A program made the position numbers and the translations under genes. A stretch of DNA of 50,041 nt from an uncultured Clostridia bacterium (GTDB lineage: Bacteria > Bacillota > Clostridia > TANB77 > CAG-508), in contig CANQSV010000009.1 of the NCBI GenBank assembly GCA_947626605.1, positions 1-50,041 on the forward strand, given 5' to 3'. The stretch's first letter is position 1. Every line of letters starts with the position of its first letter. This document shows, piece after piece, positions 1 to 50,041 of this stretch. Below the pieces are notes generated by a model. It was not told the DNA's origin, did not search any database, and saw nothing but the letters and a program-made list of their open reading frames with translations.

Positions 1-407
1 TATGATATAATGATTGGAACAAGGAAGAGCTTGTATATAGAGTTATAGTTCCCTATTTTATTTTGATATGATATAATTCCAAAATATAAAATAATGTTTG
101 GAGCATAGTTATAGTTCCCTATTTTATTTTGATATGATATAATATTAGAAAAATCCTTGTATATTTGGCTAAAGTTATAGTTCCCTATTTTATTTTGATA
201 TGATATAATAAGAATATCTATATTATAAATCGGTTCCAGGTTATAGTTCCCTATTTTATTTTGATATGATATAATAAGAGGTATAGAAAGTGTAGCTGAA
301 CAATTGTTATAGTTCCCTATTTTATTTTGATATGATATAATAAATTACCTGAAGCATTTAAAACTTGGAAAGTTATAGTTCCCTATTTTATTTTGATATG
401 ATATAAT
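1..407 (+). CRISPR. CRISPR array, type II-C, trailing end of a longer array
   Basis: Six complete 36-nt repeats lie at 42-77, 108-143, 174-209, 240-275, 306-341 and 372-407, and an 11-nt remnant of another at 1-11, so the array continues to the left. All visible repeats are identical; each begins GTTATAGTTCCC and ends TGATATGATATAAT. All six visible spacers are exactly 30 nt. The repeat resembles the Neisseria meningitidis type II-C repeat in both its GTTnTAGnTCCC start and its -10-like end, which sets the plus strand as the crRNA strand (spacer 5' of repeat). Every repeat ends in TGATATAAT, a perfect extended -10, so each repeat can start a crRNA within the next spacer, as known in Neisseria. 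The array runs towards the cas genes, which are on the other strand. Spacer targets cannot be judged here. Confidence 0.98.
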
Positions 408-418
408 ATACCCATAAA

Positions 419-460
419 GAAGCCCTGTAATTTCAATAGTTACAGGACTTCTTTTCTTTT
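419..460 (+). terminator. terminator at the end of the CRISPR array
   Basis: A 12-nt arm at 419-430 pairs with 440-451 with one C.A mismatch, around a 9-nt loop, and is followed on the plus strand by a T-rich run. It lies 12 nt past the last repeat and would end array transcripts before they run into cas2 from its 3' side. The reverse direction has a weaker T-tract. Confidence 0.8.
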
Positions 461-506
461 ATTTTTTATTTTTAATAATTTCACTTTATTTCTATTTTTT
501 TCTTTT

Positions 507-827
507 TTAAAATAATGATAGAGTTTCAAACTGTACAGGTTTTTCATATTTAGATTTTTTCCCCAACAGTATTTCAACATTTTCATATTGTTTTTCTGTT
601 ATAGTTAACACCCTAACAGATCCATCATCTGGAACATTTGCTCTTAATCTTTCTCTATGTATATCTGCCATATCTGTTCCATTGCATAATCTAGCATATA
701 CAGAAAATTGAATCATATAATATCCATCTTTCAATAAAAAGTTTCTAAATTGTGTAGCTCTTCTTCTTTCTTGTTTAGTTTTGACTGGTAAATCAAAAAA
801 TACTAATATCCTCATATATTTATGCAT
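507..827 (-). CDS. cas2: CRISPR-associated endoribonuclease Cas2
   Basis: A 106-residue protein with the Cas2 ferredoxin-like start: residues 5-13 read MRILVFFDL, the first beta strand ending in the conserved Asp, followed by the basic helix KTKQERRRATQFRNFLL. Length is normal for type II Cas2 (about 100-110). With Cas1 it forms the spacer integration complex. It overlaps the end of cas1 by 8 nt, so the two are translationally coupled. The start may be Met1 or Met5; either keeps the whole fold. It is the last gene of the cas9-cas1-cas2 operon, convergent with the CRISPR array. Confidence 0.95.
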   Translation of the reverse strand: MHKYMRILVFFDLPVKTKQERRRATQFRNFLLKDGYYMIQFSVYARLCNGTDMADIHRERLRANVPDDGSVRVLTITEKQYENVEILLGKKSKYEKPVQFETLSLF

Positions 828-1722
828 ACCTATACTCTTCTAATTCTATAAGTGTTGGCGTTTTAATTAAATTTTCTTTTCGCCTCATGCTTGTAGAAAA
901 ACTTTTTATCATATATTCAATTGCTCCCTGAACATTAAATTTTTTACCATCTATCAAAACTAAACTATTAATTAAATTAAAAATTATTTTCTTATCATTT
1001 GACGTTAATTCTGAATCTGAAAAATCAATATTATTTGTTACATATAAATCCACTACTGGTCTAAATGGTTCTATAAAATCATCTGCTAAATTAAAGTTAT
1101 TTAATTCATTATGATGAAAAATACCTATTGCTGGTTCAAATCCATACATTATTAATGTTCTAGCAATCATCCCTCTAACTATTGAATAACCATAATTTAA
1201 TGCTGCATTTTCCTTACATGGTATTTTTCTATTAAAAGTTTTACCAAACAAATTTCTAAAATAATATACTGCTGCCCTAGCTTCAATATTTGTACTATCT
1301 CCTGACAATATAGAATTAGTCATTTCTTCTAAGTATTGTCCTCCACTTACTCCGTTTATTTCTAAACACCTAGCTTGATTTAATATTTTACTAGTAATTA
1401 CATCTTGCCATATTCTTTTTATTAATGGTTTGGAGATTGTCATTTGTAATTTTATATTCTTTAGTTGTCTAGAATAATTATTCATTCCTAATAAAATCCC
1501 TGTTGGTAAGTGCTTTTCATCACATACATATAATACAATATCATGCTCAATGATTTTTCTTAAAGCATATGTTGTTATAACTGTTCTTTGAGATTCTATA
1601 CATATGCTATTAATGTCTTCTAAAGGAATTGTATGTTCTTGTCCTTCTTTTGTAACAACAAGTTGTTCATTTTTAATTTTTAAATGAACATCACTTTCAA
1701 CATAAATATTCCTAAAAGCCAT
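820..1722 (-). CDS. cas1: CRISPR-associated endonuclease Cas1
   Basis: A 300-residue type II Cas1, the integrase that inserts new spacers. The N-terminal beta domain precedes the alpha-helical catalytic domain, where the metal ligands can be seen: Glu147 in NIEARAAVYYFRNLF, His204 in GIFHHNELN, and Glu218 in DFIEPFRP. All three are present, so the enzyme looks active. The length is normal for the type II-C form. It begins 18 nt after the cas9 stop and overlaps cas2. There is no csn2 or cas4 nearby, which together with the Cas9 size gives subtype II-C. Confidence 0.97.
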   Translation of the reverse strand: MAFRNIYVESDVHLKIKNEQLVVTKEGQEHTIPLEDINSICIESQRTVITTYALRKIIEHDIVLYVCDEKHLPTGILLGMNNYSRQLKNIKLQMTISKPLIKRIWQDVITSKILNQARCLEINGVSGGQYLEEMTNSILSGDSTNIEARAAVYYFRNLFGKTFNRKIPCKENAALNYGYSIVRGMIARTLIMYGFEPAIGIFHHNELNNFNLADDFIEPFRPVVDLYVTNNIDFSDSELTSNDKKIIFNLINSLVLIDGKKFNVQGAIEYMIKSFSTSMRRKENLIKTPTLIELEEYRYA

Positions 1723-1740
1723 ATTTTTGCTTAATTTAAC

Positions 1741-4700
1741 TTAAGCTTCCTCCTTTCCTTTTTTCAAATTAAATTTTAGTCTTTTCTCTGGTAATTTTAC
1801 TTTATTGTAATTTCCTAAAACGTCTACTTCATATTTCTCAATTTTTTTCAATTTTTTAATTCCTAGACTTTCTTGTTCGTATTCACCATCATGGTTTATT
1901 ATTTTTAGCACAGCAGTTGAAATTCCTGCTTTAATATAATATGCAAAAATATCATCTACTTCTTTTTGGTCTTTTGTTTTATCATTTCGTCCGTTTAACT
2001 TAATTTTATTTTTTCCTTCAATATGAATAAGATCATTAGGATATAACGAAAATATAAAATCTTTATCATTCATTTCTTTCCATTCCGAATATGGTTTTGA
2101 CGCTATACATGCTTTATTAGGCAATTCTTTTTTCATTGTATCTGCTATATAAATTGGAACAAAATAGTAACCATCATTTTCTACATAAAATACATCTACT
2201 CTTACCATACTTCCATTATCTGCTATTGCTTTTCTTTCCGGTAATTCAACACCTAAAGTTGTTTTTTCTTCCAATTTAACCTTTTTTACTATTGGCCCTT
2301 GTGTTCCATCTGCTTTAGGTTTATAGAATGGTTCTGCAAATGCTTTTTTACCGTCTCCTCCAAACTTTTTCAATCTATTTACCAAAGCTTCATACAATAA
2401 TCTATCATCTTTTTTCTGTTTTTCAGGATATTTATCTATCTCTCCATCTTTTAACTTTAAGTTTATTAAATCTGTTTTTGTAACAGTTTTTAATATATTT
2501 CCTTCTTTCTTTAAACCTCTTATTGTTTCTTGATGGGCTTGTCCCTTTACTTTTCTTCTAGGCATTCTAGATACAAAAATAGGTTCTAAATCGTTATATC
2601 TATTTATATTATCTTCTATTTCATTATATGAATATATCTTAGCTTCTTTTATGCATTCTTCCATTCTTTCCTTACTCTGGCATGTGGTTCTTATTTCTAG
2701 CTCTTTTCTAAAATTTACCCAAGGTTCTGGAAATTTGTTTCCAAATCGTTCTTCATACTCTCTCTTACTTATAATTTCACCTGTATCTTCATCAACATAC
2801 TCGCCATTATTCTGCATATATCTTGCTTCCATATATTGAGAAAATCTAGTGATTTTATTTATCATTCTCTGAGATACAGATGCCACAACAGTAGCATCTA
2901 CTGCATGATGTTCATCTCCATCTGCTCTAATTTTTTCTATACCCCATCTTTTTCTCATATATGCAGTTACTTGTCCATTAACTGTCCATATTTTTCTTTC
3001 AAATTTTTCATTCTCTGAAAATTGCATATAATTATTTAATAAACTATAAATTACTTTAGTGATGTATCTAGTATCATTTAAATTACGGGTTTTCCATGTT
3101 TTTCTATCCTCTTCAGATATTCTTTCTTTTAGTAATTTTTTCTTTTTATTATAATTACTTATAAATTGATTTACCCTTACTTCATATTCTTCTAAGTTTC
3201 TTCCTGCTTCTTCCATATACTGGTATGGCACCCTATTTCCCTTTTGCCTATTTTCTCCTGATACAACTAAAACTTTATTATTATATGAGTCATCAAAGCA
3301 CATACTATATGGTATGATATGATCTACTTCCACGGCTTCTGTAAACAAGTCTTCTATGGAAATATGTTTGCCTGAATATATACATATTTCTTTTTGTTCT
3401 TTCCATAACTTATATTTAACAATGTCTTGACCTGTTACATCTGATTTGCCTAACTCCTCTATTATTTTCTTTGCTTCTTCATTTTTTTCTCTATTTTCTG
3501 TTTGTGACTTTTCAATTCTACTTCTATCCAATCTACTTTTTCCTAATTCTCTTGCCAATTCTATTACTACAACATCTGGTTTGCCATATATAGGATTATA
3601 CTTATTTGTAATTGCATTAATAACTTTTATTGTCTGCGAAACTGACCTTCTTACTACTGGATTAGATATTGATTGTTCTAAATCATTAATTGATAATTTT
3701 CTTTTTTTCTCTGTATTTATTTTCCCTCTAAAGTCATCATATACAGTTCCAACAGCTTTATCATATGTCATTCCTTGTTCCAATGCTGGTATAATTTTTT
3801 TCATGCATTTTATAGATAAATTACCTACTTTAGAAAAATTTAATTTTAACAATTCGTTAATTGCTTCTTTTGGTAATTTAGGAACATTTTCATTCAAATA
3901 TTTTTCTCTTTTATCATCATTTTTGTAAACACTCAAAGCATATCCAATTTGATCTATTTCATCTGATGACAATTCCTTTATATAATTTTTTTGATATTTA
4001 TCTAATGCTACTCTCATTTTATGATAACTTTTAAATTCTTCAATCTTTTTTGTTTTTTCAGATTCTTTATTAATTTCTTTTGAAAAAATATTTGTAAAAT
4101 TATATGATATCATATTAAATCTTTCAAAATCTGATAAATCAAGAACCGTTCTTAAAGTATCGTATGTAACTGTAACTTTATCTTTTACTAACTCTATTAT
4201 TTTTTTCTTTTCTTCTTCAGTTAATTCTCTTTTTTCTCTATTTATTTCTCCATTTTCAAGTTTAATATATTTCTCTATTTTTATGTGATTAATATCTTGC
4301 AATAATTTGAAATATTCAAAAGTATAACATGCTTTGGGGGCTCTATATTCATCCTCAAAAGTACATTTTCCCAACATTTTTTCAATTTGATTACCACCAT
4401 ATGGACTATTTCCACCTGGACCTTCATCAAAGCTACGTTGTGATTCAAATATTTCTACATATTCTTCAATAAACTCATCAGTTATCAAAGAATTAAATTC
4501 TTGTTGTTTCTTTAAAATTAATCTAATTTCATCTACTAATAGTTTTCTAAGAGGTGTATTTCTATATTCATTAGGGCTATTTTTTATTTTTATTAGTTTT
4601 GTACCATCTGGCAATGTTGTTGTGAACTTTTCATCTTTTAAATACATCTCAGCAACAGTTCGATACCCTTTTTCTTTCATTAATTCTTCATTTTCCTTCG

Positions 4701-5160
4701 TAGCTGTTAATAATTTTCCAGCATCACTTTTTGAGTTTTCTTCTTCTGATTTGCTATTTGATTTGTATCCACGTTTTTTTACAAAATGCACTAAAATCCT
4801 TGCTAATTCTACATTTGTAAGTTTTGAATCAAGTGCTTGCACTCTTAATTCATATGGGCTAAATTGAAATTTATAAGTAGAATATACTTCATCCAACTCT
4901 TTTATACTAATTATTTTATATTTTTCTAATAATTGTTTTGTTCTTTTTATTCGATGATTTCTTCTTCTTAATCTTCTTCTTAAACCTCTTGCCTCTCTTC
5001 TTGGTTGTGCCAATGGTGCTCCGTCCTTTGGATTTTCTGCTGCATCAAAAATTCTTGATCCTAAATCTATAATTCTTTTAGGCTCTCCATTTACATCATC
5101 TTCTAAAACAGCCCATCCTACAGATGAAATTCCTAAATCCAATCCAATTCTATACCCCAT
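1741..5160 (-). CDS. cas9: Cas9 endonuclease, type II-C
   Basis: A 1139-residue RNA-guided DNA endonuclease. I place the start at 5160 (GYRIGLDLG after Met) because an AGGAGGT site sits 6 nt upstream; a longer open frame reaches back through the tracrRNA gene and is not a real extension. Domains in order: RuvC-I with Asp8; Arg-rich bridge helix QPRREARGLRRRLRRR near residues 50-65; recognition lobe; RuvC-II with Glu534 in VVVIELARE; HNH domain with His614 in EVDHIIPYS; RuvC-III with His752 and Asp755 in EHHAVDATV; C-terminal PAM-interacting region. All nuclease residues are intact. The size fits the compact II-C group rather than the 1370-residue II-A group. It sits directly downstream of the tracrRNA terminator and is probably transcribed by read-through from the tracrRNA promoter. 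Confidence 0.98.
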   Translation of the reverse strand: MGYRIGLDLGISSVGWAVLEDDVNGEPKRIIDLGSRIFDAAENPKDGAPLAQPRREARGLRRRLRRRNHRIKRTKQLLEKYKIISIKELDEVYSTYKFQFSPYELRVQALDSKLTNVELARILVHFVKKRGYKSNSKSEEENSKSDAGKLLTATKENEELMKEKGYRTVAEMYLKDEKFTTTLPDGTKLIKIKNSPNEYRNTPLRKLLVDEIRLILKKQQEFNSLITDEFIEEYVEIFESQRSFDEGPGGNSPYGGNQIEKMLGKCTFEDEYRAPKACYTFEYFKLLQDINHIKIEKYIKLENGEINREKRELTEEEKKKIIELVKDKVTVTYDTLRTVLDLSDFERFNMISYNFTNIFSKEINKESEKTKKIEEFKSYHKMRVALDKYQKNYIKELSSDEIDQIGYALSVYKNDDKREKYLNENVPKLPKEAINELLKLNFSKVGNLSIKCMKKIIPALEQGMTYDKAVGTVYDDFRGKINTEKKRKLSINDLEQSISNPVVRRSVSQTIKVINAITNKYNPIYGKPDVVVIELARELGKSRLDRSRIEKSQTENREKNEEAKKIIEELGKSDVTGQDIVKYKLWKEQKEICIYSGKHISIEDLFTEAVEVDHIIPYSMCFDDSYNNKVLVVSGENRQKGNRVPYQYMEEAGRNLEEYEVRVNQFISNYNKKKKLLKERISEEDRKTWKTRNLNDTRYITKVIYSLLNNYMQFSENEKFERKIWTVNGQVTAYMRKRWGIEKIRADGDEHHAVDATVVASVSQRMINKITRFSQYMEARYMQNNGEYVDEDTGEIISKREYEERFGNKFPEPWVNFRKELEIRTTCQSKERMEECIKEAKIYSYNEIEDNINRYNDLEPIFVSRMPRRKVKGQAHQETIRGLKKEGNILKTVTKTDLINLKLKDGEIDKYPEKQKKDDRLLYEALVNRLKKFGGDGKKAFAEPFYKPKADGTQGPIVKKVKLEEKTTLGVELPERKAIADNGSMVRVDVFYVENDGYYFVPIYIADTMKKELPNKACIASKPYSEWKEMNDKDFIFSLYPNDLIHIEGKNKIKLNGRNDKTKDQKEVDDIFAYYIKAGISTAVLKIINHDGEYEQESLGIKKLKKIEKYEVDVLGNYNKVKLPEKRLKFNLKKGKEEA

Positions 5161-5173
5161 CTTTGTACCTCCT

Positions 5174-5292
5174 AAAAATGAAGATAGCTGCTCCACATAA
5201 AATGGAACAGCTAGTGCTTTACGACACATAGGTCTTATTATAATAACCTATTCTACTTTGATATGATATAATTTGTACTTACCCCTAAGTAC
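5174..5292 (-). ncRNA. tracrRNA
   Basis: The minus strand at 5272-5237 is an anti-repeat: aligned over 36 nt to the reverse complement of the CRISPR repeat it matches 30. Two of the changes are A to G, which become G.U wobbles, and the differences cluster in an internal bulge. Downstream comes an AATAAG stretch, a small GTGT/GCAC hairpin, and a 10-bp terminator hairpin (5212-5203 with 5195-5186) followed by a T-rich tail. This layout matches known II-C tracrRNAs such as that of Neisseria. The RNA probably starts near 5292 and is about 115-120 nt long. Its 5' end holds a perfect 7-bp hairpin (5292-5275, GGGG loop) before the anti-repeat. The tail ends right at the cas9 ribosome site. Confidence 0.9.
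5186..5212 (-). terminator. tracrRNA terminator in the cas9 leader
   Basis: A 10-bp stem (5203-5212 with 5186-5195, one G.U) with a 7-nt loop is followed on the minus strand by ATCTTCATTTTT. The cas9 ribosome site AGGAGGT (5167-5173) begins directly after the T-run, so cas9 expression would depend on read-through. Confidence 0.85.
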
Positions 5293-5298
5293 TTTTCT

Positions 5299-5327
5299 AT
5301 AATATACTTTTTTTGTATAAATGTCAA
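5299..5327 (-). promoter_or_regulatory. sigma-A promoter of tracrRNA and probably cas9-cas1-cas2
   Basis: On the minus strand TTGACA (5327-5322, perfect -35) is spaced 17 nt from TATTAT (5304-5299). Transcription would begin near 5292, just at the 5' hairpin of the tracrRNA. No other clear promoter lies between here and cas9. Confidence 0.85.
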
Positions 5328-5426
5328 TACTTATTCCCTTTTACCTGTAATTTCCAACTATTTGATTTATTAATTTTATCATAGGTTATACTTTTATTCA
5401 ACACTTTACATAACTTTCCATTTCTC

Positions 5427-6386
5427 CTATTCAAATCCATATTCCAAAAGTTCAATTTTATTTGAGATAAAATTGTTATTATTCTCTATTGGTCTATTTA
5501 ACTCTGTTGATAAATATTTCTTATTGTCATCTGGAAATACTGTTACTATTGCTTTTGAGTTTTCTTCTTTAGCCAGAACACTCGCAATGACATTTGCTCC
5601 TGACGATATTCCCACTCCTAAACCTAAATCCAATGACAATTTTCTTGCCATATTCACTGCATCATCATCGTTTATAACCCAGACTTTGTCTATTAATTTT
5701 TTGTCTACAATCTTAGGAATAAAATCATCTCCAATCCCTTCTATTTTGTGATTTGATATTACCCTATTTTGTGATAATAATGGCATTTTATCTGGTTCTA
5801 AAGCATAAATTTTTACATCTTTATTGTTCTCTTTTAGCTTTTTAGCAACTCCCATCAATGTACCACCTGTTCCAATTCCTGAAACAAATCCTCCTATTCT
5901 TTCTCCCATTTTGTCCAATATTTCTTTACCTGTTATATTATAATGTGCTAATACATTATTTTCATTTTCAAATTGATTTGGAAAAAATGCATTATTCTTC
6001 TTTGCATATTCTTCCGCCTTTTTTATTGCTCCTGCAAAGCCTCCCTCTTCTTTTGATATTAAAGTTACTTTTGCATTGTACATTCTCATAATATCTAGTC
6101 TTTCTTTGCTCACCCAATTTGGCATAAAAATGTGTACTGGATTTTTAAAATATACTCCCATTGCTGATAAAGCTATTCCTGTATTTCCACTTGTTGCTTC
6201 AACAATCTCCATTCCTTTTTTTAAAGCACCACTCTCATATGCTGATTTTATCATGTAATATGCAACTTTGTCCTTTATACTTCCTGTTGGATTATAATAT
6301 TCTAATTTTGCAAATATTTCATTTTCTTTACCTTCATATCTATATTTAATTCTAATCAATGGTGTATTTCCAATTTTAACTTTCAT
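5427..6386 (-). CDS. cysK: cysteine synthase (O-acetylserine sulfhydrylase family)
   Basis: A 319-residue fold-type II PLP enzyme that makes L-cysteine from O-acetylserine and sulfide. The PLP lysine is Lys38 in NPTGSIKDK, the phosphate-binding and substrate loop is EATSGNTGIAL (about residues 63-73), and a GIGTGGT glycine loop binds the PLP phosphate. The length is normal. The start has an AGGAGAGG site 4-5 nt upstream. The upstream leader encodes a peptide with four consecutive cysteines followed by a terminator, which independently supports a cysteine role and indicates attenuation by cysteinyl-tRNA supply. The exact choice between CysK and a CysM-type paralogue using another sulfur donor cannot be settled by eye. 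It is transcribed alone towards the CRISPR locus. Confidence 0.9.
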   Translation of the reverse strand: MKVKIGNTPLIRIKYRYEGKENEIFAKLEYYNPTGSIKDKVAYYMIKSAYESGALKKGMEIVEATSGNTGIALSAMGVYFKNPVHIFMPNWVSKERLDIMRMYNAKVTLISKEEGGFAGAIKKAEEYAKKNNAFFPNQFENENNVLAHYNITGKEILDKMGERIGGFVSGIGTGGTLMGVAKKLKENNKDVKIYALEPDKMPLLSQNRVISNHKIEGIGDDFIPKIVDKKLIDKVWVINDDDAVNMARKLSLDLGLGVGISSGANVIASVLAKEENSKAIVTVFPDDNKKYLSTELNRPIENNNNFISNKIELLEYGFE

Positions 6387-6477
6387 AAAAATCCTCTCCT
6401 ATTCTTAATATATTCTTAAAATAATATTATTGTTAAGCCTGCAAGCCTTAAGAATATATATCCAGAATAAGATTATA

Positions 6478-6514
6478 CAAAAAGAGTTATGCATTAACTC
6501 CCTGCACAACTCTT
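6478..6514 (-). terminator. attenuator terminator upstream of cysK
   Basis: A 12-bp stem (6514-6503 with 6493-6482, one G.U wobble) with a 9-nt loop is followed on the minus strand by TTTTTG. It sits between the Cys-rich leader ORF and cysK. Its 5' arm GTTGTGCAGG can instead pair with CCTGCAAC at 6553-6546, which would destroy the terminator. Confidence 0.88.
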
Positions 6515-6586
6515 ATATAATAATGGATAATATATTATATATTTCGTTGCAGGCATAATAGCTTATACCTACAACAAGGCATAAGC

Positions 6587-6631
6587 TTATATACAGCAAC
6601 AACATTCAATATATAATATATTTTTATCCAT
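6587..6631 (-). CDS. cysteine leader peptide (14 aa) controlling cysK
   Basis: The minus strand reads MDKNILYIECCCCI then TAA. Four consecutive Cys codons (TGT TGT TGC TGT, 6604-6593) in a 14-codon ORF cannot be chance in this AT-rich DNA. A perfect AGGAGG (6644-6639) lies 7 nt before the ATG and a strong promoter lies upstream. By analogy with ribosome-mediated attenuation, stalling on the Cys codons when charged tRNA-Cys is low would cover GTTGTTGC and free GCCTGCAAC to pair with the terminator arm, allowing cysK transcription. With ample cysteine the peptide is finished and the terminator forms. The mechanism is inferred; the ORF, its signals and the alternative pairings are read directly. 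Confidence 0.9.
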   Translation of the reverse strand: MDKNILYIECCCCI

Positions 6632-6679
6632 ATTCTCTCCTCCTTTTGGTAAACTATTGATAAAATATTTATTGTATGT

Positions 6680-6708
6680 ATTATAGCATATATTTAAATT
6701 TTAGTAAA
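6680..6708 (-). promoter_or_regulatory. promoter of the cys leader-cysK unit
   Basis: Minus strand TTTACT (6708-6703), 17-nt spacer, TATAAT (6685-6680) with a TGn extension. Start expected near 6673, giving a leader of about 285 nt before cysK. Confidence 0.82.
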
Positions 6709-6763
6709 CCTTTTCATTGTAACTTCTAATTTCTTAAATGATACCTGTAAGAATTTGTTATCA

Positions 6764-6792
6764 TTGTATTTTTATGTAAACGATGGTATAAT
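6764..6792 (+). promoter_or_regulatory. promoter of GC-rich cassette copy 1
   Basis: TTGTAT (6764-6769), 17 nt, TATAAT (6787-6792) preceded by TG one base before, so an extended -10. The same arrangement precedes copy 2. The two divergent promoters at 6680-6792 serve cysK and this cassette. Confidence 0.8.
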
Positions 6793-6877
6793 TATATTAG
6801 TTCTATATTCTTTGCAAGCGCATGAGTGTAGGACGGTCCGTACATTCCAAATTTCATATCATAAGGAGGAACAATTC

Positions 6878-7597
6878 ATGTTCGAACTCAATTTCACCCC
6901 CGGCGTCCAGGTTGGCGTCGCCAAACAGCACGTTGAGGAACTCCGTGCTACACGCATCACACTCAAAACTGGTGCTGACATCTATCGTGAGGTCTTCTAT
7001 GGAGGTCTCTTTCCCGGACGTACACGTCATCCTGACACTATCCGGAAAGAAAAAACTCTCATTGAAGAAGGTCGGGCTATCTGGCCCGTCTTTGAGGCAG
7101 ACGTATCTCAGGGGCTTGACATTCTCAAGGATACATCCTCTTTCACAGACGAGCAGAAAGCCCTCATTAATCTTGCCCTCACTGGTATTATCGACTGCAA
7201 GGTAAACTGTTCCGACTTCAGAGAGAGCACTTTTGCTGATTTCAAAATTCTGGCAGAAAAGCTCACTAGTGAAGGCCCCTCATATACACCCTGGGTGCAT
7301 TTCTTCACTTACTGTATCGAAATGGCACCTCTCTACTGCTATGCCTGCACCAACACTGTGGATCAGACCGAAAACTGGCTGGTTGAGAATCGCTTTCTGT
7401 TCCCCAAAGACGGAATCTTGCATTCGTATTGCATTGCTCTCCTCCCCGAAACAGAGCGTGCTTTTGCCATCTATACTTGGCTTGAAGCAGCAAGAAGAGG
7501 AAATGAGTTTATGACGCTTATGAAAATAAAGTCTTTTCTGGATGACTCTGAAGGTCGTTCCTTGACGATTCATCCTGCTAGCGAGAAGAAAAACTGA
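6878..7597 (+). CDS. unrecognised GC-rich protein, cassette copy 1
   Basis: I do not recognise this 239-residue protein. The ATG at 6878 has AAGGAGG 8 nt upstream; a longer open frame upstream crosses the promoter and is not used. No signal peptide or membrane segment is evident; it looks soluble and mostly helical, with conserved aromatic and Cys residues (FFTYCIEMAPLYCYA). It is homologous to the next gene: shared blocks are KQHVEELRATRIT near the N-terminus, IWPxFExDVSxGLDxxKDT, FTDEQKA, an FxYCIxxAPLYxYA block and PKxGIL near the C-terminus. Base composition is strikingly unlike the surroundings: 37 of 60 bases at 6901-6960 are G or C, in a genome that looks well under 35 percent. That suggests acquisition from another organism. 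It stands as its own unit with promoter and terminator. Confidence 0.85.
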   Translation: MFELNFTPGVQVGVAKQHVEELRATRITLKTGADIYREVFYGGLFPGRTRHPDTIRKEKTLIEEGRAIWPVFEADVSQGLDILKDTSSFTDEQKALINLALTGIIDCKVNCSDFRESTFADFKILAEKLTSEGPSYTPWVHFFTYCIEMAPLYCYACTNTVDQTENWLVENRFLFPKDGILHSYCIALLPETERAFAIYTWLEAARRGNEFMTLMKIKSFLDDSEGRSLTIHPASEKKN

Positions 7598-7604
7598 CCA
7601 ACAA

Positions 7605-7650
7605 TCATGCGCAGATCCCCCACCGTTTACGGTTTAGGGGGATCTTTTCT
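7605..7650 (+). terminator. terminator of cassette copy 1 with conserved TCATGCGC
   Basis: AGATCCCCC (7613-7621) pairs with GGGGGATCT (7637-7645) around a loop that itself holds CCG/CGG, followed by TTTTCTTTTTT. The preceding TCATGCGC (7605-7612) is the exact complement of GCGCATGA in the 5' leader at 6818-6825. The same block recurs after copy 2. Confidence 0.9.
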
Positions 7651-7692
7651 TTTTTATTATCGCTTCAACTAATTTCCTTTGTTCTTCCTTTT

Positions 7693-7721
7693 TTGCAATT
7701 TTATGTAAATAGTGGTATAAT
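7693..7721 (+). promoter_or_regulatory. promoter of GC-rich cassette copy 2
   Basis: TTGCAA (7693-7698), 17 nt, TATAAT (7716-7721) with TGG directly before, an extended -10. The sequence around the -10 and the following leader (TTTGCAA, CGCATGA, TGTA) is nearly the same as in copy 1. Confidence 0.82.
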
Positions 7722-7794
7722 TATATTAAGTCTATACTCTTTGCAAACGCATGAATGTATAAGGCTAATTATATAATATTAAGGAGGAACTTTT

Positions 7795-8430
7795 ATGTTC
7801 AAATTTATTCCCTGCGTCTCAGTTGAGACAATCAAACAGCACGTTGAGGAACTCCGTGCTACACGGATTACACGTACAACCGCTCTAGAGATGAGAAGAG
7901 AGGCACCTGTTGCTGGAGAAGAAGCTCTCCGTGAAGAGGCTGATTATATCTGGCCTGCCTTTGAGGAAGACGTATCTAAGGGACTTGACTTTATCAAGGA
8001 CACTCACTTCTTCAATGATCAGCAAAAGGCAGACATCGAACTTGCTCTTAAAGGCATTATCTCGTGTGCTATAACTCAGTTTGATGCCTCTAAAGCCTTG
8101 AGTATGCTCAATTCTCTGGCAAAAGAGATTGATGGCAAAGGAAACTCAGCCGAGCCATTTGTTCAATTCTTTAATTACTGCATTGCAGTGGCTCCACTTT
8201 ATTGGTATGCGATGATCAATGTGATGAGTTATAATGACATCTTGTTTCTTAAAGACATGCATGGTAATCCATCCAGAGATCTTGCTGTTCCCAAAAATGG
8301 AATCTTGGTGACTTACTGCGCTGCATTGTACCCAAACCGTGAAACTATTAACTATTATAATTGGTGTACAGCTTTTGACAGGACATTCCAGTACTTAGAT
8401 CCCAGCGTTCTCAATCAGCTTGCTAATTGA
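7795..8430 (+). CDS. unrecognised protein, cassette copy 2
   Basis: A 211-residue paralogue of the preceding gene, family unknown to me. An AAGGAGG site lies 8 nt before the ATG. It shares the N-terminal KQHVEELRATRIT block, IWPAFEEDVSKGLDFIKDT, FNDQQKADIELAL, the FNYCIAVAPLYWYA block and PKNGILVTYC. It lacks some 28 residues relative to copy 1, chiefly in the region after the first block and at the C-terminus. Its base composition is nearer the host than copy 1, as expected of an older resident or a separately acquired copy. A 33-nt stretch at 7833-7865 is identical to copy 1 although most of the rest has diverged. It is convergent with pepV, whose stop lies 85 nt away. Confidence 0.85.
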   Translation: MFKFIPCVSVETIKQHVEELRATRITRTTALEMRREAPVAGEEALREEADYIWPAFEEDVSKGLDFIKDTHFFNDQQKADIELALKGIISCAITQFDASKALSMLNSLAKEIDGKGNSAEPFVQFFNYCIAVAPLYWYAMINVMSYNDILFLKDMHGNPSRDLAVPKNGILVTYCAALYPNRETINYYNWCTAFDRTFQYLDPSVLNQLAN

Positions 8431-8452
8431 TAAGGCAGAGATAAACCTAAAA

Positions 8453-8503
8453 TCATGCGTAGATCCCCCACCGTTTACGGTTAGGGGGGATCTTCTTTTT
8501 TTC
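8453..8503 (+). terminator. terminator of cassette copy 2 with conserved TCATGCGT
   Basis: AGATCCCCC (8461-8469) pairs with GGGGGATCT (8485-8493), loop containing CCGTTTACGG, then TTCTTTTTTT. TCATGCGT (8453-8460) complements ACGCATGA at 7747-7754 in the leader. Nearly identical to the copy 1 terminator. Confidence 0.9.
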
Positions 8504-8514
8504 TTATTTTTCAA

Positions 8515-9900
8515 TTATTTTCCTAATTCATAAATTGCTTCTGCATATATTTTACTTGCTAGAATTAATTTATCAACTTCAACAAATTCATCTACTTGAT
8601 GGCACATATCTAAATCTCCTGGCATTGTTAATCCATATGAAATGCAATTTTCAAATGCCCTAGCATATGTTCCACCACCTATTGCAATAGCTTCTTCATT
8701 TAGTCCTGTTTTCTTGTTAAAAATATCTACTAATGTTTTTACCAAATAACTATCTTTTTTTACATATAATGGAGCTTGTGATTTCAATTCACTAACTTCT
8801 AAATCTGGAAATTCTTTTTTTAATTCACTATATTTTTTTACAATATCTTCCATTTGAGTGTTTACTGGAACTCTTAAATTTATTTTTATAGTTAATTTTT
8901 CTTCTGAATATTCTAATATTGCAACATTTGAAGTAAGTATACCTGATTCGTCTTTAATTTTTTCTTCCCCTAAAAATTTAGGACTTTCAATCTCAAATAA
9001 ACCTATTTCATATAATGTTTCTAGATATTTTGTGTCAAATTCAAAATTTTCTATCAAGAATTTTATTAAATTTTTTATTGCATTTTCTCCTAATTCTGGA
9101 TGTGCCGCATGTGATGCTATTCCAGTTGCTTCAATCTTTATCACATCATCCTCTTCTGTAATTTTTATTTTTTCATTTTCTTTTGCTTTTATATCATCTA
9201 TATTAAATTTACTATTTGCATCTTTTTTTAGTGTAATAGAACAATATTTAGGTACAACATTTATCGCATTATTGTTGCAATTTACATCTAAAATTGAAAA
9301 TCCGTTTATTTTTAAACTATTTTTTAATTGTATTGATAATATTCCTTTTTCAGCATAAATTGCTGGGAAATTTGCATCTGGACTAAACCCAATCGTAGGA
9401 GCTTCTTCTACTTCTTTATAGTGATCTATACATTTCCAATCTTTTTCTTCGTTTAATCCAATGATAAGTCTAACCCTCTTTGAAAGCTCTTTTGATTCTT
9501 TTACCGCTTTCATTGCATATAAAGCAGCTGTTACAGGACCTTTATCATCTATTGATCCTCTTCCATATAATTTTCCATCTCTAATTTCTGGAATAAATGG
9601 GGACGTAGTCCAACCATCTTCTTCTCTTGCTGGAACAACATCTAAATGTCCTATAATTCCTACCATTTCTTTACCTTCTCCAAACTCAAGGTATCCACAA
9701 TATCCGTCTATATTTTTTGTTTTAAATCCTAATTCTTTTCCTTTTTTTAAGATATAATCTAATGCTTTTTTACATTCGTCTCCAAATGGCTTATCTTTTT
9801 CTCCAGTTTCATTTGATACACTTGGTATTTTTATCAACTCAGAAACTGTGTCTAAAATCTCTTGTTTACTTTTATCTATTATTTCATCAAACATATTCAT
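8515..9900 (-). CDS. pepV: dipeptidase PepV, M20 metallopeptidase
   Basis: A 461-residue zinc aminopeptidase that cleaves dipeptides in the cytoplasm. The first metal ligand motif is GHLDVVPAR near residue 85, and the bridging Asp is in GRGSIDDKGPV near residue 115. An EEKD segment supplies the catalytic Glu, and a late His ligand is near the MCHQVDEFV block at the C-terminus. The lid domain interrupts the catalytic domain as usual for PepV, and the length is normal. A GGAG site precedes the ATG. It is transcribed on the minus strand, convergent with the GC-rich cassettes. Confidence 0.92.
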   Translation of the reverse strand: MNMFDEIIDKSKQEILDTVSELIKIPSVSNETGEKDKPFGDECKKALDYILKKGKELGFKTKNIDGYCGYLEFGEGKEMVGIIGHLDVVPAREEDGWTTSPFIPEIRDGKLYGRGSIDDKGPVTAALYAMKAVKESKELSKRVRLIIGLNEEKDWKCIDHYKEVEEAPTIGFSPDANFPAIYAEKGILSIQLKNSLKINGFSILDVNCNNNAINVVPKYCSITLKKDANSKFNIDDIKAKENEKIKITEEDDVIKIEATGIASHAAHPELGENAIKNLIKFLIENFEFDTKYLETLYEIGLFEIESPKFLGEEKIKDESGILTSNVAILEYSEEKLTIKINLRVPVNTQMEDIVKKYSELKKEFPDLEVSELKSQAPLYVKKDSYLVKTLVDIFNKKTGLNEEAIAIGGGTYARAFENCISYGLTMPGDLDMCHQVDEFVEVDKLILASKIYAEAIYELGK

Positions 9901-9960
9901 TTCTCCTTTACTCGTATTATATTTTTATTTTAATATAACTTATTATAAAAATCTATAGAA

Positions 9961-9989
9961 AAAAGGAGCACTTTTTTAGTACTCCTTTT
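9961..9989 (-). terminator. terminator after the SSB-like gene
   Basis: On the minus strand AAAAGGAGTAC pairs with GTGCTCCTTTT (one U.G in RNA) around a 7-nt loop, followed by a T-run. It ends the gene at 10009-10716 before pepV. Confidence 0.8.
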
Positions 9990-10008
9990 ATATGAACTTT
10001 ATTTTCTA

Positions 10009-10716
10009 TTAAACTGCTGCTTCTGTTTTTTCTTCTTTCTTTACAAACTCACTATCTGCATTTAAAATTTCTAAGCTTCCTATAGAAACTTCATATGCAA
10101 CTTTTAATTCAACTGTACCATCTTCATGTTTTTTCTCATATTGTCTTGATTGAACTCTACCTACTATTCTTACTTCTGTTCCTACTTCTATGTTTTGGCA
10201 GAATCTTGCATTTCTTCCCCATGCTATAGATGGTATGTAATCACTTTTATTATATGCTCTATTTACTGCCAATAATATATCTGCTATTTCACGACCAAAT
10301 GGTGTTTTTCTATAAATAGGCTTTTTGCATATATAACCTGTTAATACAACTTCATTTGATGTGATTGATTTTTTATCTTCTTCACTTTCAAGTTCTAATT
10401 CTTTTTCTATGTCTTCTTCTGCTATTATGTCTTTAGCAAATACTGTTAAAATTAATCTGTTTCTTTCATTTTCATAACTATTGTATGATCTGAATTGACC
10501 TTTTATCAATATTGTTTTTCCTACTGCTATTAAATCGTCATTAATTATCCTTTCTGATACAGTTATTGGAATTATGTCTGCATTATCGCTTAAACGTGGT
10601 ATTTCCATATCAAATATGTAAAAACTTTCTCCATAAATCTCATGACTGAATCTTTTTTCACTAGTTACCTTTCCCATTAATATTAAATGGTTATTATCTG
10701 AATAATTAGTATTCAA
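10009..10716 (-). CDS. single-stranded DNA-binding protein-like, two OB folds
   Basis: A 235-residue protein built from two SSB-like OB-fold halves: residues about 8-105 (HLILMGKVTSEKRF onward) and about 120-220 (VVLTGYICKKPIYRKTPFG, then IPSIAWGRNARFCQNIEVG and a VGRVQSRQY strand, a typical SSB core). An acidic linker (EEDIEKELELESEEDKK) joins them. The usual bacterial SSB is one OB fold plus an acidic tail, so this duplicated form is likely an auxiliary SSB. The C-terminal DDIPF tail is absent (ends KTEAAV). It is a single-gene unit with its own terminator. The family assignment is firm; the role is not. Confidence 0.8.
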   Translation of the reverse strand: MNTNYSDNNHLILMGKVTSEKRFSHEIYGESFYIFDMEIPRLSDNADIIPITVSERIINDDLIAVGKTILIKGQFRSYNSYENERNRLILTVFAKDIIAEEDIEKELELESEEDKKSITSNEVVLTGYICKKPIYRKTPFGREIADILLAVNRAYNKSDYIPSIAWGRNARFCQNIEVGTEVRIVGRVQSRQYEKKHEDGTVELKVAYEVSIGSLEILNADSEFVKKEEKTEAAV

Positions 10717-10866
10717 TTTAAATTCCTCCCTATAATTTTTAAATTTATCTACTGTATCTTATTCATAAAGTTATCTTTTTTCGTTCTACTATTGTACTCA
10801 CTCTATTATACTACCTTTTTTTTGTTTTGTCTACATAAAAAGTTAAATTTGTATATTTTTTCCTTT

Positions 10867-11388
10867 TTATTTTAATTTTTCTCCATAAAATAACTTTGTT
10901 ACCATCATTCCTAACCTTTTTGTATTATTTATCTTGCCTTCTTTTTCACTTAATTTGATTTCTTGTTGCTCTACTACTGTTCCATCTATAAGCTTTATAT
11001 TTCTTTGCAAACAAACTAACATTCCATCATCTTCCAAACTAGACATGGTTATTGTTGCTTTCGAATTAAAGCCATACGTTATGATAGATAAATTTAAATT
11101 TTTTATTACTTCTAAGTTTTCTTGTATATCAGAATTAAGAATGATATTTTTACTATTTCTTATGATCTTTTTTAAAAATTCTTTTTGATTATCTGAAATT
11201 TTATTTTTATTCTCTCCAATAAACACATCATCGATTAATATCGTTTCAAATCTCACATTTTTTATGTTTTCTATACTGTTTTTATTAATACTAATTACTT
11301 TTACAGATTTATCCTTTAAATTTTTTTCGATATTTTCAGTTATATAAGCTTCATCTTTTCCAGCAGTAGCAACACCTATAAAAGTCAT
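10867..11388 (-). CDS. hypothetical protein, possibly a Mur-ligase-like fragment
   Basis: A 173-residue cytoplasmic protein that I do not recognise securely. The segment IITYGFNSKATITMSS followed by an LVCLQRNI strand resembles the end of the central domain in Mur-type ligases, and FETILIDDVFIGENK looks like a nucleotide-fold strand. There is no P-loop GKT motif, so it would not be an active ligase by itself. It lies between the SSB-like gene and the polysaccharide deacetylase with 61 nt to the latter. It could be a divergent stand-alone domain. Confidence 0.55.
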   Translation of the reverse strand: MTFIGVATAGKDEAYITENIEKNLKDKSVKVISINKNSIENIKNVRFETILIDDVFIGENKNKISDNQKEFLKKIIRNSKNIILNSDIQENLEVIKNLNLSIITYGFNSKATITMSSLEDDGMLVCLQRNIKLIDGTVVEQQEIKLSEKEGKINNTKRLGMMVTKLFYGEKLK

Positions 11389-11449
11389 CTTTCTACTCCT
11401 TATTATATTTTTATTATTTATTATGTGTTAATTGTTTCAAATTATACTA

Positions 11450-12247
11450 TTATTTTTTTCTCTGAATTCCATTAGCATCAATTGTATAATCTCCATCATA
11501 AATCAAATCAGATACTTTAACTATTTCATATCCTTTATCTTTAATATTATTTATTAATAGCTCTAAAGAATCTGCTGTATGTTCTGTTCCATTATGCATT
11601 AGAATTATGCTTCCATTTGCTAATTTATTATTTAATCTATCCCACATTTGACTTCCATCTAATCCTTCATAATCTAAAGTATCAACGGACCATTGTATAG
11701 CTTCATGCCCAACATTTCTAGCAGTTTTTATTACTGTATCATTATATTCTCCATAAGGTGCTCTATACAATTTTGTTTCTTCTCCTGTGAGTGCTTTGAT
11801 TAATTTACTACATTTTAAAATTTCGTTTTCATTTTCTTGTTGTCCTAATTTATTTACATGTGGATGTGAAAAGGAATGATTTCCAATTTCATGTCCTGCT
11901 TCATGTATTTTCTTTACCGCTTCCGGATATTTTTCTACCCAATCTCCAACCATGAAAAACGTAACTTTAATATTACATTTATTTAATACTTCTATTATTT
12001 TATCAACATCATCTGCATTCCATGCACAATTAATTGTTAATGCTACTTTTTTTTCGTTTGTATCTACTGCATATATTGGAAGCTCTTTGTTTATACCTGT
12101 TGATGTTTCTGTTGTATTATTATCCTCTAATTCATTTTTTAAAATACCTTTATTTTGTATTGCAACCGAACAAAAAAACAACACAGCTACTGTACTAAAA
12201 ATTAATATATACGATAATACTTTTGATTTATTTATAACCATGAACAT
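11450..12247 (-). CDS. polysaccharide deacetylase, YlxY/PdaB-like (CE4)
   Basis: A 265-residue membrane-anchored deacetylase. An N-terminal transmembrane anchor (SYILIFSTVAVLFFCSVAI) is followed by the NodB domain from about residue 65. The first motif is INCAWNADD instead of TFDDG, a feature shared with the sporulation-type YlxY and PdaB proteins. The metal-binding motif NHSFSHPHV and the RAPYGEYND motif are present. It would act outside the membrane on peptidoglycan, probably during sporulation. The ATG at 12247 has AGGAGG 7-8 nt upstream, but that site lies inside a strong hairpin (see 12256-12298). Confidence 0.85.
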   Translation of the reverse strand: MFMVINKSKVLSYILIFSTVAVLFFCSVAIQNKGILKNELEDNNTTETSTGINKELPIYAVDTNEKKVALTINCAWNADDVDKIIEVLNKCNIKVTFFMVGDWVEKYPEAVKKIHEAGHEIGNHSFSHPHVNKLGQQENENEILKCSKLIKALTGEETKLYRAPYGEYNDTVIKTARNVGHEAIQWSVDTLDYEGLDGSQMWDRLNNKLANGSIILMHNGTEHTADSLELLINNIKDKGYEIVKVSDLIYDGDYTIDANGIQRKK

Positions 12248-12255
12248 AAAAAAGA

Positions 12256-12298
12256 CCTCCTAAAATAAGCTAATTAATTGTATGCTTATTTTAGAAGG
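12256..12298 (-). promoter_or_regulatory. hairpin holding the ribosome site of the deacetylase gene
   Basis: A 15-nt inverted repeat (12256-12270 with 12284-12298, one mismatch) around a 13-nt loop. On the minus strand its 3' arm ends in the deacetylase AGGAGG and is followed by TCTTTTTTATG. It therefore looks both like an intrinsic terminator for the upstream DUF1653 gene and like a structure hiding the ribosome site. Confidence 0.75.
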
Positions 12299-12313
12299 TT
12301 ATTCCTTTTATTT

Positions 12314-12553
12314 TTACACTTTACTTTCTATATTTTGTAGTTCAAATCTCCATTCTTGCTTTACATCTGGATATTTTTCTTTGTCTACTTTTGAAGTGAA
12401 CATGTCATATGGTCTTATATACAAACCATTATCTCCATATAAAGCTCTATACACAACATATTTTTCTCTTGTTTCACTATGTATTGCTACATTTTCAACT
12501 AAATAATAGTTGCCCTTAAAATGTTTATAAATTCCATTAATCTTTACATCCAT
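12314..12553 (-). CDS. DUF1653 family protein
   Basis: A 79-residue protein with the DUF1653 pattern: GIYKHFKGNYYLVENVAIHSET at the start, VVYRALYGDNGLYIRPYDMF in the middle, and a WRFELQ end. The function of the family is unknown; it is a small single beta-rich domain with a conserved YRaLYgd core. It lies between rubrerythrin and the deacetylase, 61 nt after the rubrerythrin stop on the same strand. Confidence 0.85.
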   Translation of the reverse strand: MDVKINGIYKHFKGNYYLVENVAIHSETREKYVVYRALYGDNGLYIRPYDMFTSKVDKEKYPDVKQEWRFELQNIESKV

Positions 12554-12614
12554 GTTATATTTCTTCCTTTCTACAAAAGAACATATAGTAAATTTACTAT
12601 ATGTTCCTTTAGTA

Positions 12615-13157
12615 TTAATAATTTTCTGCTTTTATTTCAAAGAAAGCTTTTGGATGATTACATACAGGACAAACTTCTGGAGCTTGTTTTCCAATTACAA
12701 TATGTCCACAATTTCTACATTTCCAAATTCTATCTCCATCTTTGCTGAAAACTAAACCATCTTCAACATTCTCTAATAATTTTTTATATCTTTCTTCATG
12801 TTCTTTTTCTATTTTTCCAACAGCTTCAAATAAATAAGCAATTTTATCAAATCCTTCTTCTTTTGCTTCTTTTGCAAATTTATCATACATATCTGTCCAT
12901 TCATAATTTTCTCCTTCAGCAGCAGCTTTTAGGTTGTCTGTAGTTGTTGGAATATCTCCATCATGTAATAATTTAAACCATATTTTTGCATGTTCTTTTT
13001 CATTTTCAGCTGTTTCTGTAAAAATAGCAGCTATTTGCTCATATCCTTCTTTTTTAGCTTTACTTGCAAAATATGTATATTTATTTCTTGCTTGTGATTC
13101 TCCTGCAAATGCCTCCATTAAATTTTTCTCTGTTTTTGTTCCTTTTAAATCTGCCAT
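12615..13157 (-). CDS. rbr: rubrerythrin
   Basis: A 180-residue non-haem iron peroxidase that protects anaerobes from hydrogen peroxide. The N-terminal four-helix di-iron domain has the ligand Glu residues in [17 protein letters not shown], the [14 protein letters not shown] segment and [13 protein letters not shown]. The C-terminal rubredoxin-like iron site is WKCRNCGHI and [13 protein letters not shown], with four Cys. The length is normal. AGGAGGT precedes the start. It fits a strict anaerobe with some exposure to oxygen. Confidence 0.96.
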
Positions 13158-13193
13158 TTTCTTTACCTCCTATTTTGATTTTAAATCAGTATT

Positions 13194-13222
13194 ATCTTAA
13201 CATTTTTATTGATGATTTTCAA
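13194..13222 (-). promoter_or_regulatory. probable promoter of rubrerythrin
   Basis: Minus strand TTGAAA (13222-13217), 17 nt, TAAGAT (13199-13194), 37 nt upstream of the start codon. The -10 is imperfect. Confidence 0.5.
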
Positions 13223-13363
13223 TAAAATTTTTGAAAAATTGTATATATCTGTATTATGTAACTTTTTCTTTAAATTAAAAATTTACTTTTATTATATCAA
13301 TTATTGTTTTTGCTTTCTTATTATGATATATCTTTAATGAAAGCTATATAGGAGGTAATATTT

Positions 13364-14233
13364 ATGATAGATTTACACACTCATACTACATATTCTGATG
13401 GAACAGATAATTTAATAACATTACTAAAAAAAGCAGAAAAAGCAAATTTAAATACTTTATCAATAACAGACCATGTTACATGCAAAGCATATGACGAATT
13501 AAAATATATAGATGCAAAACAGTATTTTAGTGGCAAAATAATTAAAGGTTGCGAACTTTATTCAACAATTGAAGGTCAAACCATGGAATTATTAGGCTAC
13601 AATATTGATACAGATATGTTTAATGAAATTTTGCCCAAATTATATTTTTCAGAAGCAGAAGATAATAAATGGCAATCAGAAAGATTATTAAAAATATGTA
13701 AAAATATGGGAATCATTTTAGACTATGATAATATTAATATCAATTATGATACAGAATTTTGTGGCGATGTTATATTAAATGAAATTGTAAAGACCCCTGA
13801 AAATAAAAAGTTTTTTGATGATGAAAAAAGTTGGAATGATTCTAATGTTTTTTATAGGACATGTATGACTAATTCTAAAAGTAAATTTTTTATAGATAAA
13901 TCGTCTTTTTACCCTACAATAGATAAAGTAATAGATTTAATAAAAAGTGCAGGTGGATTAGTTTTTGTTCCTCATATCTTTATATATGGAGAAAATTCAA
14001 TGAAATTTTTTGATATACTTACTAAGAATTATAAACTTGATGGATTTGAATGTTATTATTCTCTATTTTCTAATGAACAAAATAAATTTCTCTTAGATTA
14101 TTGCAAACAAAATAATTTGTTAGTTTCTGGTGGCACTGATTATCATGGTAGAAATAAACCAGGAATATCTCTTGGTGTTGGAAAGGGAAATTTGGATATA
14201 CCTGATAACATACTAAATAATTGGAATCTTTAA
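13364..14233 (+). CDS. PHP-domain metal-dependent phosphoesterase
   Basis: A 289-residue PHP domain protein, a likely cytoplasmic phosphoesterase. The metal-binding motifs of the family are visible: MIDLHTHTTYSDG at residues 1-13, SITDH near 36, and the C-terminal GGTDYHG. Relatives include the YciV/Trp-RNase AM group that hydrolyse nucleotide 3',5'-bisphosphates or RNA ends, but the substrate cannot be read. An AGGAGG site sits 8 nt upstream. It is the only plus-strand gene between 8.5 and 23 kb and ends convergent with yraN, only 7 nt apart. Confidence 0.85.
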   Translation: MIDLHTHTTYSDGTDNLITLLKKAEKANLNTLSITDHVTCKAYDELKYIDAKQYFSGKIIKGCELYSTIEGQTMELLGYNIDTDMFNEILPKLYFSEAEDNKWQSERLLKICKNMGIILDYDNININYDTEFCGDVILNEIVKTPENKKFFDDEKSWNDSNVFYRTCMTNSKSKFFIDKSSFYPTIDKVIDLIKSAGGLVFVPHIFIYGENSMKFFDILTKNYKLDGFECYYSLFSNEQNKFLLDYCKQNNLLVSGGTDYHGRNKPGISLGVGKGNLDIPDNILNNWNL

Positions 14234-14240
14234 TTTCTTA

Positions 14241-14597
14241 TTAATCTATAGCCTGTTTTATGTGATTTATTATAGTTTCTTTTTCTTTTATATAAACCTC
14301 TATTATATCAATTCTAATAAAAGCATTTTCCAATTTGTTTTTATAAACATAGTATTCAATTGATTTAATTAAATGCTTCTTTTTTCTCTCATCAACAGCA
14401 TCTATAGGATTACCATAAGTATTTCCGGTTCTTGTTTTAACTTCAATAAAAACTACTTCATTTTTATCAATAGCCACTATATCAATTTCTCCCTGTTTAC
14501 ACTCAAAATTTCTTTCTACAATTTTATAATTTTGCTTTTGCAAAAACTCGGTTGCAATATCTTCTCCCAATTTTCCAATTACATGTTTTTGATACAA
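14241..14597 (-). CDS. yraN: YraN family protein (UPF0102), endonuclease-like
   Basis: A 118-residue protein with the restriction-endonuclease-like core of UPF0102: GKLGEDIATEFLQKQNY, then NFECKQGEIDIVAID and VVFIEVKTRTGNTYG, giving the E/D-ExK type active-site residues. Family members sit beside dprA and comM in many Firmicutes, as here, which suggests a role in DNA processing or recombination. It ends 7 nt from the PHP gene on the other strand. Confidence 0.9.
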   Translation of the reverse strand: MYQKHVIGKLGEDIATEFLQKQNYKIVERNFECKQGEIDIVAIDKNEVVFIEVKTRTGNTYGNPIDAVDERKKKHLIKSIEYYVYKNKLENAFIRIDIIEVYIKEKETIINHIKQAID

Positions 14598-14660
14598 ATT
14601 TAAAGCCTCCTTAAGTATAGAATAATATATTATTCTATAAAAAAAGTAAGAATTTTAATA

Positions 14661-15539
14661 TTAAACTATTATATAATTATTTCCAGGAATGCATTTAACA
14701 TATCCACATATTTCCATCATACCTAACTTTTGATTAATTTCTACTATACTTTTATTTAAGCTCTTTGCAATAGCATTAATATTTAATGGTTTATTTTTTA
14801 ACAATTTATATATATCCTTATATTCGTCTTCAATATTTATTTCTTCTTCATCTTCATCGTCTTCTTCGTCTTTTTCATCATTTATAAAAATATTTAATTG
14901 TTCAAGAATATCGTTAGGTTTCATTACTAGTAAAGCACCTTTTTGAATTAAAATATTAGTACCTACTCCGGTTTTAACTCCTAAATTACTAGGTATGCAA
15001 AATACTTTTCTTCCTTGCTCATAAGCATATTTTGCAGTAACTGTACTACCGCTTCTATGCAATGCCTCTACTACTAGAACCCCTTCTGAAATACCACTTA
15101 TAATTCTATTTCTTTTAGGAAATTCAGAAAGTATTGGCTTTTTATCTGGTTCATGTTCACTAATTACGCACCCGCCATTTTTTATAATATCATTTACTAA
15201 ACCGATATTTTCTGGTGGATAAATATTATTTAGTCCACCTCCAAGAACAGCAATAGTTTTTCCTTTATATGATTTAGCTCCTTTATGTGCTGCTGTATCT
15301 ATTCCCACTGCTAATCCACTAATAACACATATTCCTGCCTTTGACAATTCTCTTGCAAACTTAGTAGCATATCTTTCTCCATATTCACTACAATTTCTAG
15401 ATCCTACAATAGCAATAGCTCTATTATTTAATATTTTTTCATTACCTATAACATACAATTTTTTAGGAGCATCTTCTAATTCTAATAAGCTTTTAGGATA
15501 ATTCTCATCAGTCTTTTCTATAATTTTAATTTTTTCCAT
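14661..15539 (-). CDS. dprA: DNA processing protein DprA/Smf
   Basis: A 292-residue protein that loads RecA onto incoming single-stranded DNA during transformation. The Rossmann core is clear: AIVGSRNCSEYG, SGLAVGIDTAAHKGA, TIAVLGGGLNNIYPPEN, and SEFPKRNRIISGIS, with VVEALHRSGSTVTAKYA and a C-terminal winged-helix part. An acidic run (DEKDEEDDEDEEEINIEDE) links core and C-terminal domain. It starts 8 nt after the comM stop on the minus strand, so the two form an operon. Confidence 0.95.
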   Translation of the reverse strand: MEKIKIIEKTDENYPKSLLELEDAPKKLYVIGNEKILNNRAIAIVGSRNCSEYGERYATKFARELSKAGICVISGLAVGIDTAAHKGAKSYKGKTIAVLGGGLNNIYPPENIGLVNDIIKNGGCVISEHEPDKKPILSEFPKRNRIISGISEGVLVVEALHRSGSTVTAKYAYEQGRKVFCIPSNLGVKTGVGTNILIQKGALLVMKPNDILEQLNIFINDEKDEEDDEDEEEINIEDEYKDIYKLLKNKPLNINAIAKSLNKSIVEINQKLGMMEICGYVKCIPGNNYIIV

Positions 15540-15547
15540 TTATACTC

Positions 15548-17084
15548 CTAATTTTTCCAATATTTTTTATCTAGGCTTCGATATTGTATTGCTTCTGCTA
15601 TATGATTTTTTTCTATATTTATACTTCCACTCAAATCTGCAACTGTTCTCGCTACTTTTAATATTCTTCCATATGCTCTAGCACTTAATCCCAGCCTTTC
15701 AAAAGCACTTTTCAATATTGCTTTTCCTTCTACATCTAATTTACAGTATTTTTCTATAAGCTTTGGCGTTAGTTGGGAATTAGAATAAATTTTACAATCT
15801 TTGTATCTTTCTTGTTGAATTTTTCGTGCTGAGTCCACTCTTTTCTTTATTGTTTCTGAATTTTCTGTTTGTTCTTCACTGTCTAATTTCTGATATTTTA
15901 CTGGTGTTGCCTCAATTTGAATATCTATTCTATCTAATAAAGGTCCACTTATTTTTCCTATATATCTTGATATTGCTTGTGGTGAGCATGTACAATTTTT
16001 TTCCTTTGAACCTAAAAAGCCACAAGGACATGGATTCATCGAAGCTATAAGCATAAAATTACAAGGATAACTTAGAGTTGCATTAACTCTACTTATACTT
16101 ATAATTTTATCTTCTAATGGTCCTCTCATTACTTCTAAAGTATTTTTATTAAATTCGGGAAGTTCATCTAAGAACAAAACACCATTATGTGCTAAACTTA
16201 TTTCTCCTGGTTTTGGGATTCTCCCTCCACCAACTAATGAAACACTTGAAATTGTGTGATGTGGTGCTCTAAAAGGTCTAGTTGTTATTATAGATGATTC
16301 TTTAGATAATACACCTGCTACACTATGAATCTTAGTTGTTTCAAGTGCTTCTTCAAAGCTCAAATCTGGTAATATTGATGGAATCCTCCTAGCCATCATA
16401 GTTTTTCCGTGAGCCAGGGTTTCCTATTAGTAAACAATTATGACCTCCTGCTGCAGCTACTTCTATAGCTCTTTTTACATTTTCCTGCCCTTTTACATCT
16501 GAAAAATCTAATGAATAATTATTTTTATTATTAAAAATTTCGTCAACATTTACTGTAGCTTTTTCGATTTTACATTCATTGTTCAAAAAATCAACTACTT
16601 GCCTTAGATTTTCAGCACCCAATATTTCTATATTATCAACTACTGATGCTTCTTTAATATTATCGATTGGTATAATAATTCTTTTAATTCCTAACCTTTT
16701 TGCTTCTATGCACATTGGTAAAATTCCATTTATTTTGTTTAGTTTTCCGTCTAGAGATAATTCTCCAACAAAAGCTGTATTTTCTAAATCACATTTTTTA
16801 ATTGCCTCTATACACAATAGAATACCAATTGCAATTGGCAGATCAAAAAAAGAGCCTTCCTTCCTTGTATCTGCTGGAGCTAAATTTATAACCACTCTCC
16901 TACTCTGCAATTCGTATCCTGAATTCTTTATCGCTGTTTTTACTCTTTCCTTGGATTCTTTTACACTCGTATCTGGCAAACCTACTATTTCCCAACCTGG
17001 CATTCCACTTGCAACATCCACTTGAACATAAATAAGATATCCGTCTAAACCACTTAAAGACATACTTTTTACAATAGATAGCAT
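15548..17084 (-). pseudogene. comM: comM/yifB (Mg-chelatase-like AAA ATPase), broken by a one-base insertion
   Basis: Two overlapping frames together encode a ComM/YifB protein of 511 residues, the usual length. The N-terminal part (17084 to about 16410) is the Lon-protease-like domain starting [16 protein letters not shown] and ends in LLIGNPGS. The C-terminal part holds the remainder of the P-loop region, Walker B LFLDELPEF, and the Mg-chelatase C-terminal domain. The break falls inside the Walker A motif GNPGSGKT: one extra base (g at 16409 on the plus strand) shifts the frame, and deleting it restores [13 protein letters not shown]. It could be a real mutation or a sequence error. ComM is a branch-migration helicase for transformation; its neighbours dprA and yraN fit. 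Confidence 0.9.
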
Positions 17085-17127
17085 ACCTAAACCTCTCTTA
17101 ATTCATGATTATTATTTTAGAATTTAT

Positions 17128-17844
17128 TTAAGTAACTAACCTTTTTATTCTCTCCCTATTAGTGTTTAGCACTTTTGCAATTGCTCTTATTGATAAAGCC
17201 TCTTCATCTCTTAATTTTTTGGATAGTTCTGCTAAGATTTCATAATTATTATATAAATCGTATTTAGAGATATTTTTCTCTTTGCAAAAATTAGATATTT
17301 TTTCTTTTATATCCCTTGTTTTTATAACATCTATAAAAACATTATCTAAGACTTCATGCTCCTCATTAAAATTAAAAACGCATTCGTTAATAATTAAATT
17401 ATCATTTGGATATTTGTTGTAACTGCTATACTTATATAATTTTTTCTCTATTACTTCTTCATTTTTTACTGGCTCATTATGTATAAAATTTATACAATCA
17501 AAAACTCTTTCTATTGTTTCCACTGTTTCACTAGAAAATCTATTTCTAAAAACAAAGCCTTCTCTATCATATTTTTTGTTATAAAATCTACTATATGAAA
17601 CATTTAGTCTTTGCATCATCTTAGACAGATTCTCAATTTTATTGCTATACACTAAAATATGTGCATGCTCTTTTAATATACAATAAGCTAACACTTGAAT
17701 ATGCTCTTCTTCTGAAAATCTACTTAAGAATTCGATATACTTTTCTTTATCTTGAGGTTTTTTAAAAATCTCCTCTCTGTTAATTCCCTGTACTAATACA
17801 TGATAAAATTTAATTTCACATTTTTTTCTTGCAACTCTAGGCAT
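17128..17844 (-). CDS. REP-associated tyrosine transposase (Y1/HUH family)
   Basis: A 238-residue HUH nuclease of the IS200/RAYT type. Visible motifs: FYHVLVQGINREEIF at the N-terminus, the metal-binding HUH pair in CILKEHAHILVYS, and the region with the candidate catalytic Tyr in RLNVSYSRFYNKKYDR. The C-terminal part (IKEKISNFCKEKNISKYDLY, then AIAKVLNTNRERIKRL) is a DnaA-like/HTH helical tail seen in many RAYTs. Such single-copy genes are thought to mobilise short REP palindromes, and one GC-rich palindrome lies about 105 nt upstream at 17950-17976. There are no IS ends around the gene. Confidence 0.85.
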   Translation of the reverse strand: MPRVARKKCEIKFYHVLVQGINREEIFKKPQDKEKYIEFLSRFSEEEHIQVLAYCILKEHAHILVYSNKIENLSKMMQRLNVSYSRFYNKKYDREGFVFRNRFSSETVETIERVFDCINFIHNEPVKNEEVIEKKLYKYSSYNKYPNDNLIINECVFNFNEEHEVLDNVFIDVIKTRDIKEKISNFCKEKNISKYDLYNNYEILAELSKKLRDEEALSIRAIAKVLNTNRERIKRLVT

Positions 17845-17949
17845 AATAAACTCCTTTTAACAATTTATTTGCCCATTTATAATTCTTTAACGATTGCCCT
17901 AATAATATATGCTTTTTTATTTTTTGTAAATAGGTTTTATTCAAAAACA

Positions 17950-17976
17950 GCCACTGGGGACGGTTCTCCCTGGCAC
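17950..17976. repeat. REP-like palindrome next to the RAYT gene
   Basis: A 27-nt GC-rich imperfect palindrome starting GCCACTGGGGA and ending TCTCCCTGGCAC with a CGGT centre. It stands out in AT-rich DNA and is located upstream of a RAYT gene, the usual REPtron layout. Confidence 0.65.
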
Positions 17977-18084
17977 TTTTTCTAAAAAATCTATTTTCTT
18001 TATATTCTTTTATGGTAACATATTATTGTTCTTTATTACTTATAATGGATGGGATGAAAAATATCAGAATGAAATAGAGTATTT

Positions 18085-18816
18085 TCAATAAAAAAGCCTA
18101 TTAATAATATAATAAGAAATATAAAAAGGTATTGTCATTTGTATTACAATCATAATCAAACTATATATTATTCCTCCATTTGTTATATCGTATAATATTT
18201 CAATTGGAGTATTAGGAAAATTATTTGATATAAACATTAAATTACCATTAGAAAAACTATTTACAATTAGTGCTATAACGCACATTAATCCTATTAAACT
18301 TGCAAAATACTTAATATCTTCTTTTCTTAATTCCACATATTTTGTTTTATTTATTAATATTCCTATATATATCATTATCCCATGAAATAAAAAGCTATGA
18401 ATACTTAATATATGGAAAGCAGGATAAATTGGTAATGAAGTAGATGGATATATAAGAAAAACTATTCCTCCTATTATTGAGCCAGTTGCCAATGATACAT
18501 CACCTATCTTTTTTAATACACCTTTACCAAATGAACTTAATAGTCCTGCATATAACAGCATACTACAATAGTATAATGGAATATACGTATTAACAGCGTA
18601 AATTGAATTTTGCTTTATATTGTAAATTATTTTTAATATTTCCATTATACTCGTTATTATTGTTATTAATTTTATAATACTATGTACTTCCCTTTTATTT
18701 TTTTTTATGGAATATTTTAATGCAATAAAAATTCCTATTATCGTAACTACAATTAAAATAAAATGTCCTTTTGTAAATATTCCACATGCTTCATATTCTC
18801 CTATATTTGCAAACAT
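18085..18816 (-). CDS. YwaF/TMEM164-like integral membrane protein
   Basis: A 243-residue protein with about six to seven transmembrane helices. It matches the YwaF-type pattern: GIFTKGHFILIVVTIIG near the N-terminus, LKIIYNIKQ, then LPLYYCSM-like YIPLYYCSMLLYAGLL and the AFHILSIHSFLFHGIMIYIG segment with conserved His residues. The family function is unknown. The next gene upstream on the same strand is the frameshifted glycosyltransferase, 31 nt away. Confidence 0.75.
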   Translation of the reverse strand: MFANIGEYEACGIFTKGHFILIVVTIIGIFIALKYSIKKNKREVHSIIKLITIITSIMEILKIIYNIKQNSIYAVNTYIPLYYCSMLLYAGLLSSFGKGVLKKIGDVSLATGSIIGGIVFLIYPSTSLPIYPAFHILSIHSFLFHGIMIYIGILINKTKYVELRKEDIKYFASLIGLMCVIALIVNSFSNGNLMFISNNFPNTPIEILYDITNGGIIYSLIMIVIQMTIPFYISYYIINRLFY

Positions 18817-18847
18817 TTTTATATCTTCTTTCTATCAAAATTTATTT

Positions 18848-20603
18848 TTATTTAATATAATACACATCACACATATTCAATCTTTGTAGATAGGTTATAC
18901 TATATAAGTCAATAGATTTTTTGACTGTATTTATTATTTTATCATTATCTTGCCAATCATTTATAAATATTAGCACCCCATTAGAAATATCTTTATTTTT
19001 CATTATTTTTTTAATATTTTCCTCATTGCATTCAATATCTTTGGCTATATAAGATTCTTCTATATTAGCAAACAATAATATATCATCTAAAAATCTATTA
19101 TTATTAGTGTTGAAAAAATACAATGCTGGAGTATTTTTTAATTCTCCATTTATTTTTTCCATAATACCATTCATATTAGAATACATTACTTGTGGCTCTA
19201 TTTTGAAATCTTTTATAAAAAGCAATACATTGTCTAATGGTATGTCATCAATCTTTGGTATTATATCCATTGATAAATTGCACTCACACTTTAATTTTTC
19301 TATTAATTCTCTTTTACTTGAATATGAATACTCTCGTTCATTTCTAAAATTTTTTCCTATAACTAAATCAATAATTGTATTTGATAAAAATACCATTATA
19401 AACATTGCAAAAATAATAGATATTATTATGATATTAATGGTTTTTTCTTTAAAAATATTGTGCATTATATTATGTGTATAGTATATTACTATGATAAATA
19501 TCATTGGCGATATAGGTAATATATATCTTAATTCTATGTATGGGGAACATATCGAAACTATTATAAAATAAAATACAGTTGGTATTGCTATATATTTTAA
19601 ATACTTATTTTTTATCTCAAATATTTTTTTATTCCTTAATATTTTATATATACATATAATTCCTATTCCTAATAATAATATAATCAAACAATTATTAAAT
19701 ATATAAACATTCGTTACAATAATGTATAAAATAACATTAACAATATGTTTATGCATATTAGTTAAATTATTAAGTACTCCTTCACCTCTATATCCAAAAA
19801 ACATATGTTGTATTGAATATGGAAATATTATTAATGATACTACTGCTGCACAACATATTGCTAAGATGTAATATGTTAGTAATTTGTATCTTTTTTCTTT
19901 TATATATTTAGTTACAAACATTATAAATAGCATTGCCAAATAGAATATATAATAATAATGTGTTAAAGAACCTGCTAGTGCGGATAATCCAATAAACAAT
20001 AATATTTTATAATTAATTTTATTTCTATCCAATAATTTTATATGCAAATAAGTGGTTATGATTACATTTAATGTAGATAAGGAGTACATTCTGATAAACA
20101 ATACATTTGTTATTGATGATAGCATTATACTTGATGTAAAAGCCAAAATTATAGACTTTTCTTTATATTTATTTTCCCCTTTTAAAATATTACTAATAAT
20201 TAAATACATAAATATTGTAATAAAAACATAAATGATTATATTTAATATAATTCCATTCCACTTAGAATATTGATTAATATTAAATCCCATTACTATTCTT
20301 AACATTAAATAATAAAGTGGTGGGTGATTATCATTTTTTTGATTCTCATAAACTTGTGAAAACATCCATTTTTCATTTTCATTTACAGTTAAATAATCTT
20401 TATAATAATCTTTACTATGCCAAACATTATAAAAATCATTATTATTTTGTATTTCAGTTTTATTATAACTTGCAAGTCCGAAATGAATAAGCTTCATCCA
20501 TGTGAATATATGATTTATTGTATCCTGCAATTACAAATACTATTGATTGAATTACTATGCATATTACAATCATTATTATTATTCTTTTGTTATTTTTGTT
20601 CAT
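18848..20603 (-). pseudogene. GT39-like membrane glycosyltransferase, one-base frameshift near the N-terminus
   Basis: The true start is the ATG at 20603, with AGGAGG (20616-20611) 7 nt upstream. It encodes MNKNNKRIIIMIVICIVIQS, a first membrane helix, then HMDEAYSF, where the frame breaks. One extra base (g at 20480 on the plus strand) separates this from the remaining frame GLASYNKTEIQ. Deleting it gives an intact 584-residue protein with HMDEAYSFGLASY, the motif of PMT/ArnT-like transferases (acidic residue in the first extracytoplasmic loop), about ten or more membrane helices (e.g. residues 90-420) and a C-terminal soluble domain. A second acidic site NDNHPPLYYL is present. It would transfer sugars from polyprenyl-phosphate carriers. 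Real mutation versus sequence error is open. Confidence 0.85.
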
Positions 20604-20645
20604 ACTTTATCCTCCTATATGATAGAGAAAAAAGTTTAAAAAAAA

Positions 20646-20676
20646 TTACAAGAAAAATAAAAAATTTTTCTTGTAA
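20646..20676 (-). terminator. terminator of the sigma/anti-sigma operon
   Basis: A perfect 12-bp stem TTACAAGAAAAA (20646-20657) with TTTTTCTTGTAA (20665-20676), 7-nt loop, T-run on the minus side at 20645-20641. It also has T-runs on the plus side. Confidence 0.85.
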
Positions 20677-20710
20677 CTTTTTTTATTTTAATGTTTTATT
20701 CCTTGCTATA

Positions 20711-21412
20711 TTATATTTCTATTATTTCAGCATTATAAGAAGCTTTAAGTGATTGTAATAACTGTTTTCTCGTTTTTCCTAAATATGAATTATCATTCAT
20801 ATATAATTTTTCATTTTCAATTCTTGTATTAGAAATGATATTATTTCTTTCCCATGTATTCTTATAATTATTCATCTCATTCTTGTTAAATCCAGTAATT
20901 ATTGTTCGAGCATTTACGCATATATTATTTTTATTAAATGTAAGTATTGTATAATATTCTAGTCTCTCTCCATTATTATCATATTTATATGTTGCAATAA
21001 CATTAGTTGCTTCCATGCCTTTCCTTATATTACCCGTATTAAAATTATATAAAATTAATTTATTATTTTCATCCCTTATAAATCTATATGGACTTAATAT
21101 GTATAAAACAAATATTCCCGTTACAGTAATAACAGTTATTAGTATAGCTATCATTATTTTAAGAATTATTTTTCTTTTTATACTTCTTATACATTTAATT
21201 TCTTTTTCTTTATTGTTATTTTGTTCTCTCGTAATATCTTCTTCACTCAAGAAGATTGCGTTATCTTTTTTGATGTTGTTTAATGCTTCTGAACATTTAT
21301 TACATTTTTTTAAATGTTCTTCTATTTCTTTGTTTGTTTCCTTACTAACTAGTCCTTCCACATATAAAGGTAATAAATCTTCTACTAAATTGCAGTTATT
21401 ATCTTTACTCAT
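20711..21412 (-). CDS. anti-sigma factor with zinc-finger domain
   Basis: A 233-residue single-pass membrane protein. The N-terminal anti-sigma zinc domain has HLKKCNKC (HxxxCxxC, ZAS motif, residues about 35-42). One transmembrane helix (IMIAILITVITVTGIFVLYIL, roughly residues 90-110) is followed by an extracytoplasmic sensor domain of unknown type. I place the start at 21412, the ATG after AGGAGGT, overlapping the sigma gene by 8 nt, which indicates translational coupling. It would hold the sigma factor at the membrane and release it on an envelope signal. Confidence 0.88.
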   Translation of the reverse strand: MSKDNNCNLVEDLLPLYVEGLVSKETNKEIEEHLKKCNKCSEALNNIKKDNAIFLSEEDITREQNNNKEKEIKCIRSIKRKIILKIMIAILITVITVTGIFVLYILSPYRFIRDENNKLILYNFNTGNIRKGMEATNVIATYKYDNNGERLEYYTILTFNKNNICVNARTIITGFNKNEMNNYKNTWERNNIISNTRIENEKLYMNDNSYLGKTRKQLLQSLKASYNAEIIEI

Positions 21413-21896
21413 TTGCAATACCTCCTTTTAAAAGTTTTTCTAATTCCTTTTTTCCTCTGTGAAAAACTACCTTTGCCCAAGTTTCATTCTTTCCAGTAAT
21501 ATTAGCTACTTCTTTAAAAGAAAAACCTAAAAATCTTAAATATATTACATTTTTTGTAACTTCATCTATATCTTGTAACTTTTTATATAACTCAATTCTT
21601 TCTTCGTTCAAAATATATTTTTCTTCAAATGATATTTCTTGTATATCTTGTTCATTAAGTTCTGTTATTTTAATTTTTGAAATTTTTTTAATTTCTTTAT
21701 AATATAAATGTTTTGCAATTACGCATAACCATGTACATATTGTACATTCTCCTTTAAATTTATTAATTTCTTTAATTGCTATGCAAAAAGTCTCTTGTGT
21801 CAATTCTTCTGACAAATTTACATTGTGTGTTAAACTCATTAAGTATTTGAATACTGTATTATAATATTTTTTACAAATATCATCAATGTCATACAT
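21405..21896 (-). CDS. ECF RNA polymerase sigma factor
   Basis: A 163-residue sigma-70 family ECF factor. Region 2 is CKKYYNTVFKYLMSLTHN and NLSEELTQETFCIAIKE with the core-binding helix; FKGECTICTWLCVIAKHLYY continues it. Region 4 is KNVIYLRFLGFSFKEVANIT plus WAKVVFHRGKKELEK, the -35 recognition helix. The start at 21896 has AGGAGG 7 nt upstream. An open extension of 7 codons is unlikely. The next gene is its anti-sigma factor, and the upstream gene, 41 nt away on the same strand, is a membrane protein that may be part of the same operon. Confidence 0.92.
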   Translation of the reverse strand: MYDIDDICKKYYNTVFKYLMSLTHNVNLSEELTQETFCIAIKEINKFKGECTICTWLCVIAKHLYYKEIKKISKIKITELNEQDIQEISFEEKYILNEERIELYKKLQDIDEVTKNVIYLRFLGFSFKEVANITGKNETWAKVVFHRGKKELEKLLKGGIANE

Positions 21897-21937
21897 CTCT
21901 TTCCTCCTTTCTTGCAAAAGGTCAAATATCTTTAATT

Positions 21938-22966
21938 TTAATAGTTAGACAATTTATATTTTCTTAATATATTAATTATTTTTTTACTTGATTCAGATAT
22001 ATTTTCTTGTTTTAGGCTATCAGTATATATAAGTAAATCAATATAATCACTATTATTATAATTTAGTACTATAATGTTACCATTACTTTCCTTATTTATA
22101 TTATTTAAAACTTTAATAAAAGATATTTTAATATCTTGTGTTTTTATATCTGAATAATTTTCTTTAATAGTACTAAGATTATTTTTTATTATATTCAAAT
22201 CATCTTTGGCAATAGAATCCACTTTTTTACCTTGATATTTTGAAATAACGTTTTTGTCAATATTATTAATATTTTCTAATGGCTCCTGATTTTCATTATA
22301 TGGAACTTCAAACTCATAAACATCTCCATATCCATCTATGCATCTTCCACTTATCACGTTATTTGTAGAGTTTGATGTATTTTTATTATAGTTCCCACAA
22401 ATGGCAATTATCTCCTCATTATAATCTTCATGAAAAATAAGAGTAGACTCTAAGTAGGAATAATATTCATCTACTTTTTTGGCTAATTTTGAAGTATTAA
22501 AATTATACTTTATTACTTTATTTTCTATATCATCTGGAAACATTTCTTTTATTGAAGTAATATACTCTGTACCATCTTTTGGAATTTCATAACCTATTAC
22601 TTCATTGTTTTCAAAAATAAATTTATATGGCATACAACTTTTTTCATCGCTACGCAACTTCTCATGTTTTACATAGTATGATTCTTCTAAAATATACATA
22701 TATGCATATTTGAAATTATCTTTTTCTTTTATTCCAAAGCCTTCATAATCATAAAACACTTGATAATCATCTTTATTGACACTATCAGCTTTTTTTCCCT
22801 CTTCCTTGCTTAAATATTCTATTGCTTTATCATATAGAAAATCATTATTGTCAATCCAATAACCATATTTTTTATTAACTAAGCTAATATGTATTCTTAC
22901 AAAAATGCTGGCCATTACTAATATTATAACTAGTATAATTAATATAATTTTTATTTTTTTTCCCAT
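21938..22966 (-). CDS. membrane-anchored protein of unknown function upstream of the ECF operon
   Basis: A 342-residue protein I do not recognise. I use the ATG at 22966 with GGAGGG just upstream; a longer frame adds 19 residues with no ribosome site. Residues about 3-25 (KKIKIILIILVIILVMASIF) form a signal anchor; the rest is an extracellular domain rich in charged and Asn residues with no Cys-rich or catalytic motif. It lies 41 nt before the sigma gene on the same strand, so it could be a sensor or target of that sigma pair. Confidence 0.7.
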   Translation of the reverse strand: MGKKIKIILIILVIILVMASIFVRIHISLVNKKYGYWIDNNDFLYDKAIEYLSKEEGKKADSVNKDDYQVFYDYEGFGIKEKDNFKYAYMYILEESYYVKHEKLRSDEKSCMPYKFIFENNEVIGYEIPKDGTEYITSIKEMFPDDIENKVIKYNFNTSKLAKKVDEYYSYLESTLIFHEDYNEEIIAICGNYNKNTSNSTNNVISGRCIDGYGDVYEFEVPYNENQEPLENINNIDKNVISKYQGKKVDSIAKDDLNIIKNNLSTIKENYSDIKTQDIKISFIKVLNNINKESNGNIIVLNYNNSDYIDLLIYTDSLKQENISESSKKIINILRKYKLSNY

Positions 22967-23105
22967 ATTTCCCTCCAAAACTAAAATTAAAATAATATTA
23001 ATACAAAAATAATTTTTATTCAAATGCTATTTTGCATCGAACTTTTAATATACTTCTAAATGATAGAGATACAAGAATAAAAAAGGTTACAAATATATTT
23101 TTTTA

Positions 23106-23134
23106 TTGTTAAAAATTTTATCCCATGTTATAAT
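23106..23134 (+). promoter_or_regulatory. promoter of the DUF2442-ygjV-alr operon
   Basis: TTGTTA (23106-23111), 17 nt, TATAAT (23129-23134). The first gene starts 27 nt after the -10. Confidence 0.72.
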
Positions 23135-23160
23135 AAGTAAGAAAATAAGGAGGATTTATA

Positions 23161-23403
23161 ATGATACCACCTAGAATAAAATCCGTAAAAGCTGTTGATA
23201 ATTTTTGTTTGGAAATTATTTACTCAACTGGTGAAAAAAGATTGTATGATATGAAAAAAAATCTACAATACGATTTTTATAAAAAACTAAATAATATTGG
23301 TTATTTTCAGCTTGTAAAATCAGTAGAAACAACAGTAGAATGGTCAAATGGAGAAGATATGGATTCAAATGAGTTATATACTAATAGTATAATTATTCAA
23401 TAG
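23161..23403 (+). CDS. DUF2442 family protein
   Basis: An 80-residue protein with the DUF2442 pattern: P-RI-SV-AVDNFCLEIIYSTGEKRLYD near the start and VEWSNGEDMDSNELY near the end. Other family members are small, often next to toxin-antitoxin genes or DUF4160 genes, but none is here. AAGGAGG sits 7 nt upstream. It is the first gene of a probable operon; the next starts 16 nt downstream. Confidence 0.85.
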   Translation: MIPPRIKSVKAVDNFCLEIIYSTGEKRLYDMKKNLQYDFYKKLNNIGYFQLVKSVETTVEWSNGEDMDSNELYTNSIIIQ

Positions 23404-23418
23404 ATAAGTAGGTAAAAT

Positions 23419-23928
23419 ATGATATATAAATTAATAATAGGAAATATAATTGCACTTGTTGCCTCAATTCTAATGGTTTATTCTGGATTTATAAAAAAGA
23501 AAAAAAAAATATTATACATTCAAACTACTCAAATTGGATTATCTGTAGTAAGCAATATTATTCTTGGTGGTATTACTGGTGCTATAATAAATTTTTTATG
23601 TTGTATTAGAAACATTTTATATTATAACAAAAAATTAAACACATTTTTTAAAGTATTATTAACCATACTTTCAATTATATTATCTCTTAAATTTAATAAT
23701 TCAGGATTTATTGGTTTATTGCCATTAATTAGTATGGTTTCATATATATGGCTAATGAGTGTAAAAAACATCATAGGATTCAAGTCATTAATAATTTTTT
23801 CAACAACAATGTGGTTGATATATGATTTTTCAATAAAATCATATACTTCCTCTATTTTTGACTTTATGAATATTGTTGCTAATTTTATATCTATTTTACA
23901 AATACTATATGAAAAAAAAGAATATTAG
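23419..23928 (+). CDS. YgjV family inner membrane protein
   Basis: A 169-residue membrane protein of about five to six helices, with the YgjV-type start NIIALVASILMVYSGFIKKKKKILYIQ and the conserved ITGAIINFLCCIRNILYY block. Function is unknown; the family is found in enteric and clostridial bacteria. It is preceded by AGTAGGT-type weak ribosome site and lies between DUF2442 and alr with short gaps (16 and 44 nt). Confidence 0.75.
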   Translation: MIYKLIIGNIIALVASILMVYSGFIKKKKKILYIQTTQIGLSVVSNIILGGITGAIINFLCCIRNILYYNKKLNTFFKVLLTILSIILSLKFNNSGFIGLLPLISMVSYIWLMSVKNIIGFKSLIIFSTTMWLIYDFSIKSYTSSIFDFMNIVANFISILQILYEKKEY

Positions 23929-23971
23929 CCCAAAAACTAATATATAATTAATACTGAAATGGAGGTTTTTT

Positions 23972-25069
23972 ATGACTGATAGAGTTTGGGAAGCTAAGTT
24001 AGAAATAAACTTAAATGATATTTTTCATAATATAAATGAAATAAAAAAAATAGTTGGACCAGATGTTAACATTATGCCTATTATAAAAGATAATGGTTAT
24101 GGAACTTATTTAAATACAAAAATTAAAGATTTAGAAAATTTTGGAATAAATATTGTAGGTGTAGCAATTGTAGACGAAGGAATAAAACTTCGTGAATTAG
24201 GCTATACAGGTGATATTCTTATTTTAAATCAACCAATGGAAACAGAAATAGAAGCCGCACATAAATATAATCTAATTATTGGAGTTGGCTCAATCGACTT
24301 TCTTAATGCCCTAGGTAAACACCCATATGAATTTAAAATTCATATGGAAATTGGAACTGGAATGGGAAGAACTGGAATAAGACCTTCAAAAACTGAAGAA
24401 TATATAGAAGTAGCTTCAAAATATCCTAATATAATAATCGATGGAATATATACTCATTTTTCTTGCAGTGATTGTGATGAAGAATACACTAGAAAACAAA
24501 TAAACTCTTTCAAAACAGCATTAGATGTTGCAAAAAACAAAATTTCCACTTTAAGGTATATTCACTGTTGTAACTCTGCTGGAATACTTAGTTTTAAAGA
24601 AGCTCATTTTAATTTAGTACGTCCAGGTTTAATCCTTTATGGATTTTATCCTGATGAATCTCTAAAAGAAAAAATAAACTTAAAACCAAGCATAAAACTA
24701 AAATCCAAAATATCCTTCTTAAAAATAGTTCCAGAAGGAACTAGCATAAGCTATGGAAGAACCTTTATTACAAAACGAGAATCAAAAATAGCAACGGTAC
24801 CATTAGGATATGCAGATGGAATTAGAAGAACATTATCAAACAAAGGTAAAGTTGTTATAAACGGAAAAATAGCCCCTATTATAGGAACAGTTTGCATGGA
24901 TTGTTTTATGGTAGACGTTACAGATTTAGAAGATGTAAATGTTTATGATGATGTTTATCTATGGGACAATGAAAATATATTTGTAGAAGATATTGCAAAA
25001 ATTTATGGAACAATAAACTATGAAGTAATTTCCACAATTTCACAAAGAGTACGTAGAGAATTTGTATAA
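23972..25069 (+). CDS. alr: alanine racemase-like PLP enzyme
   Basis: A 365-residue alanine racemase-type enzyme making D-alanine for peptidoglycan. The PLP lysine is Lys39 in MPIIKDNGYGTY; the TIM-barrel continues with HMEIGTGMGRTGI, GIYTHFSCSD, HCCNSAGIL, LVRPGLILYG and the C-terminal beta domain with the catalytic Tyr in ISYGRTF, followed by PLGYADGIRR and GTVCMDCFMVDVTD. Length is normal. The motif around the lysine is unusual: typical enzymes read VVKANAYGHG, here IIKDNGYGTY, so substrate or racemase subtype (Ala, Ser or broad) may differ. GGAGG lies 8 nt upstream. Confidence 0.88.
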   Translation: MTDRVWEAKLEINLNDIFHNINEIKKIVGPDVNIMPIIKDNGYGTYLNTKIKDLENFGINIVGVAIVDEGIKLRELGYTGDILILNQPMETEIEAAHKYNLIIGVGSIDFLNALGKHPYEFKIHMEIGTGMGRTGIRPSKTEEYIEVASKYPNIIIDGIYTHFSCSDCDEEYTRKQINSFKTALDVAKNKISTLRYIHCCNSAGILSFKEAHFNLVRPGLILYGFYPDESLKEKINLKPSIKLKSKISFLKIVPEGTSISYGRTFITKRESKIATVPLGYADGIRRTLSNKGKVVINGKIAPIIGTVCMDCFMVDVTDLEDVNVYDDVYLWDNENIFVEDIAKIYGTINYEVISTISQRVRREFV

Positions 25070-25094
25070 GAAAATTTAGATATATTAATCATAT

Positions 25095-25166
25095 AGAATC
25101 CCAATATTATAATTTTGAAAAAAGCGCATTGAAAGTAATTTTGAAAAATTATAATATTGGGATTCT
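25095..25166 (+). terminator. terminator of the alr operon
   Basis: A perfect 22-bp inverted repeat, 25095-25116 with 25145-25166, around a 28-nt loop, followed by TTTT. The long stem could also terminate the Nudix gene on the minus strand, which ends 46 nt away. Confidence 0.85.
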
Positions 25167-25211
25167 TTTAACATTTATACTACATCTTAGAAAAACAATA
25201 TATTGAAAAAG

Positions 25212-25643
25212 CTATATTACTCCCTCTTCTATATCTTTAACCATTTTCTCCTTTATTGTTGGAGGAAGAAGCATTATATTTTTAATTTCTTCTTTTGCAA
25301 TAATTTCAGGAGTATACGTTCCTCTATTCTTATATTTAGGATCACCAGAAAATTCAGGACCGTCCCCAGTGCCAAATTCCCCACTAATATATTCACACAA
25401 GAAAAAGTATTCATCCATTTCTTCTTTTTCTATATAATATAATTGTTTTATAACTTTAACATCAATTCCAAACTCTTCTTTTATTTCTCTAATTGTTCCT
25501 TCTTCTACAGTTTCCCCTTCTTCTAATCCTCCACCTGGTATTGTATAATAATTACCTATTGGATGATTTTTTACATTTTCTCTATGCATCAAAGCATATC
25601 CATTTTCCATTGGAATAATTCCTGCTACTCTAATCCTTTTCAT
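25212..25643 (-). CDS. Nudix hydrolase
   Basis: A 143-residue Nudix protein hydrolysing nucleoside-diphosphate-linked compounds. The Nudix box is visible: GGGLEEGETVEEGTIREIKE followed by EF (GX5EX7REUXEEXGU with the first Gly as GGG). The C-terminal part has a GTGDGPEF turn and YKNRGTYTP. I use the ATG at 25643 with GGAGAG just upstream; a 10-codon extension exists but has no ribosome site. Substrate is unknown. Confidence 0.88.
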   Translation of the reverse strand: MKRIRVAGIIPMENGYALMHRENVKNHPIGNYYTIPGGGLEEGETVEEGTIREIKEEFGIDVKVIKQLYYIEKEEMDEYFFLCEYISGEFGTGDGPEFSGDPKYKNRGTYTPEIIAKEEIKNIMLLPPTIKEKMVKDIEEGVI

Positions 25644-25666
25644 CTTCTCTCCTCCATTACTTCTAT

Positions 25667-25695
25667 TTGACAAAAATAATTTTACAGTATATAAT
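25667..25695 (+). promoter_or_regulatory. strong promoter of a small RNA (candidate antitoxin)
   Basis: TTGACA (25667-25672), exactly 17 nt, TATAAT (25690-25695): a consensus sigma-A promoter. The only things downstream before a strong terminator are about 90 nt without an ORF. Confidence 0.88.
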
Positions 25696-25701
25696 AATAA
25701 T

Positions 25702-25791
25702 ATATAGGAAATGAATGCACAGAAATGCGTGCTACCTAAAGTTAGGAAAACACCACATAGCTAGGCGAAAGCATTATGTGGTGCTTTTTTT
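25702..25791 (+). ncRNA. candidate antitoxin RNA of a type I toxin-antitoxin module
   Basis: From the consensus promoter a transcript of about 90 nt would begin near 25702 (TATAGGAAATGAA) and end at the terminator 25751-25791. It contains no usable ORF. Its 3' end overlaps and is complementary to the end of the toxin mRNA on the other strand, and its CACCAC motif can pair with GTGGTG in the toxin ribosome-site region. This fits an antisense RNA controlling the small hydrophobic toxin. The layout, convergent with a shared terminator, is that of Fst/TxpA-type modules. Confidence 0.65.
25751..25784. terminator. bidirectional terminator shared by toxin and antitoxin RNAs
   Basis: CACCACATA (25751-25759) pairs with TATGTGGTG (25775-25783). 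On the plus strand TTTTTTT follows; on the minus strand TTTTCC follows. It lies just past the toxin stop. Confidence 0.85.
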
Positions 25792-25903
25792 ATTTGCTCA
25801 AAATTACTACCAATGCAATAATCAAGGCAAATGCTATAATAACTGTTGACACTAAGCTGTAAACCAATAACTGTATTATAACTAACATAGCTTCTTTCAT
25901 CAT
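25790..25903 (-). CDS. small hydrophobic toxin-like peptide (37 aa)
   Basis: The minus strand encodes 37 residues beginning MMKEAMLVIIQLL and ending ALVVILSK: a short polar start, one long membrane helix and a Lys end. GGAGGTGG lies 9 nt before the ATG. Size, EA-starting segment and single helix match the Fst/TxpA and putative holin-like toxin peptides of Firmicutes. The leader of about 79 nt is long for so small a gene, as usual in type I toxin mRNAs. The gene is too short for normal gene finders. Confidence 0.7.
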   Translation of the reverse strand: MMKEAMLVIIQLLVYSLVSTVIIAFALIIALVVILSK

Positions 25904-25988
25904 ATAGCACCACCTCCATTCTCACAGCAAAACTGTGTATGTAAAGTGGTAGCACTCACACTGCTTATTTTCATTTCCTATAGCGATT

Positions 25989-26017
25989 ACTATACTATAC
26001 CTTTTTTGAAAAATCAA
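25989..26017 (-). promoter_or_regulatory. promoter of the toxin mRNA
   Basis: Minus strand TTGATT (26017-26012), 17 nt, TATAGT (25994-25989). Start expected near 25982 at TATAGGAAATGAA, the same 13 nt at which the opposite antitoxin RNA begins. Confidence 0.68.
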
Positions 26018-26052
26018 GCGAACAAGCTAATTTTTCAAAACTTTTGTTCTAT

Positions 26053-29000
26053 TTATTTCTCAATCAATTTTACTCTTTCTTTTCCCATCAACTCTTCAAA
26101 TTGAGTTACAATTTCTGGAGTTAAATATATACTTCCACAAGGTTTTGTTTCTTCATTTTCTATTACTTGAACTGCCATATTATTTTTTTCTCCATTAAAG
26201 AATCTTAATGCACCTCTCAATTTTTTCTTTAAATCTTCATCTATATTTGTTATATCTATACTAAATATTTTTGATTTTTGAGATGAAAATTCTTTAATAG
26301 TATTTGCAACAATTTTTACATCTTCATCTTCTCTTATACTAAGTCTTCCTTCTACTACAACTACATTTTCATTTACTAAAATGTTACTTGCTGATTGGTA
26401 AGCATTTTCAAAAGCTATAATTTCCGCACTTCCATATAAATCTTCTACCGTTATAAATGCCATAAGTTTGTTGCTTTTAGTATATTTCTTTTTTACACTA
26501 CTTATAATTCCTACATACTTTACATTTTGTCCATCTCTATATTCTAGTGTTATTTCTGGATTATCTATATTTTCCATTATTTCTCTCATTTTTAAAGTAT
26601 TAATAGTTGATTGTGCAGATATTTCATTACGTAAACTTTCTAGTGGATGTCCTGAAATATATAAGCCAAGCATTTCTTTTTCCATTGATAATAGCTCTTT
26701 TTCTGAGAATTCTTTTAAAGTTGTAAAATTATACTTTAATTCATTTAAATTTTCGTCATTTTTTTCTGTTCCTAAATCGAACATTGAAACTTGCCCTGCA
26801 TATGTCTTTCTACTTGTATCTTGTATTGTATCTATTATTTGCTCAAAAGATGCTAGTAAAGTGCTTCTTGTTTGCTCAAATCTATCAAAAGCTCCTGATT
26901 TTATTAAGCTTTCAATGCATTTTTTATTTACCGCTTCACTTGAAATTCTCTCACAAAAATCCACAAAACTTTTATATGGTCCGTTTTTCTTTCTTTCTGC
27001 TACAATACTATCTACTGCAGCAATTCCAACATTTTTAACACTTCCCATACCAAATCTTATCTTCTGATCATAAACAGCAAACTTAGTATAACTTTCATTT
27101 ATGTCTGGTTTTAAGATTTCAATTCCTAATCTTCTACATTCTTCTATGTATTCAGGCACTTTGTCTAAATTGCCTAGGAAGCTATTCAAAGTTGCTGCCA
27201 TAAACTCTTGAGGATAATAAGCTTTTAAATATGCAGTTCTATATGATACTACCGCATATGCAGCAGCATGAGATTTATTAAAAGCATATTTTGCAAACTC
27301 TGCCATCTCATCAAAAATTTTATTAGCAGATGCTTCGTCTATACCATTTCTCACACATCCAGGAATTATAATATTTCCATTTTCATCTGTTTGCCCATGA
27401 ATAAAGTATTCTCTTTCTTTTGCCATTACATCTAGCTTTTTCTTTCCCATTGCTCTTCTTACTAAGTCAGCTCTACCTAGTGAATATCCTGCTAAATCTC
27501 TAACTATTTGCATAACTTGCTCTTGATATACCATACATCCATAAGTTACATTCAAAATTGGTTCTAGTGCTGGATGAGTATATTCAGCATGTTCCGGATT
27601 CAACTTATTTTTTATATATCTTGGAATTTGATCCATTGGGCCTGGTCGATATAAAGAAACTCCAGCTATAATATCTTCTAAGCTATCTGGTTTCAATTCT
27701 TTCATGAAGTTTATCATTCCCTGGCTTTCAAATTGGAATATTCCAGAAGTTCTTCCCTCTGCCCATAATTTATATACTTTAGGATCTGACATACCTTCAT
27801 CAAATTCTACGTCAATACCTCTACATTTCTTTACTAATTTTTTTGCATCTTCTATAACTGTTAATGTTCTTAATCCTAAGAAGTCCATTTTCAATAATCC
27901 AAGCTCTTCTAGTGTGGTCATAATATATTGTGTAGAAATCTGACCATCCTTTACATATAGTGGTACATATGTATTAACTGGATCTTTTGTTATAACTACT
28001 CCACATGCATGAGTTGATGCCTGTCTTGGTAAACCTTCCAAGCCAATTGCTATATCTAATAATTTGTGTATTTCTTCATTTGATTCATACAACTCTTTTA
28101 ATTCTCTATTTTGTTCTAAAGCTTTATTAATTGTTATATGTAATTCATTTGGAATCATTTTTGCTAATTTATCTGTTTCTGCATAAGGAAAATCTAAAGC
28201 TCTTCCAACATCTCTAATTACCATTCTTGCTGACATAGTGCCAAAAGTTATAATTTGAGCAACATGGTCATGTCCATATTTTCTACCAACATAATCTATA
28301 ACTTCTTGTCTTCTTTCATAACAGAAATCTATATCAAAATCCGGCATACTAACTCTTTCTGGATTTAAAAATCTTTCAAAAAGTAAATTATATTTAATAG
28401 GATCAATATCTGTAATTCCAACAGCATATGCAATAATTGAACCTGCACCAGATCCACGTCCTGGTCCTACTGGTATTCCTTGAGTTTTTGCATAATTTAT
28501 AAAGTCCCAAACAATAAGATAATAGTCTACATATCCCATTTTTTCTACTACTGACAATTCATATTCTACTCTTTTCATGATTTCATCTGATGGATTTTCC
28601 CCATATCTTCTTTTTATTCCATCATAGCACAATTTTCTAAAATAATCCGCATGAGTAGCAAACTCTTCAGGTACATCATAATTAGGAAGTTTTGTAACAC
28701 CAAACTCTATTTCCACATTACACTTTTCTGCAATCTTTACTGTATTATCAACAGCCTCTGGTATTCCTTTGAAAAACTCCCTCATTTCTTCTTCGCTTTT
28801 TATATAAAAATCATTCGTTTCAAAACGCATTCTATCTTCATCATTTACTTTTTTGCCTGTTTGAATACATAGTAAAACATCATGATTATATGCATCTTCC
28901 TTTTTTAAGTAATGAGCATCATTTGTTGCAACAAGCGGAATATTTAATTTTCTAGATAATTCTACAAGTTTTTGATTAACTAGTGCTTGCGCTCTTAAAG

Positions 29001-29532
29001 TATTACTTTGAATTTCTAAATAGTAATCATCTCCAAAAACTCTTTTATGCCAAAGAGCAATTCTTTCTGCCTCTTCCATATCATTCTTTAAAATTGCTTG
29101 TGCTAAACTTCCTCCAACACATGCACTACAGCAGATTATTCCTTCATGATACTTTTCTATAGTCTCCAAATCCACACGTGGTTTATAGTAATACCCTTCT
29201 GTAAAACCTATAGAAACTATATTACTTAAATTCTTGTATCCTTCATTATTTTTTGCAAGTAAAATCAAGTGATAATATTTATTATCTATATTAGGCTCTT
29301 TATCAAATCTACTTCTTGGAGCGACATAAACTTCGCATCCAATAATTGGCTTAATACCTTCTTTTTTGCATGCTTTATAAAAATCAATACAGCCATACAT
29401 TACACCATGATCTGTTATTGCAATAGAATTCATACCAAGCTCTTTTGCTCTAACTGGTAAATCCTTTATTCTATTAGCTCCATCTAGCAAACTAAATTCG
29501 CTATGGACGTGCAAATGTACAAAACCTGACAC
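26053..29532 (-). CDS. dnaE: DNA polymerase III alpha subunit DnaE
   Basis: A 1159-residue replicative polymerase subunit. Domains: N-terminal PHP domain (FVHLHVHSEFSLLDG, then AITDHGVMYG), palm/catalytic core with GPGRGSGAGSIIAYAVGI and the metal-binding Asp pair in MPDFDIDFCYERR, fingers with HACGVVITKDP, tandem HhH motif and a C-terminal OB-fold (VKYVGIISSVKKKYTKSNK). The length is normal. I place the start at a GTG at 29532, just after GAGGG, because the longer ATG frame at 29595 adds 21 residues that do not belong to the family. Most Clostridia also have PolC; DnaE would serve lagging-strand primer extension. Confidence 0.93.
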   Translation of the reverse strand: MSGFVHLHVHSEFSLLDGANRIKDLPVRAKELGMNSIAITDHGVMYGCIDFYKACKKEGIKPIIGCEVYVAPRSRFDKEPNIDNKYYHLILLAKNNEGYKNLSNIVSIGFTEGYYYKPRVDLETIEKYHEGIICCSACVGGSLAQAILKNDMEEAERIALWHKRVFGDDYYLEIQSNTLRAQALVNQKLVELSRKLNIPLVATNDAHYLKKEDAYNHDVLLCIQTGKKVNDEDRMRFETNDFYIKSEEEMREFFKGIPEAVDNTVKIAEKCNVEIEFGVTKLPNYDVPEEFATHADYFRKLCYDGIKRRYGENPSDEIMKRVEYELSVVEKMGYVDYYLIVWDFINYAKTQGIPVGPGRGSGAGSIIAYAVGITDIDPIKYNLLFERFLNPERVSMPDFDIDFCYERRQEVIDYVGRKYGHDHVAQIITFGTMSARMVIRDVGRALDFPYAETDKLAKMIPNELHITINKALEQNRELKELYESNEEIHKLLDIAIGLEGLPRQASTHACGVVITKDPVNTYVPLYVKDGQISTQYIMTTLEELGLLKMDFLGLRTLTVIEDAKKLVKKCRGIDVEFDEGMSDPKVYKLWAEGRTSGIFQFESQGMINFMKELKPDSLEDIIAGVSLYRPGPMDQIPRYIKNKLNPEHAEYTHPALEPILNVTYGCMVYQEQVMQIVRDLAGYSLGRADLVRRAMGKKKLDVMAKEREYFIHGQTDENGNIIIPGCVRNGIDEASANKIFDEMAEFAKYAFNKSHAAAYAVVSYRTAYLKAYYPQEFMAATLNSFLGNLDKVPEYIEECRRLGIEILKPDINESYTKFAVYDQKIRFGMGSVKNVGIAAVDSIVAERKKNGPYKSFVDFCERISSEAVNKKCIESLIKSGAFDRFEQTRSTLLASFEQIIDTIQDTSRKTYAGQVSMFDLGTEKNDENLNELKYNFTTLKEFSEKELLSMEKEMLGLYISGHPLESLRNEISAQSTINTLKMREIMENIDNPEITLEYRDGQNVKYVGIISSVKKKYTKSNKLMAFITVEDLYGSAEIIAFENAYQSASNILVNENVVVVEGRLSIREDEDVKIVANTIKEFSSQKSKIFSIDITNIDEDLKKKLRGALRFFNGEKNNMAVQVIENEETKPCGSIYLTPEIVTQFEELMGKERVKLIEK

Positions 29533-29686
29533 GAAACCCTCACATCCTATCTCAAAATTTATTCTTATTTTATAGCATTCTTCTTGTTTTTTCAAGTGCT
29601 CATGTTTGTTTGTTACATATTCATACTCTGATTGTTCGGGCTATATAGATTATACATTCAAATAGCGGATAAACTTTATAAAATTT

Positions 29687-29725
29687 AAGCCTATAAACTT
29701 TTCTTTTTGAAAAATTTATAGGCTT
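29687..29725 (-). terminator. terminator downstream of the membrane protein gene 29766-30890
   Basis: A perfect 11-bp stem AAGCCTATAAA (29687-29697) with TTTATAGGCTT (29715-29725), loop 17 nt, modest T-rich tail on the minus strand. Confidence 0.6.
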
Positions 29726-29765
29726 ATTTTAATAATTTGACAATAGAGTTTTATTTATACATAAA

Positions 29766-30890
29766 TTAAAATGTTGGTTGTTCTTTTTTATTTTCTTCAA
29801 AATATTGTTTATATTTTGGTAATTTCTCTTCATACTCTTCTTCTGAGATTTCTTTTTTCGTTTCTTCTTGTTTATATATTTTTCCTGTCTCATCTATATA
29901 ATTTTTAAATTCTGCATAAAAATATTTTTCTTCATAATTATTAATATCTGATGAAAAAACTTTGTCTTTCTCCAGAAGAGTTCCTTTATAATCTGCTGTA
30001 TTTAATGTATCATACATATAATATGATTGTGAAATTGAACTGTTTTCACACATTAAAAGTTTATTTTCCTTATTATAATAACAAATTGTATCTGTTGAAA
30101 AAGAAACATCATTTTCATTTTTTATATAAATAATTCTTCCAGCATTAAATATAGGAATTATTATATTAAATAAATCATTAGACATAATATTTTCAATATT
30201 TAAATATCCAGGATATATAGTATTCAATAGTGATTGCATATTACTATAATTTATAGTTCTATCTTCTTTTTCACATAGAATTTTGGTTATTAAATTATTT
30301 GTGTCTTTATCAATTTCTTCATATAGCAAATATTCCTTATTATTGTTATTCATCTGTTTTATTGAACAAGAATAGTTTTTTACACTCTCTTCAGTTTCTA
30401 TATCATTCTTTTGATTTATGCTCTCCTCATATTCATAAATTTTTTTAGTAATAGCTGTTTCATTTCCTTTATATTTAAATTCATACTCATATTTTACTCC
30501 ATTATTTGAACCCATCAGTTTAGAAATCTCTTTTTGTTTTCCATAACTTATTTCTATATAATTATCTTCATTAAGAAATGCTTTTATTAATTTTTTATTT
30601 TCATCAAATTCATAATTAATAAAATATTCCTCATCAAATTCTTTGCCATATTCTTCAACATATTTCTTATATTTATAATGTGTTAAATTACCATATTCAT
30701 CAAATTGCTCATCTGAAATTTCTGATGTGTTTCTAAATTGACCTTGCTCATTTCTTTCGTATACACATATATCTTGGCTTTCCAAATTAACTGTCTTTTT
30801 CTCTTTGCTTTTTAATAATATAAAAGTTTCTACTACTATTCCTAATGCTAGTACAAAACTCATACATATTATTAAAATTTTCTTTTTCAT
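29766..30890 (-). CDS. membrane-anchored extracellular protein, unknown function
   Basis: A 374-residue protein I do not recognise. Residues 1-22 (MKKKILIICMSFVLALGIVV) form a signal anchor; the rest is extracellular, rich in Tyr, Glu and Asn with repeated YEYEF/YKYKKY type stretches such as GNLTHYKYKKYVEEYGKEFDEEYF, like YD-repeat or RHS-related beta-strand folds, though this is only an impression. The ribosome site is GGAGA. It is transcribed alone on the minus strand between dnaE and metK. Confidence 0.7.
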   Translation of the reverse strand: MKKKILIICMSFVLALGIVVETFILLKSKEKKTVNLESQDICVYERNEQGQFRNTSEISDEQFDEYGNLTHYKYKKYVEEYGKEFDEEYFINYEFDENKKLIKAFLNEDNYIEISYGKQKEISKLMGSNNGVKYEYEFKYKGNETAITKKIYEYEESINQKNDIETEESVKNYSCSIKQMNNNNKEYLLYEEIDKDTNNLITKILCEKEDRTINYSNMQSLLNTIYPGYLNIENIMSNDLFNIIIPIFNAGRIIYIKNENDVSFSTDTICYYNKENKLLMCENSSISQSYYMYDTLNTADYKGTLLEKDKVFSSDINNYEEKYFYAEFKNYIDETGKIYKQEETKKEISEEEYEEKLPKYKQYFEENKKEQPTF

Positions 30891-30982
30891 ATGATCTCTC
30901 CTTTCATGAGCATTATAATAGCATATATACGTTATTTTTTCAAATGCTGGGATAACCTTATTTAACTTGTTATTTTTGCAAG

Positions 30983-31011
30983 TTGTAAAACTACAATATG
31001 TATGTTATAAT
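30983..31011 (+). promoter_or_regulatory. promoter of metK
   Basis: TTGTAA (30983-30988), 17 nt, TATAAT (31006-31011). The leader is only about 28 nt, too short for a SAM riboswitch. Confidence 0.75.
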
Positions 31012-31045
31012 TTGTTTGCAAAAATTATATGAAAAGAGGTTGCTT

Positions 31046-32194
31046 ATGAAAAGATTATTTACATCAGAAAGTGTAACAAGTGGGCATCCAGATAAACTAT
31101 GTGATTTAATTTCAGACAGTGTTCTAGATGCATATTTAGCAATAGATCCAACAGCCAGAGTAGCACTGGAAACCGTTGCTTCAAAAAATCAAATTTTTCT
31201 AACAGGTGAAATTACATCAAATGCACAAGTAGATATTGAAAAAATAGTAAGAGATACTATTCAAAGTATAGGTTATTTAGGAGCTGATATTGATTTAGAC
31301 TATAAAACTTGTAATGTCAGCTATAATATTTCTCAACAGTCTAGTGATATTGCAATGGGAGTTAATAATTCTTATGAAGATAAAAATGGACTAAATATTG
31401 ATTCAGAAGGTGCAGGTGACCAAGGGTTAATGTTTGGTTTTGCATGTGATGAAACAGAAGATTTAATGCCATTACCTATATCCTTAGCACATAAACTAGC
31501 AGCAAGACTAGAAGAAGTACGTAAAAAGAAAATAATTTCTGAACTTGGTCCTGATGGAAAAGTTCAAGTAACAGTAGAGTATGATAATGATAAACCTTCT
31601 AGAATTCATACAGTAGTAATTTCTACACAACATACAGATAAAATTTCTCTTGTAGATTTAAGGCAAAAAATTATAAAAAACGTAATAGATTATATAATTC
31701 CATCTGAATTATTAGATTCAAAAACAAAATATTATATAAATCCAACAGGTAGATTTGTAATTGGAGGTCCTCTAGGTGATAGTGGACTTACTGGAAGAAA
31801 AATAATCGTAGATACATATGGTGGATATAGTAGACATGGTGGAGGTGCTTTTTCAGGAAAAGATCCTACAAAAGTAGATCGTTCCGCTTCTTATATAGCA
31901 AGATTCATTGCAAAAAATATAGTTGCAAATGGTTTAGCTACAAAATGTGAACTTCAGCTATCATATGCAATAGGAGTTGCAAAGCCACTATCTATTTATG
32001 TAGATACTTTTGGAACTGGTAAATTCTCAGATGAAGAACTTATCAAACTTGTTAAAGATAATTTTGATCTAACTCCAAGAGGAATTATAAATTATTTAGA
32101 CTTACAAAAACCTATTTATGCCAAAACAACTAACTATGGTCATTTTGGAAAACCAGACTTACCATGGGAAAAAATAATAGAATTAAAGTATTAA
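31046..32194 (+). CDS. metK: S-adenosylmethionine synthetase
   Basis: A 382-residue enzyme making S-adenosylmethionine from methionine and ATP. Signature motifs are present: [16 protein letters not shown] at the start, [16 protein letters not shown] in the first third, the [19 protein letters not shown] motif near residue 270 and FDLTPRGII near the end. The length is normal (about 385). The real start is 31046, with AGAGG upstream; the first ATG of the open frame (30998) lies inside the promoter region. The gene stands alone and is followed by a GC-rich palindromic repeat. Confidence 0.96.
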
Positions 32195-32229
32195 AAACAA
32201 AGTGGGCAAGCTGTTAAAGCTTTGCCTTC

Positions 32230-32383
32230 TGTAGGGGTCGGCGTCCCCGACGACCCGTAAAAATATTAATAGTAGAGATGTTTTTTTATGCAAATATTGT
32301 TATTATAATAATTTAAAATTTGCATTTATTAACATCTCTACTGTTTTTTGTTGTTCGGGTCGTCGAGGACGCCGACCCCTACA
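32230..32383. repeat. MITE-like GC-rich nested palindrome, 154 bp
   Basis: Arms of 28 nt at 32230-32257 and 32356-32383 are inverted copies with one mismatch, each beginning TGTAGGGGTCGGCGTCC. Nested inside are a 12-nt inverted pair AGTAGAGATGTT (32271-32282 with 32331-32342) and an ATGCAAAT pair (32288-32295 with 32318-32325). The right half recurs at 47066-47118. It lies between metK and the bofC-like gene in AT-rich DNA. It looks like a miniature transposable element or structured repeat without coding capacity. Confidence 0.8.
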
Positions 32384-32402
32384 CAGATGCAATGCATACA
32401 AT

Positions 32403-33005
32403 TTACTCATAATCCTCCAAAAACTTATTCAACGCCTCCCTACTATATATTTCTTCACCTTCTATTAAATTATTCAAATCCTCTTCTGGCAAGTATTCTA
32501 CCGAAATGTCAGTAGTCATATATTCTTCTTTTCCAATTTGACCATTCTCAGTATCTATTTTTCTTTTATATACAACAATAAGTCCATTTTCCTCTGTAAC
32601 AAGATAATGCTCTCCGCATATACCATCTACATCTTTTTCTAATTCAACATCATCTTCTGAAAAAGTAATTATTCTCCAATCTGGATAAACATCTAATAAT
32701 TCATCTTTAGTTAAATTAACTACATATGATTTATCGGCTTGCTCTTGTTCTGTATGCCCACATAAACTATAATTTGTTCTTAAAATTACCTCTGTATTGG
32801 TTCCTACTTTTTCTTCTTTAGAACTCACTTCCTTTGCCGTTTCTAGTCTATCAGGTTCTTCTCTATCTGTTTCATTACCATACTTTATTACTTTTGAACC
32901 AATCTTCATATCTTCCCCTTCACCTTTTGATAAACGAATACCATATAATATTGATAATATGAAAACCAAGATTACAGCTAAAATAAAACATAACTTTTTT
33001 GCCAT
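32403..33005 (-). CDS. BofC-like forespore signalling protein
   Basis: A 200-residue protein with an N-terminal membrane helix (KKLCFILAVILVFILSILYG) and a C-terminal domain resembling BofC: ELLDVYPDWRIITFSEDDVELEKD, then DGICGEHYLVTEENGLIVVYK. In Bacillus, BofC acts in the intermembrane space of the forespore to restrain activation of pro-sigma-K processing. An EDDVE/YLPEEDL tail follows. The gene stands between ROK glucokinase and metK on the minus strand. The assignment is from the CxxHY and YPDW motifs and should be tested by profile search. Confidence 0.6.
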   Translation of the reverse strand: MAKKLCFILAVILVFILSILYGIRLSKGEGEDMKIGSKVIKYGNETDREEPDRLETAKEVSSKEEKVGTNTEVILRTNYSLCGHTEQEQADKSYVVNLTKDELLDVYPDWRIITFSEDDVELEKDVDGICGEHYLVTEENGLIVVYKRKIDTENGQIGKEEYMTTDISVEYLPEEDLNNLIEGEEIYSREALNKFLEDYE

Positions 33006-33008
33006 ATA

Positions 33009-33069
33009 AAAAACACCTTTTTTCTAAAAATAATACTTTGTTGGTATTATTTCCAAAAAAGGTGTTTTT
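33009..33069 (-). terminator. terminator between bofC-like gene and glucokinase
   Basis: Nested hairpin: AAACACCTTTTTT (33011-33023) with AAAAAAGGTGTTT (33055-33067) and an inner AATAATAC/GTATTATT stem. It lies 23 nt after the glucokinase stop on the minus strand, upstream of the bofC-like start. Confidence 0.7.
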
Positions 33070-33087
33070 ATTCATTTATTACTAAAT

Positions 33088-34005
33088 CTAGTCTTGCATT
33101 GCAGCTCCTATAACTCCTGCATCATTTCCTGTTTTTGCAATAACAATTTCAGGAATATATCCTTTATTAAAGTTTCTGTCTTTTTTATATAAAATCTCTT
33201 TTATTATTGGTAATAATAATTCTTTATAGTATACAAATCCACCACCCATGCAAATTGCCTGTGGTTCAAATATATCAATAAGATTAACTAAACCTGTTAT
33301 TAGATTATCTACATATTCATCTATAATATTTTTAATAACAGGATTTCCTTTTTCTCTATCTATTATTTCAAAAATATCTTTGCTGTGCCAATTCTTGTTT
33401 TTATCTAAATTGAACTCTTTTACAAACATATCTTTAAAACTTTTCATAGAAGCATATCTCTCAAAGCATCCTTTTTTTCCACAAGTACATTGTATTCCAT
33501 CTTTCTTTATTATCATATGACCAATTTCGAATCCAGAAAATCTTTTAGGTTCTAATAATTTGTTATCTAAGAAAACTGCTCCTCCTATTCCTGTTCCTAA
33601 AGTAAGAAATACGGCATCTGAAAAGTCTTTAAGATTTCCAAACTTCTTTTCACAAATTGCTGCACATTTAGCATCATTCTTTACTAAAACCTTACGACCT
33701 GTTTTCTCTTCTATAGCTTTCTTTATATCGAAAATTTTGATGCCTAAATTTGAGGCATTTAGTATTTTCCCATCCATTATTGTTCCTGGGCTACCAATTC
33801 CTATCATTTCAATATTTTCGAAGCTATAATTATGCTTGTTTAAGATGTTTGTAGATATTTCTATTATAGATTTTTCTATATTATTTTCAATATCTTGCCT
33901 ATCTTCAAAACTCCAGTTTTTTTCTACTCTTTCTATTATTGTTCCATCATTTTCTACCAATCCAACTGCAATATGACTTCCACCTAAATCAACACCAATT
34001 CTCAT
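33088..34005 (-). CDS. glcK: ROK family glucokinase
   Basis: A 305-residue sugar kinase of the ROK family, phosphorylating glucose with ATP. The phosphate-binding motif is IGVDLGGSHIAVG at residues 3-15, the ROK zinc motif is CTCGKKGCFERYAS near residue 172, and the glycine-rich GTGIGGAVF and GGGFVYYK segments bind ATP. The length fits. GGAGG is just upstream of the start. It overlaps nothing but lies 15 nt after the small membrane protein gene 34021-34263 on the same strand, so a joint operon is possible. Confidence 0.9.
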   Translation of the reverse strand: MRIGVDLGGSHIAVGLVENDGTIIERVEKNWSFEDRQDIENNIEKSIIEISTNILNKHNYSFENIEMIGIGSPGTIMDGKILNASNLGIKIFDIKKAIEEKTGRKVLVKNDAKCAAICEKKFGNLKDFSDAVFLTLGTGIGGAVFLDNKLLEPKRFSGFEIGHMIIKKDGIQCTCGKKGCFERYASMKSFKDMFVKEFNLDKNKNWHSKDIFEIIDREKGNPVIKNIIDEYVDNLITGLVNLIDIFEPQAICMGGGFVYYKELLLPIIKEILYKKDRNFNKGYIPEIVIAKTGNDAGVIGAAMQD

Positions 34006-34020
34006 AGGCGCCTCCTTAAA

Positions 34021-34263
34021 CTAAACATTGTTACTACTTATTCTATTTGTAGCATTTACAACATTATTCTTTTCTTCTACATTATTATTTTCCGTACTGT
34101 TATTATTATTAGACGTATTGTTTTGCTCTTGGCTAGGTCTTCTTATATCTTTATTATATAGAATTCCATCTCCTATCATAAATATTGCAGCTCCTGCTAA
34201 AGCTAGAACAATAAATATAGTTAATATTAATGGAATTAAAGCCATTCCTTTTTCACTTTTCAT
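34021..34263 (-). CDS. small prepilin-like membrane protein
   Basis: An 80-residue protein beginning MKSEKGMALIPLILTIFIVLALAG, which resembles the prepilin-type N-terminus widespread in Clostridia (K-G cleavage site then a hydrophobic helix, here EKGMALIP), followed by a FMIGDGILYNK turn and an Asn-rich tail (NNTSNNNNSTENNNVEEKNN). I use the ATG at 34263, since the earlier ATG at 34272 overlaps its own ribosome site. It follows a 47-residue membrane peptide (34304-34447) by 40 nt. Function unknown; a pseudopilin or cell-surface component is possible. Confidence 0.6.
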   Translation of the reverse strand: MKSEKGMALIPLILTIFIVLALAGAAIFMIGDGILYNKDIRRPSQEQNNTSNNNNSTENNNVEEKNNVVNATNRISSNNV

Positions 34264-34303
34264 GCCATTCATTCCTTTCTATAAGCAAAATATCTTTTTC
34301 CTT

Positions 34304-34447
34304 TTAATAATTAATTGAATTTTGTTGTGGTGTTGTGTAACTTTTCATTGTAGAATCCAATACTGAATTAGCACTGTTGTATACTGAAAATCCTATCCCT
34401 AAAAATAAAGTGGAAGTCAATATCATCAAAGTTAAAAAAGCTTTCAT
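34304..34447 (-). CDS. 47-aa secreted or membrane peptide
   Basis: The minus strand encodes 47 residues: MKAFLTLMILTSTLFLGIGF as a signal-peptide-like helix, then SVYNSANSVLDSTMKSYTTP and an Asn/Gln-rich end. AGGAGTG lies 6-7 nt before the ATG. It is the first of two small membrane proteins upstream of glucokinase. It resembles nothing I know. The strong ribosome site and clean signal helix make it a real gene rather than noise. Confidence 0.6.
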   Translation of the reverse strand: MKAFLTLMILTSTLFLGIGFSVYNSANSVLDSTMKSYTTPQQNSINY

Positions 34448-34509
34448 AAAATCACTCCTTTTCATAATTATTTTTTATTATATCTTACCATAAAAAAAAA
34501 GTAAATATT

Positions 34510-35790
34510 TTATTTACTTTTTATCTTACATATGTAAAAGCCATCTGCTTCTTCATTAGTTTTTATTTTTATTTCTTTTACAATTTCAAATTTATTATTA
34601 TCCTTCAAAAAACGTCTTATTAAATCTTCGTTCTCTGCTTTTAATATACTGCAAGTAGAATATACCAATTCTCCTCCTGTTTTTAAATATTTAGAGCAAT
34701 TTTCCAATATGTTTAATTGAATTTTGATAATTTCTTGTATATCTTCTTTTTTTCTTTGCCATTTAATATCAGGTTTTCTTTTTATTACCCCTATTCCTAA
34801 ACAAGGAACATCTAATAATATCTTATCAAATTTGTTTATATACTTATCTTCAAAAATACTAGAATCTTTTTCTTCTGTTTCTATTATATCAATTCCTAAT
34901 CTTTCTGCATTTTGCTTAACTAAATTTAATCTGCTATTATACAAATCCCAAGCAATTATTTTGCCTTTATTATTCATTATTTCTGCAAGGTGTGTTGTTT
35001 TTCCTCCTGGTGCACTACAAGCATCTAGTACTACATCTCCTTCTTTAGGAGATAAGATTTTTGCCGTTCTTCCTGCTGATATATCTTGTGCAGTAAATAG
35101 ACCTTCTTTAAATAAATCTATATTTGCTAAATTTTTAACTTTTAAATTTATAAACTCCTCTTCTTCTGTTTCCTCGTATTGTATATTTCTTTCTTCTAAT
35201 TGCTTTATTAATTTAGCTTTATCAGTTTTTAACGCATTCATTCTGATTGTTACTTTTGGATGTGTGTTGCTACATCTACAAATCTCTTCTACTTCTTTAA
35301 TATTATAGTCTTTTAATAATTCTTCAACTAGCCATTCTGGCATGGATTCTAATAGAGATATTCTTTTTACATTATTTTCGATATTTTTTAATTCTTCATA
35401 ATCTGTTTTTTCTACTTTTCTTAAAATGGCATTTACAAATCCGGTTGATCTTCCTCCATATTTTTTAGCTAGATTTACTGCTTCATTTACTGCTGCTGAT
35501 TTTGGTATTTTATCCAAAAAAATTATTTGATATGTTGCCATTCTTAGAATATTTAATATCCATTTAGAAATCTTGTTTATTTTGATATTTGAATATTTTG
35601 ATATTATATAGTCTATTGTTAATTTCCAGCTAACTGTTCCATACACTAGTTCTGAAATTAATCCAACATCTTTTTCATTTAATTTATTTCTATTATTGTC
35701 TAAAATCTCGCCTAAAACTATGTTTGAATATGCATTTTTAGTATCGACATCGTATAATACCTTTAGTGCTGTTTCTCTAGCTTTATCCAT
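34510..35790 (-). CDS. rsmB: 16S rRNA (cytosine-967-C5)-methyltransferase RsmB
   Basis: A 426-residue enzyme methylating C967 of 16S rRNA. An N-terminal NusB-like RNA-binding domain (residues 1-130, e.g. ARETALKVLYDVD) precedes the SAM-dependent methyltransferase: VLDACSAPGGKTTHLAEIM (motif I), the DVPCLGIGVIKRKPDIKW (motif IV, PC) and YSTCSI (motif VI, TC nucleophile Cys). Both active-site cysteines are present. The length is normal. It lies 76 nt downstream of fbp on the minus strand. Confidence 0.95.
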   Translation of the reverse strand: MDKARETALKVLYDVDTKNAYSNIVLGEILDNNRNKLNEKDVGLISELVYGTVSWKLTIDYIISKYSNIKINKISKWILNILRMATYQIIFLDKIPKSAAVNEAVNLAKKYGGRSTGFVNAILRKVEKTDYEELKNIENNVKRISLLESMPEWLVEELLKDYNIKEVEEICRCSNTHPKVTIRMNALKTDKAKLIKQLEERNIQYEETEEEEFINLKVKNLANIDLFKEGLFTAQDISAGRTAKILSPKEGDVVLDACSAPGGKTTHLAEIMNNKGKIIAWDLYNSRLNLVKQNAERLGIDIIETEEKDSSIFEDKYINKFDKILLDVPCLGIGVIKRKPDIKWQRKKEDIQEIIKIQLNILENCSKYLKTGGELVYSTCSILKAENEDLIRRFLKDNNKFEIVKEIKIKTNEEADGFYICKIKSK

Positions 35791-35866
35791 TTTTTAGTCC
35801 TTTCTTTCGATTATTTTGTATTTATTCGGGAGAACACTGGTCGCCCGAAAATTAATTTATTCTCCC

Positions 35867-37822
35867 CTACAATGTTTCCTTAATCTCTCCTGTTCTATAT
35901 GCTTGTAACAACAATTTTAAATCCTCTACTTCTCCCTTTAACTTTTCTCCTATATCTGTATCTCCTACTGTTTTTCTGCTAACTCCTTGTTTCTTTACAA
36001 TAATTTCTGATATAATATCATTTTCATTTTCGATTGCATCTTTAATTGATGTAAATGGCTTATTTGCACTTAATAACATTCCATATGAATTATATGTTAA
36101 TGTATATCCTGCTTCGCCAGTTCTTTCTCTGAAGCTTTTAGCAAATCCTCCATCAATTACTAAATACTTGCCATTTGCTCTTACTGGACTTTCTCCATCT
36201 TTTGCCTTAACAGGAATATGCCCATTTATTATATGTGCTTCTGGGTCTGTGATTCCGAATTCTTTTAATATTTTTTCACAAACTTCTTCTGTTTCAACAA
36301 ATTTATAATATGGATTTTTGTTTTCTTTCTGTATTTCTTTATCTTCAATAAAATACTGCTCAAATACTGTCATTCTTTCTTTTCCAAAAAATGGTGAATT
36401 TTTACCTTCCCATAAGTACCACATAAAATCTTTTTCATCTTTTGCATCTTTATCAAAATAAGCCTTGTTCACAATCTTATCAATATAATCCAAGTATTCT
36501 TTTCCTTTTAATTTTTTACCAAGTACTTCAACCTCTGTAAATTCACCATCTTCATCCATTGGTATACAACCATGAAATAGCAAATTAGAATTAAATTTCA
36601 TATATGAAGACCCTTTTGAATAAATAAATCTTATATGCTTATTTAAAACTTCGCTTCTGGTAAAAGATTCTTGTAATCTTTCAATTAATTCCTCTTCTTC
36701 ATCTGTTAATTTATATACATCCTCTTTGTTTATAGTTGGAAAATTAGTGTCCTTTAAAGGATAAGTTTTACCATCTATTTTTATCGTTTTATTTTTAAAA
36801 TTAATTTTATCTAGTAATAATCTCTCTTCCATTTCAAACTCTGGATGCTGTAGGATCCATTGTCCCTCTAGTTTAAATTGAATTATTGTAATTGCCTTAT
36901 GGATTTTTGATATTACATTCTTGTCACTATTTGCATATTTGTTATAATCAAAAATTTTAGGTCTAAAACATTTACATGGGTCATCTTTGTATGTTTCTAG
37001 AGCAAATGTGGATAAAGGTCGTATATTAATTCCATATACATCTTCCAATATGCTTATATTATCATATCTTGCACAATTTCTTATAACTGATGATATACAT
37101 ATTTTATTTCCACAAGTAGCTCCCATCCATAATATGTCATGATTTCCCCATTGTATATCTAAGCTATGAAAATTCATTAAAGCCTCAATTACTAAATCAG
37201 GATGAAGTCCTCTATCAAAAATATCTCCTACTATATGCAAATGATCTATCGCCATACGTTTAATTAAATTTGATATTGCAATTATAAATTCATCTGCCAT
37301 ATCTATTTCGATTATTGTTTTAATTATTTCTCCATAATATACCTTCTTATCGCTAACGCTTTCTGTTGCTTGTAAATTTAAAACTTCATCTATAATATAA
37401 TTTAATTCCTTTGGCAAAGCCTTTCTTACTTTAGATCTTGTATATTTTGAACTTACTTGTTTACAAACTTCTATTAGTCTGTATAAAGTAATTTCATACC
37501 ATTCATTTAAATTATTTATTTTTGATTTTATGGATTTTAATTTCTCTTCTGGATAATATATTAAAGTAGCTAAAGTGTTTCTTTCACTTGCCACTACTGA
37601 TGTTTCGAATAATAAATCCAACTTACTTCTAATAATACCAGCACCACTATTTAATATATGTACAAAAGGTTCATATTCACCATGCAAATCACTTAAAAAA
37701 ACTTCCGTTCCTTTGGGCAGATTCAATATTGCTTGTAAATTTATTATTTCTTCAGATACTTCTTCAACATTTTTGTACTCTTTACTTAATAGTTTTAAAT
37801 ATTTTTCTTTATTATAACTCAT
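35867..37822 (-). CDS. fbp: fructose-1,6-bisphosphatase class III
   Basis: A 651-residue class III FBPase, the gluconeogenic enzyme of many Firmicutes, about the usual 640-670. It is a metallophosphatase with EVFLSDLHGEYEPF near residue 40, HIVGDIFDRGLHPD near 195, and GNHDILWMG near 220, each supplying metal ligands; the C-terminal NGHIPVKAKDGESPV region completes the site. It is distinct from classes I and II. It starts with AGGAGGGG upstream and diverges from the sporulation operon at 37967. Confidence 0.95.
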   Translation of the reverse strand: MSYNKEKYLKLLSKEYKNVEEVSEEIINLQAILNLPKGTEVFLSDLHGEYEPFVHILNSGAGIIRSKLDLLFETSVVASERNTLATLIYYPEEKLKSIKSKINNLNEWYEITLYRLIEVCKQVSSKYTRSKVRKALPKELNYIIDEVLNLQATESVSDKKVYYGEIIKTIIEIDMADEFIIAISNLIKRMAIDHLHIVGDIFDRGLHPDLVIEALMNFHSLDIQWGNHDILWMGATCGNKICISSVIRNCARYDNISILEDVYGINIRPLSTFALETYKDDPCKCFRPKIFDYNKYANSDKNVISKIHKAITIIQFKLEGQWILQHPEFEMEERLLLDKINFKNKTIKIDGKTYPLKDTNFPTINKEDVYKLTDEEEELIERLQESFTRSEVLNKHIRFIYSKGSSYMKFNSNLLFHGCIPMDEDGEFTEVEVLGKKLKGKEYLDYIDKIVNKAYFDKDAKDEKDFMWYLWEGKNSPFFGKERMTVFEQYFIEDKEIQKENKNPYYKFVETEEVCEKILKEFGITDPEAHIINGHIPVKAKDGESPVRANGKYLVIDGGFAKSFRERTGEAGYTLTYNSYGMLLSANKPFTSIKDAIENENDIISEIIVKKQGVSRKTVGDTDIGEKLKGEVEDLKLLLQAYRTGEIKETL

Positions 37823-37966
37823 AATCTACCCCTCCTATTTTGTCGCCTTTTAATTATATACTAATCATTTAAAATTTACTACTGATTTTGAATATTTATT
37901 TTTTGCGTATATTTTTAACATTTTTGAAAAAACTATCTAAAGAAAATAAATTTTGGAGGTAAACTT

Positions 37967-38188
37967 ATGGGATTAGAAAAACATTTAAATATTACTGGTA
38001 CATCAACAGTTTCGTGGAAGGATGCAATAGTTCAAGCTGTTAGTGAAGCTTCAAACACTATTGACTATCTTTCTTCTGTTAGAGTAGTTAATCAATCAGC
38101 TAAGATTATTGGAGATAAAATTACTGAATATATAGTAGATTTAGATATATCTTTTATGCTAGATAGAACTAGAAATAAGGAGGGATAA
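37967..38188 (+). CDS. dodecin-family flavin-binding protein in the spoVA operon
   Basis: A 73-residue dodecin, a dodecameric small protein that binds flavins or CoA. The family pattern is clear: KHLNITGTSTVSWKDAIVQAVSEASNTI with the Trp-Lys-Asp-Ala segment, then SVRVVNQSAKIIGDKITEYIVDLDISFML. GGAGG lies 8 nt upstream. Its last codons contain the AGGAGGG ribosome site of spoVAC, which starts 3 nt after the stop, so the genes are tightly coupled. That places a flavin-store protein in a sporulation operon. Confidence 0.88.
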   Translation: MGLEKHLNITGTSTVSWKDAIVQAVSEASNTIDYLSSVRVVNQSAKIIGDKITEYIVDLDISFMLDRTRNKEG

Positions 38189-38191
38189 TTT

Positions 38192-38656
38192 ATGAATCCA
38201 TTGGAATCCAATAAAGATTATCAAAACTATGTTGATCAGAAATCACCAAATTCCCCTATTTTAAAAAATTGTTTTAATGCATTTTGGGTTGGTGGACTAA
38301 TCTGCTCAATAGGTCAAATTATAATGAATTTCTGCAAGTATAGAGGTTTAGATACAGATATGGCAGGAACTATTACTTCTATTATTTTAATTGCAATTAG
38401 TGCTTTTTTAACTGGTATAAATTGGTTTAATAAAATAGGTAAATTTGCTGGTGCTGGTTCCTTAATTCCAATAACAGGTTTTTCAAACTCTATCGTTTCC
38501 CCTTCTATGGAGTATAAATCAGAAGGCTATGTTATGGGAGTTGGAGCAAAAATGTTTACTGTAGCAGGTCCTGTTTTAGTATTTGGAATTTCAGCATCAA
38601 TATTAGTAGGAATATTTTATCTAATTTTTAATACTCAAGGTATAACTTTAGTTTAA
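38192..38656 (+). CDS. spoVAC: stage V sporulation protein AC
   Basis: A 154-residue membrane protein that helps make the channel releasing dipicolinic acid from spores. It has about four helices (e.g. FWVGGLICSIGQIIMNF, ITSIILIAISAFL, MFTVAGPVLVFGISASILVG) and the SpoVAC signature GAGSLIPITGFSNSIVSP. The length is normal. It is co-transcribed with the dodecin gene before it and spoVAD after it; the spoVAD start comes 13 nt on, with GGAGG between. Confidence 0.95.
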   Translation: MNPLESNKDYQNYVDQKSPNSPILKNCFNAFWVGGLICSIGQIIMNFCKYRGLDTDMAGTITSIILIAISAFLTGINWFNKIGKFAGAGSLIPITGFSNSIVSPSMEYKSEGYVMGVGAKMFTVAGPVLVFGISASILVGIFYLIFNTQGITLV

Positions 38657-38669
38657 TATGGAGGTTTTT

Positions 38670-39674
38670 ATGGAAAAAATAGGTTCACAAACGATTAAAT
38701 TTAATAACCCTCCCACAATTCTTTCAACAGCATCTATTGTAGGTCCAAAAGAAGCAGAAGGTCCTCTTGCTAAATATTTTGATCAATGCTTAGATGATGA
38801 ATTTTGGGGAGAAGATTCATGGGAAAAGGCTGAAAGTAAAATTATAAAGGAAACTGTTAATACCGCTATTTCAAAATCTGGTATTCCTAGCGAACAAATA
38901 GATTATTGTTTTTCTGGAGATTTACTTAATCAATGTATTTCTTCAAGTTTTGGCTTAAGAGAATTGAATATTCCATATTTTGGAATATTTGGTGCTTGTT
39001 CTACTTTTGTAGAAGGATTAATTCTAGCTTCTATTTTAATAGATGGCAATGCTGGACAATTTGTCCTTTCTAGTGCTTCAAGTCATTTCTGTAGTGCTGA
39101 AAAACAATTTAGATTTCCACTAGAACTTGGAAATCAACGTCCTCCATCTGCACAATGGACTGTTACTGGTGCAGGTGCTTGTATCTTAGCAAAAGACGGA
39201 CCAGGTCCATATATAACTCATGTTACTCCTGGAAAAATAGTAGACAAAGGAATAAAAGATTCTAATAATATGGGAGCAGCTATGGCTCCTGCAGCACTAG
39301 ACACCTTAATTACTCACTTTCAAGATACTGGTCGTGACCCAAGTTATTATGATGCAATAATTACTGGAGATCTAGGTTACATTGGAAAAGAAATTTTAAC
39401 AGAACTTTCTGGAAGCAGAGGCTTTAATATAAAAGACAATTACAATGATTGCGGAGTTTTAATTTTTAATAAAGAAGCTCAAGATGTTCATTCTGGTGGA
39501 AGTGGATGCGGTTGCTGTGCAAGTGTATTTTCTGGATATCTTTTTAATCAATTAAAATCTCAAGCGTATAAAAAAATATTATTAATTGCAACAGGAGCAT
39601 TAACAAATGCTACAACAGCTCAACAAGGAGAATCAATACCAGGTATAGCACATGCGGTTAGTATAGAAGTTTAA
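38670..39674 (+). CDS. spoVAD: stage V sporulation protein AD
   Basis: A 334-residue soluble thiolase-fold protein that binds dipicolinic acid and forms part of the SpoVA complex in the forespore inner membrane. Signature blocks: STASIVGPKEAEGPL, FSGDLLNQCISSSFGLRELNIPYFGIFGACSTF and DLGYIGKEIL, with a C-terminal GGSGCGCCASVF. The length is normal. The start is the ATG at 38670 because GGAGG overlaps the earlier ATG at 38658. spoVAE, which normally follows, is missing; the operon ends at a terminator. Confidence 0.95.
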   Translation: MEKIGSQTIKFNNPPTILSTASIVGPKEAEGPLAKYFDQCLDDEFWGEDSWEKAESKIIKETVNTAISKSGIPSEQIDYCFSGDLLNQCISSSFGLRELNIPYFGIFGACSTFVEGLILASILIDGNAGQFVLSSASSHFCSAEKQFRFPLELGNQRPPSAQWTVTGAGACILAKDGPGPYITHVTPGKIVDKGIKDSNNMGAAMAPAALDTLITHFQDTGRDPSYYDAIITGDLGYIGKEILTELSGSRGFNIKDNYNDCGVLIFNKEAQDVHSGGSGCGCCASVFSGYLFNQLKSQAYKKILLIATGALTNATTAQQGESIPGIAHAVSIEV

Positions 39675-39702
39675 AGGGAGATTTCTCTCCCTTGTTTTTC
39701 TA
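39675..39702. terminator. bidirectional terminator after spoVAD and the giant adhesin
   Basis: AAGGGAGA pairs with TCTCCCTT around a TTTC loop, then GTTTTT on the plus strand. It lies between the spoVAD stop and the adhesin stop. The same sequence recurs after the second adhesin at about 47229-47256. Confidence 0.8.
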
Positions 39703-42700
39703 AAATTTAACTTCTCTATACTTGAATACTCCTATTGCTCCTACTGCTAAGAATACCATAACCACTGCTCCTACTACTATCGTTTTGCCAGGTCCTGTTT
39801 GTGGTAATTTTCCTTTTGATGTTGTATTATCCTTATGTTGTTCTTTTGTATTCTCTACTTTTACTGTTAAAACTGTCTTCTCTACTTCTGCATTCTTATA
39901 TTTTTCTTTAAGCTTAATTACTTTCTTGCCATCTTGCTCTTTTACAGTAAATTCAACCTTGATAGAATCATCAGACTTCTTATATCCTTTTGGAGCTTCT
40001 TTTTCAGTTAGCTCTAATAAATATGTTCCTGCTTCTAAATCTAAATCTTTCAAGATGATTTGTCCTATTGAATTAGTTGTATTTGTCTTCTTTAATACTT
40101 CCTTATACTTCTTGTTCTTGTCTTTATCTACTCCGTCTTCTTTCTTTATTACTAATTCAAATTTTGCATCTTTTAATTTCTTGGTTGTTCCTTTTTCATA
40201 TTTATTAATCTTAATCATTACCTTATCTGCTACTGCCATTGGTACATATGTATTTGTTATCTTAAATCCATCTATTCTTGTTTCGTATCCACTTACTGCA
40301 TCTTCTGTTATTGTATATTTTATAATATCTCCATTTTTATCAAATAATTCTACTTGTTTAAATGTAAATTTCCATTTATTCTTTGCTGTTATCTCTTGTG
40401 TTCTTACTACTTTTCCATTTGCTAACAAGTTTACTTTTACTGAGCTTGGTCTTATTGCTTCATATCCTGCATCTTCCCACTCTTTTTCTACATCTATATC
40501 AATTACCTCTTCACCAGCTACAGCATGATATCTATTTATTACATTGTAATCATTTATTGTTGTTTCATATCCTTCTACTTCATCTTCTGTAATTGTATAA
40601 ACTATTTCTTTACCAGCTTCATATTTTGGTAAATCTGTAAATTCATATTTCCAATCATCAGCTTCTGTTACAGTTTTACTGTCTTTAGCCTTTCCATTTG
40701 CTAATAGGTTTATCTTTACACTATTAGGTCTGAAGTTTTCATATCCTGGATCTACCCATATTTTGGTTCCTGATACACTTGTCCTCTTTGATTCATGAGT
40801 ATTTGTTATATCATATCCATTTATAGTTTTTTCATATCCTGTTACTTTATCTTCATTAATTGTATAATTAATTTCTTGTCCATCTGCATATTTTGCTAAA
40901 TCTTTAAATGTATATTTCCAACCATCTTTTTTAGTAACTTTTTTATTTTTTACTTCTTCCCCGTTTGCATATAATCTTACTGTAATGCTCTCTGGTCTTA
41001 CTTTATCTTGATTATTATCATCTACCCATGTCTTTGTTCCTGATACGCTAACCTTTTCTATCTTATGTGTATTTGTTATATTGTATCCTTTTATTTCTTT
41101 ATCATATCCAGGTACATCTTCTTCATCTACTGTATATTGTATTTCTTTTCCTTGTCTGAATTTTGGTACATTCTCAAAAGTATATTTCCATTCCGTATCT
41201 GCTGTTACTGTTTTTGTTGCAACTACATTTTCTCCATCTAACAATTTAACTTCTATGCTCTTAGGTCTTATTCCATCTTGATTCTTTTCATCTACCCATT
41301 TTTTCTCACCTGATATAGATGTAACTTCTGGTTTATGAGTATTCGTTATATTATTATCTTTATCAACTTCTGATGTATAGCCATCTACTTTCTCTTCTTT
41401 AATTTCATATACTATTTCTTTGCCTTTACTATATTTGTCTAAGTCTTTGAAAGTATATTTCCAATCTTCTTTTGCAGTTACTTCTTGAGTTTCTTTTTCT
41501 TTTCCATCTGCTAATAAAGTAACCTTTATTTTTTCAGGTCTTATTCCATCTTGATTGTCTTCATCTTCCCATATCTTAGTTCCTGATACTTCAGTTTTTT
41601 CTGGAGTATGTGTATTTGTTACATCATAACCTTTTACTTCTTTTGTGTAATCTTTTACATCAACCTCATCAATTGTATACTTAATTTCTACACCTTTTTT
41701 ATATTTTGGTAAATCTTTAAATTCGTATTTCCAGTCGTTTTCTTTTGTTACTTTTCTTGTTTCAACTTCTTCTCCGTCCCCAAATAACTTTACTCTGATA
41801 CTATCAGGTCTTACTCCATCTTGATCATCATTATCATTCCATGTTTTTGTTCCTGATATGCTTGTCTTCTCTGGTTCGTGGTGGTTTATTATGTCGTAGC
41901 CTTTTATTTCTTTTGTATAGTCTTTTACTTCTTCTTCGTCTATTTTATATTCTATAATTTTGCCTTCTTTGTATTTAGGTAAATTCTCAAATTTATATTT
42001 CCACTTACTTTCTGCTGTTACTTCTTTAGTTTCTAATTGTTCTCCATCTGCTGATAATTTAACTACTACCTTATCAGGTCTCTTTCCATCTTGGTCTTCT
42101 GCATCATCCCATTTCTTTGTTCCTTCTATAACTATTGTTTCTGGCTTATGAGTATTCTTTAAGTTGTATCCATCTGTAGATAAAGTATAATCATCTACCT
42201 TATCTTCATCTATTGAATACTTAATCTCTTTTCCATTTGCGTATTTATCTACTCCTTTAAATTCGTATGACCAATTATTTTCTGCTGTTACAGTTCTTGT
42301 TTCTTTTACTTCTTTGTTTGCAAGTAGTTTAACTGTTATTTGTGTTGGTCTCTTTCCGTCTTGATCATTTGCGTCATCCCATGTTTTTCTACCTGAGATA
42401 TCTATCTTCTCTGGTTCGTGAGAATTTGTTATATCATAACCTTCAACATTAATCTTATATCCTGTAATAGGTTCTTCTTCTACTGTATATGTAATTGGCT
42501 TTCCAGCTTCATTTTTAGGTAAATCTTTAATCTCATACTCCCATTTATCATCTGCTATTACAGTTATTTTCTTGTCTGTTAATTCTTTATCATTTGCAAA
42601 TACTTTAATTGTAATTTTATTAGGTCTCTTTCCATCTTGATTATCTGCGTCTTCCCATTTCTTCGTTCCTTTAATATCAATTGTTTCTGGTTTATGTGTA

Positions 42701-45700
42701 TTTGTTATATTATTATTCTTATCAACTTTTGAAGTATATCCTTCTATTTTTTCTTCTTCTACTGTATACTCTATTTCTACTCCTTGGTCTCTATATTTAG
42801 GAACATCTGTAAATTCATATTCCCATTTAGTTTCTGCAGATGCTGTTACTGTTTTATCTTTTACTTCTTCTCCATCTGCTAATAATTTTACTGTTATGCT
42901 TTCTGGTCTTATTCCGTCTTGGTTATTTGCATCTTCCCATGTTTTCTTTCCTTTAACTGTTATAGTCTCTGGTGTGTGTTTATTAGTTATATTGTATTCA
43001 TCTATAGTTGTCTCGTAATCTGCAACAGTATCTTCTTTTATTGTATATTTAATTACTTCTCCTTTTTCATACTTTGGAAGATTTGTAAATTTATATTTCC
43101 AATTATTATCTTCATCTGGCTTAACAACTTTTGTTTCTTTCTCTTTATCATTTGCAAATAATCTAACAGTAATCTCCTTAGGTCTTTTTCCGTCTTGATT
43201 ATCACTATCATCCCAAGTCTTTGTACCTTCAATATCTATGGTTACTGGTTTATGCTTATTAGTTATATTATTATCTGAATCAACTTCTGCTGTATAACCC
43301 TCAACTGCATCTTCTTCAACAGTATAAACTATCTCTGTACCTTTGTTTTTATATTTAGGAACATCTTTAAATTCATACTTCCATTCAGTTTTTTCAGACA
43401 CTTCTACTTCCTTATCAGCAACAGGTTGTCCATCAGCAAGTAGCTTAACCGCTACTTTCTCAGGTCTTATACCATCTTGATTATCTTTATCATCCCATGT
43501 CTTCTTTCCAGATACTTTTGTTTTCTCTGGTTCATGAGTATTCGTAATCTCAAAAGCTATAACCTCTTTGCCATCTTCAGCCTTTTCGCTACCTTCTTTT
43601 TTCTCTACCTTTTTAACGTCTTTCTTATAATCCTCAATTTTCTCTTCATCTACTGTATAAACAATTTCTTTGCCCTCTTTAAACTTAGGTAAATCATCAA
43701 TAGTAGCTTCCCATTTGTTCGCTTCATTTAAAGTTAATTGTTTATCTTTTAGCTCATTTTCATTTTCCAAAATCTTAACAGTAACACTATCAGGTCTCTT
43801 TCCATCTTGATCATCATTATCTTTCCATATCTTCTTTACAGTAAGAGATAACTTCTCAGGCTCGTGTTTGTTGGTGATTTTAAGTCCATCTATCTGCTTT
43901 TCATAATCCTTAACAGCTTCCTCATCAACTGTATATTTTATCTCTTCACCATTTTTATACTTTTGTAATCCAGTAAATTTATGTTTCCAGCCATTTACTT
44001 TGTCTAAAGTAGCTGTTGCATCTTTTATTTCTACATCTTCTTTATCTGCTTTTAGGGTTACTTTTACACTATCTGGTCTTTTTCCATCTTGATTATTTGC
44101 ATCATCCCATTCTTTTGTAACTTCGACTTCAGTTTTTTCTAATTCATGTTTATTAATAATTTTTAACTTACCATCTTCTTTTTTATAAGTAGTTGTATAT
44201 TTATTTTCTGCTTTACCAGTTAAAGTCTCTTCTTTAACAGTATATTCTATCTCATTTCCATCTTTATCGTACTTCTTAACGCCTTCAAACTTAAACTTCC
44301 ATGTATTACTGTCTTTTTCTTCTTCTGAACCCTCTGAATCCTTTGTAACAGTTATAGGATTTTTAAACTTTGATTTTTCATTTTGTCTTTCTTGCTCTGT
44401 AGCTTCATTATCAGTCTGACTCTCTTCAGTTTGTTGACCATCTTCTTTTTTAACTTTATATTCTTCTACTTTGGTCAACTCTTCACTATCTTTATTCTTT
44501 TGATATAAAGTTACTTCAATAGACTCTGGTCTAACTCCATCATTATCATTTGAATCTTCCCAGATTTTCTCGCCTTCAATATCAGTTAACAGAGTATTTG
44601 TAATTCTATATTTAGCAGCGTATTCCTCTTTATTCTCATCTTCTATTTTTTCAATCTCAGAAATGTAATTCTCACTAACGTTAACTTCTTTTATAGTATA
44701 AACAATCTCTTCTTTCTCTTTTTCTTCTTTCTCTGACTCTCCACTATTTTCTCTATACTTTGGAAGATTTATAATCTTACATGACCAATCTTTTAACTTA
44801 TCTTCTTCTTTTGGTTGCTCTTGCTCTTCAGGTTCTTTTGGAGTATCTGGACTTTCTGTATTGTCTGGGTTTGTAGTGTTATCTCCGCCATTTTCTCCTT
44901 CTCCTCCTGTTTCTGAACCACCTTGTCCTTCGCTTGAATCAGTACCTCCTGAACCTAAAAGACCTCCACTATTTCCACCTTCTTGTTGTCCATTTCCTCC
45001 TGTTTGATTATCTCCTTCTGAAGGGTTAGTAGTTGTACCTGTTCCCGTTTCTGCTGAATCCCCATTAGTAATTGTTATGCTAGGGGTACAACTGCATGGT
45101 GTGGCTGACAATTTTACAGTTATCCAATTACATTTTTTCCAATTTACTTCTTTACCGTTTGAATCTTTACATGTTGTAATTTCTTTGATATAGCACTTAG
45201 ATGTTCCATCACTACATGAAAGACAATCAGGTGAAATAGATATTTCTGCTGTTTTACCTTCTGGAATCGATACTTTTACATCTTTATAATCCCATGATGA
45301 TAAATTTTTAGCATTAACATTTCTTGTATCAATATTATTGTCGCATTTAATTGTAATTGTTATATTTACATCTGCATATTTCCACCATTCTCCTTGTACG
45401 TCTGACTTATCAAACTCAATATAATAATCAATACTTTTCCCTTCTTCAGGTGCAGTTGCTTTTACTTTATTTCCATTAGTTGAATAAGATATACTCTTTG
45501 CTGTTGTTTTCTCTCCATTTTCATCTTGTTGTTCTTTTTCATCAATTTTTATAATTTTCCCATCTTTTGTTAAAGTAATATCTCCTTTTTCTTTTCCATC
45601 AGCTAGTAATTTAAATTTAACATTTTCTGGTCTCTTACCATCTGCATTGTTACTGTCTATCCACTCTTTTTCTACATATACAGAAGTTGTTTCTTTGTCT

Positions 45701-46884
45701 GTATCTTTATCTAAGCCAATTCCACTAATTCCACAATTTATACCATTAATAGTTTGAGCTTGTGGTATACTTTTAGCAATTACTGCTCCATCTAAGTTAC
45801 CATTGATAGTAACATCAATATTAGGTGCTAAAATAGTGCCAATTATTTCTTTTGCTTCTAGCTTAGTGTTATCACCATTACTATTATTATTAGGATAATA
45901 AAAATTCCATAATATGTTTTCTGTTAAAGCATTCCAACTATTCTCACTACCATCTATTTGAGTCTTAGGAGTAACTGGGTGCTTATTATTATCAAAAGCA
46001 TTAGTACAATCAACATTTATTATTATAAATTTAGATGAATCTAAACCTGTTATATTAAATTGCTCACACTTTTCATTACAAAAAAAATTTTCTGCTTTTA
46101 CATTTACAATTGCACAGTTTGTATTTGCTGGAATATTACAAGTAATCTGCCTTCCTTCATTTCCTTTGTTTTCACACTCAACACATATTGAATCTTTTGA
46201 ATTTTTTAACTGTTCTGATAAATTTCTCAAATTTGCAAATTCTTTTTCAAAATCTATAAATTTACACTTTACCTCTTTTACATTGTATGCATTATATTTT
46301 TCATTAGTACATTTATTATCATTGCATTGAGGATTATCATATGGCTTACCATTTATTTGACATTGGTTTGAATTTCCACCTTGTGTACATACCTTATTAT
46401 TACTTTTCTCGCATGTATTTATATATAAATTAGCCTGACCATATTGATGTTCACCCTCATATGTTCCTTTGCATATATCAATCCCGCTTCCATGACAAGT
46501 AAGTTGTTCTTTAGTTTTATCTCCTTTCCATTGATACGTTCCGCTTTCATAATGTCCTCCAATATATGAATTTAAGTTAACACATTCTAAATGTTCTTGG
46601 TAAAATTGCCATTGAGTCTTATAATTTCCAAAACTTTGTGCCTCAAACTTTCCACCTACAGCGACATCAGCTGTAACTTCTGTTAATTTTGCATCTCCTT
46701 CAGTAAACACACAGAAGTCCCCGGCTATACCTAATATATTATTTCTATAGCATTTATAGCACTCTTCTTCATCTTCAGAAGCTTTTATAAACATCCATAA
46801 AGATAATATTAATAATAACAATATTGTTAATATTGCTATCATTCGCCTTCTTTTATATCTATGTGTTTTTTTCATATATTTCAT
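39700..46884 (-). CDS. giant Cna_B-repeat, LPQTG-anchored surface adhesin
   Basis: A 2394-residue cell-wall protein. Residues 1-33 hold a basic segment and a membrane helix (RMIAILTILLLLILSLWMF). Next comes a Cys-rich choice-of-anchor-A-like domain (about 48-385, LGIAGDFCVFTEG to a GTILAPNIDVTINGNLDGAVIAKS motif). About 16 Cna_B repeats follow, the first at about residue 398, the rest from about 766 to 2220, each with a KxWxDxxNQDGxRP start and a YTVxEE end, forming self-made isopeptide bonds. A last SpaA-like domain (VMIKINKYEKGTTKK) precedes LPQTG at 2360-2364, then a membrane helix and a basic tail. It would be attached by sortase. A Gly/Ser/Pro-rich linker lies near 640-690. Confidence 0.93.
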   Translation of the reverse strand: MKYMKKTHRYKRRRMIAILTILLLLILSLWMFIKASEDEEECYKCYRNNILGIAGDFCVFTEGDAKLTEVTADVAVGGKFEAQSFGNYKTQWQFYQEHLECVNLNSYIGGHYESGTYQWKGDKTKEQLTCHGSGIDICKGTYEGEHQYGQANLYINTCEKSNNKVCTQGGNSNQCQINGKPYDNPQCNDNKCTNEKYNAYNVKEVKCKFIDFEKEFANLRNLSEQLKNSKDSICVECENKGNEGRQITCNIPANTNCAIVNVKAENFFCNEKCEQFNITGLDSSKFIIINVDCTNAFDNNKHPVTPKTQIDGSENSWNALTENILWNFYYPNNNSNGDNTKLEAKEIIGTILAPNIDVTINGNLDGAVIAKSIPQAQTINGINCGISGIGLDKDTDKETTSVYVEKEWIDSNNADGKRPENVKFKLLADGKEKGDITLTKDGKIIKIDEKEQQDENGEKTTAKSISYSTNGNKVKATAPEEGKSIDYYIEFDKSDVQGEWWKYADVNITITIKCDNNIDTRNVNAKNLSSWDYKDVKVSIPEGKTAEISISPDCLSCSDGTSKCYIKEITTCKDSNGKEVNWKKCNWITVKLSATPCSCTPSITITNGDSAETGTGTTTNPSEGDNQTGGNGQQEGGNSGGLLGSGGTDSSEGQGGSETGGEGENGGDNTTNPDNTESPDTPKEPEEQEQPKEEDKLKDWSCKIINLPKYRENSGESEKEEKEKEEIVYTIKEVNVSENYISEIEKIEDENKEEYAAKYRITNTLLTDIEGEKIWEDSNDNDGVRPESIEVTLYQKNKDSEELTKVEEYKVKKEDGQQTEESQTDNEATEQERQNEKSKFKNPITVTKDSEGSEEEKDSNTWKFKFEGVKKYDKDGNEIEYTVKEETLTGKAENKYTTTYKKEDGKLKIINKHELEKTEVEVTKEWDDANNQDGKRPDSVKVTLKADKEDVEIKDATATLDKVNGWKHKFTGLQKYKNGEEIKYTVDEEAVKDYEKQIDGLKITNKHEPEKLSLTVKKIWKDNDDQDGKRPDSVTVKILENENELKDKQLTLNEANKWEATIDDLPKFKEGKEIVYTVDEEKIEDYKKDVKKVEKKEGSEKAEDGKEVIAFEITNTHEPEKTKVSGKKTWDDKDNQDGIRPEKVAVKLLADGQPVADKEVEVSEKTEWKYEFKDVPKYKNKGTEIVYTVEEDAVEGYTAEVDSDNNITNKHKPVTIDIEGTKTWDDSDNQDGKRPKEITVRLFANDKEKETKVVKPDEDNNWKYKFTNLPKYEKGEVIKYTIKEDTVADYETTIDEYNITNKHTPETITVKGKKTWEDANNQDGIRPESITVKLLADGEEVKDKTVTASAETKWEYEFTDVPKYRDQGVEIEYTVEEEKIEGYTSKVDKNNNITNTHKPETIDIKGTKKWEDADNQDGKRPNKITIKVFANDKELTDKKITVIADDKWEYEIKDLPKNEAGKPITYTVEEEPITGYKINVEGYDITNSHEPEKIDISGRKTWDDANDQDGKRPTQITVKLLANKEVKETRTVTAENNWSYEFKGVDKYANGKEIKYSIDEDKVDDYTLSTDGYNLKNTHKPETIVIEGTKKWDDAEDQDGKRPDKVVVKLSADGEQLETKEVTAESKWKYKFENLPKYKEGKIIEYKIDEEEVKDYTKEIKGYDIINHHEPEKTSISGTKTWNDNDDQDGVRPDSIRVKLFGDGEEVETRKVTKENDWKYEFKDLPKYKKGVEIKYTIDEVDVKDYTKEVKGYDVTNTHTPEKTEVSGTKIWEDEDNQDGIRPEKIKVTLLADGKEKETQEVTAKEDWKYTFKDLDKYSKGKEIVYEIKEEKVDGYTSEVDKDNNITNTHKPEVTSISGEKKWVDEKNQDGIRPKSIEVKLLDGENVVATKTVTADTEWKYTFENVPKFRQGKEIQYTVDEEDVPGYDKEIKGYNITNTHKIEKVSVSGTKTWVDDNNQDKVRPESITVRLYANGEEVKNKKVTKKDGWKYTFKDLAKYADGQEINYTINEDKVTGYEKTINGYDITNTHESKRTSVSGTKIWVDPGYENFRPNSVKINLLANGKAKDSKTVTEADDWKYEFTDLPKYEAGKEIVYTITEDEVEGYETTINDYNVINRYHAVAGEEVIDIDVEKEWEDAGYEAIRPSSVKVNLLANGKVVRTQEITAKNKWKFTFKQVELFDKNGDIIKYTITEDAVSGYETRIDGFKITNTYVPMAVADKVMIKINKYEKGTTKKLKDAKFELVIKKEDGVDKDKNKKYKEVLKKTNTTNSIGQIILKDLDLEAGTYLLELTEKEAPKGYKKSDDSIKVEFTVKEQDGKKVIKLKEKYKNAEVEKTVLTVKVENTKEQHKDNTTSKGKLPQTGPGKTIVVGAVVMVFLAVGAIGVFKYREVKF

Positions 46885-47252
46885 ATATATTCACCCAAAA
46901 TCCTCATTTTTCAACAATATCTCTATTTTAATATTACAACTTTTTCCATTTTATGTATATATATTGAAATTTATTAACCTATGAATCAAATTGAAACTAC
47001 TAGCTTTCAGCAAATATTAAGTTTTATGGATTTTTTCATTACACAAAAAAGACAAGATTTGTTATAACATCTCTACCGTTTTTTGTTGTTCGGGTCGTCG
47101 AGGACGCCGACCCCTACAGCCTGTTACAGCGTCAGTATGCCTGCTGGACGCCGACCCCTACACATGTGCAATGCTTTCGCATTGCAATTAATATTTAATA
47201 ATTAATAATGAATAATTCATTAAAACAAGGGAGATTTCTCTCCCTTGTTTTT
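46885..47252. other. intergenic region between the two adhesins
   Basis: This 368-nt gap holds the leader and likely promoter of the first adhesin (AT-rich, GGGTGA ribosome site at about 46891-46896; no clear -35/-10), the right half of the palindromic repeat at 47066-47118, a second short copy of GGACGCCGACCCCTACAC near 47146-47163, a TGCAATGC/GCATTGCA hairpin near 47167-47186, and the terminator of the second adhesin (about 47229-47256). I see no ORF. Confidence 0.7.
47066..47118. repeat. half copy of the palindromic repeat seen at 32230-32383
   Basis: From AACATCTCTAC through the GGTCGTCGAGGACGCCGACC arm to CCCCTACA this is the same as 32331-32383 with one change near the start. The left half of the element is missing here, and a further scrap of the arm follows at 47146-47163. 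Confidence 0.85.
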
Positions 47253-50041
47253 CTAAAATTTAACTTCTCTATACTTAAATACTCCTATTGCTCCTACTGC
47301 TAAGAATCCTACAATCACTATACCTGCTATTATCATATTGCCTGGTCCTGTTTGTGGTAATTTTCCTTTAGATGTTGTATTATCTTTCTTCTGTTCTTTT
47401 GCATTTTCTATTTTTATTGTCATTGTTGTTTTGTCTACTTGTACATTTTTATTTTTATTCTTTAACTCAACAACTTTCTTACCATTCTTCTCTTTTATAG
47501 TAAATTCAATTTTTATAGACTCATCAGATTTCTTATAACCTTTTGGAGCTTCTTTTTCATTTAATTCTAATACATATGTTCCTGCTTCTAAATCTAAATC
47601 TTTCAAGATGATTTGTCCAATCGAATTAGTTGTATTCGTTTTCTTAAGAACTTCTTTATACTTTTTCTTATTGTCTTTATCCTTTCCATCCTCTTTCTTT
47701 ATTACCAATTCGAATTTTGCATCTTTTAATTTCTTTGTAGTTCCTTTTTCATATTTATTAATCTTAATCATAACCTTATCTTCTACTACTGCTGGTACAT
47801 ATATATTAGTTATCTTAAATCTATCTATTCTTGTTTCATATCCTGCTATTGCATCTTCTTCTACAGTATATGTTATCTCATTATCATCAGCATCATATAA
47901 ATCCAATTGTTTGAAAGTAGCTTTCCATTTGTCTTTTGCTGTTATTTCTTTTGTTCTTACAACTTCTCCATTTGCCAATAAATATACTGTTACCTTGCTT
48001 GGTCTTATTGATTCATATCCTTTATCTTCCCAAACCTTTTCTACATCAATATCAATTACTTCTTCACCAGCTACAGCATAATATCTATTTGTTATATCGA
48101 AGCCATTTATTATGATTTCATATCCTTCTATGTTATCCTCTTTTATAGTATACTCAATTTTCTTTCCATTCTTATACTCTGGTAAATTATCAAATTCATA
48201 TTCCCATTTTCCATTTGCATTTATTTCTTTATGTTGTACCTCTTCTCCATCTGCAAATAATCTAATTGTTATAGTCTTAGGTCTATGTTCTTCAAATCCT
48301 GTATCTATCCATTTTTTAGTACCCTCAACCTTAGTTGTATTTGCTTTATGTGTGTTAGTTATATTGTAGCCATCTACTTTTGTTGAATAGCCATCTACTT
48401 TCTCTTCGCTGATTTCATATTTTATCAATTTACCATTCTTGTATTTTTCTAGATTATCAAAAGTATATTCCCAGTTTTCCTCTGCTGTTACCTCTTTAGA
48501 ATCTACTTTCTTTCCATCTGCTAATAGATTTACTGTTACTTTGTCTGGTCTTCTTCCATCTTGATTTTCATTATCTACCCATGTCTTCTTACCTGATACT
48601 TCTGTTTTTTCTGTCGTATGAGTATTAGTAATATTATATCCATCTATTGTTGTATCATATCCTGCTACATTTACTTCTTTAATTGTATAGTTGATTTCTT
48701 TACCTTTTTCATATCTTGGTAAGTTTTTAAATGTATAAGTCCAATCTTTTGCAATTACTTCTTTAGATTCTATTTCTTCGCCATTTGCTAATAGTTTTAT
48801 TGTTACTTTATCTGGTCTTTTTCCATCTTTGTTATTATCATCTACCCATGTTTTTTTACAATCTACATTTATTGTCTCTGGAGTATGAGTATTTGTAATA
48901 TCATAATCATCTATTGTTGTTTTATAGCCTTCAACTGATACTTCTTTAACAGAATACTCTATCTTTTTACCTTTTTCATATTTTGGTAAGTCTTCAAATT
49001 TGTATGTCCATCCTGTTGATTCTGATGCAGTTGCTGTTTTGCCTTTTACTTCTTGACCATTTGCTACTAGTTGAATTGTAACTTTTTCAGGTCTTAAGCC
49101 ATCTTGATTTTTATTATCTTTCCAAATCTTCTTACCTGAAATTTCTGTTTTTTCTATTTCATGTGTATTTACTATATTATTTCCTTGGATTTCTTTTGTA
49201 TAACCTTCAACCTTTTCTTCATCTACTGTATAGTTTATTGGTTTGCCTTTCTTATTTTTGTCTAAATTTGTAAAGCTATATTTCCATCCATCTTTTTCTC
49301 CAATAGTTACAGATTTTATTTTCTTTCCATCAGCCAATAAATTTATTGTTATAGCTTTAGGTCTTAATCCATCTTGATCTTCATTATCTTTCCAAATCTT
49401 CTCACCAGAAAGTTCTGTTTTTTCTGGTTCATGAATATTTTTAATATTCATTCCATCTACTTCTGATTTGTATCCTGTTATTTCAACTTCTTTTACTGAA
49501 TATTCTATTTCTTCTCCATTTTGATATTTATCTACATCTTTAAAAGTATACTTCCAATCATTATCTGCTGTTACAGTTGCTGTTTTATCTTTTACTTCTT
49601 TTCCATTTGCTAGTAATTTAACAGTTATTGACTCTGGTCTTATACCATCTTGATCATCAGCATCGTCCCATGTTTTTTGTCCTACAACTGATATCTTCTC
49701 TGGTTCGTGAATATTTACTATATCATATTTATTTATCTTAGTATCATATTCTGGAACAGCCTCTTCTTCTACTGTATAAACAATCTTCTTACCTTCTTTA
49801 TATTTATCTAAATCTTTAAACTCATATTTCCAATCTGTTGCTTCTGATGCAGTTGCAGATTTTCCTTCTATTTTTTTACCATCTGCCTTTAAATAAACTG
49901 TTATACTTTCTGGTCTAATTCCATCTTTGTTATTTGCATCTTGCCATGTCTTTGTACCTGAAACAGTTGTCTTTTCTGGAGTATGTTTATTTGTTATATT
50001 GTATCCTTTTACTTCTGTTTCATAGTATTTTACTTTATCTT
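47253..50041 (-). CDS. second Cna_B-repeat LPQTG surface adhesin, partial (5' end beyond the window)
   Basis: An open frame runs from the stop at 47253 to the right edge without a break, at least 929 codons; the gene begins outside the window. It contains at least nine Cna_B repeats with the same KxWxDxxNQDG start and YTVxEE end, then the same C-terminal SpaA-like domain (VMIKINKYEKGTTKK), and LPQTG near 47360-47346 followed by a membrane helix and a KYREVKF end. The last 200 residues are nearly the same as in the first adhesin. The ATG at 49451 is internal and not a start. It is a tandem paralogue with its own terminator copy. Confidence 0.93.
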   Translation of the reverse strand, partial: DKVKYYETEVKGYNITNKHTPEKTTVSGTKTWQDANNKDGIRPESITVYLKADGKKIEGKSATASEATDWKYEFKDLDKYKEGKKIVYTVEEEAVPEYDTKINKYDIVNIHEPEKISVVGQKTWDDADDQDGIRPESITVKLLANGKEVKDKTATVTADNDWKYTFKDVDKYQNGEEIEYSVKEVEITGYKSEVDGMNIKNIHEPEKTELSGEKIWKDNEDQDGLRPKAITINLLADGKKIKSVTIGEKDGWKYSFTNLDKNKKGKPINYTVDEEKVEGYTKEIQGNNIVNTHEIEKTEISGKKIWKDNKNQDGLRPEKVTIQLVANGQEVKGKTATASESTGWTYKFEDLPKYEKGKKIEYSVKEVSVEGYKTTIDDYDITNTHTPETINVDCKKTWVDDNNKDGKRPDKVTIKLLANGEEIESKEVIAKDWTYTFKNLPRYEKGKEINYTIKEVNVAGYDTTIDGYNITNTHTTEKTEVSGKKTWVDNENQDGRRPDKVTVNLLADGKKVDSKEVTAEENWEYTFDNLEKYKNGKLIKYEISEEKVDGYSTKVDGYNITNTHKANTTKVEGTKKWIDTGFEEHRPKTITIRLFADGEEVQHKEINANGKWEYEFDNLPEYKNGKKIEYTIKEDNIEGYEIIINGFDITNRYYAVAGEEVIDIDVEKVWEDKGYESIRPSKVTVYLLANGEVVRTKEITAKDKWKATFKQLDLYDADDNEITYTVEEDAIAGYETRIDRFKITNIYVPAVVEDKVMIKINKYEKGTTKKLKDAKFELVIKKEDGKDKDNKKKYKEVLKKTNTTNSIGQIILKDLDLEAGTYVLELNEKEAPKGYKKSDESIKIEFTIKEKNGKKVVELKNKNKNVQVDKTTMTIKIENAKEQKKDNTTSKGKLPQTGPGNMIIAGIVIVGFLAVGAIGVFKYREVKF

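What the first reader, a model, noticed from the sequence alone, without database searches (positions are those of the whole stretch)
6478..6708. Ribosome-mediated cysteine attenuator with a CCCC leader peptide
A promoter, a 14-codon ORF ending in four consecutive Cys codons and Ile, a 12-bp intrinsic terminator and then cysteine synthase form a textbook attenuator. GCCTGCAAC (about 6554-6546) can pair with GTTGTTGC in the Cys codons, with GTTGTGCAGG of the terminator 5' arm, or with TTGCAGGC nearer cysK. Firmicutes usually use T-boxes or CymR for this; Cys leader peptides are better known in Actinobacteria. The leader is invisible to ordinary gene finders.
Basis: partly seen in the sequence, partly recalled or inferred. 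Interest (0 to 1): 0.82.

Follow-up and report, generated by a model that had tools for sequence, protein, structure and literature searches.

The report
Swappable amino-acid switch controlling cysteine genes
A short stretch of RNA in front of a cysteine-making gene in a rabbit-gut bacterium very probably lets the ribosome sense cysteine shortage and switch the gene on, and close relatives carry the same RNA scaffold with histidine, leucine/valine or (once) arginine codons in place of cysteine, which suggests a re-programmable switch not described in the papers searched.

Summary
On the minus strand (6708-6386) lie a promoter, a leader ORF with its own Shine-Dalgarno (MDKNILYIECCCCI, 6631-6587), competing hairpins, a 12-bp intrinsic terminator, then cysK. 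It is not chance: among 172 cysK upstream regions 10 have such a ≥3-Cys leader, against none in 60 shuffled sets. A covariance model built without the window's genus finds it as the only hit in its 1.67-Mb genome. About 45 Cys elements precede cysK, cysS or cysE in three families of one clostridial order, with strong covariation; no genome of the class outside that order matched. Thermodynamic modelling predicts antitermination only when a ribosome stalls on the Cys codons (P 0.79, versus 0.00 untranslated and 0.00 at the stop codon). It is neither a T-box nor any Rfam family.

The larger result: a leader-agnostic scaffold model, trained without any histidine element, finds the same RNA with His leaders (LHHHRRSL) before hisS/Z/G/C, a racemase and a transporter; BCAA leaders (LVGLLL) precede ilvB, and one Arg leader a GNAT-kinase gene. 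Leader residue matched pathway in 60 of 60 testable cases. This appears to be one modular attenuator with exchangeable sensor codons. Nothing was tested in vivo.

The parts
6680..6708 (-). sigma-70-type promoter: TTTACT (6708-6703), 17-nt spacer, TATAAT (6685-6680)
   Evidence: sequence; leaders L005 (TTGACA-TATAAT) and L016 (TTGACC-TATACT) have equivalent promoters
6635..6644 (-). Shine-Dalgarno of the leader (AGGAGGAGAG)
   Evidence: sequence
6587..6631 (-). leader ORF MDKNILYIECCCCI*; control codons TGT TGT TGC TGT at 6604-6593
   Evidence: leader aligned with 39 others sharing the form (K)NI..N-C(2-5)
6608..6622 (-). leader-coding arm L (AATATATTATATATT) that pairs with 6543-6529; sequesters segment C when the leader is not translated
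   Evidence: covariation of helix 1 in A4 (12 of 15 pairs with two-sided changes); cognate L:C -12.6 vs permuted -7.3 kcal/mol, 0/20000
6577..6586 (-). segment A, the 10 nt directly after the stop codon; pairs with B; expected to be masked by a ribosome at the stop codon
   Evidence: A:B covariation; masking is inference from ribosome footprint
6561..6575 (-). segment B: AGGTATAAGC (6570-6561) pairs with A; GTTGTAGGTATAA (6575-6563) pairs with C
6546..6558 (-). segment C (TTATGCCTGCAAC): pairs with B, with the Cys codons, or with D (antiterminator)
   Evidence: C:D complementarity in 41 of 41 Cys elements; cognate -13.1 vs permuted -11.0, 0/20000
6501..6514 (-). segment D: terminator 5' arm AAGAGTTGTGCA (6514-6503), overlapping the C-pairing GTTGTGCAGG (6510-6501)
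6479..6493 (-). segment E: terminator 3' arm and U tract (TGCATAACTCTTTTT)
   Evidence: terminator found in every Cys element that was scanned for one
6437..6444 (-). TTGCAGGC, complementary to C, downstream of the terminator; role unsupported
   Evidence: present in the window and L002 only
6393..6400 (-). Shine-Dalgarno of cysK (AGGAGAGG)
5427..6386 (-). cysK-like cysteine synthase (PLP fold type II), regulated gene
   Evidence: cysKM TIGR01136 E 8e-95 (318 bits, below its 344-bit cut-off)

Best explanation
This is a cysteine-responsive, ribosome-mediated transcription attenuator controlling cysK, and a member of a modular attenuator family. Inferred working: (1) With enough Cys-tRNA the ribosome reaches the stop codon and covers segment A; B then pairs with C, D is left free, the terminator D:E forms and transcription stops before cysK. 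(2) With too little Cys-tRNA the ribosome stalls on the four Cys codons; A:B forms, C is free and pairs with D (antiterminator), so E has no partner and RNA polymerase reads through into cysK. (3) If the leader is not translated, the leader codons themselves hold C, so the default is termination. In relatives the same A-B-C-D-E scaffold carries His, Leu/Val or Arg leaders and controls the matching pathway, so specificity appears to lie in the leader codons. Shown here: sequence, conservation, covariation, gene association and predicted folding. Inferred: translation, stalling, read-through, and common descent of the classes.
For: Anatomy. Independent homology: R1, trained without the genus, hits only this site in the genome. 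Conservation: 18 of 390 family genomes with R1, 28 of 336 order genomes with R2, no match in the class genomes outside the order. Covariation: 18 pairs and 44 cells with two-sided changes vs 6.5 and 12.1 shuffled; C:D, L:C, A:B and B:C cognate tests each 0 of 20000 permutations. Ribosome-position modelling for the window: P(C:D) 0.00 free, 0.79 stalled, 0.00 at stop. Genes: cysK, cysS and cysE. Scaffold classes: R3, trained on Cys, BCAA and one Arg element but no His, finds His elements at E down to about 4e-8 per genome, each at the stop codon of a His leader; pathway matched leader in 60 of 60; stalled > stop in 46/46 His, 8/8 BCAA, 37/40 Cys, 1/1 Arg.
Against: No expression, ribosome profiling or cysteine-response data. 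Most cysK orthologues lack the leader. For some elements (L212, L291, L210, L280, L292) the equilibrium model predicts antitermination at the stop codon too, so folding kinetics or a different footprint must be invoked. With stricter filters R1 missed the window; it appears with default filters. The Cys-only model R2 sees His elements only weakly (best E 0.002), so the common descent of the classes rests mainly on R3 and the shared C/D core. Alignments fitted to the model lean towards its structure. The footprint (+15 from the P site) is assumed.
Confidence: 0.9

Rival explanations
1. The element is a metabolite-binding riboswitch or protein-binding RNA and the short ORF is incidental; the TGT run is only an RNA pairing element.
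For: The TGT run pairs with C in the untranslated fold; the structure is strongly conserved.
Against: SD, reading frame and stop position are kept in all 40 aligned leaders; in the other classes the run is replaced by codons for another amino acid while scaffold and pathway match change together; no Rfam match.
Confidence: 0.05
2. T-box (tRNA-sensing) regulation of cysK.
For: T-boxes are common in these genomes, 6 in the window's own.
Against: No T-box match in the window at gathering score nor at E up to 5 over the leader; a translated Cys run would be unnecessary.
Confidence: 0.01
3. The Cys element is real, but the His, BCAA and Arg elements are independent (convergent) attenuators that share generic features with it.
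For: Attenuators with His leaders arose in several Firmicutes groups (PMC9413887, PMC2965389); R2 detects His elements only weakly.
Against: R3 without His training finds them at E 1e-8 to 1e-5 in register with the leader stop; the core CCTAC(A/G)ATAG / CTAT..GTAGG is shared and C of one class pairs well with D of another; the leader starts NIF(V/L)N in both Cys and His classes.
Confidence: 0.25
4. A translational rather than transcriptional output (RBS sequestration) in the window.
For: Distant relatives with Cys leaders before cysE (L073, L074) have a hairpin over the cysE SD instead of a terminator (sequence).
Against: The window and the scanned Cys elements have a U-tract terminator well upstream of the cysK SD.
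Confidence: 0.04

Closest known systems
uORFC-8-2 motif (cysS, Rhodobacterales; PMC8632094)
   Same: Leader ORF with tandem Cys codons followed by an intrinsic terminator, proposed ribosome-mediated attenuation of a Cys gene (cysS).
   Different: Alphaproteobacteria only; two Cys codons at positions 14-15, the first stem contains the Cys codons; cysS only; two stems. Here it is in Clostridia, five segments, cysK, cysE and cysS, with His, BCAA and Arg sister classes.
Poly-cysteine leader ORFs of Actinobacteria/mycobacteria (PMC1262725; Canestrari 2020, seen only as a citation in PMC13236596)
   Same: Runs of Cys codons near the stop codon of a leader upstream of cys genes.
   Different: There leaderless ORFs without a conserved terminator, translational or Rho-dependent; here an SD-led ORF with an intrinsic terminator.
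His leader attenuators in Firmicutes (hisS/hisZ in bacilli PMC2965389; B. cereus group, Peptostreptococcaceae, Erysipelotrichales PMC9413887)
   Same: His-run leader peptides and terminators before his genes.
   Different: Described for His only and by group; no shared scaffold with Cys, BCAA or Arg leaders was reported in the parts read. Their sequences were not compared with ours.
Proteobacterial his/leu/ilv attenuators (from memory)
   Same: Alternating multi-segment hairpins set by ribosome position.
   Different: To my knowledge catalogued as separate families rather than one scaffold; not tested.
T-box (RF00230)
   Same: Logic: one scaffold, many amino acids, specificity set by codon-like positions; same kinds of genes.
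   Different: T-boxes bind tRNA directly; here the ribosome reads codons. No T-box match in the element.
trpB ncRNA motif (RF04312, PMC11109978)
   Same: Hairpin plus terminator before amino-acid genes in Firmicutes; three His-type elements match it below its threshold (34.6-42.9 vs 59 bits).
   Different: Published as a riboswitch candidate without a leader ORF; the window itself does not match it.

Membership tests
Ribosome-mediated (leader-peptide) transcription attenuator | short SD-led leader ORF upstream of the regulated gene | tested here: met
   sequence and shuffle control
Ribosome-mediated (leader-peptide) transcription attenuator | run of codons for the amino acid made or used by the regulated gene | tested here: met
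   CCCC before cysK; leader residue matches pathway in 60 of 60 elements
Ribosome-mediated (leader-peptide) transcription attenuator | mutually exclusive antiterminator and intrinsic terminator | tested here: met
   C:D versus D:E
Ribosome-mediated (leader-peptide) transcription attenuator | ribosome position selects the fold | tested here: inconclusive
   thermodynamic modelling only
Ribosome-mediated (leader-peptide) transcription attenuator | expression responds to charged tRNA level | not testable with these tools
   needs an experiment
Modular scaffold shared with His/BCAA/Arg leaders (proposed here) | match to scaffold model R3 and core C/D motif | tested here: met
   window 48.8 bits, E 4.7e-6 in its genome; the window was not in R3's training set; shared core
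T-box (RF00230) | covariance-model match | tested here: not met
Any Rfam 15 family | match at gathering score | tested here: not met
trpB motif (RF04312) | match of the window element | tested here: not met
   only some His-type relatives match below threshold
uORFC-8-2 | sequence/structure match to its alignment | not tested
   alignment not available here; compared by description only
Mycobacterial leaderless poly-Cys ORFs | leaderless ORF, no intrinsic terminator | tested here: not met
   ORF lies about 50 nt downstream of the -10 box with an SD, and an intrinsic terminator follows

The most novel reading that the evidence does not exclude
A single ancestral ribosome-read RNA switch has been re-programmed within one clostridial order to sense Cys, His, branched-chain amino acids and Arg by exchanging the leader codons, in effect a ribosome-based counterpart of the T-box; the Rfam trpB 'riboswitch candidate' may be a further, misclassified branch.
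Probability: 0.6. Interest if true: 0.85.

Novelty: new variant of a known kind. Interest (0 to 1): 0.78.

Why it matters
Leader-peptide attenuators are usually treated as one-off inventions per amino acid, while T-boxes are the modular system of Firmicutes. A conserved scaffold whose sensor codons are swapped would show that ribosome-mediated attenuation can also evolve modularly, beside T-boxes in the same genomes. It gives a natural set for testing what fixes specificity, assigns likely functions to uncharacterised genes (a CntK-like racemase, GNATs, a radical SAM enzyme and a transporter behind His leaders; a cysK without recognisable cysE behind a Cys leader), and offers a compact, programmable amino-acid sensor. 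It also bears on whether some orphan 'riboswitch candidates' are in fact leader-peptide attenuators.

Tried and rejected
Pattern scan for SD-ATG-CCC: many hits; the in-frame ones without a scaffold (MYNRYRRCCC, MDQEVDICCC and so on) were not confirmed as leaders of Cys genes when their loci were read. Rfam low-threshold hits over the leader (miRNA and sRNA families) rejected as chance. T-box control of cysS in these genomes: no Rfam match in 15 cysS loci. MAFFT alignment of divergent hairpins misplaced the A arm, so covariance-model alignments were used. L016, L152 and the cysE leaders L073/L074 carry Cys leaders but do not match R2 convincingly; they are kept out of the family counts. R3 hits above about E 2e-4 include false ones without a leader (L458, L463, L466, L469, L472) and were not used for conclusions. 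L413 matches R3 well but shows no clear leader. TTGCAGGC near cysK: no comparative support.

Full report
Observation. The minus strand of the window reads promoter, leader, hairpins, terminator, cysK. The -35 (TTTACT) and -10 (TATAAT) boxes are 17 nt apart at 6708-6680; the leader MDKNILYIECCCCI has a strong Shine-Dalgarno and runs 6631-6587; a 12-bp terminator stem with a U tract ends at 6479; cysK starts at 6386. The region folds 6.5 SD more stably than dinucleotide shuffles. The downstream protein is a cysteine synthase-type PLP enzyme (cysKM E 8e-95, just below NCBIfam's cut-off).

Is it chance? I collected cysK orthologues from 56 and then 390 genomes of the order and family, and 80 named loci. 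Besides the window and its genus-mate (L002), unrelated genera carry leaders such as MKIRNMFVNCCCCMK, MKKYILNCCCCCR, MIKNIFVNCCCCMI, MSLKNIIFNCCCS and MILINIISNCCCMN at the same place. Among 172 distinct 400-nt upstream regions, 10 have an SD-ATG short ORF with at least three consecutive Cys codons; 60 rounds of shuffling gave none, the reverse strand none, and of the other amino acids only Ile gave any (3). Named relatives are gut metagenome assemblies labelled uncultured Clostridia, with the window's genus found in a rabbit sample (Lapin).

Structure. The sequences share one architecture. L is the leader-coding arm, A the nucleotides right after the stop codon, B the 3' side of the first hairpin, C a conserved CCTACA-type segment, D and E the terminator arms. 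A:B, B:C, C:D and D:E are successive alternatives, and L together with the Cys codons can hold C. R1 was built from eight elements, none of the window's genus. It finds the window at 44 bits, E 7.7e-5, as the only hit in its genome. With model-based alignment A4 (20 distinct sequences) 93.9% of cells pair, 18 pairs show two-sided changes (6.5 in shuffles) and 44 cells do (12.1 in shuffles); sliding the partner destroys this (the alignment was fitted to the model, which favours the structure). Independently of pair-by-pair alignment, the cognate duplexes C:D, L:C, A:B and B:C are stronger than permuted ones in all of 20000 permutations each. C:D complementarity is present in 41 of 41 elements.

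Switch logic. Assuming a ribosome front edge 15 nt past the first P-site nucleotide, I folded transcripts ending at D. For the window, the probability that C pairs with D is 0.00 untranslated, 0.79 with the first Cys codon in the A site, and 0.00 with the ribosome at the stop codon. Across 39 Cys elements the means are 0.35, 0.90 and 0.46. The stop-codon state is not resolved for about a third of them at equilibrium, so kinetics matter there. In the window the first ten nucleotides after the stop codon, exactly segment A, are the ones the terminating ribosome would cover.

Regulon and range. R1 and R2 find the element in 18 of 390 family genomes and 28 of 336 order genomes, in families f1, f4 and f5, but in no genome of the class outside the order. 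Downstream genes are cysK, cysS (NCBIfam TIGR00435, E 9e-152) and cysE, the last often followed by cysK. T-boxes are plentiful in the same genomes, but there is none at this leader and none in 15 cysS loci tested.

The wider family. Weak R2 hits in f5 proved to be the same scaffold before ilvB-ilvN, with leaders such as MKNINVTLKLVGLLLR, and once before a GNAT-amino-acid-kinase gene with MENINTIIRRRRH. I therefore built R3 on the part after the leader only, from 20 Cys, three ilvB and one Arg element; the window was not in it. In 311 order genomes it hits 83. The new hits carry His leaders, typically MKLKIFLNQLHHHRRSL, in front of hisS, hisZ, hisG (with two attenuators in tandem in L421 and L440), hisC, a beta-Ala-His dipeptidase, a CntK-like histidine-racemase relative, a polar amino-acid ABC binding protein, a GNAT and a radical SAM protein. 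No His element was in the training set. In 101 sense elements, 99 have a Cys, His, BCAA or Arg leader ending at the scaffold; where the pathway is unambiguous, leader and pathway agree in 60 of 60 (shuffled mean 25.7; sequences are not phylogenetically independent). The switch model behaves alike: His 0.84 stalled vs 0.20 at stop (46 of 46 in the right direction), BCAA 0.87 vs 0.41 (8 of 8), Cys 0.85 vs 0.42 (37 of 40). The C/D core is shared and cross-compatible between classes. R2, trained on Cys alone, sees His elements only weakly, so homology of the classes is likely rather than proven.

Comparison with the literature. A Cys-codon attenuator is known for cysS in Rhodobacterales (uORFC-8-2, PMC8632094), poly-Cys leaders without terminators are known in Actinobacteria (PMC1262725), and mycobacterial ones are cited as translational (PMC13236596). 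In Firmicutes His leaders were found before hisS/hisZ and his operons (PMC2965389; PMC9413887). I found no Cys leader attenuator in Clostridia and no report of one leader-attenuator scaffold shared by several amino acids, within the open-access library searched. Three His-type loci match the Rfam trpB motif below threshold; its authors call it a riboswitch candidate and do not exclude attenuation (PMC11109978).

Verdict. The finding is real and correctly interpreted, and it is one member of what looks like a modular, re-programmable attenuator family. Translation, stalling, cysteine response and common descent of the classes remain to be shown.

Noticed in passing
L074 (minus strand, leader at position 5142 of the reverse complement) and L073/L023: In family f3 a leader with 6-7 consecutive Cys codons (MKKINEACCCCCCNRIIKYLKN) precedes cysE, followed by a long hairpin covering part of the cysE Shine-Dalgarno: a Cys leader with what looks like a translational output.
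   Followed up: partly
L421:251-546 and L440:251-606: Two scaffold elements with His leaders lie in tandem upstream of hisG.
   Followed up: partly
L416, L428, L431-L436, L450, L454, L467: A DapF-like protein whose only NCBIfam hit is CntK histidine racemase (E 3e-25, below cut-off) sits behind His attenuators, which suggests a histidine-related racemase.
   Followed up: partly
L379:257-373: One scaffold element has an Arg-run leader (MENINTIIRRRRH) before a GNAT-amino-acid-kinase fusion that fits arginine biosynthesis; a second copy of that gene (L413) has the scaffold but no clear leader.
   Followed up: partly
L421:262-365, L429:1296-1383, L419:263-350: His-type elements match Rfam trpB motif (RF04312) below threshold, raising the question whether that riboswitch candidate is a leader-peptide attenuator.
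   Followed up: partly
G000 whole genome: No cysE above the NCBIfam cut-off was found in the window's genome although cysK is present and preceded by the Cys attenuator; the source of its substrate is unclear.
   Followed up: no
window 6755-8430 (+): Two neighbouring ORFs that look like paralogues (shared QHVEELRATRIT stretch) with raised G+C (0.39-0.48 vs 0.26-0.31 around), no NCBIfam family and near-identical promoter-like upstream stretches lie between the attenuator and the peptidase gene; in the genus-mate (L002) that peptidase end is directly next to the attenuator, so they look inserted.
   Followed up: partly
window 507-5229 (-): Type II CRISPR-Cas genes cas9, cas1 and cas2 follow cysK directly on the same strand.
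   Followed up: no
L152 upstream of cysK: Two successive short ORFs with Cys runs (MTKCCCCCFILTFRKI, then MLKKQVNSIRCCISFYYLF) precede cysK without a clear terminator.
   Followed up: no
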